From an uncultured Ignavibacteria bacterium (lineage in GTDB: Bacteria > Bacteroidota > Ignavibacteria > SZUA-365): DNA of 37,303 nucleotides. The position numbers were made by a program, and so were the translations under genes. The stretch is from NCBI GenBank assembly GCA_913061095.1, contig CAJXVM010000033.1, positions 1 through 37,303 on the forward strand. The letters run 5' to 3'. The number at the start of each line of letters is the position of its first letter. The first letter of the stretch is position 1. This document shows, piece by piece, positions 1-37,303 of this stretch. Below the pieces are notes generated by a model. The model had not been told where the DNA came from and ran no database searches. It worked only from the letters and a program-made list of their open reading frames with translations.

Positions 1-405
1 TGCGAGGTGACGGTGAATTCCGTCTCGCCGCTCGAGGAGCGCGGGGGATTCATGGATTTCCGTATCCCGCACGCGCCCGGTGGCATAACGGAACTGGATC
101 TTCCCATCGGTGATGCGAACCGGACGACGCCCGTCGACCTGCCATCGCGTATGCAGGAAAGATGCCGCCTCGTGCTCAATCTTCCGGATGGTGTGCGCGC
201 CGTCAGCATTCCCGGCGAGATCGAGATTTCGAACAACGTCGGCAGCCTGCGCAGCGTGATCAAGGCGAAGGGCGGCACCGTCACCGTGACGCGCACCCTG
301 ACATTCAGCGTTGGTCAGGTCATGCCCGAGGGATACGTGGACCTGCAGGAGCTTCTGCGCGCATGGCGCATGCCTTCGCACAATTCACTGCTGCTGAAAA
401 AATAG
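1..405 (+). CDS. C-terminal end of a transglutaminase-like (DUF3857/DUF3858-type) protein, 5' truncated
   Basis: The reading frame is open from the first base of the window, so only the last ~134 residues of a larger protein are seen. The fragment is beta-strand rich and ends in a helical 'EGYVDLQELLRAW' stretch followed by a polar 'SLLLKK' terminus. This resembles the C-terminal beta-sandwich domain that follows the DUF3857 and transglutaminase-core domains in large exported proteins of Bacteroidota and relatives. The catalytic Cys-His-Asp core would lie upstream, outside the window. A hairpin terminator sits just downstream, so this gene probably ends its transcription unit. The family call rests on general sequence character, not a diagnostic motif; treat it as probable. 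Confidence 0.6.
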   Translation, partial: CEVTVNSVSPLEERGGFMDFRIPHAPGGITELDLPIGDANRTTPVDLPSRMQERCRLVLNLPDGVRAVSIPGEIEISNNVGSLRSVIKAKGGTVTVTRTLTFSVGQVMPEGYVDLQELLRAWRMPSHNSLLLKK

Positions 406-425
406 TAACATTTCGATCATGCAGG

Positions 426-454
426 CCGCGGGGAGGTGCATCCCCGCGGTCTTT
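426..454 (+). terminator. Rho-independent terminator candidate
   Basis: A perfect 9-bp stem (ccgcgggga / tccccgcgg) with a 6-nt loop is followed by a short T-rich run (tcttt). It lies between the transglutaminase-like gene and the thioesterase gene, only 22 bases before the latter's start. It probably closes the upstream transcript. The T-run is short, so termination may be partial. Confidence 0.55.
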
Positions 455-475
455 CCATTCGGGGATAAACAGATC

Positions 476-910
476 ATGGCACGCATCAAGTTCACCCTTC
501 CCGACGAATTCCTTTTCGAAACTGACATCCGCGTGCGCGTCACCGACGCGAATTATGCCGGGCATCTCGGCAACGATTCGGTGCTGTCGCTGGTGCATGA
601 AGCGCGCGACCGCTTTCTGCGCGCGCATGGATTTACCGAGCTCGACGTCGCCGGCGCATCGATCATCATGAGCGACGCGGCAGTGATGTACCGCAGCCAG
701 GCCTATCCCGGTGAAACGCTGCGCGTCGCCGTCGCCGCTGCGGATGTCCATCGCAAGGGCTGTGACCTGCTGTACCGCTGCATCAGTCTCGACGACGGCA
801 GGGAAGTGGCACGAGTGAAAACCGGCATCGTGTTCTTCGATTTCGAAGCGAACAGAATGCTGCCGGTTCCGCCGGCTTTTCTCACAGCGGCCGGACTGGA
901 CCGCGGCTGA
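476..910 (+). CDS. Acyl-CoA thioesterase-like protein, 4HBT/YbgC hotdog family
   Basis: The protein (144 aa) has the length and pattern of a single hotdog domain. An N-terminal 'RVRVTDANYAGHLGND' region matches the D-x-N-x-x-G-H-x-(G)N active-site signature of the 4-hydroxybenzoyl-CoA thioesterase group, and 'VHEARDRFL' follows as the central hotdog helix. Such enzymes hydrolyse acyl-CoA or acyl-ACP thioesters in the cytoplasm; the substrate here cannot be read from sequence. I chose the ATG at 476 because the family begins close to this point ('MARIKFTLPDEF'); an in-frame upstream ATG at 419 would add residues encoded by the terminator hairpin. The stop overlaps the start of the permease gene by one base (TGATG), indicating co-transcription. 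Confidence 0.85.
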   Translation: MARIKFTLPDEFLFETDIRVRVTDANYAGHLGNDSVLSLVHEARDRFLRAHGFTELDVAGASIIMSDAAVMYRSQAYPGETLRVAVAAADVHRKGCDLLYRCISLDDGREVARVKTGIVFFDFEANRMLPVPPAFLTAAGLDRG

Positions 911-1752
911 TGTTCTATCTCTTTCTTTCCGTCCTCTGCAGTGTGGGCATCGCGGTGACGTTCAAGTTCGCCGACCGGCGCGGCCATCCCACCTTTGCCC
1001 TCTTCGTCGTTAATTACATCGTCGCCACCGCCACGGCGCTCATCGGCAGCGGAGGACGGCTGCACATCGTTTCCGATCCCGCGCCGCTGCTGTTCGGCAT
1101 ACTCATGGGGGGACTCTTCGTGTGGAGTTTTTTCCTGTTCATGCTCACCGTGCGCAAGCTCGGCATGGTCATCCCCGTGTCGCTGATGCGACTCTCCGCC
1201 GTGCTGCCCACCGCCGGATCCATCCTCGTCTTCGCCGAAGTACCGCTGCTGCGGCAGGTTGCCGGCATCGTCGTCGCCTTCGCGGCGCTGCCCCTGGCAT
1301 CGAAAGAGAAAATCACCGCGAAGACACTGCGACCGCTGCTGCACGGAGGACTGGGCTGGGGACTGGTGCTGTTTTTCTCCTACGGCATCACGGATTTCCT
1401 CTTCAAGGTGCAGAAAGAAACGCTGCCGGGCATCGCCCCGTATGAATTCCTCGCGATCATCTTTTTCACCGCCATGCTCATTACCGCGACAGCTGCCTGG
1501 CTGCGGCGCGAACGCATCACTCCCGCCGTGCTCTTTGCCGGCATCCTGCTCGGTGTGCTGAACATGTTTTCGACGTATTTTTTCATCCTCGCGCTCGGTG
1601 AGCTGCCCGGCATCGTCGTTTATCCCGCCAACGGCATCGGCATCATCCTCATGTCGACGCTCGTGGGCGTCTTCCTCTGGAAGGAGCGACTGTCCGTGCG
1701 CAACGGTATCTACATCGCCCTCGCCGCCGCCGCCCTCGTGCTCATCGCCTGA
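910..1752 (+). CDS. EamA/DMT-superfamily membrane transporter
   Basis: The 280-residue protein is almost entirely hydrophobic, with about ten predicted membrane segments in two halves, as in drug/metabolite transporter proteins of the EamA type. A conserved-looking 'PVSLMRLSAVLP' loop ends the first half and 'YPANGIGIILMSTLVGVFLWKERLS' lies near the end of the second. The latter matches the typical EamA C-terminal pattern of a small-residue-rich helix, then E-R, then a last helix. It would act in the inner membrane exporting or importing a small metabolite, which is not identifiable. The start overlaps the thioesterase stop, and the next gene begins 12 bases after its end, so the three genes look like one operon. 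Confidence 0.8.
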   Translation: MFYLFLSVLCSVGIAVTFKFADRRGHPTFALFVVNYIVATATALIGSGGRLHIVSDPAPLLFGILMGGLFVWSFFLFMLTVRKLGMVIPVSLMRLSAVLPTAGSILVFAEVPLLRQVAGIVVAFAALPLASKEKITAKTLRPLLHGGLGWGLVLFFSYGITDFLFKVQKETLPGIAPYEFLAIIFFTAMLITATAAWLRRERITPAVLFAGILLGVLNMFSTYFFILALGELPGIVVYPANGIGIILMSTLVGVFLWKERLSVRNGIYIALAAAALVLIA

Positions 1753-1764
1753 ACGCAGCACGCC

Positions 1765-2787
1765 ATGTCCGCGCTCCCGCTCATATCCGTCGTTCTTCCC
1801 GTGCACAATGCCGCCGGTACCCTGCGCGCGGCCGTCGACAGTCTCGATGTGGAAACCGTCGCGGAGGTCGAGGTGATCGCCGTGGACGACGGATCAGACG
1901 ACGGTTCCGCCGAGCTGCTCGATGGCATGGCGCGGACACGTCCCTGGCTTCGCGTACTGCACGAGCCGCATCGCGGCATCGTGCCCGCGCTCAATGCCGG
2001 ATGCGATGCGGTCCGCGGGGAACTGATCGCGCGCATGGATGCCGACGATCGCAGTCTGCCGGGGCGGCTCGACCGGCAGCGGCGTTTTCTGCTGGAGCAT
2101 CGCAGTATCGGAGTTGTCAGCGGACGCGTGCGCTTCGGCGGCGATGCGCGCCGCGCGCGCGGGTACGCGCATTACGTTTCGTGGATCAACAGTCTGCGGG
2201 ATCCGGCTGACATCGCGGTCATGCGCTTCGTGGAGTCCCCGTTCGCGCATCCCGCGGTGATGTTCCGCGGCAATCTTGTTTGTTTGCACGGGGGATATCG
2301 CGACGGCGCATTTCCGGAGGACTATGAGCTGTGGCTGCGCTGGATGGATGAGGGCGTGCGCATGGCGTCCATTCCCGAGGAGGTGCTGCTCTGGAACGAT
2401 CCGCCCGACCGTCTTTCACGCACTGATCCACGCTACAGCATCGATGCGTTCTACATGATGAAAGCGGAATATATCGCGCGCTGGGCAGTCCGGCGTGTGC
2501 GGTTCTGGCCACAGGTGTATTTCTGGGGAGCGGGACGCACGACGCGGAAGCGCGCGCAGTACCTGATTGCGCGTGGAGCGTCGGTGAAGGCCTGGGTGGA
2601 TATCGATGCGAAAAAAATCGGGCATCGCGTCTGGGGCGCGCCCGTGATCGCGCCGGAGGATCTGCCGCCGCCGGGTGCATGTTTCATCTTTCCCTTTGTC
2701 GGTAGCAGGAGCGCACGGGCCGAGATCATGCACTGGCTGGAGAAACGGGGATATGTACTTGAGCGCGACTATGTACCTGTGGCGTGA
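1765..2787 (+). CDS. Family 2 glycosyltransferase with C-terminal Rossmann-like domain
   Basis: Residues 1-~220 form a GT-A type family 2 glycosyltransferase. 'ISVVLPVHNAAGTL' starts the nucleotide-sugar fold, 'VDDGSDDGS' (about 40-48) binds UDP, and the metal-binding D-x-D is D92-A-D94. A later 'FPEDYELWLR' matches the conserved E-D-x-x-L-W acceptor/catalytic region. It should transfer a sugar in surface polysaccharide or glycoprotein synthesis at the cytoplasmic face. Residues ~250-330 carry 'YFWGAGRTTRKRAQYL...VDID', which looks like a small nucleotide-binding Rossmann unit of the kind found N-terminal in PglD-type acetyltransferases; its role here is unclear. There are no membrane segments. 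Its stop directly abuts the stop of the convergent oxidoreductase gene. Confidence 0.88.
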   Translation: MSALPLISVVLPVHNAAGTLRAAVDSLDVETVAEVEVIAVDDGSDDGSAELLDGMARTRPWLRVLHEPHRGIVPALNAGCDAVRGELIARMDADDRSLPGRLDRQRRFLLEHRSIGVVSGRVRFGGDARRARGYAHYVSWINSLRDPADIAVMRFVESPFAHPAVMFRGNLVCLHGGYRDGAFPEDYELWLRWMDEGVRMASIPEEVLLWNDPPDRLSRTDPRYSIDAFYMMKAEYIARWAVRRVRFWPQVYFWGAGRTTRKRAQYLIARGASVKAWVDIDAKKIGHRVWGAPVIAPEDLPPPGACFIFPFVGSRSARAEIMHWLEKRGYVLERDYVPVA

Positions 2788-3435
2788 TCAGGCGTCGTCT
2801 GCAGCGTCGCGGCGCAGCAGACGGAAGGCCATGTCGCGTCCGAATTCTCCGTGCATGGCCATTTCGATCCAGAGCATAGCCATCGGCTCGAGGTAGCGCG
2901 CGTGCTTCAGAGGACCGGTGGTGACGGCATCGAATCCGATATCGCGCGCCAGCCCGGCGACCAGTTCATTGGCGCGCTCGTGATCACCACAGAGAAATAT
3001 CGTTGCGGGCATGCCGTCGAAATCCGGATTGTCCATGGTTTCGAATCCCATGGTATTGAACGCCTTCACGACGGGAATGTCCTTCACGACGCCGGCGAGC
3101 TGTTCCGCGCCGGAACTCGAATGACCGACGGAGAGGCGGAGTCCGGGAGAGATGGGATTCGTGCAGTCGACGAGCACGTTATTGCGCAGGTTTCCCATCT
3201 GCGCGATGACAGCGGCCACTGCGGCATGAGGGACCGCCAGCACGATGGCCGAAGTGAAGCGCGGGATTTCGTCGATGCGCTCGGTGCAGGCGTTCGTGCC
3301 GGCGTCTTCAAGCAATGCTTTCACCTTCGGATCGTCCGGATTGCGGACGCCGAAAAGCACCTTGTGTCCCGCCCTTGCCCAGCGCTTGCCCAGCGTGGCG
3401 CCGACCCTCCCGATACCGATGATTCCGATGGTCAT
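2788..3435 (-). CDS. F420-dependent NADP oxidoreductase-like protein (NAD(P)-binding Rossmann protein)
   Basis: The 215-residue protein starts with 'MTIGIIGIGRVGATLGKRWA', a glycine-rich Rossmann dinucleotide fingerprint (G-x-G-x-x-G). 'FGVRNP' follows the second strand, where an Arg after the strand favours NADP(H). 'VVKAFNTMG' and a C-terminal 'RYLEPMAMLWIEMA' match the NADPH:F420 reductase (Fno/NADP_oxidored F420-dependent) fold family. Many bacterial members do not use F420, so the substrate stays open. I chose the ATG at 3435 because the fingerprint begins there and a GAGGA ribosome site lies 6 bases upstream; a longer frame exists but has no family match. The gene stands alone, divergent from the dehydratase gene and convergent with the glycosyltransferase gene. 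Confidence 0.82.
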   Translation of the reverse strand: MTIGIIGIGRVGATLGKRWARAGHKVLFGVRNPDDPKVKALLEDAGTNACTERIDEIPRFTSAIVLAVPHAAVAAVIAQMGNLRNNVLVDCTNPISPGLRLSVGHSSSGAEQLAGVVKDIPVVKAFNTMGFETMDNPDFDGMPATIFLCGDHERANELVAGLARDIGFDAVTTGPLKHARYLEPMAMLWIEMAMHGEFGRDMAFRLLRRDAADDA

Positions 3436-3550
3436 GTATTCCTCGTCTTTCTGATCGTGTGCCAGTACAACATCCGTGAAACCGTTCCCGTGCCCCGACG
3501 GCAGTGCACGGTTTGACCGCATGCCGTATCATCGTAACTTCTCCTTCAGA

Positions 3551-4546
3551 ATGATGAGAAGCAACCCGAATCATCAGTGGATGCCGATGCCGCAGCATAT
3601 CGATGCAGCGGCCGTGCGTATCGCGCCCCATGCGCACCGCACACCGGTGATGACATCCCGCAGCCTCGACGTCAAGGCGGACGCCGTTCTGTTTTTCAAA
3701 TGCGAGAATCTGCAGCGCGTGGGGGCCTTCAAGTTCCGCGGTGCCTGCAATGCCGTTTTTTCGCTGTCCGATGCCGAGGCGCGGCGCGGCGTGGCGACGC
3801 ATTCCTCCGGCAATCACGCGCAGGCTCTCGCCCTCGCCGCCCGCCTGCGCGGCATCCCCGCGCATATCGTCATGCCCGAAAACGCACCGGCGATCAAGAA
3901 GCGGGCGGTGGCGGGGTACGATGCGCGCATCACGTTCTGCGAACCAACGCTCGCCGCCCGGGAGCGCACGCTCGACGCCGTCGTAGCGGATACCGGAGCG
4001 GCGTTCATCCATCCCTACAATGACGAACGCATCATTGCCGGACAGGCGACCGCCGCGCGCGAACTGCTCGCGGACGTCCCCGATCTCGATGTCATCATGG
4101 CACCGGTCGGCGGGGGCGGACTGCTCAGCGGCACAGCCCTCGCCGCGCATTATCACGTGTCATCTCCAGCGGTCATCGCCGCCGAACCCGAGGGCGCCGA
4201 CGACGCGAAACGGTCGTTCGAAGCGGGACATATCATTCCCTCCGTGAATCCGCGGACCATCGCCGATGGTCTTCTGACATCGCTGGGCGACAAAACGTAC
4301 GAAATTATCCGCCGGTACGTGCACGACATCGTCACCGTCTCGGATGACGCCATCATCGCGGCTATGCGCCTCGTCTGGGAGCGCATGAAACTGGTCATCG
4401 AGCCGTCCGCCGCCGTGCCGCTCGCAGCGCTGCTCGATCACAGCATTGATCTCTCCGGCCGGCGCGTCGGTATCATTTTTTCGGGTGGAAATGTCGACAT
4501 GGACCGACTTCCCTGGCAGCCGTACACCACACAGGAAAACGCATAA
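3551..4546 (+). CDS. PLP-dependent threonine/serine dehydratase
   Basis: This fold-type II PLP enzyme carries the lysine motif 'VGAFKFRGA', in which the Lys forms the Schiff base. The substrate loop 'THSSGNHAQALA' and the phosphate-binding glycine loop 'VGGGGLLSG' are both present, as is the C-terminal 'SGGNVD' that contacts the pyridine ring. The family deaminates L-threonine or L-serine to 2-oxobutyrate or pyruvate, or racemises serine. It lacks the C-terminal ACT-like regulatory domain of biosynthetic IlvA, so it resembles catabolic TdcB or serine racemase in size. The start is uncertain: ATGs at 3551, 3554, 3581 and 3587 are all possible, and family alignment would allow 3581. The YjjG-like gene follows after 7 bases. 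Confidence 0.88.
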   Translation: MMRSNPNHQWMPMPQHIDAAAVRIAPHAHRTPVMTSRSLDVKADAVLFFKCENLQRVGAFKFRGACNAVFSLSDAEARRGVATHSSGNHAQALALAARLRGIPAHIVMPENAPAIKKRAVAGYDARITFCEPTLAARERTLDAVVADTGAAFIHPYNDERIIAGQATAARELLADVPDLDVIMAPVGGGGLLSGTALAAHYHVSSPAVIAAEPEGADDAKRSFEAGHIIPSVNPRTIADGLLTSLGDKTYEIIRRYVHDIVTVSDDAIIAAMRLVWERMKLVIEPSAAVPLAALLDHSIDLSGRRVGIIFSGGNVDMDRLPWQPYTTQENA

Positions 4547-4553
4547 GGACAAT

Positions 4554-5258
4554 ATGGAACAGCAGGAATATCGCGCACTGTTTTTTGACGCGGACGACAC
4601 GATCTTCGACTATCAGAAGGGTGAGCACGAGGCATTCCGCAGCACTGCGGACGCCTTTGGTTTCGGGGATCGCCTGGATGAGGCGCATGAGTTGTACCGC
4701 GGGCATAACAGCGACGTGTGGAGTGCGCTCGAAGAGGGCAGGATCACGCAGGACGAACTCAAGATCGAACGCTTCCGGCGCATGCTGCATGATCTCGTTG
4801 CCGACGAAGACCGCGCCCCGGCAATGTCGGCGTTTTACATCGACCGGCTTGCCGAGCAGACGCATCTGCTGCCGGGCGCCGAGCAGCTGCTGCGCGACGC
4901 TGCTGACCGCTACCTGCTCGTGCTCGTGACCAACGGACTGACAACGGTCCAGCGCCGCCGTTTTGCTGCCGCACCGGTGACGCGACATTTCCGGAAAATC
5001 CTGATCTCCGAGGAAGTCGGCACCGCCAAACCCGATCCCGCGATTTTTTCCGAGGCTTTTGAAGATTACGGCCTCGTCCCGCGGGAGGTGCTTCTCATCG
5101 GTGACAGCAGCAGCAGCGACATGGGGGCCGCGCACAACGCGGGAATGGATTTCTGCTGGCTCAATCCCGCAGGCGGTGAAGCGCCGGACGGGTACAATCC
5201 ACGCTATGTCATTTCGCGGCTCGATGAGATCCGTCCCATCCTCGGTCTGGAGGATTAG
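4554..5258 (+). CDS. yjjG: YjjG-like HAD-superfamily nucleotidase/phosphatase
   Basis: The 234-residue protein has all four HAD motifs. They are 'FFDADDT' (D12, nucleophile, and D14), 'LVTNG' (Thr of motif II), 'KPDPAIF' (Lys of motif III) and 'LIGDSSSSDMGAA' (acidic motif IV). The helical cap inserted between motifs I and II is of C1 type. Length and the A-D-D-T version of motif I fit the YjjG group. In E. coli this enzyme dephosphorylates pyrimidine nucleoside monophosphates and has a house-cleaning role against non-canonical pyrimidines. I chose the ATG at 4554 because AAGGAC lies just upstream and motif I falls at the expected place. It is closely spaced between the dehydratase and dehydrogenase genes, suggesting one transcript. 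Confidence 0.82.
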   Translation: MEQQEYRALFFDADDTIFDYQKGEHEAFRSTADAFGFGDRLDEAHELYRGHNSDVWSALEEGRITQDELKIERFRRMLHDLVADEDRAPAMSAFYIDRLAEQTHLLPGAEQLLRDAADRYLLVLVTNGLTTVQRRRFAAAPVTRHFRKILISEEVGTAKPDPAIFSEAFEDYGLVPREVLLIGDSSSSDMGAAHNAGMDFCWLNPAGGEAPDGYNPRYVISRLDEIRPILGLED

Positions 5259-5260
5259 TC

Positions 5261-6034
5261 ATGGCGGTCGACCGCAACGTTGTCATTTTTGGCTGTTCGC
5301 GCGGCATCGGGCGGGCGCTGGCCGAGGAATACTCACGAAAGGGTGCCCGGCTCGTCCTTCTCTCACGTGACGTCGAAGCCATCCGCGACCTGCAGCGGGA
5401 GATCAAAGAGGGCGGGGGAGAGGCCTGGTATCGCCGATGCGACGTCACATCCCGGGACGACGTCACCGACGCGGTCGCCTATGCGCGGAAGTGTTCTGGC
5501 GGAATTGATGTCGCAGTCGTCAATGCCGGTGTCGGCGGACCGGAATGGATGCAGGATTTTCACGCCGCGGAATATCGCCGTATCATGGAAGCGAATGCCT
5601 TCGGTATTGCCAACGCGCTGGAGGTGCTGATCCCGGTCTTCCGGAAACAGGGTGGAGGAGTGTTCGCCGGTGTGACGAGCATCGCCGATGTGCGCGGTTT
5701 CCCGGGATCGGCTGCCTATTGCAGCAGCAAGGCCGCAGCGTCGATTCTGCTGGAAGCCGCGCGGGTCGAACTGCGTGAGCTGGGGATTCGCGTACTCACG
5801 GTGCGTCCCGGCTTCGTGCGTACGGCCATGACCGCGGAGAACGAATTCCACATGCCCTTCCTGATGTCTTCCGAACGCGCGGCGCGCATCATCCGGAAGG
5901 GCATCGCACGCCGGCGGCGGATCATCCAGTTTCCCTGGCCGACCGTGATGTACGCACGCATCGTTCGCCTCTTGCCGAATGTGCTCTACGATATTGCCGC
6001 CCGTCGCGCACGTCCCTCGCAGTCACAGTCGTAA
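5261..6034 (+). CDS. Short-chain dehydrogenase/reductase (SDR family)
   Basis: A classical SDR of 257 residues. The cofactor loop is 'GCSRGIG' (11-17), 'VNAGVG' at about 88-93 stabilises the central sheet, N112 lies in 'MEANAFG', and the catalytic Ser140 and Y153-x3-K157 are intact. An Arg after the second beta strand ('LLSRD') favours NADP(H). The C-terminus is basic ('IIRKGIARRRR' then a hydrophobic stretch), which could associate with the membrane, as in SDRs that act on lipids. The substrate cannot be named. It starts 2 bases after the HAD gene stop, so it is very likely translated from the same mRNA. Confidence 0.88.
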   Translation: MAVDRNVVIFGCSRGIGRALAEEYSRKGARLVLLSRDVEAIRDLQREIKEGGGEAWYRRCDVTSRDDVTDAVAYARKCSGGIDVAVVNAGVGGPEWMQDFHAAEYRRIMEANAFGIANALEVLIPVFRKQGGGVFAGVTSIADVRGFPGSAAYCSSKAAASILLEAARVELRELGIRVLTVRPGFVRTAMTAENEFHMPFLMSSERAARIIRKGIARRRRIIQFPWPTVMYARIVRLLPNVLYDIAARRARPSQSQS

Positions 6035-6087
6035 AGCAGGGCAGCCCGTGATGCATGCGCGGTGATGATGCCGGATTTCCGTAATTT

Positions 6088-6099
6088 GGCACCGGTGCC
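6088..6099. promoter_or_regulatory. 12-bp perfect palindrome beside a TAATTTG box, possible operator
   Basis: GGCACCGGTGCC is a perfect 12-base palindrome. It overlaps the end of a promoter-like TAATTTG (6082-6088) about 100 bases upstream of the isocitrate-dehydrogenase-type gene. Palindromes placed directly at a -7 element often bind dimeric regulators. No second copy was found in the window, so this rests on position and symmetry only. Confidence 0.3.
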
Positions 6100-6189
6100 A
6101 GTGGGCATGTTTCCGTGTGTGCGGCAGCGCCATGTGCATCCATCTGTGATCATGTATCCACCACTTTTCAAATGATTGAGGAAGACCGT

Positions 6190-7371
6190 ATGAAACGCAC
6201 GATCGTGGCCATGCCCGGCGACGGCATCGGCAAAGTTGTACTCCCGGAGGCGATCCGCGTGCTCGAGGCCGCGGGCTTCGAGGCGGATTACATCAACGGC
6301 GACATCGGCTGGGAGTTCTGGTGCAGCGAGGGGAATCCGCTGCCGCAGCGCACCATCGACCTGCTGGAGGAGCACAAAATCGGACTCTTCGGCGCCATCA
6401 CATCCAAGCCGAAGGCAAAGGCGGCCGCGGAGCTGAGTCCGGAGCTGCAGGACAAGGGGTTTGTCTACTACAGTCCCATCGTCTCCATGCGTCAGCATTT
6501 CGATCTCGACATCTGCATCCGGCCCTGCCGCGCATTCCCCGGAAACCCGTTGAATTTCATCCGCAAGTCCGCCGACGGCGGTTTCGAGGAGCCGCCGGTG
6601 GATGTGGTGATTTTCCGACAGAACACGCAGGGACTTTATGCCGGTGTGGAGTGGACCGATCCCCCTCAGAACGTGCGCGACGCGCTCGCGACGCACCCGC
6701 GCTTCAAGGCTTTCCTGGACGTGCCCGGCGAGGATCTCGCGGTCTCGACGCGCATTTTCACGCGCGAGTATTGCCGCCGCATCGTAACGGCCGCTTTCGA
6801 ATATGCGCAGAAGCACGGATACAAATCCGTTACGGTATGCGAAAAACCCAATGTCATTCGCGAAACGTCTGGCATGATGGAGGCCGAGGCCGCGGAGGCC
6901 GCGAAGCGTTTTCCGGATATTCAGCTGTGGTCCACCAACATCGATGCGCAGATGATGTGGCTGACCAAGAATCCCGAGGATTACGGGGTGATCGTGGCGG
7001 GGAACATGTTCGGGGATATCGTCTCCGACGGGTTCGCCGGACTGGTAGGCGGACTGGGCTTCGCATGCAGCGCGAACATCGGCAGGGAGGTGGCCGTCTT
7101 CGAACCCACGCACGGCTCTGCGCCGAAGTACGAACAGCTCGATCCCTCCATCGTCAATCCTATCGCCATGGTGCTCAGCGCCTGCATGATGCTCGATCAC
7201 ATCGGTGAGGCGGATAAGGCCGAGCGCATCCGGTCCGCGGTTGCCGGCGTCATTGCCGACGGAAAGGTGCGTACCTACGATATGCTGAAAATGCCCGGTG
7301 GCGCCGATGTCGTCGCGAAGGGCGCGGCAACAACTCAGCAGGTTACCGACGCGATCATCGAGCGGCTGTAA
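6190..7371 (+). CDS. Isocitrate/isopropylmalate-family dehydrogenase (probably NAD(P)-isocitrate dehydrogenase)
   Basis: The protein (393 aa) begins 'MKRTIVAMPGDGIGK', the start typical of the beta-decarboxylating dehydrogenase family. 'IFRQNTQGLYAGVEW' holds the catalytic Tyr, 'CEKPNVIRETSG' the catalytic Lys region, and 'GNMFGDIVSDGFAG' the metal-binding aspartates. 'FEPTHGSAPKY' is the cofactor loop. It should oxidatively decarboxylate isocitrate (TCA cycle) or a related 2-hydroxyacid. The 'YYSPIVSMRQHFDL' substrate loop is neither the classic IPMDH nor the classic E. coli IDH version, so the substrate is not certain. No leu genes are nearby, which favours isocitrate. I chose the ATG at 6190 because GAGGAAG lies just upstream, inside the first codons of a longer frame starting at 6172. 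It is followed by a strong terminator. Confidence 0.82.
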   Translation: MKRTIVAMPGDGIGKVVLPEAIRVLEAAGFEADYINGDIGWEFWCSEGNPLPQRTIDLLEEHKIGLFGAITSKPKAKAAAELSPELQDKGFVYYSPIVSMRQHFDLDICIRPCRAFPGNPLNFIRKSADGGFEEPPVDVVIFRQNTQGLYAGVEWTDPPQNVRDALATHPRFKAFLDVPGEDLAVSTRIFTREYCRRIVTAAFEYAQKHGYKSVTVCEKPNVIRETSGMMEAEAAEAAKRFPDIQLWSTNIDAQMMWLTKNPEDYGVIVAGNMFGDIVSDGFAGLVGGLGFACSANIGREVAVFEPTHGSAPKYEQLDPSIVNPIAMVLSACMMLDHIGEADKAERIRSAVAGVIADGKVRTYDMLKMPGGADVVAKGAATTQQVTDAIIERL

Positions 7372-7437
7372 CCGTCATATTCGGTCACGGGATATTTCCC
7401 GGTTCACGGGGAGCACCGACAGCTGCCTGCAATTGGA

Positions 7438-7466
7438 AAAGGACCCCCGCGGGGGTCCTTTCATTT
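7438..7466. terminator. Strong rho-independent terminator, likely bidirectional
   Basis: A 12-bp perfectly self-complementary hairpin (aaaggacccccg / cgggggtccttt) is flanked by A's on the left and T-rich sequence on the right. It lies between the convergent isocitrate-dehydrogenase-type gene (plus) and the cobalamin-binding gene (minus). It can therefore end transcription from both sides. Confidence 0.85.
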
Positions 7467-7490
7467 CTGCGCAATCCGACGGAATGATCG

Positions 7491-8129
7491 CTAGGCATTC
7501 ACCAGCCGCGCGGCCTGCTCCGCACCCTGCTGGAAATCATCCGCGATCACATCGACGTACTCGGCGAGGATGGTGCGAACGGACGGCATGCTGATACCGC
7601 CGATGAGAATCTTTGTATCAGGCAGGGTGGCGCGGACGTCGGACAACAGCTCAATTGTGCTTTCGAGACAGCCGATGGATTTCATGGTCAGGCAGAGAAG
7701 GTCGGGCTTGATACGGCGGATGCTTTCAAAAAGATCGTGCCGCGGCACCGAACCGCCGAAATGCATCACCTGCCAGCCATCCTTCTCGAGGATATTGGCC
7801 ATGATCATCGTGGCGACATCGTGGTGTTCTTCGGGCACGCAACCCACAAGGGCGCTGCGATGCAGGGTGCGACGCGGTGTCAGCGTTGCTGCCTTGTAGC
7901 CGAGGATGGTGCGTATGGTCTGTGTGGCGACGTGTTCCTCGACGATACCGAGTTCGTTGTTTTCCCAGGCCTCGCCAATGTGCACCAGCGCAGGAATGAT
8001 GATGTCATTGTAGAGCTGTTCGTCCGGAAGCTGCTGCTGTTCCCACTCTTTAACGAGATTCAGGCAACGCCGGCGGTTCCCCTCCCTGAGGCATTCGTAA
8101 AAAACGTTCTGCTGCTCCTCGCGTGTCAT
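7491..8129 (-). CDS. Stand-alone cobalamin-binding sensor-like protein (CarH/AerR-type B12 domain)
   Basis: Of the 212 residues, about 1-85 form the helical cap (B12-binding_2) and 88-212 the Rossmann-like B12-binding domain. The cap holds W55-x9-E65-H66, the W-x9-EH motif that marks adenosylcobalamin photoreceptors such as CarH and AerR. The B12 domain has 'EHHDVA' (101-106), where H103 is the probable lower axial ligand of the D/E-x-H-x-x-G motif, with Ala replacing Gly. 'LIGGIS' provides the tail-binding glycines. There is no MerR DNA-binding domain and no methyltransferase or mutase domain, so it resembles the solo AerR architecture. The His that follows the Trp in CarH is Glu56 here. AAGGAGG precedes the start, which overlaps the upstream gene's stop. 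Corrinoid methyltransferase subunits share this fold and are the main alternative. Confidence 0.82.
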   Translation of the reverse strand: MTREEQQNVFYECLREGNRRRCLNLVKEWEQQQLPDEQLYNDIIIPALVHIGEAWENNELGIVEEHVATQTIRTILGYKAATLTPRRTLHRSALVGCVPEEHHDVATMIMANILEKDGWQVMHFGGSVPRHDLFESIRRIKPDLLCLTMKSIGCLESTIELLSDVRATLPDTKILIGGISMPSVRTILAEYVDVIADDFQQGAEQAARLVNA

Positions 8130-8572
8130 GCCGCACCTCCTTCGGCCATGCGCTCTTCGCGTCTGCGAAGCTCCATAAGGACGGCACCGAGGTCATCACT
8201 GTTGTATTCGTCGAGGAACGCGTGCGCGCCGTTGCGCATCGACGTGAGGATGGAGGCAACAAACGCGGCGGGGAAATCACGGCTTCTGAGATACCTCCGC
8301 AGCCAGTCCAGGTAATCGAGCAGTGCCCCGGGCAGCTGATACTTCACGGTTGCATGGAAATTCTCGATGAGAATCTTCACCGATTCGTGCGCGATGCGCA
8401 TTTTCTCCTCGTCACCGGCGATCGCTTCCATCCCGGGAGTGTTGTGAATCCGGTCGATCACAGCGGCATGAATCTTGTCGCGCTGACGGTGAAATTCAGC
8501 GATGTCCTGCGGCGCGATCGCGCTGAAGGAAATCTTTTCTGCTACGGCTTCCATGGGCATAGTGGTGTTCAC
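8126..8572 (-). CDS. Small all-helical protein of unknown function, coupled to the B12-binding gene
   Basis: I do not recognise the family with confidence. The 148 residues appear fully helical, with no signal peptide or membrane segment. The centre reads 'ESVKILIENFHATVKYQLPG' then 'LLDYLDWLRRYLRSRDFP', resembling helical sensor domains that accompany B12-binding or STAS regulators. The start is a GTG; in-frame ATGs at 8560 and 8554 are alternatives and none has an obvious ribosome site. Its TGA overlaps the ATG of the B12-binding gene by 2 bases, so the two proteins are probably made together and may form one complex. By analogy it could be a helical partner or output of the sensor, but this is inference. 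Confidence 0.6.
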   Translation of the reverse strand: MNTTMPMEAVAEKISFSAIAPQDIAEFHRQRDKIHAAVIDRIHNTPGMEAIAGDEEKMRIAHESVKILIENFHATVKYQLPGALLDYLDWLRRYLRSRDFPAAFVASILTSMRNGAHAFLDEYNSDDLGAVLMELRRREERMAEGGAA

Positions 8573-8640
8573 AATGTTTTGGTGTACGTATCACTAACAT
8601 CCCGCGGAAGTGAAAAAGTTTCGTGCTGTCCGGTTTTTCT

Positions 8641-8666
8641 GCGCTCCGGGTGTGCTGCGCTCCGGG
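8641..8666. repeat. Pair of 10-bp direct repeats in the divergent promoter region
   Basis: GCGCTCCGGG occurs twice with a 16-base period (8641-8650 and 8657-8666). The repeats lie in the 187-base gap between the B12-sensor operon (minus) and the citrate lyase operon (plus). Direct repeats in such a position can be regulator-binding sites. Apart from these repeats and an AT-rich 'cattatattgc' at 8685, nothing else is recognisable in the gap. Confidence 0.35.
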
Positions 8667-8759
8667 CGGATGTAACGCCCGTTCATTATATTGCATGCAG
8701 GACCGTTTCAGCGGGAATGGCGGCCCGAACCATCATGAACGATTTGAACAGGGTTTTCC

Positions 8760-9983
8760 ATGAAGACGAAAGCCGAAGCAGGACGAGCGGGAACGGGCGT
8801 GCGATCGGACTGCTGCGTGGGCATTGAAATGCGCGATGAGGGAGGAATCGCGATCGAGCTGCGCAGCAAGGTCGACATGCTGTACGGACGTTCCATCCGC
8901 GCACTGGCGACAGAACTTTGCATGCACTTCGGGATGCCGCACGCCGTCGTGACCATCGACGACAGCGGTGCGCTGCCCTATACGATCGCGGCACGCTTCG
9001 AAGCTGCGGTGCGTCGCTTGCGCGGGGACGATGTTCCGCCCTTCCTCCTGCCGGAGCGAGAGGGCATTCGTCGTCATGGTGCGCGCGACCGCTTTCGCCG
9101 ATCGCGGTTGTACCTGCCGGGCAACGATCCCAAACTCGCCATCAATGCGGGCATTCACGGAGCGGACGGCATTATCCTCGATCTCGAGGATTCAGTATCC
9201 CCGGTCGAGAAAGACGCCGCGCGGCTGCTTGTGCGTAACACGCTGCGGGAGGTGGACTTCGGCGGTGCGGAACGCATGGTCCGCATCAACCAGGCGCCGA
9301 TGGGCATGCTGGATCTCGATGCCGTCATTCCTCAGCGGCCCGGTCTCATCCTCATTCCCAAGGTCGAAACGGACCGTGACGTGCTGGCGGTACAGGAACG
9401 CATCGATGGTATCCGCGAGCGGGAGGGGATCGAGGAGGATATCTATCTCATGCCGATCGTCGAGAGTGCGAAAGGAGCTGTCAACGCAGCGGCGATTGCC
9501 ATGGCATCCCCTGCGGTCGTCGCGCTGGCGATCGGTCTCGAGGATTATACGGCCGACATCGGTGCGGAGCGCACACTCGAAGGACGCGAGAGCTTCTGGA
9601 TGCGCGGCGCCGTGCTCAATGCCGCGCGCGCAGCCGGTGTGCAGGCGATCGACACGGTGTTCTCCGATGTCGATGACATGGAGGCATTGTTCGAAAGTGT
9701 CCGCGAGGCGAAGGCGCTCGGCTTCGACGGCAAGGGCTGTATCCATCCGCGGCAGATCGCCGTGGTGCATCGCGGTTTTGCACCCACCGACGCGGAGATC
9801 GACAAAGCGAAGTGCATCGTGCGCGCCTTTGATGATGCGGAGCGCAGCGGTCTCGGTGTTGTTTCGCTCGGATCAAAAATGATCGACCCCCCCGTTGTCA
9901 AACGCGCACTGCGCACAATCACACTGGCCGTCAAATCCGGACTGCTGTCCGAAGACTGGATGGAGGTGGGCGATGAAGCATGA
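8760..9983 (+). CDS. citE: Citrate lyase CitD-CitE fusion (acyl carrier plus beta/aldolase subunit)
   Basis: Two domains are visible. Residues 1-~95 match the CitD acyl carrier protein: 'KVDMLYGRSIRALATELC', then 'VTIDDSGALPYTIAARFEAAV' as in the CitD C-terminus. Residues ~110-405 match CitE: 'RSRLYLPGNDPKLAINAGIHGADGIILDLEDSV' in separate blocks, 'VRIN', 'LIPKVET', 'MPIVES' and 'GLEDYTADIG'. CitE cleaves citryl-ACP to acetyl-ACP and oxaloacetate with Mg bound by the conserved acidic residues. In usual CitD the prosthetic group sits on the first Ser of 'AGTLESSD' or 'AGTLESGD'. Here the stretch reads 'AGTGVRSD', so that position is Arg15 and the only candidate is Ser16. The gene overlaps citF by 11 bases. 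No citC, citX or citG is in the window. Confidence 0.87.
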   Translation: MKTKAEAGRAGTGVRSDCCVGIEMRDEGGIAIELRSKVDMLYGRSIRALATELCMHFGMPHAVVTIDDSGALPYTIAARFEAAVRRLRGDDVPPFLLPEREGIRRHGARDRFRRSRLYLPGNDPKLAINAGIHGADGIILDLEDSVSPVEKDAARLLVRNTLREVDFGGAERMVRINQAPMGMLDLDAVIPQRPGLILIPKVETDRDVLAVQERIDGIREREGIEEDIYLMPIVESAKGAVNAAAIAMASPAVVALAIGLEDYTADIGAERTLEGRESFWMRGAVLNAARAAGVQAIDTVFSDVDDMEALFESVREAKALGFDGKGCIHPRQIAVVHRGFAPTDAEIDKAKCIVRAFDDAERSGLGVVSLGSKMIDPPVVKRALRTITLAVKSGLLSEDWMEVGDEA

Positions 9984-11538
9984 TTTGGTGAATAATGCTG
10001 CCGGACGCATGGTGGTCACGGAGATCAATGGCCAGCCGGCGGTGCCCTACAAGGGTATCGGGAAATATCATCCGGAGGGAAGAAAGGCCGCACCGCCGGT
10101 GCCGACCTGTGCGGAGTATCCGCAGGACGGCGACAAGGTCGTCGGGGATCTGACATCCGCGCTGCAGAAGATGGGATTGCGTAATGGCATGACCATTTCC
10201 ACGCATCATCATTTCCGCAACGGCGATCTGGTCGCAAACCGCGTGTTCGACGCCGCCGCGGAGCTGGGAGTCAAGGATCTGCGCTGGTTCCCGTCGGCAT
10301 CCTTCCCGTGCCACGCACCGCTCATCGAGCATCTCGACAGCGGTGTCATCCATCATATCGAAGGATCGATGAACGGTCCGCTCGGCGCCTACGCCTCGGA
10401 AGGAAAGATGCGCGGGCTCGGTGTGCTTCGTTCGCACGGCGGACGATACCAGGCTATTCAGGACGGTGAGGTGCATATCGACATCGCTGTCATCGCGGCA
10501 CCGACCTCCGATCCATTCGGCAACTGCAACGGGGTAACCGGACCGTCTGCCTGCGGGGGACTTGGCTTCGCGCTGGCGGATTCACAGTATGCCGACCGTG
10601 TGATTGTGGTCACAGACAACCTCGTGCCCTTCCCCTGCGTGCCCTGGCAGATCATGGGGAATCATGTCGATGCCGTGGTCGTCACCGACAAGGTCGGAGA
10701 GCCGGAGAAAATCGTCAGTGGCACGACGAACATCACGAAGAGTCCCGATCGTCTGCTCATCGCCGAACTGACCGCCCGTTTCGTCGAAGCGGCCGGGATC
10801 CTGCGCGACGGGTTTTCATTTCAGTCCGGCGCGGGGGGCACGTCGCTGGCCTTCGCGATATTCCTGCGCGACATGATGCGCGAGCGCGGCATCCGTGCCC
10901 GCTTCGTGCGAGGCGGCAGCACACGCTACCTCGTCGACATGCTCGAGGAGGGGCTGACAGATTACATTCTTGACGGACAGACCTTCGATCTGGCTGGTGT
11001 GCAGTCGATGCGTGACAATCCGCGGCACATTCACACGAATCCTTTCGTCAGCTACAATTATCACAACAAGGGAAACATCGCCTCGATGGTCGACGTGGTC
11101 GTGCTCGGGGCCACTGAGGTGGATGTGAACTTCAACGCGAATGTTGTCACGCACAGCGACGGGCGCCTGCTGCACGGCATCGGCGGCTGGCAAAACTGTC
11201 TCTTTTCGAAATGCACCATTCTGCCCATCCCCAGTTTCCGCGACCGCATTCCCGTTGTCGTCGACGAAGTGACGACGCTCTGCGGTCCGGGAGAGCTTAT
11301 TGACGTCATCGTTACCGAACGCGGTATCGCCATCAATCCCCTGCGGCAGGATCTCATTGATGCCACGAAGCACTCCGGTCTTCCGATTCGTCCCATCGAG
11401 GAGATCAAGCGCGAAGTGGAATCCATCTGCGGCGGCGTGCCCGACCGGCCGCAGCTCACCGACAACGTCATCGCCGCCATCAAGTGGGTGGACGGGACGG
11501 TGATTGATGTTGTCAGACAGGTCTCTGGTCAGCCATAA
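9973..11538 (+). CDS. citF: Citrate lyase alpha subunit (citrate:acetyl-ACP transferase)
   Basis: The 521-residue protein matches CitF along its length. 'NGMTISTHHHFRNGDL', 'CHAPLIEHL', 'SHGGRYQAIQDGE', 'GNCNGVTG', 'GFSFQSGAGGTSLA' and the C-terminal 'GTVIDVVRQV' all correspond to conserved CitF blocks. It exchanges the acetyl group on the acyl carrier for citrate, giving citryl-ACP for CitE. I chose the ATG at 9973 because GGAGGTGG lies 4 bases upstream, inside the end of citE; the overlap shows translational coupling. With the CitD-CitE fusion it supplies all three catalytic parts of citrate lyase on two genes. The following 168 bases hold a small repeat and no gene. Confidence 0.92.
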   Translation: MKHDLVNNAAGRMVVTEINGQPAVPYKGIGKYHPEGRKAAPPVPTCAEYPQDGDKVVGDLTSALQKMGLRNGMTISTHHHFRNGDLVANRVFDAAAELGVKDLRWFPSASFPCHAPLIEHLDSGVIHHIEGSMNGPLGAYASEGKMRGLGVLRSHGGRYQAIQDGEVHIDIAVIAAPTSDPFGNCNGVTGPSACGGLGFALADSQYADRVIVVTDNLVPFPCVPWQIMGNHVDAVVVTDKVGEPEKIVSGTTNITKSPDRLLIAELTARFVEAAGILRDGFSFQSGAGGTSLAFAIFLRDMMRERGIRARFVRGGSTRYLVDMLEEGLTDYILDGQTFDLAGVQSMRDNPRHIHTNPFVSYNYHNKGNIASMVDVVVLGATEVDVNFNANVVTHSDGRLLHGIGGWQNCLFSKCTILPIPSFRDRIPVVVDEVTTLCGPGELIDVIVTERGIAINPLRQDLIDATKHSGLPIRPIEEIKREVESICGGVPDRPQLTDNVIAAIKWVDGTVIDVVRQVSGQP

Positions 11539-11585
11539 GGGAATCAGCGGGAAGCGGGTATTCCCGCATGCGTTGGCAGAAGAAC

Positions 11586-11693
11586 AGAGTGCAAAGTGCA
11601 AAGTGCAAATCGGTGCCGATCACGATTTGCACGTTGAACTCTGCATTTTGTACTTCGATTTACGATGAGCGGATGATTTTCGGTTTGCACTCT
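11586..11693. repeat. Intergenic GTGCAAA tandem/inverted repeat element
   Basis: Three head-to-tail copies of GTGCAAA occupy 11589-11609. The last copy starts a 10-bp inverted repeat: GTGCAAATCG at 11603-11612 and CGATTTGCAC at 11623-11632. AGAGTGCAAA at 11586-11595 is matched by TTTGCACTCT at 11684-11693, so the whole block can fold back on itself. It fills the gap between the convergent citF and NlpC/P60 genes. It could be a dispersed palindromic repeat or a bidirectional stop signal; only one copy lies in this window. Confidence 0.6.
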
Positions 11694-11706
11694 ATTCGTG
11701 CGACGC

Positions 11707-12213
11707 CTATTTGATGATCATCCTCGCCCCGGCGTAGTGACGCCGGTAGTACGTGTCATCGAGGGAGGAGATGATGACACCGCGGCTGGAGGAGGAGTGG
11801 ATGAAGCGGTTTTTCCCGAGATAGATTCCGACATGGGTAATGCCTCGTCCGGCGGTATTGGCGAAGAACACGAGATCGGCCGGCACCAGCCGCGAGCGTT
11901 CCTGGGAGCGGCCCTTGCGTGCGAGGTCGCGTGCACGGCGCGGGAGGTTGACGCCAAAACGTCCGAACACCGCGTTGACAAGTCCCGAGCAGTCCACTCC
12001 TCGCTTTGAATTTCCGCCATAGCGATACGGCGTCCCGATCCAGCGATAGGATTCAGTCACCACCGCCCGGCGTCCGCTGCTGATGTCCGCCGGCAGGGGA
12101 GGGGCGCCCGGCGGCAGACGCATTCCGCCGCTGGTCTCGACTGACGAACCGCACGCTGCGAGTGTCAGTGCGGCAGCAATCAGGAATATCGCGGGTACAG
12201 GGAATGCTCTCAT
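11707..12213 (-). CDS. NlpC/P60-family cell-wall peptidase lipoprotein
   Basis: The 168-residue precursor starts with a lipoprotein signal peptide ending in the lipobox 'LAAC' (lipidated Cys21). A proline-rich linker leads to one NlpC/P60 domain. The catalytic Cys75 lies in 'GVDCSGLV', His127 in 'ITHVGIY' and the third polar residue is His139 in 'RFIHSSS'. 'GTPYRYGG' before the Cys motif is typical of the family. It should cut the D-Glu-diaminopimelate bond of peptidoglycan stem peptides in the periplasm, as Spr/MepS does. It is a single gene, convergent with citF and divergent from tRNA-Ala. Confidence 0.93.
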   Translation of the reverse strand: MRAFPVPAIFLIAAALTLAACGSSVETSGGMRLPPGAPPLPADISSGRRAVVTESYRWIGTPYRYGGNSKRGVDCSGLVNAVFGRFGVNLPRRARDLARKGRSQERSRLVPADLVFFANTAGRGITHVGIYLGKNRFIHSSSSRGVIISSLDDTYYRRHYAGARMIIK

Positions 12214-12235
12214 ATTGCTTCACATGATGTTACGA

Positions 12236-12243
12236 CAAAAATA
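12236..12243 (-). promoter_or_regulatory. Candidate -7 element for the NlpC/P60 gene
   Basis: Read on the minus strand the bases are TATTTTTG, an exact TAnnTTTG match, about 23 bases before the start codon. No TTG is seen at the usual 19-21 base distance upstream, so the promoter call is weak. Confidence 0.3.
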
Positions 12244-12338
12244 TAAAGCAATTTCTCAAAGAACGAAATTCCCACCGCTGCGAAGCGGCGCATACGCGTC
12301 GTTACACAGTTTTAGGCATCTCCTAACCAAAAACCGCC

Positions 12339-12370
12339 TTGCATCACAATGGGAAACAGTGCTATATTTG
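12339..12370 (+). promoter_or_regulatory. Bacteroidota-type promoter of tRNA-Ala
   Basis: TTG at 12339-12341 is separated by 21 bases from TATATTTG at 12363-12370, matching the TTTG-N19-21-TAnnTTTG pattern known for the primary sigma factor of Bacteroidota. The expected start site, about 7 bases further on, falls at the 5' end of the tRNA. Confidence 0.7.
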
Positions 12371-12375
12371 TTCGT

Positions 12376-12450
<75 letters not shown>

Positions 12451-12545
12451 CAAGAAATATGTTTGATCAGAGTCTGGTTGTATGGACGTGCACGTAACGC
12501 TCACCTGCAAAACACATACCACGCCCGCACCAGAGCTCCGGAAGT

Positions 12546-12573
12546 AAGTGCATCTCCAGAGGTGCACTTTTTT
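12546..12573 (+). terminator. Rho-independent terminator abutting the Nif3-family start codon
   Basis: The stem aagtgcatct / aggtgcactt (10 bp with one wobble, loop ccag) is followed by six T's ending at the base before the ATG of the Nif3-family gene. It presumably ends the tRNA-Ala transcript. The coding gene would then have to be transcribed by read-through or have its leader occluded by this hairpin. Confidence 0.7.
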
Positions 12574-13605
12574 ATGCTCCGTGTCGGAGACATATTGTCC
12601 GGGCTTCTGGAATGGGCTCCCGCTTCCCTCGCGTGGGAGCGGGACAACATCGGCCTATTGATCGGCTCCCCTGACCGGGAAGTCGAGCGTGTGCTGGTGT
12701 GTCTTGACGTGACCGAGGCTGTCGCCCGCGAGGCGGTCGAGCGCGGAGCACAGTGCATTGTCGCACACCATCCCCTGATTTTTCATCCCCTGAAATCCAT
12801 ACGCACCGACACGGCACGCGGCAGGCTGATTGAAATGCTGCTGCGAGAGCGCATCAGTGTCATTGCGATGCATACGAACGCCGATGCGGCCCGTGGCGGC
12901 CTCAACGCCGAACTCGCGGCAGTGCTCGGTCTCGAGCATCCCCGGCGACTGGACATGCCGAAAGGGATGCTGCGGAAGCTGGTTCTGCGCATTGCCGGAG
13001 GCGCCACCGTGGCGGATGACATCGCGCATATCCTCGGGCATGTGCCCGATTGCACCTGGTCATCGCACGCCCTTACCGAGGGTTACGCCGTGGAGGTCCT
13101 CGCACCCGCGTTCCGGCTCGGTGACATCCAATCGGTTCTCATCCGTGAGCTGGGTGCGGCGCTGCGTGATCATCACGTGCTGTCTGTGGAGGGCGCTCTG
13201 CCCGGTTATGGCATCGGTGTAGCCGGAGAGCTGTCCGATGCGCTCCCCGTGCGGGATTTCCTGGCGCGCGTGAAGGAACGACTCGGCTGCGCATCCCTGC
13301 GCACGACACCGTTCGATGAGGCGATGAACGTCCGTCGCGTGGCGGTAAGCAGCGGGGCGGGCTCATCCTACGTTCAGGCGGCGATCGCTGCGGGAGCGGA
13401 GGTGCTCGTTACCGGTGATCTTTCACATCACGTGTTTCTCGACTCCGCGGACGACATCCTCCTCGTAGATGCCGGTCATTACGAGACCGAACAGCTCTTC
13501 ATCCGCATCTGTGCCGAAGAGCTGCGGCGCCGCTTTTTCGATGGCAAGCAAAAAATTGATATTTTACATACCCGGACGGACACCAATCCGGTGTGGTTCA
13601 TGTAG
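12574..13605 (+). CDS. Nif3-like dinuclear metal-centre hexameric protein (YqfO/YbgI family)
   Basis: The 343-residue protein has the Nif3 family metal sites. 'VAHHPLIFHP' supplies the two-His motif near the N-terminus, 'MHTNADAARGGLN' a middle His/Asp, and 'DAGHYETEQ' the C-terminal His and Glu. 'ASLAWERDNIGLLIGS' at the start matches the family's W-D-N-x-G-L-x-x-G block. Its length fits the long form with a PII/CutA-like insert between the two halves, as in B. subtilis YqfO, rather than short E. coli YbgI. The molecular role is unsettled; GTP cyclohydrolase-like activity has been proposed for the family. I chose the ATG at 12574 because family similarity begins exactly there; the longer frame runs back through the terminator towards the tRNA. 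Confidence 0.9.
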   Translation: MLRVGDILSGLLEWAPASLAWERDNIGLLIGSPDREVERVLVCLDVTEAVAREAVERGAQCIVAHHPLIFHPLKSIRTDTARGRLIEMLLRERISVIAMHTNADAARGGLNAELAAVLGLEHPRRLDMPKGMLRKLVLRIAGGATVADDIAHILGHVPDCTWSSHALTEGYAVEVLAPAFRLGDIQSVLIRELGAALRDHHVLSVEGALPGYGIGVAGELSDALPVRDFLARVKERLGCASLRTTPFDEAMNVRRVAVSSGAGSSYVQAAIAAGAEVLVTGDLSHHVFLDSADDILLVDAGHYETEQLFIRICAEELRRRFFDGKQKIDILHTRTDTNPVWFM

Positions 13606-13629
13606 CTCGGAAGAACCTAAGGAGATCCC

Positions 13630-14352
13630 TTGAAAAACGTACTTCAATCGCTGTACCTGCTGCAGCTGCTGGATACCGAACTCGACGAACTCCGCGAAAT
13701 GCGCGGTGATCTGCCCGACACGGTCAACAAGATGGAAGAAGAGCACGAAATGCTCGGCGGCCGTATCGAGGAAGTGGAAGAGGCGCTGAAAAAAGGTGCC
13801 GTCGAACGCCAGCAGATGGAGAAGCAATCCCTTGAACTGATCACCAAGATCGATAAATACAAGGGGCAGCAGCTCGAAGTGACCAACAACAAGGAATACG
13901 ACGCGCTGACGCGTGAGATGGAAGCCGCGGAAAACACGATCACCAGTAACGAATCGCAGATCGAACAGGGCATCGAACAGGCCGAGGAACTGAAAACCAG
14001 TAAAACGGAACTCGAAGCCCGTCGTGAGGAACTGGAAAAGGATCTCGAAGTCAAGCGCGAAGAACTCGAAGAGATTCTCGCAGCGACACGCGAGGAGGAA
14101 AGGCAGCTCGAAAAACAGCGCGAGGAAGTGCTCACGGATATCAAGGAGCGCGACCTGGTACTGTACAACCGCATTCGCGAAGCCAAGGGCAAGGCGGTTG
14201 CGCCGATCCGCAGAGAATCCTGCAGCGGCTGTTACAATGTCGTTCCGCCGCAGCTCATCCTCGAGGTGAAGAAAAATGATCGTCTCTTCATCTGCGAGCA
14301 CTGCGGACGTATCCTCGTCTCTGAAGAAATCGCTGAAGAAACGAACATATAG
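13630..14352 (+). CDS. Coiled-coil protein with C-terminal C4 zinc ribbon (CdsZ/DUF164-type)
   Basis: Residues ~1-180 are heptad-rich and very rich in Glu, Lys and Gln, predicting a long antiparallel coiled coil. The C-terminal ~60 residues carry a zinc ribbon with paired cysteines 'CSGC' and 'CEHC', preceded by 'APIRRESCSGCYNVVPPQ' as in the conserved zf-RING_7/DUF164 family. Members are thought to bind nucleic acid or act as chaperone-like hairpins, but the role is not established. Translation seems to start at a TTG, since AAGGAG lies 5 bases before it and the product starts 'MKNVLQSLYLLQLLD'. The stop codon overlaps the 5' end of RNase P RNA, which is a notable arrangement. Confidence 0.88.
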   Translation: MKNVLQSLYLLQLLDTELDELREMRGDLPDTVNKMEEEHEMLGGRIEEVEEALKKGAVERQQMEKQSLELITKIDKYKGQQLEVTNNKEYDALTREMEAAENTITSNESQIEQGIEQAEELKTSKTELEARREELEKDLEVKREELEEILAATREEERQLEKQREEVLTDIKERDLVLYNRIREAKGKAVAPIRRESCSGCYNVVPPQLILEVKKNDRLFICEHCGRILVSEEIAEETNI

Positions 14353-14761
14353 CAAGCGGGCTCGTGTCCATCGGGCAGCCGCCTCCGCTTCGGCGGGGGA
14401 GGAAAGTCCGAACTCCGCAGGGCAGGGTGCCGGATAACACCCGGGCGTCGCAAGGCGACGGAAAGTGCAGCAGAAAACACACCGCCCCGCCCCAGGCGGG
14501 GTAAGGGTGAAAAGGTGCGGTAAGAGCGCACCGGCAGTCTGGCAACAGGCTGGCCTGGCAAACCCCACCCGGAGCAAGACCATGTAGGAGCGCCGTCAGA
14601 CGAGCTGCGCGGCCCGCGCAGTATCCCGCCCCGCGGGATCGGCACTCGGGTAGGTCGCGTGAATTCCGCGGCGACGCGGAATCCAGATAGATGGCTGCCT
14701 CTTCCGCATTGGCGGAACAGACAGAATTCGGCTTACAGATGGGCTCGAGTCCCGCATTGCT
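14351..14761 (+). ncRNA. rnpB: RNase P RNA, bacterial class A
   Basis: The ~411-base RNA matures tRNA 5' ends. The first bases AGCAAGCGGGCTCG pair with the last, CGAGTCCCGCATTGCT, forming helices P1/P2-type ends. The universally conserved core 'GAGGAAAGTCCGAACTCC' lies near the 5' end, and its P4 partner 'ACAGAATTCGGCTTACA' lies near the 3' end. 'GGAAAGTGCAGCAGAAA' and 'GGTAAGAGCGCACC' are further conserved segments. The 5' end overlaps the stop codon of the zinc-ribbon gene, and no clear promoter is visible at the expected distance. The RNA may therefore be processed from a longer transcript. End positions follow from helix pairing and could be off by a few bases. Confidence 0.96.
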
Positions 14762-14828
14762 CCCCAAAATTGAAAAAAAAATGAGTTGAGAATATGTGGA
14801 CAGTATTAAATAACAAAAGGATTCACTC

Positions 14829-16583
14829 ATGGACGCAAAATGGAGCATCAGGGCCCCCGGGGACCCTGCCAAGGTGCGTCGGCTGGTTGAGGAGATTCAT
14901 GTTCCTCAAATCATTGCTTCGATCCTGATCAATCGCGGTATCGAGGACTACGAATCCGCGAAGGCCTTCTTCCGCCCAGCGCTCGAACAGCTGCATAACC
15001 CCTTTCTCATGCATGACATGGACAAGGCAGTGCAGCGGATCGTCTCGGCAAAGGACCGCGGAGAGAAGATCCTCGTGTACGGCGATTATGACGTTGACGG
15101 CACAAACAGCGCCAGCCTCCTGTACCTCTTTCTCCGGCGAATCGGCTGCCAGGTGGAAGTGTATATCCCTGACCGCATGAGCGAGGGATACGGCATTTCC
15201 GAAGCGGGCATCGACTACGCGGAAAGCATTGGCACTACTCTGCTCATTTCCATCGACTGCGGGATCACGGCAGTCACGCAGGTGGAATACGCCAAGACAA
15301 AAAACATTGACGTGATCATCTGTGATCACCACGAGCCGGGCAACGAGATCCCCGACGCCCACGCGGTACTCGACCCGCTCAAACCCGGCGACCTCTATCC
15401 CTTCAAGTATCTCTCCGGGGCGGGAGTCGGCTTCAAACTCCTGCAGGGCCTCGGCGAATATTACACCATGCGGGAAGTCCCCTACGAATACCTCGACTTC
15501 GTGGCCATCGCCGCCGCTGCCGACATCGTGCCGATGGTGGGGGAAAATCGCATCCTGGTTCATTATGGCCTGAAAATCATCAACGAACACCCCCGCGCGG
15601 GGATCCGCGCTCTGATGGAGTCTTCGAACCTGCGCTACGGTGACCTCACGGCACAGCAGATCGTCTTCGTCATGGCACCACGCATCAATGCAGTCGGACG
15701 CCTTGGCGATGCGACGCGCGCGGTGGAACTGCTGACCTGTGACGAGGATACCCGGGCCCGCGAATGCGCCCTGATCCTGGAAGAGGAAAACCGCAACCGC
15801 CGCGTCATCGACGAGGAAACGTTCAACCAGGCTGCCATCGCCGCGGAAGATTTCCTCGGCGATGACGAGGAAAAACCGATCGTGCTGCACAACGGCGAGT
15901 GGCATCCGGGAGTCATCGGCATCGTGGCTTCGCGCCTTGTTGAGAAATTCTACCGTCCCACGGTTTTGCTCACCACCATTGACGGCGTGGCCAAGGGCTC
16001 GGCGCGAAGCATCATCAATTTCAACATCTACGAGGCCCTGCGCCGCTGTGAACATCTGCTGCTGCAGTTCGGCGGGCACAAGTATGCTGCCGGTCTCGCG
16101 CTCGAGATCGATCGCATCCCGGAATTCCGCGAGTGTTTCACTTCCGTTGCCGCCGAAATACTCGACGAGGACATGCTCACTCATGAGATCGTCGCCGATG
16201 CCAGCATTCGACTGCCGGATATCACCCCACGCTTCTTCCGTATTCTCAAGCAGTTCGCCCCCTTCGGTCCCGGCAACCTGCGTCCCGTTTTCTTCGCGCA
16301 CGACGTGGAGATCTTCGGAACGCCGCGCATCGTGGGCCGCGACCACCTCAAGCTCAAGGTGCGACAGGACGGCGTCGTATTCGATTGTATCGGCTTCAAC
16401 CTCGGCTCGCGTCTTCCGGATGTCAGCGATGACGGCGCGCACGCGGACATGCTGTTCACCATCGAGGAGAATTCCTGGAACGGCAACGTGTTCCCGCAGC
16501 TGAAGCTCAGGGATGTGCGTCCCGCGCATGAACAGCGCACCGCGGACGAAATTATGGCACAGATCAAAAGTTTTTCTGAATGA
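14829..16583 (+). CDS. recJ: Single-stranded-DNA-specific 5'-3' exonuclease RecJ
   Basis: The 584-residue protein is full length for RecJ. The DHH phosphoesterase motifs are intact: 'YGDYDVDG' (84-91), 'SIDCGI' (about 141-146) and the name motif 'CDHHEPG' with D166-H167-H168. These residues bind the Mn/Mg ions for catalysis. The DHHA1 domain has 'GGHKYAAGLAL' at about 414, and an OB-like C-terminal domain follows. RecJ resects 5' ends in RecF-pathway recombination, mismatch repair and base excision repair. The start has AAAGGA 8 bases upstream. It opens a run of repair genes with yebC, ruvC and ruvA on the same strand, separated by 30 bases or less. Confidence 0.97.
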   Translation: MDAKWSIRAPGDPAKVRRLVEEIHVPQIIASILINRGIEDYESAKAFFRPALEQLHNPFLMHDMDKAVQRIVSAKDRGEKILVYGDYDVDGTNSASLLYLFLRRIGCQVEVYIPDRMSEGYGISEAGIDYAESIGTTLLISIDCGITAVTQVEYAKTKNIDVIICDHHEPGNEIPDAHAVLDPLKPGDLYPFKYLSGAGVGFKLLQGLGEYYTMREVPYEYLDFVAIAAAADIVPMVGENRILVHYGLKIINEHPRAGIRALMESSNLRYGDLTAQQIVFVMAPRINAVGRLGDATRAVELLTCDEDTRARECALILEEENRNRRVIDEETFNQAAIAAEDFLGDDEEKPIVLHNGEWHPGVIGIVASRLVEKFYRPTVLLTTIDGVAKGSARSIINFNIYEALRRCEHLLLQFGGHKYAAGLALEIDRIPEFRECFTSVAAEILDEDMLTHEIVADASIRLPDITPRFFRILKQFAPFGPGNLRPVFFAHDVEIFGTPRIVGRDHLKLKVRQDGVVFDCIGFNLGSRLPDVSDDGAHADMLFTIEENSWNGNVFPQLKLRDVRPAHEQRTADEIMAQIKSFSE

Positions 16584-16613
16584 ATAACGCGTATCACAGT
16601 ACTGGAGGATGCC

Positions 16614-17357
16614 ATGTCAGGTCATTCTAAATGGGCGACGATCAAGCGCGCCAAGGGGGCGAAGGATGCCGCCCGCGGCAAGCTGTTCGGTCGCCTGATC
16701 AAGGAAATAACCATTGCCGCCCGCGACGGAGGCGGCGATCCCGAGGGAAATCCGCGCCTGCGCCTGGCGATTGACAGGGCCAAGGCCGCGAACATGCCCA
16801 ACGACAATATCAATCGAGCGATCAAGCGCGGTACGGGGGAAATCGAGGGAGTGCATTACGAGGAGATCAATTACGAGGGATACGGTCCGGGCGGCGTGGC
16901 TTTTCTGGTGGAGACGATTACCGACAACAAGAACCGTACCGTCGCGGAGATCCGGCACGTCTTCTCAAAGCACAACGGCAACCTGGCCGAGAACGGCAGC
17001 GTGTCGTGGAAATTCGATCGCAAGGGTGTCATCAGCATCCCGAAGAATTACGACGAGGAGGAGCTGATGCTCGTCGTCATTGAAGCCGGCGCGGAAGACA
17101 TGTCCGTCGAAGACGAGCATTTCGAGATCGTCACCGAGGCGACGGATTTCGAAACGGTCAAGAAGGCTCTCGAAGACAATGACATCGAGATCGGTGAAGC
17201 CGAAGTGCAGATGATCCCGCAGAATACGCTCAAGGTGGAGGGGAAGGATGCCGAAGGCGTGCTGCGTCTCTACGAGGCGCTCGAAGATCATGACGACGTG
17301 CAGAACGTGTACGCCGACTTCGATATCGACGCCGACGTCATGGAATCGATGCAGTAG
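16614..17357 (+). CDS. yebC: YebC/PmpR-family translation-related or regulatory protein
   Basis: The 247 residues are full length for the family. The start 'MSGHSKWATIKRAKGAKDAARGK' in conserved order, 'NMPNDNINRAIKRGTGE', 'YEGYGPGG' and 'DNKNRTVAEIRH' are hallmark blocks. The family was long annotated as DNA-binding transcriptional regulators, and more recent work links it to relief of ribosome stalling. GGAGG lies upstream of the ATG. The acidic C-terminal half is normal for the family. It lies directly upstream of ruvC with a 6-base gap, the classic yebC-ruvCA order seen in many bacteria. Confidence 0.97.
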   Translation: MSGHSKWATIKRAKGAKDAARGKLFGRLIKEITIAARDGGGDPEGNPRLRLAIDRAKAANMPNDNINRAIKRGTGEIEGVHYEEINYEGYGPGGVAFLVETITDNKNRTVAEIRHVFSKHNGNLAENGSVSWKFDRKGVISIPKNYDEEELMLVVIEAGAEDMSVEDEHFEIVTEATDFETVKKALEDNDIEIGEAEVQMIPQNTLKVEGKDAEGVLRLYEALEDHDDVQNVYADFDIDADVMESMQ

Positions 17358-17363
17358 GTAAAG

Positions 17364-17900
17364 ATGCTGATTCTGGGTGTGGATCCGGGCTCACTGGTGA
17401 CAGGCTACGGCGTTATCGAAACGCGGGGCAGCCGCTATCGCCGACTCGTATCGGGTGTCATCACCATGCGTCCGGCGGACGCCGTCTCGATTCGGCTGCG
17501 CAAGATCTATGATGGGTTGATCGAGGTCATCGATGCCTGGCACCCGGATGAATTCTGCGTGGAGACCGCCTTTTACGGCAAGAACATTCAGTCCACACTC
17601 AAACTCGGACAGGTGCGCGGCGTCGCCATTCTCGCCGCAGTGCATCGGCAGCTCGCCATCACCGAGTATTCCCCGCGAGAGGTCAAGCGTTCGGTCACCG
17701 GTTCGGGGGCCGCATCGAAGCAGCAGGTTGAATACATGGTCCGCACCATCCTGCATGTGGAAGAAGCGTTCCGCAAATCCGATGAGGCCGACGGCCTGGC
17801 GCTGGCCATCTGTCACGCCATGCAGATGTCGGCGCCGCGGAAGGGAACGCGCAGCTGGGAGCAGTTCATCAAGGCACATCCCGAACGGGTAAAGAAATGA
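17364..17900 (+). CDS. ruvC: Holliday junction endodeoxyribonuclease RuvC
   Basis: The 178-residue protein has the RNase-H-like resolvase fold with all four catalytic acids: D7 in 'GVDPGS', E67 in 'CVETAF', D140 and D143 in 'KSDEADGLA'. 'SRYRRLVSG' and 'YSPREVKRSVTGSG' are the usual conserved loops; the latter covers the DNA-contacting segment. RuvC cuts four-way junctions as a dimer after branch migration by RuvAB. The gene overlaps ruvA by 4 bases (ATGA), so the two are translationally coupled. Confidence 0.97.
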   Translation: MLILGVDPGSLVTGYGVIETRGSRYRRLVSGVITMRPADAVSIRLRKIYDGLIEVIDAWHPDEFCVETAFYGKNIQSTLKLGQVRGVAILAAVHRQLAITEYSPREVKRSVTGSGAASKQQVEYMVRTILHVEEAFRKSDEADGLALAICHAMQMSAPRKGTRSWEQFIKAHPERVKK

Positions 17901-18496
17901 TTGTATCCCTTCACGGCACTCTGTTGTCAAAAGAAGCAGTGTTCGCCGTCATCGATGTGAATGGGGTGGGCTACGGCGTGCACATCACGCTGTCCACCTT
18001 CGAAGCCCTGCCCGACGTGGGCGGGGAAGTCACGCTTCTGACGCATCTGCATGTGCGCGAGGACGCCATGCAGCTCTTCGGCTTCCGGCACGCGGCGGAG
18101 CGGCGCATGTTTCGCCAGCTGCAGGGAATCTCCGGCATCGGCGCGCGCATGGCGCTGAACATTCTCTCCGGTGTGGCGCCCGAGGAACTGCGTCGCCGCG
18201 TCACAACGGGAGATATTGCGGCCCTGACGCGCATCCCCGGCATCGGACGAAAAACCGCCGAGCGCATTGTCGTGGAGCTGCGCGACAGTTTTGCGCGCGA
18301 GGGCGGGACGGAAGAAAGCGCCGGCGGTGCGGCTTCCGGCGCGCGTGACGAGGCACTGATGGCCCTTCAAGCGCTCGGTTACCCTGGAAATGCCGCCGAA
18401 AAAGCCCTTGCTGCGGTCCAGCGCATGGGCGAAAACACTGATTTTCCGGCTTCAGAACTCATTAAAAAAGCGCTGCAACAGCTGAATTCCCGGTAA
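17897..18496 (+). CDS. ruvA: Holliday junction branch-migration subunit RuvA
   Basis: The 199 residues show the three RuvA domains. An N-terminal OB fold starts 'MIVSLHGTLLSKE'. Two helix-hairpin-helix motifs follow, 'GISGIGARMALNIL' (about 76-89) and 'IPGIGRKTAERIVVEL' (about 112-127). A flexible Gly/Ala/Glu linker leads to the C-terminal RuvB-binding three-helix domain 'DEALMALQALGY'. RuvA tetramers bind the junction and load the RuvB helicase. No ruvB lies in the window, so it must be encoded elsewhere. The gene ends the recJ-yebC-ruvC-ruvA run. Confidence 0.97.
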   Translation: MIVSLHGTLLSKEAVFAVIDVNGVGYGVHITLSTFEALPDVGGEVTLLTHLHVREDAMQLFGFRHAAERRMFRQLQGISGIGARMALNILSGVAPEELRRRVTTGDIAALTRIPGIGRKTAERIVVELRDSFAREGGTEESAGGAASGARDEALMALQALGYPGNAAEKALAAVQRMGENTDFPASELIKKALQQLNSR

Positions 18497-18537
18497 CTCG
18501 TTGTATAGCAATGGATTAAAATTTTTTATCTAAACCC

Positions 18538-18568
18538 TTGCTTTAACGAATCAGCTTATATATATTTG
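18538..18568 (+). promoter_or_regulatory. Strong Bacteroidota-type promoter with AT-rich upstream block
   Basis: TTG at 18538-18540 is exactly 20 bases before TATATTTG at 18561-18568, matching the TTG-N20-TAnnTTTG pattern. Directly upstream, 18513-18531 is almost pure A/T (ttaaaattttttat), like an UP element. The predicted start is near 18575. No open reading frame with a start codon follows on this strand, which suggests a non-coding product. Confidence 0.7.
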
Positions 18569-18574
18569 TAGCGC

Positions 18575-18641
18575 ATTCACTGTTTCCAAGAGCCAACTCT
18601 AGTCTTCCTCCCTCCTCAGCTTTAGTTGGCTCTTTTTTTTT
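18575..18641 (+). ncRNA. Candidate small RNA (~67 nt) with anti-Shine-Dalgarno loop
   Basis: A perfect promoter lies just upstream and a textbook terminator ends the unit: an 11-bp stem aagagccaact / agttggctctt (18588-18598 and 18624-18634) followed by an unbroken run of nine T's. Between them there is no coding frame. The 25-base loop contains TCCTCCCTCCTC (18606-18617), which holds CCTCCT, the anti-Shine-Dalgarno sequence, plus an overlapping second TCCTCC. The RNA could therefore pair with the ribosome site of mRNAs. The ends are inferred from the promoter and terminator. The alternative is a leader-type terminator behind ruvA, but ruvA ends before the promoter. Confidence 0.55.
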
Positions 18642-18736
18642 GTCCAATCCCAAAAATTGAACCTGATTGATCGCCACGCGCCGTACGCTGTGGGCTATGA
18701 TGTTTTGGAGGACGGATTCCCTGCCGTTCGGTCCCT

Positions 18737-18748
18737 TTCACATGTGAA
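18737..18748. promoter_or_regulatory. 12-bp palindrome TTCACATGTGAA
   Basis: A perfect 12-base palindrome lies in the gap between the candidate small RNA and glnB, about 90 bases beyond the 3' end of glnB. It is the only recognisable element between 18642 and 18829. No function can be assigned; it may be chance. Confidence 0.2.
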
Positions 18749-18829
18749 CGATTGATATCGACCATCCAGTGAGCTTCAACGCAATGGACAGGGGCAGGTA
18801 ATCCGTCATTGCGTACTGCTTTCTGCTCC

Positions 18830-19192
<363 letters not shown>

Positions 19193-19203
19193 TCATGTCC
19201 GCT

Positions 19204-19233
19204 GAAATTACCGCTGCCCTGATGAAAATGCAA
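19204..19233 (-). promoter_or_regulatory. Candidate glnB promoter
   Basis: Read on the minus strand, TTG (19233-19231) is followed after 20 bases by TAATTTC (19210-19204), one mismatch from TAnnTTTG within the bases compared. The spacing equals that of the clearer promoters in this window. It would give a leader of about 25-30 bases before the glnB start. Confidence 0.4.
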
Positions 19234-19310
19234 TCTTTGTTCTTGTCGCGCAGTTTCGTAACATCGGAAAGCATCTCACGAGTCACAATCCATCTTTCCG
19301 CCTAAAGCCT

Positions 19311-20003
19311 GTGTACCCTGCCGTATTCCATCTTCAGCGTCCTGAATCGCTGTCGCGTCTGCGTCTGATACTGCGACCCGTGCTTGTTCTCCCGATCCTG
19401 ATATGGGCGCTGCCATATTCGCTCTTCGCGGGCTTTCTGCATGTGCTCGCCTGGTGGTCGATCCTGTTCTCCGGCCGGCATCCCCAGCTGCTGTGGGATC
19501 TGCTGGAAGGATACTTCCGCTTCATTGTGAAAATCCATGCGTACATGATGTGCCTGACGGACGCGTACCCGCCGTTCAGCGGGGGAGCTGACGCCCCGTC
19601 TCCGGTTCGCATTCACATCATGTACCCGGGCCGGCTCTCGCGCAGCACAACGGTCTTTCGCCCGCTGATTCTTTTTCCGCATTATTTCTACTGCATCGGG
19701 TACTCGACCATGTATGCCGCCGTGCATTTCCTGCATTTCTGGACCATCCTCTTTCTCGGCCGCATGGCCGCGTGGCAGCGAACGCAGACCGAACGATACT
19801 ATACATACATGTCGCGTCTCGCCGCATATGGCATGCTGCTCGTTGACGAATATCCGCCCTTCAACGGTGCGCAGCCGCGTGCGGCAGAGAGGGTGTTCTC
19901 CGCAACCGGGGATTCGTCGATCGTGAATGCAGGCGCGCACCCTGCGTCGGAGCACGACGCGTCGCACCATGCCGACAATAACGCTGTACCAGTGAAAAAG
20001 TGA
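19311..20003 (+). CDS. Tandem DUF4389 membrane protein
   Basis: The 230 residues hold two copies of the same ~90-residue unit (about 1-92 and 100-186). Each has an R-P motif ('LRPVLVLP', 'FRPLILFPHYF'), a hydrophobic hairpin ('WWSILFSGRHP', 'FWTILFLGRMA') and a closing 'AYPPFSG' or 'EYPPFNG'. This matches the DUF4389 family of small bacterial membrane proteins, whose function is unknown. The short C-terminal tail is polar with a His/Asp cluster. The start is a GTG without an obvious ribosome site, so the N-terminus is less sure. It lies between the divergent glnB and the nuo operon promoter and looks monocistronic. Confidence 0.75.
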   Translation: MYPAVFHLQRPESLSRLRLILRPVLVLPILIWALPYSLFAGFLHVLAWWSILFSGRHPQLLWDLLEGYFRFIVKIHAYMMCLTDAYPPFSGGADAPSPVRIHIMYPGRLSRSTTVFRPLILFPHYFYCIGYSTMYAAVHFLHFWTILFLGRMAAWQRTQTERYYTYMSRLAAYGMLLVDEYPPFNGAQPRAAERVFSATGDSSIVNAGAHPASEHDASHHADNNAVPVKK

Positions 20004-20034
20004 ATACGGGAATGAGATTGTTTTATCGGGATCG

Positions 20035-20065
20035 TTGGACATCTCGGCATTTTTTTTTAGGTTTC
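20035..20065 (+). promoter_or_regulatory. Candidate promoter of the nuo operon
   Basis: TTG at 20035-20037 is 20 bases before TAGGTTTC at 20058-20065, which differs from TAnnTTTG only in the last base. The spacer includes a run of eight T's. The predicted start is near 20072, giving a leader of about 33 bases before nuoA. Confidence 0.45.
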
Positions 20066-20104
20066 TCACGCTTGCTTGTCTTTAGCAACTACTGATATTG
20101 ACAA

Positions 20105-20581
20105 ATGCTGACAGAATTTGGCAAGGCGCTCATCTTCATCATCCTCGGACTCGTTTTTGTCGCCATGGGATTGCTGGTTGCGAAGCTTCTGCGGCCGAAG
20201 AATCCCACGACGGAAAAGCTGCTTCCCTATGAGTGCGGGGAGGATCCGATCGGTCCGCAATGGATGAAGTTCAACATCCGTTTCTATGTCGTCGCCCTCA
20301 TTTTTATTCTCTTCGATGTCGAGCTTGTTGTGCTCTTTCCCTGGGCGGTTGTCTTCCAGAAGCTGGGAATGTTCGCATACGCTGCCGGCGCGCTGTTCAT
20401 TCTGATTCTCTTCCTCGCGGATTTCTACCTGTGGGCGAAAGGCGATCTCGAATGGATACGGCCGCAGCAGCGCATCCCGCGTCTGGATGCCATCGTGGAT
20501 CGCGCCGTTCCGAGGAAGCCTTCTGGCGCGGCCGAACAGCCACCGCCGGCCGCAGCGAGTGCAGCAACGCAGACTGACTGA
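20105..20581 (+). CDS. nuoA: NADH-quinone oxidoreductase (complex I) subunit A
   Basis: The protein spans residues 1-~120 as a standard NuoA: three membrane helices and the conserved loop '[14 protein letters not shown]', whose Cys sits near the quinone site. '[15 protein letters not shown]' ends the conserved part. An extra ~38-residue polar, Ala/Pro-rich tail follows, which most NuoA proteins lack. NuoA is part of the membrane arm at the junction with the peripheral arm. It is the first gene of an operon nuoABCDHIJK-L-M-N; the next gene starts 17 bases later. Confidence 0.96.
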
Positions 20582-20598
20582 GTTCGAAAGGAGTGTAC

Positions 20599-21099
20599 AT
20601 GGGTCTTCTCGATAAGCAGTTCGACGACGGCAACATTGTCCTGACATCGGTGGAAGGTGTTCTGAACTGGGCGCGCCTGTGTTCGCTCTGGCAGATGTCC
20701 TTCGGCCTGGCCTGCTGTGCCATCGAAATGATGGCGGCGAGCGCGTCGCACAACGACATCATGCGCTTCGGCGTGCTGCCGCGGCCGAGTCCCCGCCAGT
20801 GCGATGTCATGATCGTTGCCGGTACCGTCACACTGAAAATGGCTACGCGCGTCAAGCGCCTGTACGAACAGATGGCGGAGCCGCGTTATGTGGTATCCAT
20901 GGGCAGCTGTTCCAACTGCGGCGGCCCGTACTGGGAGCACGGCTATCATGTGCTCAAGGGCGTCGATCGGGTCGTGCCTGTCGACGTCTACGTTCCGGGG
21001 TGTCCGCCGCGTCCCGAGGCACTGCTCGAAGGGTGGATGCGCCTGCAGGAAAAGGTGCGCGACTTCTCGCTGGTAAAAAAGAACAACGGGACCGCATGA
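20599..21099 (+). CDS. nuoB: Complex I subunit B (N2 iron-sulfur cluster)
   Basis: The 166-residue protein carries the four ligands of cluster N2: C39-C40 in '[10 protein letters not shown]', C104 in 'MGSCSNCGG' and C135 in '[14 protein letters not shown]'. N2 donates electrons to quinone. I chose the ATG at 20599 because GAAAGGAG ends 5 bases upstream; a GTG two codons earlier overlaps that site. The 3' end overlaps nuoC by 4 bases. Confidence 0.97.
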
Positions 21100-21572
21100 T
21101 CATGGAACACAAGGAAATCTTCGATCATCTGACGGCGCTTTTTCCCGAGACCGGATTGGAGTTCGACGAGGACGTGCCCTGCATTGTCGTTCCGCCCGCG
21201 GCGATCCGCGATGTATCCCTGCAGGTGCGTGACGATGAGATGCTGCAGTTCGATTTCCTGATGTGTCTCAGCGGTGTGGACAACGCCGACGGCACGCTTG
21301 GCGTCGTGTATCATCTGCATTCTGTTCCCCTCGGACACAAGCTGACACTCAAGGTCATCGTCCCCGCCGATAACCCGCATCTGCAGTCCGTCGAGCGCGT
21401 CTGGCGCACGGCCGACTGGCATGAGCGCGAGGCATACGACCTCGTCGGCATGGTGTTCGACGGACACCGGGATCTGCGGCGCATTCTCAATCCCTATGAC
21501 TGGGAAGGACATCCGCTGCGCAAGGACTATGAAGTCCCCGAGTTCTACAACGGCATGAAAGTACCCTACTGA
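21096..21572 (+). CDS. nuoC: Complex I subunit C (30-kDa type)
   Basis: The 158-residue protein contains the conserved '[12 protein letters not shown]' and '[19 protein letters not shown]' blocks, the signature of the 30-kDa subunit. It is separate from NuoD, unlike the fused NuoCD of enterobacteria. The ATG at 21096 overlaps the nuoB stop (ATGA); a second in-frame ATG two codons later is an alternative. Its role is structural, in the connecting module next to NuoB and NuoD. Confidence 0.96.
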
Positions 21573-21588
21573 TGAGGATCACCCTCTT

Positions 21589-22746
21589 ATGAGCGAAACA
21601 CTCGAAGCCCTGCAGGAAGATATCGCGGCGGGCCGGCTGCAAACCGACGAGCTGGTGCTCAACATGGGTCCCCAGCATCCGTCAACGCACGGCGTGCTGC
21701 GGCTCGAGCTTGTGCTCGACGGCGAGGCCGTCGTCAAGGTCATCCCGCATCTCGGATACCTGCACCGCTGTTTCGAAAAGCACGCCGAGGCCATGACCTA
21801 TCCGCAGGTCATTCCGTACACCGACCGCATGGACTATCTCGCCGCGATGAACAACAATCACGGCTACGCGCTTGCGGTCGAGCGCTTGATGGGTATCGAA
21901 GTGCCCGAGCGGGTCGAGTACATCCGCATCATCATGGCGGAATTGCAGCGCATCGCCTCCCACCTGGTTGCGATCGGCACCTTCGGCATGGACATCGGCG
22001 CCTTTACGCCTTTCCTGTACTGCTTCCGCGACCGCGAATACATCCTCGACATCTTCGAGCGCACCTGCGGCGCGCGCCTGCTGTATAACTACATGTGGGT
22101 GGGCGGGCTCTCGCATGACGTGCATGACGGTTTCGAAAAGGATGTGGCGGAATTCATCAGGAAATTCCGTCCGACGATCAAGGAGGTGAATGACCTCCTG
22201 AACTACAACAAGATTTTCATCGAGCGCACGGCAAACGTCGGCGTCCTGCCTCCCGACGTCGCGATCAGCTACGGCTGTTCGGGACCGATGCTGCGCGGCT
22301 CCGGTGTGGATTTCGACCTCCGCCGCGACGATCCCTACTCGATCTACGACCGTTTCGACTGGGAGGTCTGTGTCGGGAAGGGTGACGCCGGCACCGTGGG
22401 CGACTGCTGGGACCGGCACATGGTGCGTGTCTGGGAAATGGAACAGAGCTGCAACATCATCGAGCAGGCGCTCGAGAGTTTCCCGGAAGGCGACATCACC
22501 GAAGCCATTCCCAAGCGCATACGTCCGCCGAAAGGCGAGATCTATACGCGTGTCGAAAACCCGCGCGGGGAGCTTGGCTATTACGTCATTTCCGACGGCA
22601 GTCAGAATCCCTTCCGCGTGAAAGCCCGCGGTCCGAGTTTCGTCAATCTCAGTGTGATCGATGAAATCTCGCGCGGCCATCTCATCGCCGACATCGTTGC
22701 CATTCTTGGCAGCGTCGATATCGTGCTCGGCGAAGTCGACCGGTAA
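21589..22746 (+). CDS. nuoD: Complex I subunit D (49-kDa type, quinone site)
   Basis: The 385 residues match NuoD from the '[15 protein letters not shown]' N-terminal block, which holds a conserved quinone-site His, to the 'VLGEVDR' C-terminus. The usual 'HRGxEK' motif is 'HRCFEK' here, with Cys for Gly. '[10 protein letters not shown]' and '[12 protein letters not shown]' are also conserved. NuoD forms the quinone-binding pocket with NuoB and descends from the large subunit of NiFe hydrogenases, without the metal cysteines. A 16-base gap separates it from nuoC. Confidence 0.97.
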
Positions 22747-22773
22747 TTCAGCAACCACTCCATACGGACGTTC

Positions 22774-23886
22774 ATGGAATCCTTGCTCCAATCCCTGCTC
22801 GGCGACAATCTCCTCACTCTCGTTCTTTACTGCGCACTGCCGCTGGTTTTCCTGCTGCTGTACGCGCTGCTCGCCATCCTGGGCGAAGTGAAAATCTCGG
22901 CGTTCATGCAGGATCGACTCGGTCCGATGCGCACCGGTCCCTGGGGCATCATTCAGCCTCTCGCCGATGTGCTCAAGCTGCTGCAGAAGGAGGATGTCAC
23001 CCCGGCGCGCGCCGACAAATTCCTCTTCAACCTGGCACCGTATCTCTCGTTCATGGCGGCATACGCGGCCTTCGCGGTCATTCCGTTCAGCAGTCAGTAC
23101 GTCGGGGCAGACCTGAACCTCGGCGCCTTTTATTTCCTCGCCATCGGTTCGCTGAATGTCGCTGCCATCATGATGGCGGGCTGGGCCTCGCACAACAAGT
23201 ATAGTCTCTACGGCGCCATGCGTTCGGTGGCACAGATCGTCTCCTACGAAGTACCGGCAGCAATGATGCTCGTCATCGTCGTGCTCTTCGTCGGCAGCCT
23301 GAACCTGCAGGACATCATCACCGCGCAGTCCGGTCCCTTCTGGAACTGGATGGTCTTCGGCGGACCGAAGGCCGACGTTCAGCTGGCCAGCGGGGAAGTA
23401 CTTGGCGCGTCGTGGACCAATCTGGTATTCCTCCCGCTCTTTCTCGGCGCGTTCCTGATGTACTACATCACCGCGCTGGCCGAGACGAATCGCACTCCGT
23501 TCGACATCCCCGAAGCGGAGTCGGAACTGGTGTCGGGATATCACACCGAGTACAGCGGCATGAAATTCGCGATGTTTTTCATGTCGGAATACGCCAACAT
23601 GTTCCTGGTCTCCGCGGTGACGGCGATCCTGTTTTTCGGAGGATGGAACAGTCCGTTCGGCGTGTACCTCGGTGATATCTGGGATGCGCAGTGGCTGGTC
23701 GGTCTCGAGCAGTTCGGCTGGCTCGCGTTCAAGGGACTGTTTTTCGTGTTCGTCATCATCTGGCTGCGGTGGACGCTGCCGCGTCTGCGCGTCGATCAGC
23801 TGATGTACATGTGCTGGAAAGTGCTGATCCCGTTTTCCTTCGGGATTGCGCTGATCGTCGGTTTCCTCGTCGTGGTGCTCAAGTAA
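22774..23886 (+). CDS. nuoH: Complex I subunit H
   Basis: The 370-residue integral membrane protein has about eight or nine helices. It includes 'KISAFMQDRLGPMRTGPWGIIQPLADVLKLL' in conserved pieces, 'ETNRTPFDIPEAESELVSGYHTEYS' and the C-terminal 'RWTLPRLRVDQLM'. These loops line the quinone entry channel and carry the acidic residues that link quinone chemistry to proton movement. The order nuoD-nuoH, with no nuoE, nuoF or nuoG between them, shows that the NADH-binding module is absent from this operon. Confidence 0.97.
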   Translation: MESLLQSLLGDNLLTLVLYCALPLVFLLLYALLAILGEVKISAFMQDRLGPMRTGPWGIIQPLADVLKLLQKEDVTPARADKFLFNLAPYLSFMAAYAAFAVIPFSSQYVGADLNLGAFYFLAIGSLNVAAIMMAGWASHNKYSLYGAMRSVAQIVSYEVPAAMMLVIVVLFVGSLNLQDIITAQSGPFWNWMVFGGPKADVQLASGEVLGASWTNLVFLPLFLGAFLMYYITALAETNRTPFDIPEAESELVSGYHTEYSGMKFAMFFMSEYANMFLVSAVTAILFFGGWNSPFGVYLGDIWDAQWLVGLEQFGWLAFKGLFFVFVIIWLRWTLPRLRVDQLMYMCWKVLIPFSFGIALIVGFLVVVLK

Positions 23887-23908
23887 CTCGAGAAAGAAAG
23901 ACGTTGAT

Positions 23909-24559
23909 ATGACTACGTATTTCAAGGATATATACGACGGCGTCGCCACCGCATTGATCGGCATGCGGGTGACGTTGGGACACCTGTTCAAGAAGAACGT
24001 GACCATTCAGTATCCGGACGTCAAACATGACATTCCGGAACGCGTGCGCAACCGGCTGTACGTGAACATGGATGACTGCATCGGCTGCGATCAGTGTGCC
24101 AAGGCCTGTCCGGTGAACTGCATCACCATCGAAACCGCCAAAGCCCTGCCCGACGAAGAACTCGGTGAGACCTCGACCGGCAACCGCAAGCGCCTGTGGG
24201 TGACGCAGTTCGACATCGACATCGGCAAGTGCTGCTACTGCGGCCTCTGCGTGTATCCGTGTCCCACGTACTGCATCTTCATGACGCCGAGCTTCGAGTT
24301 CACCGAGTACAACCGCGAGGACCTGATCTACCACTTCGCAACGCTGACCCCGGAGGAAGCCGCCGAGAAGAAGGCCAACGCCGAGCGCCACAAGGCGGAG
24401 CAGGCCGCGAAAAAGCAGGCCGCGCTCGCCGCGAAGAAAAAGGCGGAGGAAAAGAAACAGGCCGAGGAAGCCGCGAAGGCGGGGGGTGCCGATTCACCGG
24501 ATGAATCGAAGAAAGCGGAGGGCAACGATACACCGGACGAAGAGAAAAACACGGATTAA
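23909..24559 (+). CDS. nuoI: Complex I subunit I (two 4Fe-4S ferredoxin-like) with charged C-terminal tail
   Basis: Two 4Fe-4S motifs are intact: C57-x2-C60-x2-C63-x3-C67-P and C108-x2-C111-x2-C114-x3-C118-P. They bind clusters N6a and N6b, which pass electrons to N2 in NuoB. After the normal end near residue 145, a ~70-residue tail rich in Ala, Lys and Glu follows. It probably forms a charged helix and then a disordered Asp/Glu/Ser end. The tail could dock an unknown electron-input partner in the absence of NuoEFG; that is inference. nuoJ starts 2 bases after the stop. Confidence 0.95.
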   Translation: MTTYFKDIYDGVATALIGMRVTLGHLFKKNVTIQYPDVKHDIPERVRNRLYVNMDDCIGCDQCAKACPVNCITIETAKALPDEELGETSTGNRKRLWVTQFDIDIGKCCYCGLCVYPCPTYCIFMTPSFEFTEYNREDLIYHFATLTPEEAAEKKANAERHKAEQAAKKQAALAAKKKAEEKKQAEEAAKAGGADSPDESKKAEGNDTPDEEKNTD

Positions 24560-24561
24560 CC

Positions 24562-25050
24562 ATGGAAATGACCATTCTCTTTTATGTCTTCGCAGTGCTG
24601 ACGGTCGGGTCGGCTTTCGCCGTTGTCTTCGCGCGCAGCCTCATCTACTCCGCGTTTTCCCTGCTGTTTACGTTCATGGGGGTCGCGGGACTGTACGTGC
24701 TGCTCAGTGCGGACTTCATCGCCGTCGCCCAGATCATGGTCTATATCGGCGGGATCCTCATCCTGCTGGTATTCGGCGTCATGCTGACGCGGCAGGTGAC
24801 TGATGTGGAGATCCGTACCAGCGCCTTCCGCACGCTTCCGGCCACGGTCGTCGTCGGGCTGGCGCTCGGGACACTCATTGTCATTTTCATCCGCACGAAA
24901 TGGATGCAGGTGCATACCATCCCCGACATCGAAGGCACGACGATGGAACTCGGGGAACTGCTGCTGACCACCTTCGTCCTGCCTTTCGAAGTCGCAGGCA
25001 TCCTGCTGCTGGTCGCCATCATGGGCGCAGCGCTCATTGCACGCCGATAG
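24562..25050 (+). CDS. nuoJ: Complex I subunit J
   Basis: The 162-residue protein has five hydrophobic helices. The conserved stretch 'YVLLSADFIAVAQIMVYIGGI' (in two blocks), which includes the pi-bulge helix important for quinone-to-proton coupling, is present. 'VMLTRQ' follows as expected. It lies in the membrane arm between NuoA/H and NuoK. The stop is directly followed by AGGAGG serving nuoK. Confidence 0.95.
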   Translation: MEMTILFYVFAVLTVGSAFAVVFARSLIYSAFSLLFTFMGVAGLYVLLSADFIAVAQIMVYIGGILILLVFGVMLTRQVTDVEIRTSAFRTLPATVVVGLALGTLIVIFIRTKWMQVHTIPDIEGTTMELGELLLTTFVLPFEVAGILLLVAIMGAALIARR

Positions 25051-25063
25051 GAGGAATCGACGC

Positions 25064-25375
25064 ATGTTTGAAATCGGACTCACACATTATCTCATCGTCA
25101 GCGCCATCCTGTTTTCCCTTGGCGTCCTTGCTCTGAGCATCCGGCGCAACGCCGTGCTCATGCTCATGGGTGTCGAGCTGATCCTCAACTCGGCGAACAT
25201 CAATCTCCTGGCCTTTTCACGCTACAAGGGACTGGCACTCGAGGCCCATGTTTTCGCGCTGTTCGTCATCATTCTCGCTGCCGCCGAGGCGGCGGTCGCC
25301 CTCGCGATCGTCCTGCATATCTATCGCACGAACAACACCATCGAAGCCGACAGAATCAGTGCGTTGAAGGAATGA
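25064..25375 (+). CDS. nuoK: Complex I subunit K
   Basis: The 103-residue protein has three membrane helices with the two buried glutamates of the family: one in 'LMGVELILNSANINL' and one in 'AAAEAAVALAIVL'. These belong to the proton-translocation path, as in MrpC. I chose the ATG at 25064 because AGGAGGAA lies 8 bases upstream and family similarity starts there. Its stop overlaps the ATG of the OmpA-like gene by 3 bases at the longest start. Confidence 0.96.
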   Translation: MFEIGLTHYLIVSAILFSLGVLALSIRRNAVLMLMGVELILNSANINLLAFSRYKGLALEAHVFALFVIILAAAEAAVALAIVLHIYRTNNTIEADRISALKE

Positions 25376-27366
25376 TGCGGACACTGCCACATATCGTCAT
25401 CTCCGGTAGGGGATTGATGCGCAGCGCTCTGCTGCTGGGGACGCTTCTGCTCATGAGCGCGTTCGCCACGGCACAGAAGGTGACCTATGGCTGGAATCCC
25501 CAGGGCATGCTGGTGTTCGGTGCCGATGGCGGCATCACCAAGTATTTTGGTGAATTCACCGACCAGAATTTCGGCGGGGTCGGACAGGGGCATGTCAAGT
25601 TTTTCATTCTTCCCGAACTCGGCATTCAGCTCAACGGCGGCATGGGCAATTACGTTTACAACCGCCGTCTGCGCGATGAATTCAAGGATGTCTACACGCG
25701 GCAGTTTTTCCGGGATCCGCGGCTTGTCGGACTGACGGAGTTCCCTGAGGATGATTTCAGCACCTACGCCGATGATCCCGCCATGCGCACCCCGGTGATG
25801 GAAACAGACAAGCTCTGGTTTGTCGAGGGGCGCGTGATCGTCAATCTCTTTCCGTCCCGATGGTTCAATCCTTACTTCTCCACCGGTGTCGGACTGATGC
25901 GCTATGAAAATTCGAATGCCAACCGCAAGGTCGACGGCACACCGCTGCTGAACGTGGCCTTCGGACGGAAGCCCTTCACGGTGGACACACCAGATGGTGT
26001 GGTCACGAGAACGTCAACACTCCCTGCCGATGCGAACACGCTGCCCGTCATTCCCGTCGGACTCGGGTTCGACATTCTCATTACCGAAACCGTCGCGCTC
26101 AACGCTGATATCAGCTACCGTTTCCTGATCGGTGAGGGGAATGACATGATGGACGGGCTCGGGAAAGTCGTGCAGGAGAATTTCAACACCGCGGGACGTG
26201 TTGACCGGACGAAGTCCACCGAAAATCCGGACTCCTGGGCCAGTTTCACGGTCGGATTCCAGATCTATCTCTTCGGTCACAGTGACCGTGACGGGGACGG
26301 GCTCACGGATACACGAGAGGAAAGCATCGGCACGGATCCGCTGAATCCTGACACTGACGGTGACGGACTCAACGACGCCGATGAAATTCAGATCTACGGT
26401 ACCGATGCGCTCAAGACCGACACCGACGACGACCGTCTGACGGATGCGGAGGAAGTCGCGAAAAAGACCGATCCGCGGAATGCCGATACCGACGGTGACG
26501 GACTGACGGAAGGCGAGGAATTCGCGCATGGCACGGATCCCTTTGATACCGATTCCGACAAGGACGGATTGACGGACGGAGATGAAGTGCACAAGTGGCA
26601 CTCCGATCCGCTACGCACCGATTCGGATGCCGACGGGCTCCCGGATACCGATGAGGTTCTCGTTCACCATAGCGATCCACGCAGCCGTGACAGTGACGGC
26701 GACGGCATCGAGGATGCCCGCGAAGTTGAGCTGCGCACCGATCCCGCCGCGACTGACAGTGACGGGGACGGGCTCAGTGACGGTGACGAGATCCTGAAGT
26801 ACAACACCGATCCCCTCAAGAGTGACAGCGACGGCGACGGTCGCAGTGACGGCGATGAAATCGCTGCCGGCGCCGATCCCTTCCTCGGTGACAGCGACGG
26901 CGACGGCATTGCGGATGGCAGCGACGAGTGTCCCGGCGAGCCTGAAACGCGAAACGGTTACCGGGACGAAGACGGCTGTCCTGATGCCGAACCGCTCACG
27001 ACGGAACCGCTCACGCACGACATGACGCTCGTGCTCGAGGGTGTGGAATTCGATCAAGCATCCGCCACACTCACGCCTGATGCGAAGAACGCGCTGCAAT
27101 CTGCCATTCAGACGCTGCGCGACAATCCCGGTGTCAGCGTTGAGATCGGCGGGCATACCGACAGCCGAGGCAGCGCGGAGAGCAATCGTGAACTGTCCAC
27201 GCTCCGCGCGGAGGCCGTGAAGACCTTTCTCGTTACCGAGGGCATCGATCCCTCCCGGCTCAGCGTCAGGGGATATGGTGAATCCCGTCCCCGGGCCAGC
27301 AACGCCAATGCGGAAGGACGCGCGCTCAACCGCCGCATTGAACTGACCGTTCAGTCGAACGACTGA
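25372..27366 (+). CDS. OmpA-family outer-membrane protein with thrombospondin type 3 repeats, inside the nuo operon
   Basis: Three regions follow a signal peptide. Residues ~35-300 look like a beta-barrel, ~303-523 hold about ten calcium-binding TSP3 repeats (D-x-D-x-D-G-x-x-D), and ~555-660 form an OmpA peptidoglycan-binding domain with 'GGHTDSRGSAESNRELS' and 'NRRIELTV'. The architecture fits proteins that anchor the outer membrane to the cell wall. Two starts are possible: ATG at 25372, which overlaps nuoK, or ATG at 25417, which has AGGGG upstream and gives a cleaner signal peptide ('MRSALLLGTLLLMSAFATA'). It has no known role in complex I, yet lies between nuoK and nuoL with tight spacing and the same strand. 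Either it is a chance insertion into the operon or it is co-expressed for a reason not yet known. Confidence 0.9.
   Translation: MMRTLPHIVISGRGLMRSALLLGTLLLMSAFATAQKVTYGWNPQGMLVFGADGGITKYFGEFTDQNFGGVGQGHVKFFILPELGIQLNGGMGNYVYNRRLRDEFKDVYTRQFFRDPRLVGLTEFPEDDFSTYADDPAMRTPVMETDKLWFVEGRVIVNLFPSRWFNPYFSTGVGLMRYENSNANRKVDGTPLLNVAFGRKPFTVDTPDGVVTRTSTLPADANTLPVIPVGLGFDILITETVALNADISYRFLIGEGNDMMDGLGKVVQENFNTAGRVDRTKSTENPDSWASFTVGFQIYLFGHSDRDGDGLTDTREESIGTDPLNPDTDGDGLNDADEIQIYGTDALKTDTDDDRLTDAEEVAKKTDPRNADTDGDGLTEGEEFAHGTDPFDTDSDKDGLTDGDEVHKWHSDPLRTDSDADGLPDTDEVLVHHSDPRSRDSDGDGIEDAREVELRTDPAATDSDGDGLSDGDEILKYNTDPLKSDSDGDGRSDGDEIAAGADPFLGDSDGDGIADGSDECPGEPETRNGYRDEDGCPDAEPLTTEPLTHDMTLVLEGVEFDQASATLTPDAKNALQSAIQTLRDNPGVSVEIGGHTDSRGSAESNRELSTLRAEAVKTFLVTEGIDPSRLSVRGYGESRPRASNANAEGRALNRRIELTVQSND
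26280..26940 (+). repeat. Tandem thrombospondin type 3 repeats, unit ~66-69 bp
   Basis: About ten imperfect copies of a 22-23 codon unit encode D-S/T-D-G-D-G-L-x-D-x-x-E followed by T/S-D-P. Underlying DNA such as 'gacagtgacggcgacgg' recurs. The units are in frame and form the calcium-binding stalk of the OmpA-like protein. Such arrays can change copy number by recombination. Confidence 0.85.
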
Positions 27367-27414
27367 CTTGTACCACACGCAACACGCGACACTCACAGGA
27401 TTGCGATACGCACC

Positions 27415-29637
27415 ATGACAGCGGATACCCTGATTACCCTTGTTCTGATCGTACTGTTCGTCCCGCTTTTTTCTTTTGCACTGCTGCTCGCATTCGGTAA
27501 GCGGCTTCCGCGAAAGGGGGACGTCATCGCCACCGGACTGATGTTTGCCAATCTCGCGCTCGCGGTAGTCGTGCTGGTCGGGACGCTGAATCTTCCCGAG
27601 GCCGCCCCCATCCCGGGCTTCCCGCATGAGCCGCCGCAGGCGAGCTTCACCTGGGTGGATTTCCAGAGCAGCATCACCGTGATGGAGCAGGATATCCCGC
27701 TGCGCATTGAGCTGGGTGTGCTGCTCGATCCCCTGGTCGCGATCATGCTCGTCGTCGTGATGATCATCACCGCGCTCGTGCATCTGTTCTCCATCGGGTA
27801 CATGAAAGGAGACCCGAAGTATCACCGGTACTTCGCCTACCTGGGAATATTCGCCTTCTCGATGCTCGGCATCGTCGTGACCAATAATTTTCTGATGATG
27901 TACGCAGCCTGGGAGCTTGTGGGGCTCAGCTCATACCTGCTGATCGGTTTCTGGTACGAGAAACCCATGCCCGCCTATGCCGGTACCAAGGCCTTTCTCG
28001 TCAACCGGATCGGTGATATCGGCATGTGGACAGGTATCCTGATTCTCTTTACCAGCTACGGCACGTTTCGTTTCGATGAGATCTTCGCGTACATCGCTGC
28101 GGGACAGCTTCCCTTCGGGTCCGAGGCCTGGCTCACCGCTGCCGGCATCCTGATTTTCATGGGTGCCATTGGCAAGAGCGCACAGTTCCCGCTGCACACA
28201 TGGCTCCCCGATGCTATGGAGGGTCCGACACCGGTCAGTGCACTCATCCATGCGGCGACGATGGTCGCGGCAGGCGTCTATCTCGTGGCGCGCACCTTCC
28301 CGATGATGTCTGGCGGCGCGCTTATCGTCATCGCCTCGATCGGCACCATCACGGCCTTTGTGGCTGCCACGATCGCGCTGGTGCAGAACGACATCAAGAA
28401 AGTGCTGGCGTACTCGACGGTCAGTCAGCTCGGGTACATGGTGCTCGCGCTGGGCGTTGGAGCGTACACGGCCGCGTTTTTCCATCTTGTCACGCACGCC
28501 ATGTTCAAAGCCTGTCTCTTCCTCGGATCCGGATCGGTGATTCATGCGATGCATGACGGTCTGCATCATATCGATGACCATGACAGCGATGCGCAGGATA
28601 TCCGCAACATGGGCGGACTGGCAAAGAAGATGCCCGTGACATTCGCGACCTTCCTTGTGGCCACGCTCGCCATCTCCGGTGTGCCGATATTCTCAGGCTT
28701 TCTCAGCAAGGATGAAATCCTCGCGGGCGCGTGGGCATTTGGCGGACTACAGGGTGAACTCAGCGTGTTGATACCGTGGATCGGATTCATTGTCGCCGCA
28801 ATGACTGCGTTCTACATGTTCCGTCTCGTTATCCTGACCTTCCTCGGAGAATCAAAACGCCCGGACATCTTTGCACACATCCACGAGTCACCCATGACGA
28901 TGAAAATTCCCATCATCGTCCTCGCGACGCTTTCGCTCTGGGTGTTCTATTCCTTTAACCCATTCTCCGGTCCCTCGGGTTGGTTCGTCAAGACGGTCGA
29001 AACACCGGTGACCGTGACTGGGGATCAGTGGTACCCGTTTTCGCATGGAGGAGTACACGACACGGAGCACGAGGCAGTACTCGACATGGAGGAGCATGAC
29101 GCGGTGCACGGCATCGAGACCGCGGTGGCGGAGACGCATGCCGGGCAGGAAACCCTTGCGCATGCCACGCACGAAGCGCACATCCCCGCGATGATCGCAT
29201 CGCTGCTGCTCGCGACAGCCGGTATCCTGTTTGCCTTCGCCATGTATTCGCGAAAGCTGCTCGATCCCGACCGCCTCGCGGCGAAGCTGCGGCCGGTGCA
29301 TACCTTCCTGCTCAACAAGTGGTACTTCGATGAAATCTACGAGCAGTGGGTTGTCATACCCGGACTGCTCGCATTCACGCGCATTACGTACTGGTTCGAT
29401 GCACACATCATCGACGGCGCGGTCAACGGCGCGGCCGCTGTCACGCGCCTGCAGTCCCGTATCAGCGGCCTGTTCGACAAGTGGGTCGTCGACGGATTCG
29501 TCAATCTCGTGGCGTACGTGGTCGGCTTTTTCGGCATTCTCCTGAAGAAAACGCAGACGGGCAGGATACAGGCCTACATCGCTTTTGTGCTCACAGGCGT
29601 CGTCGCGCTGATCTACCTGTTCGGCATTTTCCGATAA
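27415..29637 (+). CDS. nuoL: Complex I subunit L (antiporter-like)
   Basis: The 740 residues make this the largest membrane subunit. Conserved antiporter blocks include 'AAWELVGLSSYLLIGFWYE' (in pieces), 'GKSAQFPLHTWLPDAMEGPTPVSALIHAATMVAAG' (in pieces, with the key Lys and His), and 'LVTHAMFKACLFL'. A C-terminal lateral amphipathic helix with an end anchor is expected from the length. Residues ~540-592, before the last helices, form a His- and Glu-rich loop unusual for the family. NuoL forms the distal proton pump. It starts 48 bases after the OmpA-like gene. Confidence 0.96.
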   Translation: MTADTLITLVLIVLFVPLFSFALLLAFGKRLPRKGDVIATGLMFANLALAVVVLVGTLNLPEAAPIPGFPHEPPQASFTWVDFQSSITVMEQDIPLRIELGVLLDPLVAIMLVVVMIITALVHLFSIGYMKGDPKYHRYFAYLGIFAFSMLGIVVTNNFLMMYAAWELVGLSSYLLIGFWYEKPMPAYAGTKAFLVNRIGDIGMWTGILILFTSYGTFRFDEIFAYIAAGQLPFGSEAWLTAAGILIFMGAIGKSAQFPLHTWLPDAMEGPTPVSALIHAATMVAAGVYLVARTFPMMSGGALIVIASIGTITAFVAATIALVQNDIKKVLAYSTVSQLGYMVLALGVGAYTAAFFHLVTHAMFKACLFLGSGSVIHAMHDGLHHIDDHDSDAQDIRNMGGLAKKMPVTFATFLVATLAISGVPIFSGFLSKDEILAGAWAFGGLQGELSVLIPWIGFIVAAMTAFYMFRLVILTFLGESKRPDIFAHIHESPMTMKIPIIVLATLSLWVFYSFNPFSGPSGWFVKTVETPVTVTGDQWYPFSHGGVHDTEHEAVLDMEEHDAVHGIETAVAETHAGQETLAHATHEAHIPAMIASLLLATAGILFAFAMYSRKLLDPDRLAAKLRPVHTFLLNKWYFDEIYEQWVVIPGLLAFTRITYWFDAHIIDGAVNGAAAVTRLQSRISGLFDKWVVDGFVNLVAYVVGFFGILLKKTQTGRIQAYIAFVLTGVVALIYLFGIFR

Positions 29638-29676
29638 CGCGATCATACTGAATAACAGCATACATCCGGAGGATTG

Positions 29677-31257
29677 ATGCAATTCCCGATTCTCACCCTG
29701 ATCACCTTCCTGCCGATACTCGGCATGGTCATCGTGCTGCTGCTCCCGAAGGAGCGGGTGCGCGCCATCCAGGCGACATCGGCAGTCGTGACCGGCTTGC
29801 AGGTCCTTCTCGCCATTCTGATCTGGTATGCCTTCGACACGGCGAAAACCGGGATCAACGACATTGCGACGATGCAGTTCGTCGAGCGCCTGCCGTGGAT
29901 CGTCATTCCCGAGACGCCGTGGTTCGGCGAAATCCGTATCGACTATTTTCTCGGCATCGACGGGCTGTCCATGCCGATGGTGCTGCTCACGGCCCTGATC
30001 AGTTTTCTGGCCACGTTCTCGAGCTTCAGCATCAAGAAATCGGTCAAGGGATATTTCGCCATGTTCCTGCTGCTGGACACGGGCATGATGGGCGTGTTCT
30101 GCTCACTCGACATGTTCCTGTTCTACGTGTTCTGGGAAGTGATGCTGCTGCCGATGTATTTCCTCATCGGCATCTGGGGGGGACCCCGTCGCGAGTATGC
30201 CGCGATCAAGTTCTTCCTCTATACGCTGGCGGGTTCGGTGCTGCTGCTGCTGGTGATGATCGGGCTGTACTTCAGCACCATCGATCCGCAGACCGGGGTT
30301 CACACCTTCAACATGATCGCAATGATGGATCCGGCGAATGTCACGCAGGGGATTTTTGCTACGGTCGGCAGCACGGCGCGCATGCTGGCGTTCATCGCGC
30401 TGTTCATCGGCTTCGCCATCAAGGTGCCGATCTTCCCGTTCCACACCTGGCTGCCCGATGCGCATGTCGAAGCACCGACCGCAATTTCCGTCATCCTGGC
30501 GGGCGTGCTGCTGAAAATGGGCACGTACGGACTGCTGCGCATCAGTTTCCCGATCTTTCCGGAAATGACGCTGTACTTCCAGATTCCAATGATGGTGCTC
30601 GGCTTCGTCAACATCGTGTACGGCGCGCTGTGCGCCATGGCGCAGAAGGATTTCAAGAAACTCATCGCCTATTCCTCCGTCTCGCATATGGGCTACGTGC
30701 TGCTGGGCATGGCGGCGCTGAACGTACAGGGCATGACCGGCGCCGTCTTCCAGATGTTCAATCACGGCACGATCACGGCCATGCTCTTCCTCCTGGTCGG
30801 TGTTCTGTATGACCGGGCGCATACTCGCGGCCTCGACGACTTCGGCGGCGTCTACAACAAGATGCCCGTGTATTCCTTCCTGACCGTGATCGCGTTCTTC
30901 GCGGCCATCGGACTGCCCTCTCTCAGCGGCTTTGTCAGCGAGGCCTTTGTCTTCCTCGGCGCCTTCCAGACGAGCAAACTGTGGACGATTCTCTCAACGA
31001 TGGGCATCGTGCTCGGTGCGGGCTACATGCTCTGGACTTTCCAGCGCGTATTCATGGGTTCGCTCCCCGAGAAGTGGGAGAGCGTGCTCAACGACGTGAA
31101 CGGACGCGAGCTTGTGACACTCGTGCCGCTTGCGATCATCATCGTCGTACTCGGCGTTTATCCCTCGCCGGCCCTGAACTGGATGTCGACCTCACTCGGT
31201 CACCTGGTCGATCTCGTAAACGGAAGCACCGGACAGGCGCTTATCAGCGCATTCTAA
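29677..31257 (+). CDS. nuoM: Complex I subunit M (antiporter-like)
   Basis: The 526-residue protein has about fourteen helices. 'FYVFWEVMLLPMYFLIG' holds the conserved Glu, 'KVPIFPFHTWLPDAHVEAPTAISVILAG' (in pieces) the Lys and the broken-helix region, and 'FKKLIAYSSVSHMGYVLLG' the second conserved Lys. I chose the ATG at 29677 because CCGGAGG ends 4 bases upstream; a TTG one codon earlier overlaps it. NuoM is the middle proton pump of the membrane arm. Confidence 0.96.
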   Translation: MQFPILTLITFLPILGMVIVLLLPKERVRAIQATSAVVTGLQVLLAILIWYAFDTAKTGINDIATMQFVERLPWIVIPETPWFGEIRIDYFLGIDGLSMPMVLLTALISFLATFSSFSIKKSVKGYFAMFLLLDTGMMGVFCSLDMFLFYVFWEVMLLPMYFLIGIWGGPRREYAAIKFFLYTLAGSVLLLLVMIGLYFSTIDPQTGVHTFNMIAMMDPANVTQGIFATVGSTARMLAFIALFIGFAIKVPIFPFHTWLPDAHVEAPTAISVILAGVLLKMGTYGLLRISFPIFPEMTLYFQIPMMVLGFVNIVYGALCAMAQKDFKKLIAYSSVSHMGYVLLGMAALNVQGMTGAVFQMFNHGTITAMLFLLVGVLYDRAHTRGLDDFGGVYNKMPVYSFLTVIAFFAAIGLPSLSGFVSEAFVFLGAFQTSKLWTILSTMGIVLGAGYMLWTFQRVFMGSLPEKWESVLNDVNGRELVTLVPLAIIIVVLGVYPSPALNWMSTSLGHLVDLVNGSTGQALISAF

Positions 31258-31294
31258 TTCTTTCAATGAAGACACAAGCACGAGTGCTGCAGGC

Positions 31295-32812
31295 ATGATA
31301 GAAATCATTTTCGAAAGCATCCCGTCGTTCTGGCCGGAAATCACGCTCTCATTGACCTTCGTGATCTCGATGATTGTCGAGTTCATCGTGGGCGGGAAGG
31401 GGAAGAAGAGCACCGGCATGACGACAGGTCTCATCGTATTGCTGGGCTTCACGGTGACAATCCTGCAGATGCCGTTTCAGGATCTCGAGCCGCGCCTGCT
31501 TTTCGGCACGATGATCACGCTCGATCCCTTCGCCGCCTTTTTCAAGTATCTGATTGTCGCCGCGGGTATCATCGTGATCGTCTTTTCCATGCAGTCGCAC
31601 GAGGTGAGGCGGCAGGAAACGGTGGGAGAGTTCTTCTGCTTCATCGCGGCGATGACCTTCGGCATGTTTCTCATGGCGGGCGCATCGAACCTGCTGATGA
31701 TTTACCTGTCGATCGAGCTTGTCAGTCTGAGCTCCTACATCCTCGCAGGCTTCAGCAAGAAACTGAAGCGGTCGGGCGAAGCCGCGCTGAAATATGTGCT
31801 TTTCGGCGGTGCAGCGTCGGGCGTGATGCTCTACGGGATGTCGCTGCTTTACGGACTGACCGGGGCGCTGGACATCTACAGCATCCAGTCGACGCTCGCA
31901 GCCGGCATGGTGGTGGACGTGCATGACTGGTCCTTTGTGGTGCTCATGCTCAGCATCATCATGATTCTCGTCGGATTCGGTTACAAGATTTCCGCGGTAC
32001 CGTTCCACTTCTGGACGCCGGACGTGTACGAGGGCGCACCGGTCAGCGTCACGGCATATCTGTCTGTGGCGAGCAAGGCGGCGGGTTTCGCCGTCATGGT
32101 GCGGTTTTTCTACGTGGCCTTCTTCGATTCCGTGCTCGATCTCGGAAAGTGGGGAAGTCTGCCGCTGGTGGACTGGAACATGATTATCGCGCTGCTCTCG
32201 GTGCTGACGATGACGCTCGGAAACGTCGTCGCGATCTGGCAGGACAATCTCAAGCGCATGCTGGCCTACTCCAGTATCGCGCATGCGGGATACATCATGA
32301 TGGGGCTGGTCGTCATGAGCGACCTCGGATTGACGGCCATGCTGGCCTACTTCGTGATTTACTTCTTCATGAATCTCGGCGCGTTTTACATCGTGATGTC
32401 CGTCGCCGATCGCATCGGCAGCGAGCACATCGACGATTACCGCGGTCTCGGCAAGCGAGCGCCCGTCATCGGTGTCGGATTTTCCATTTTTCTAGTTTCG
32501 CTGACAGGACTGCCGCCGCTCGCCGGCTTCATCGGCAAGTGGATGCTCTTTTCCGCCGTCATCGAGGCGCATTACATCTGGCTGGCCGTGATCGGGGTGC
32601 TCAACAGCGCGATTTCCCTCTATTATTATGCGCGAGTTTTCCGCAACATGTACCTGCGGGAGCCCCTTAACGGGGATGAGAGTCCGATTACCTTCAGTCC
32701 GCTTGTGATTGTAATCACAATTCTGTTTATTATTCCAAACATCATCTTTGGAGTCTACTTCGGTCCACTGATCTCGTATGCCCAGCGGTCCGTTGAGCTG
32801 TTCCTCCAGTAG
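31295..32812 (+). CDS. nuoN: Complex I subunit N (antiporter-like)
   Basis: The 505-residue protein matches NuoN: 'IYLSIELVSLSSYILAGF', 'SAVPFHFWTPDVYEGAPVSVTAYLS' (in pieces) and 'LKRMLAYSSIAHAGYIMMGLV' (in pieces), with the pumping Glu and Lys residues in place. It is the last gene of the operon. No terminator hairpin with a T-run was seen directly after it; the next promoter lies 11 bases downstream of its stop. Confidence 0.96.
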   Translation: MIEIIFESIPSFWPEITLSLTFVISMIVEFIVGGKGKKSTGMTTGLIVLLGFTVTILQMPFQDLEPRLLFGTMITLDPFAAFFKYLIVAAGIIVIVFSMQSHEVRRQETVGEFFCFIAAMTFGMFLMAGASNLLMIYLSIELVSLSSYILAGFSKKLKRSGEAALKYVLFGGAASGVMLYGMSLLYGLTGALDIYSIQSTLAAGMVVDVHDWSFVVLMLSIIMILVGFGYKISAVPFHFWTPDVYEGAPVSVTAYLSVASKAAGFAVMVRFFYVAFFDSVLDLGKWGSLPLVDWNMIIALLSVLTMTLGNVVAIWQDNLKRMLAYSSIAHAGYIMMGLVVMSDLGLTAMLAYFVIYFFMNLGAFYIVMSVADRIGSEHIDDYRGLGKRAPVIGVGFSIFLVSLTGLPPLAGFIGKWMLFSAVIEAHYIWLAVIGVLNSAISLYYYARVFRNMYLREPLNGDESPITFSPLVIVITILFIIPNIIFGVYFGPLISYAQRSVELFLQ

Positions 32813-32822
32813 CAGATATCAG

Positions 32823-32853
32823 TTGCGCGAATGCTTTTCTGTGCGTATATTTG
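32823..32853 (+). promoter_or_regulatory. Bacteroidota-type promoter of the cytochrome c554-like gene
   Basis: TTG at 32823-32825 and TATATTTG at 32846-32853 are exactly 20 bases apart, matching the strongest promoters in the window. The predicted start near 32860 leaves a leader of about 135 bases. The leader contains a small hairpin (ccggat / atccgg at about 32874-32892) and GC-rich inverted sequence, so post-transcriptional control is possible. Confidence 0.7.
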
Positions 32854-32994
32854 ATACCAGCAAGTATTAATATCCGGATGCATGAAATCCGGGAACCGCC
32901 GACCGGCGCGGTGCGTATACGAAAGAGAGCCGTTCTCACAGTGAATACACAAACCGTATAGATGTCGCACAATCCCTTATCAACCGAGGTATCT

Positions 32995-33540
32995 ATGAAA
33001 AACGCAGCCATGTTTCTCGCACTTGCCCTCGCATTCACGTCGCTGACGGCATTTACGTTCTCCGGCAGCAACGAGTATGTCGGATCAAAGAGCTGCAAGG
33101 CCTGTCACAGTAACGCCAAGATGGGCGGCACCGCCTACAAGAAATGGGATGGCGGTCCGCACTCCAAGGCCTACGAAACCCTGAAGAGCGCCGAGGCGGA
33201 CAAGATCGCCAAGGAAGCCGGCCACAAGACCAAGGCCGTCGAAACCGACGCATGCCTGAGCTGCCATGTCACCGGCATGATGGAGAAGGGCGCCAAGTTC
33301 AGCAAGCGCTTCAAGAAGACCGAAGGCGTTGGCTGTGAGAGTTGTCACGGTGCAGCCAGCGCGTACAAGACCAAGCATGCCAAGGATGTCGCAGGCGCCA
33401 AGAAGCTCGGTCTGGAATCTCCCTCCATCGCGGACGGAAGTGCCGAGAAGCTTTGCGTATCCTGCCACAACGAGAAGAGCCCCACCTACAAGGGCTTTGA
33501 TCTCAAGAAGTACTGGGCGAAGATCGATCACTCGAAGTAA
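32995..33540 (+). CDS. Periplasmic tetrahaem cytochrome c554-like protein
   Basis: The 181-residue precursor begins with a Sec signal peptide ('MKNAAMFLALALAFTSLTAF'). Four CxxCH haem sites follow: C34-H38 (CKACH), C87-H91 (CLSCH), C114-H118 (CESCH) and C154-H158 (CVSCH). 'YVGSKSCKACH' and 'AYKKWDGGPHSKAYETL' match the cytochrome c554 family, whose namesake takes electrons from hydroxylamine oxidoreductase in nitrifiers. Many relatives are general periplasmic electron carriers. I chose the ATG at 32995 because CGAGG lies upstream and the signal peptide starts there. It has its own promoter and a hairpin terminator downstream, yet lies 167 bases before a barrel-cytochrome cluster it may serve. 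Confidence 0.92.
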   Translation: MKNAAMFLALALAFTSLTAFTFSGSNEYVGSKSCKACHSNAKMGGTAYKKWDGGPHSKAYETLKSAEADKIAKEAGHKTKAVETDACLSCHVTGMMEKGAKFSKRFKKTEGVGCESCHGAASAYKTKHAKDVAGAKKLGLESPSIADGSAEKLCVSCHNEKSPTYKGFDLKKYWAKIDHSK

Positions 33541-33586
33541 GACTGAGCCCACAATCACTGAACACGGGCATTCAGACTCCGAGAGG

Positions 33587-33599
33587 CGGTTTCAAACCG
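33587..33599. promoter_or_regulatory. Interrupted palindrome CGGTTT-C-AAACCG, possible operator
   Basis: Two perfect 6-base half-sites flank one central base, 47 bases past the cytochrome c554-like gene and upstream of the barrel gene. Symmetry and position suggest a regulator site, but no clear promoter accompanies it. Confidence 0.3.
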
Positions 33600-33633
33600 T
33601 GACCAATATCCATCCTATCTGACAGTTACGAAT

Positions 33634-33682
33634 ACAGCACCGCGCATCATGAACATGATCTGCGCGGTGCTGTTTTCTTTTT
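33634..33682 (+). terminator. Long rho-independent terminator or attenuator
   Basis: A 13-bp perfect stem (acagcaccgcgca / tgcgcggtgctgt) with further inner pairing (atcatg-aa-catgat) is followed by ttttcttttt. It lies 25 bases before the beta-barrel gene and leaves no room for another promoter in between. It should end the cytochrome c554 transcript and let only read-through reach the barrel and 11-haem genes. Confidence 0.85.
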
Positions 33683-33707
33683 CTCCACCGAGCCGAGGAA
33701 AGCACCT

Positions 33708-35018
33708 ATGAAACATGCTATCGGGTTGCTTGTACTCACTGTCGTCCTTGCCGCCGGTCTGCAGGCACAGACCCTCAACGGACGATTCGTGACTTCCGCA
33801 TACGGGTGGGAGAGACAACTGAAAAGCGGGGAATCGACCTCGCACATGCGTGCCTATGAGAACATCCAGCTGAATCTGGGCACCTCGGATATCTCTTTCC
33901 ACACCTACATGCAGGGGTCGACCGATCTCGGCGACGAGTACGCGGGCGATCCTCATTTCCGGCTTTTCAATGCCTATCTCCGTGTCAAAAACCTCGCCGA
34001 TGTGGTCGATCTCAAGATCGGACGTCAGCCGCTGTTCGCGGGCGTCAGCTACGGCACCATCGACGGAGCGAGCGTCAAGGCGCGTCCAAGCGACGGCGTG
34101 GAAGTCATGGCCTATGCAGGCGGACTGACGCGTCCCTCGCAGGACATCGAATATTATTTCCTCGATCACGTCGAAAACAACTGGCAGATCGGTGGCCAGG
34201 TGCAGCTCTACCTGATCGAGGACACAAAAATCGGACTGAGCTACATGAACCGTCATCGCGAGAGTACACCGTTTTACGTGATGCAGCCCGACGCCCAGAT
34301 GGGGCCGGTGCAGACGCTGATCGATTATGGATCCCGCGCGAACCAGTATGGAAGCATCAACGTTGCGCACAGCAGCGGCAAGATGTGGCTCTACGGCCGT
34401 TTCGACTATGACTTCAATTTCGAGCGTACGTCCCGCGCCGAAGTGGCGGCCTCCTACCAGCTGCTGCACAATCTCGGACTGTCGCTCAATCTCGCACATC
34501 GCGAGCCCGTCATCGCGTACAATTCGTATTTCGCGCTGCTCGAGGCGGAAGCGAATCAGGAGGCGATTCTCGGAGTCAACTACGCGGTTCACCCGCGCCT
34601 GTCCATCATCGGGCAGTTCTCCACCGTCATGTATGACGATGAATCCGCGTACCGCGTTTCTCTCGGAGCGGCGAACAAGTACGCCTCGATCATGTACACG
34701 AAGGACGTCAGCTATGACGGCGACCTGGACGGCTTCAATCTGCATTTCACCTATCCGCTGCTCGAGGGCATGCTTGTTCCCCATGTCGGAGCCGTGTACA
34801 GCACGTATGCGCTGGCGAAAAATCTCGATGATGCCACGAACTGGGATGAGCGCGCCTCGACCTGGGTTGGCATCGTCGGCACGACATTCCGTCCCGTCAA
34901 GACCGTGTCGCTCGATATCCAGGGGCAGTACATGACGAATCGCATCTACCAGTCAGACATGCGGGCATTCGCGCGCATCAATTACTGGTTCTCGAATCCG
35001 TTCGGACTGGGACAGTAG
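33708..35018 (+). CDS. Outer-membrane beta-barrel protein of a cytochrome cluster
   Basis: The 436-residue precursor has a signal peptide ('MKHAIGLLVLTVVLAAGLQAQ'). The rest alternates polar and hydrophobic residues in strands of 8-12 with aromatic girdles ('FNAYLRVKNLADVVDLKIGRQPLF' type patterns). The last strand is aromatic and ends near the C-terminus ('ARINYWFSNPF'). No haem motif or enzyme motif is present. I do not recognise a named family; similar barrels of unknown function occur beside multihaem cytochromes in Bacteroidota and Ignavibacteriota. The two following genes encode multihaem cytochromes, so it may be the pore that houses one of them, as the porin does in porin-cytochrome complexes. 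That role is inference. Confidence 0.75.
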   Translation: MKHAIGLLVLTVVLAAGLQAQTLNGRFVTSAYGWERQLKSGESTSHMRAYENIQLNLGTSDISFHTYMQGSTDLGDEYAGDPHFRLFNAYLRVKNLADVVDLKIGRQPLFAGVSYGTIDGASVKARPSDGVEVMAYAGGLTRPSQDIEYYFLDHVENNWQIGGQVQLYLIEDTKIGLSYMNRHRESTPFYVMQPDAQMGPVQTLIDYGSRANQYGSINVAHSSGKMWLYGRFDYDFNFERTSRAEVAASYQLLHNLGLSLNLAHREPVIAYNSYFALLEAEANQEAILGVNYAVHPRLSIIGQFSTVMYDDESAYRVSLGAANKYASIMYTKDVSYDGDLDGFNLHFTYPLLEGMLVPHVGAVYSTYALAKNLDDATNWDERASTWVGIVGTTFRPVKTVSLDIQGQYMTNRIYQSDMRAFARINYWFSNPFGLGQ

Positions 35019-35027
35019 GAGGACCAC

Positions 35028-36101
35028 ATGAAACGAACCATTATTGCAATTGCCATAACACTGACCGCCCTTGCCGTTATCACGCTCATCATCTCCGTTC
35101 CGCGCGGAGCCGAGGCGGGAGACGGCGACGTGCTGTACTCGCATGAGCTGCACGCGGAAATGGCGGACTGCTCATACTGTCACAACGCGCTCGAAAGCGA
35201 GGCGGCGACGGACAATCTGCTCCCGGCGCCCGTGACCTGCGTCGACTGTCACGACGAATCGGATGTGCGAAGCTACTGGTCGCTGGATGAAGAAACGGAT
35301 CTTGCGTCCTACGTCCTTCCCGTGAAAAACCGCCGGCTGTACTTCTCGCACAGGCAGCACGGCGAAGCGCTGGAGATGGAATGTGCCTCATGTCACGGCG
35401 CCATCCTCGCCGACGAGGATTCCGGCATGCCCGACATGGAGACATGCTACCGATGCCACAACAACGCGGATGCGAGCGCTCCGATCATCAAGGATGCCGC
35501 CGACGCATCCATGGCACATGTCGCGACCAACCAGTGCGAGGCCTGCCACACCACGCTGGCGGGACTGCATCCGGAGAATCACCGCGCCCCGAATTTCATA
35601 CAGCAGCACGGGCTCATGGCCATGAACGGCGAGGCCGACCGTGACTGCGCGGTCTGTCATTCGGAGAGCTTCTGCCAGGAATGCCACACGCCGACAAACG
35701 ACGTGCCCGGCATGGTCACCGCCGATGACTTCTACCTCAGCGGATGGCCCCGCGGTGAAAAGATCGACGACGAGAATCAGCTGACCGTGCAGAAAGCGCA
35801 TCCGCTGACCTATCGTTACACGCACGGGTTCGACGCGCGTGCGAAGACCACGCGCTGCGAAACCTGTCATGAACCGGAAACCTTCTGCACGCCCTGTCAT
35901 CAGAACGGCTATGACGCGACGGGCGTGCGCATCATTCCGCAGTCGCATCAGCTCGCCGGCTTTGTCATGGCGGGCGGAAGCGAGGCCATGAACCGTCACG
36001 GGAAGCTCGCGAAGATGGACATGGAGAGCTGCGCTACCTGTCACCAGGTCGACGGCGGCGATCCCGTCTGTGCCGGCTGCCATTTCTCGGGAGGTATGTG
36101 A
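35028..36101 (+). CDS. Undecahaem (11-haem) c-type cytochrome
   Basis: The 357-residue protein begins with an N-terminal hydrophobic segment (about 4-24) that is either a signal peptide or a membrane anchor. Eleven CxxCH sites follow, with cysteines starting at residues 48, 71, 119, 140, 170, 207, 216, 277, 287, 335 and 348. Extra histidines ('YSHELH', 'FSHRQHG', 'NRHGKL') are available as second haem ligands. The pattern fits cytochrome c3/c7-like multihaem proteins that pass electrons along a haem wire in the periplasm or across the outer membrane. AGGAGG precedes the ATG. It follows the barrel gene by 9 bases and overlaps the next cytochrome gene by one base. Confidence 0.93.
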   Translation: MKRTIIAIAITLTALAVITLIISVPRGAEAGDGDVLYSHELHAEMADCSYCHNALESEAATDNLLPAPVTCVDCHDESDVRSYWSLDEETDLASYVLPVKNRRLYFSHRQHGEALEMECASCHGAILADEDSGMPDMETCYRCHNNADASAPIIKDAADASMAHVATNQCEACHTTLAGLHPENHRAPNFIQQHGLMAMNGEADRDCAVCHSESFCQECHTPTNDVPGMVTADDFYLSGWPRGEKIDDENQLTVQKAHPLTYRYTHGFDARAKTTRCETCHEPETFCTPCHQNGYDATGVRIIPQSHQLAGFVMAGGSEAMNRHGKLAKMDMESCATCHQVDGGDPVCAGCHFSGGM

Positions 36102-36931
36102 TGAAACGAATCATGAACGCACTGCTGATCATTCTGACGGGCATGGTCGTTCTCTCCGCATGCTCGAGCGAACTCAACGATCCCGAGGACCGTCCCGGAT
36201 CCGTCGCGCTCGCCGGTGTGCACGGTGAGGGATATACGCTGCTCGGATCATCGAACTTCCACGCGCGTGATATCCGCGACAATCTCGGTAGTGACATCAC
36301 CGGCTGCCGCACCTGTCACGGTGGTGATTACATGGGTGGACGCACCGGCCAGAGCTGCAACGCCAGCGGCTGCCATATCTCCGCGGACGGCGGTCCCGAA
36401 GCCTGCTATCTCTGTCACGGCGACGCCATGACAAAGAAGATCTATCCGCAGGTGCATCCCTCGCACAGGACGCATCTCGAGGGCGGGGAATACAGCATGA
36501 CGACCATTGCCTGCGGTGACTGTCATACGCTGCCGGCCAACTACGACGATCCCGCGCACATTGACGAGGCCACACCCGGCCGGGCCGAGGTGATGCTGAT
36601 GAACGCGCTCGCATCAACGCAGACGCAGGGGACCACCGGCGAACCCGCCTATGACGCTTCCGCCGGCACCTGTGCCAACACCTACTGTCACGGCAACTTC
36701 ACGAACGGCAACAATGCCGCCGTTGCATGGGCCGGTGACAACCAGGCCGAGTGCGGCAGCTGTCACGGTCAGGCCGCCGGCAATCCCCTCCCCGGCGGTT
36801 CGCATCCGCAGAACGAAAACTGCAGCGGCTGCCACACGGGCGTGATCGACGCCGATCGAAACATCATCGACAAGTCCCTGCACGTCAACGGTGTGCTCAA
36901 CGTATTCGGACAGGAGCGGACGGACTGGTAG
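36101..36931 (+). CDS. Heptahaem cytochrome lipoprotein with CxxCH and CxxxxCH sites
   Basis: The 276-residue precursor has a lipoprotein signal peptide ending in 'LSAC' (Cys21). Seven haem sites follow. Five are CxxCH (C69, C102, C138, C218, C241). Two are the wider CxxxxCH form: C86 to H92 ('CNASGCH') and C191 to H197 ('CANTYCH'). This mixture is known from Geobacter outer-membrane cytochromes annotated as CxxxxCH/CxxCH domain proteins. Lipidation suggests an outer-membrane location, facing either side. I chose the ATG at 36101 because GGGAGG ends 6 bases upstream; a GTG one codon earlier is in frame. It shares the TGATG junction with the 11-haem gene, so the two are co-translated. Confidence 0.93.
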   Translation: MKRIMNALLIILTGMVVLSACSSELNDPEDRPGSVALAGVHGEGYTLLGSSNFHARDIRDNLGSDITGCRTCHGGDYMGGRTGQSCNASGCHISADGGPEACYLCHGDAMTKKIYPQVHPSHRTHLEGGEYSMTTIACGDCHTLPANYDDPAHIDEATPGRAEVMLMNALASTQTQGTTGEPAYDASAGTCANTYCHGNFTNGNNAAVAWAGDNQAECGSCHGQAAGNPLPGGSHPQNENCSGCHTGVIDADRNIIDKSLHVNGVLNVFGQERTDW

Positions 36932-36992
36932 TCCAAAGACAACAGTGATGGGTTCGTGACTCCCCGGTCGCAGGCCTGTCACGCATGAACAT

Positions 36993-37028
36993 GAAAGCCC
37001 CCTCACCGACAGGAGAGGGGGCTTTCTT
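36993..37028. terminator. Strong rho-independent terminator, likely bidirectional
   Basis: A 12-bp stem (gaaagccccctc / gagggggctttc) with a 10-base loop is flanked by A's and T's. It lies between the cytochrome operon (plus) and the convergent phosphate-acetyltransferase-type gene (minus). It can serve both. Confidence 0.85.
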
Positions 37029-37093
37029 CAGTTTGTGCATGGGGACAACAGGCACGGGGGGAACGCTGAGTACCCGGTGTCGGCGGAAAACGA

Positions 37094-37303
37094 TCAGCAG
37101 ATTTTCTCTTCCTGGCTGATGGCGTCAACGACCGCGATGGCGATCATGTCGACGATTTCCTTTACCTCGGCGCCGCGCTGCAGGACGTGTACCGATTTGC
37201 ACATGCCGTTGAGGATCGGTCCGATCGGACTCATCCCGCCGATGCGGCTGAGAAGTTTGTAGGCGATGTTGCCGGAGTTGAGATCCGGGAAAATGAGCAC
37301 GTT
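37094..37303 (-). CDS. maeB: C-terminal end of a phosphate acetyltransferase-type domain, probably MaeB malic enzyme, 5' truncated
   Basis: Only the last ~69 residues are in the window; the frame runs off the right edge. 'LIFPDLNSGNIAYKLLSRIGG' (in two blocks), 'IGPILNGMCKSVHVLQRG' and 'IVDMIAIAVVDA' match the C-terminus of the PTA/PTB fold. The wording 'GPILNGM.K.VHVLQRG..V..IV.M' is closest to the PTA-like domain fused to NADP-malic enzyme (MaeB), where it acts in allosteric control rather than catalysis. A free phosphate acetyltransferase (Pta) is the alternative; the upstream part is needed to decide. Confidence 0.78.
   Translation of the reverse strand, partial: NVLIFPDLNSGNIAYKLLSRIGGMSPIGPILNGMCKSVHVLQRGAEVKEIVDMIAIAVVDAISQEEKIC

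What the first reader, a model, noticed from the sequence alone, without database searches (positions are those of the whole stretch)
18513..18641. Undescribed small RNA candidate with a double anti-Shine-Dalgarno loop
A complete transcription cassette sits between ruvA and glnB. It has an AT-rich upstream block, an exact TTG-N20-TATATTTG promoter, about 67 bases with no coding frame, and an 11-bp terminator stem with nine T's. The exposed 25-base loop holds TCCTCCCTCCTC, which contains CCTCCT and so can pair with GGAGG ribosome sites. C-rich loops are known in some small RNAs that block translation start. A promoter and terminator this clean around no gene suggest an abundant regulator, possibly acting on many mRNAs.
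Basis: partly seen in the sequence, partly recalled or inferred. Interest (0 to 1): 0.72.

Follow-up and report, generated by a model that had tools for sequence, protein, structure and literature searches.

The report
Conserved regulatory small RNA beside ruvA
Next to the ruvA gene of an uncultured Bacteroidota bacterium sits an undescribed small RNA, conserved across its bacterial order, whose invariant front end is complementary to the start regions of several envelope-type genes and to the tail of a tRNA transcript that could mop it up.

Summary
The cassette is real and is far more than chance. Fourteen genomes of one order carry it, always just downstream of ruvA. All fourteen keep a TTG-N20-TATATT promoter, a 6-nt spacer, the start GCATTCACTG, and CCTCCTC in the terminator loop. 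Six of the eleven stem pairs show changes on both sides that keep the pair. It matches no Rfam family and was not found outside the order among 294 genomes of the class.

Its complement lies at translation starts or in 5' leaders of three gene families (a ~140-aa tandem-array protein, a lipoprotein, a 1,400-aa VWA surface protein). It also lies in the 3' trailer of a CAT-anticodon tRNA in 8 of 9 genomes of two genera (20-22 nt, -36 to -42 kcal/mol). None of the 16 genomes has Hfq.

Best reading: a 5'-seed, base-pairing sRNA that blocks translation of these genes and is titrated by a tRNA-trailer sponge. The C-rich loop may help at Shine-Dalgarno sites, but that is inferred. Expression and direction of regulation are untested. 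Genome-wide counts of 2-mismatch sites are only slightly above a Markov expectation, so the target claim rests on conserved position.

The parts
18513..18534 (+). AT-rich upstream block, with conserved TAAAC just before the -33 element
   Evidence: alignment consensus
18538..18568 (+). promoter of Bacteroidota type: TTG within CTTGCTTTAA (-33 region), N20, TATATTTG (-7)
   Evidence: TTG-N20-TATATT and a 6-nt spacer to GCATT in 14/14 genomes; no sigma-70 consensus promoter in 18000-19400
18573..18587 (+). single-stranded 5' seed GCATTCACTGTTTCC; likely transcript start at or near 18573
   Evidence: identical in 13/14 genomes, first 12 nt in 14/14; unpaired in the fold; complement found in conserved leaders and tRNA trailers
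18588..18634 (+). terminator hairpin, arms 18588-18598 and 18624-18634
   Evidence: 97% of cells paired, 6 of 11 pairs with changes on both sides, covariation score reached by 0/500 shuffles
18611..18617 (+). CCTCCTC, invariant motif of the C-rich loop; can pair with GAGGAG Shine-Dalgarno sites
   Evidence: present in 14/14 although loop length and flanks vary; pairing with targets is inferred
18633..18641 (+). run of nine T's, transcript end
17897..18496 (+). ruvA, the constant upstream neighbour
   Evidence: the sRNA follows ruvA in every genome that has it

Best explanation
The locus encodes a trans-acting, base-pairing small RNA of about 65-70 nt (18573 to about 18641) with its own promoter. 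Its unstructured 5' end GCAUUCACUGUUUCC, extendable to nt 22, is the seed. It pairs with GGAAACAGUGAAUGC-like sites at the start codon or in the 5' leader of mRNAs for a tandem-array protein, a lipoprotein and a VWA surface protein, most likely blocking ribosome loading. The CCUCCUC loop can add contacts to GAGGAG Shine-Dalgarno sequences. In two sister genera the 3' trailer released from a CAT-anticodon tRNA precursor carries a 20-22-nt complement in a hairpin plus an adjoining UGAAUGC toehold, and acts as a sponge that sets the free level of the sRNA. No Hfq is encoded, so pairing does without it. Shown by sequence: conservation, stem covariation, complementarity, no Hfq match. Inferred: transcription, repression as the sign, the loop's role, sponge action.
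For: The whole cassette is conserved in 14 genomes (12/12 of family f1, 2/3 of family f3), one copy each and always after ruvA. Promoter geometry is fixed in 14/14. The stem covaries. Seed complements sit at the start codon of the array gene (ATGGAAACAGTGAATGC in G001, G002 and G004, one mismatch in G000, G009 and G011). Two or three tandem sites lie just upstream of the Shine-Dalgarno of the second array gene in G000, G001 and G004. The VWA-protein leader carries a site about 34 nt before its ATG: p<=0.008 against shuffled seeds in 8 of 9 genomes of genera g1 and g3, and it is the best-conserved block of that leader. The lipoprotein leader has a site at p<=0.01 in 7 of 9 of these genomes. Of 34 ORF leaders in the window used as controls, none reached p<=0.01. 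tRNA trailers pair at -36 to -42 kcal/mol in 8 genomes and not in G005, G007 or G008. No Hfq in 16 genomes.
Against: No transcriptome was available; expression, processing and sign of regulation are unseen. The targets were found by searching for the seed, so single-genome matches are selected; independence rests on conservation among related genomes. At two mismatches, sites in G000 (24 besides the gene itself) exceed a Markov expectation of about 16 only modestly, and most of those sampled in G002, G004, G005 and G008 lie inside ORFs. The gene is present in G005, G007, G008 and family f3, but no convincing target was found there. The array-gene site is coding (METVNA), so part of its conservation may be protein-driven. 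The tandem sites upstream of the second array gene look like remnants of a duplicated gene start. The G000 lipoprotein leader has no site. The VWA-leader site has one to three internal mismatches.
Confidence: 0.74

Rival explanations
1. Only the intrinsic terminator of the ruvC-ruvA transcript; the promoter-like and C-rich parts are incidental.
For: It is the first hairpin with a T run after ruvA and faces glnB, so it very probably does end ruvA transcripts as well.
Against: A terminator does not need a fixed TTG-N20-TATATT promoter, 12 invariant nt before the stem, or an invariant CCTCCTC in a loop of variable length; nor does it explain a 20-22-nt complement in a tRNA trailer.
Confidence: 0.05
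2. A 3'-UTR-derived sRNA: the same RNA is cut from the ruvA mRNA rather than started at its own promoter; downstream action is as in the best explanation.
For: It lies 74 nt after the ruvA stop codon with no terminator between.
Against: Promoter elements and spacing are conserved in 14/14 genomes while the rest of the spacer drifts.
Confidence: 0.08
3. A general anti-Shine-Dalgarno RNA acting mainly through the C-rich loop on many GGAGG-bearing mRNAs.
For: CCTCCTC is invariant; SD-like motifs occur before about half of the ORFs of the window (a rough ORF set).
Against: The longer invariant element is the 5' seed; specific long complements to it exist, and leaders in general do not pair with it.
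Confidence: 0.08
4. The conserved stretch 18573-18587 is a DNA operator for a regulator of this promoter, and the copies at other gene starts are further operators in inverse orientation.
For: It lies directly at +1; copies occur near starts of a few genes.
Against: Copies near target genes lie in one orientation, inside coding starts and in a tRNA trailer downstream of the tRNA; the trailer complement runs on into the stem of the sRNA (20-22 nt, with one G-U pair), as RNA pairing would have it.
Confidence: 0.05

Closest known systems
GibS of Bacteroides thetaiotaomicron (PMC7366714)
   Same: Intergenic sRNA of a Bacteroidota with a conserved single-stranded 5' seed that pairs at start codons, in a genus without an obvious Hfq or ProQ.
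   Different: 145 nt and largely unstructured, different targets; the passages read mention no C-rich terminator loop and no tRNA-trailer sponge.
3'ETS-leuZ sponge of Escherichia coli (Lalaouna et al. 2015, as described in PMC8383071)
   Same: A 3' trailer of a tRNA precursor complementary to sRNAs (RyhB, RybB), which it titrates.
   Different: Here a CAT-anticodon tRNA, a 20-22-nt complement in a hairpin, an unrelated sRNA, and genomes without Hfq. Sponge action is not tested here.
C-rich sRNAs: AbcR1 and PmaR of Agrobacterium (PMC6234868); RoxS with its sponge RNA in Bacillus subtilis (PMC8216469)
   Same: Exposed C-rich region as pairing element (PmaR loop mutants lose regulation); an sRNA with a dedicated sponge (RoxS).
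   Different: Different lineages; here the longer invariant element is the 5' end. PmaR mostly activates and its loop is said not to be an anti-Shine-Dalgarno.
Rfam 15 families
   Same: No family reached its cut-off.
   Different: No match at gathering score; best sub-threshold hit SdsR_RyeB at 21.6 bits against a cut-off of 38.

Membership tests
trans-acting base-pairing sRNA | own transcription unit: promoter and intrinsic terminator around a non-coding RNA | tested here: met
   14/14 genomes with TTG-N20-TATATT and a covarying terminator stem; sequence evidence only
trans-acting base-pairing sRNA | accessible, conserved seed | tested here: met
   nt 1-12 invariant in 14/14, unpaired in the fold
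trans-acting base-pairing sRNA | conserved complementary sites at translation starts of unlinked genes | tested here: met
   three gene families in genera g1 and g3, controls 0/34; none found in G005, G007, G008
trans-acting base-pairing sRNA | RNA is made and changes target expression | not testable with these tools
   no transcriptome or cultured strain at hand
Hfq-dependent sRNA | genome encodes Hfq | tested here: not met
   PF17209: 0 of 16 genomes, control search positive in 5 of 14 known genomes
tRNA 3'ETS sponge | tRNA trailer with extended complementarity to the sRNA, ended by a terminator | tested here: met
   G000-G004, G006, G009, G011; trailers of G000, G003 and G009 folded; one mismatch in G009; the G004 contig copy ends before the terminator
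tRNA 3'ETS sponge | trailer lowers free sRNA in cells | not testable with these tools
   needs an experiment
anti-Shine-Dalgarno C-rich-loop sRNA | C-rich loop conserved and complementary to SD | tested here: met
   CCTCCTC in 14/14
anti-Shine-Dalgarno C-rich-loop sRNA | loop pairs with SD of targets | tested here: inconclusive
   GAGGAG SD of the G001 array gene pairs well (-12.5 kcal/mol), that of G000 weakly (-7.0); SD-like motifs are expected there anyway
any Rfam 15 family | score at or above gathering cut-off | tested here: not met

The most novel reading that the evidence does not exclude
An order-specific, Hfq-free regulatory circuit in uncultured Bacteroidota: a two-element sRNA (5' seed plus anti-SD terminator loop, gripping a translation start at both the SD and the first codons) controls envelope-type genes and is titrated by the trailer of one tRNA, coupling its activity to tRNA transcription.
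Probability: 0.4. Interest if true: 0.75.

Novelty: new member of a known kind. Interest (0 to 1): 0.62.

Why it matters
Few sRNAs with known partners are described from Bacteroidota. This one comes with a concrete seed, three candidate target families, a tRNA-trailer sponge and genomes without Hfq, so it gives a directly testable case of how sRNA regulation works without that chaperone, and of tRNA-trailer sponges outside Enterobacteria (I found none in the papers searched; a limited search).

Tried and rejected
First covariance model R1 had its pairs in the wrong columns; discarded and replaced by R2. The tool's reversed-pattern control (25 against 2 sites in G000) overstated enrichment: a Markov-4 model expects about 16, so that claim was dropped. 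Most two-mismatch sites in G002, G004, G005 and G008 are inside ORFs and were not counted as targets. Sites in 3' UTRs of G003 (after a Clp-type ATPase gene) and G009 follow unrelated genes and were left as weak leads. Rfam sub-threshold hits are taken as chance. A search of 41 ruvA neighbourhoods from the class and other phyla gave only two order members already known. The standard promoter and terminator scan does not see the cassette, because its promoter is not sigma-70 type and its loop is longer than the scan allows. A paper search for sRNAs in Ignavibacteria, a guess at the lineage that I could not confirm, found nothing.

Full report
OBSERVATION. The window is contig 33 of a 4.6-Mb, 42-contig genome. 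The fold is far more stable than shuffles (z -4.2 for the 86-nt stretch; z -5.1 for the 69-nt RNA).

CONSERVATION. The 161-bp spacer finds the position after ruvA in relatives at 82-88% DNA identity in eight genomes of two genera, although RuvA protein is only 61-73% identical there, and it reaches a second family of the order. The loci show one copy in each of 14 genomes: all 12 of the window's family and 2 of 3 of family f3. G012 and G015, 74% and 70% complete, gave none. A covariance model found these 14 and nothing else in 294 genomes of the class, and nothing new in 41 other ruvA neighbourhoods. I therefore call the lineage uncultured Bacteroidota and do not name the class.

ANATOMY. In 14/14 genomes TTG and TATATT are 20 nt apart, and TATATT ends 6 nt before GCATT. 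This fits the TTG / TAnnTTTG promoter form of Bacteroidota (the motif occurs in papers listed; the fit is my own knowledge). The RNA then starts with GCATTCACTGTT in all 14 and GCATTCACTGTTTCC in 13 (G007 differs in the last bases). The stem covaries: 97% of cells paired, 6 of 11 pairs with changes on both sides, and none of 500 shuffles reaches the observed covariation score; sliding the partner by one to three columns drops pairing to 62% or less (that alignment was fitted to the structure, which favours it). The loop varies in length, yet CCTCCTC is present in every genome. No Rfam family matches.

PARTNERS OF THE SEED. Searching for GCATTCACTGTTTCC with one mismatch in 14 genomes gave, besides the gene itself, recurring sites of the complement GGAAACAGTGAATGC. 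Read in context: (a) the array protein, about 140 aa, no Pfam match, in tandem copies. The first copy begins ATGGAAACAGTGAATGC in G001, G002 and G004, and with one mismatch in G000, G009 and G011. The second copy has two or three tandem sites just before its Shine-Dalgarno in G000, G001 and G004. (b) A lipoprotein (no Pfam match) with a site about 34 nt before ATG in G006, G009 and G011, and variants elsewhere; none in G000. (c) A 1,403-aa secreted protein with VWA, CARDB and cohesin-type domains and a weak sorting-domain match, whose leader keeps a GGAAA...TGAATGC site about 34 nt before ATG in eight of nine genomes of genera g1 and g3. (d) The trailer of a tRNA with anticodon CAT (ARAGORN calls it Met; by my memory of E. 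coli ileX it may be tRNA-Ile2). There CTCTTGGA(A/T)GCAGTGAATGC follows the tRNA in G000-G004, G006, G009 and G011, inside or beside a hairpin and, where the contig goes on, before a terminator. It is absent in G005, G007, G008, G012 and G014; no tRNA match was found in G010, G013 and G015.

STRENGTH. RNAduplex of nt 1-22 against these stretches, compared with 1000 shuffled seeds: trailers -36 to -42 kcal/mol, p 0.001 (the floor), in 8 genomes; VWA leaders p<=0.008 in 8 of 9 g1/g3 genomes; lipoprotein leaders p<=0.01 in 7 of 9 (G003 0.029, G000 none). Of 34 control leaders from the window none reached 0.01; this ORF set is rough and includes some spurious ORFs. The limits are plain. The number of two-mismatch sites per genome is close to a Markov expectation (24 against about 16 in G000). 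Most of those sampled in four genomes are inside ORFs. In G005, G007, G008 and family f3 no convincing partner was found although the seed is intact. The targets were found through the seed, so the weight lies on their conserved position and on genomes other than the one that first gave the hit.

MECHANISM. Sites at or just before the start codon point to a block of ribosome loading, as proposed for GibS in B. thetaiotaomicron (PMC7366714). The loop's CCUCCUC can pair with GAGGAG Shine-Dalgarno motifs, which several targets have, and the order of elements fits simultaneous binding: the 5' seed downstream on the mRNA, the loop upstream. That dual contact is inference. Bacteroidetes are described as naturally lacking Shine-Dalgarno sequences (PMC6847099, abstract), but about half of the window's ORFs, several with GGAGG, have SD-like motifs. 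No Hfq is found in 16 genomes. The trailer resembles E. coli 3'ETS-leuZ (described in PMC8383071): a tRNA maturation by-product complementary to an sRNA. In the folds of G003 and G009 its hairpin leaves UGAAUGC unpaired as a toehold, in G000 only in part. The predicted joint structure with the sRNA is more stable than the separate ones by about 10-13 kcal/mol.

VERDICT. It is a new member of a known kind, with an unusually complete predicted circuit.

Noticed in passing
L358:58-1522 (G000:C5:122357-123821): Tandem array of about 140-aa proteins, no Pfam match, with a variable N-terminus and a similar core, two of the three copies ending in CPPFC...NPLNS; up to six matches per genome in the family.
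   Followed up: partly
L356:179-4387 (-), G000:C13: 1,403-aa secreted protein with VWA, CARDB and cohesin-type domains and a weak C-terminal sorting-domain match.
   Followed up: partly
L182 (G003:C331:1095) and L188 (G009:C20:11785): GGAAACGGTGAATGC sites between a stop codon and a terminator-like hairpin of two unrelated genes (a Clp-type ATPase in G003); possible further 3'-UTR sponges or chance.
   Followed up: partly
L194 (G001:C1:408500-411000): GCTGAGGAGG, the exact complement of the loop sequence CCTCCTCAGC, lies about 38 nt upstream of the tandem seed sites of both second-type array genes.
   Followed up: no
L224 (G000:C15:2047): GCAAACAGTGATTGC 50 nt before the start of a gene that looks like a pyrroline-5-carboxylate dehydrogenase (from memory); a two-mismatch candidate target, not checked in relatives.
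   Followed up: no
window 14363-14751 and 12378-12450: RNase P RNA (class A) and a tRNA gene, the only Rfam matches of the window.
   Followed up: no
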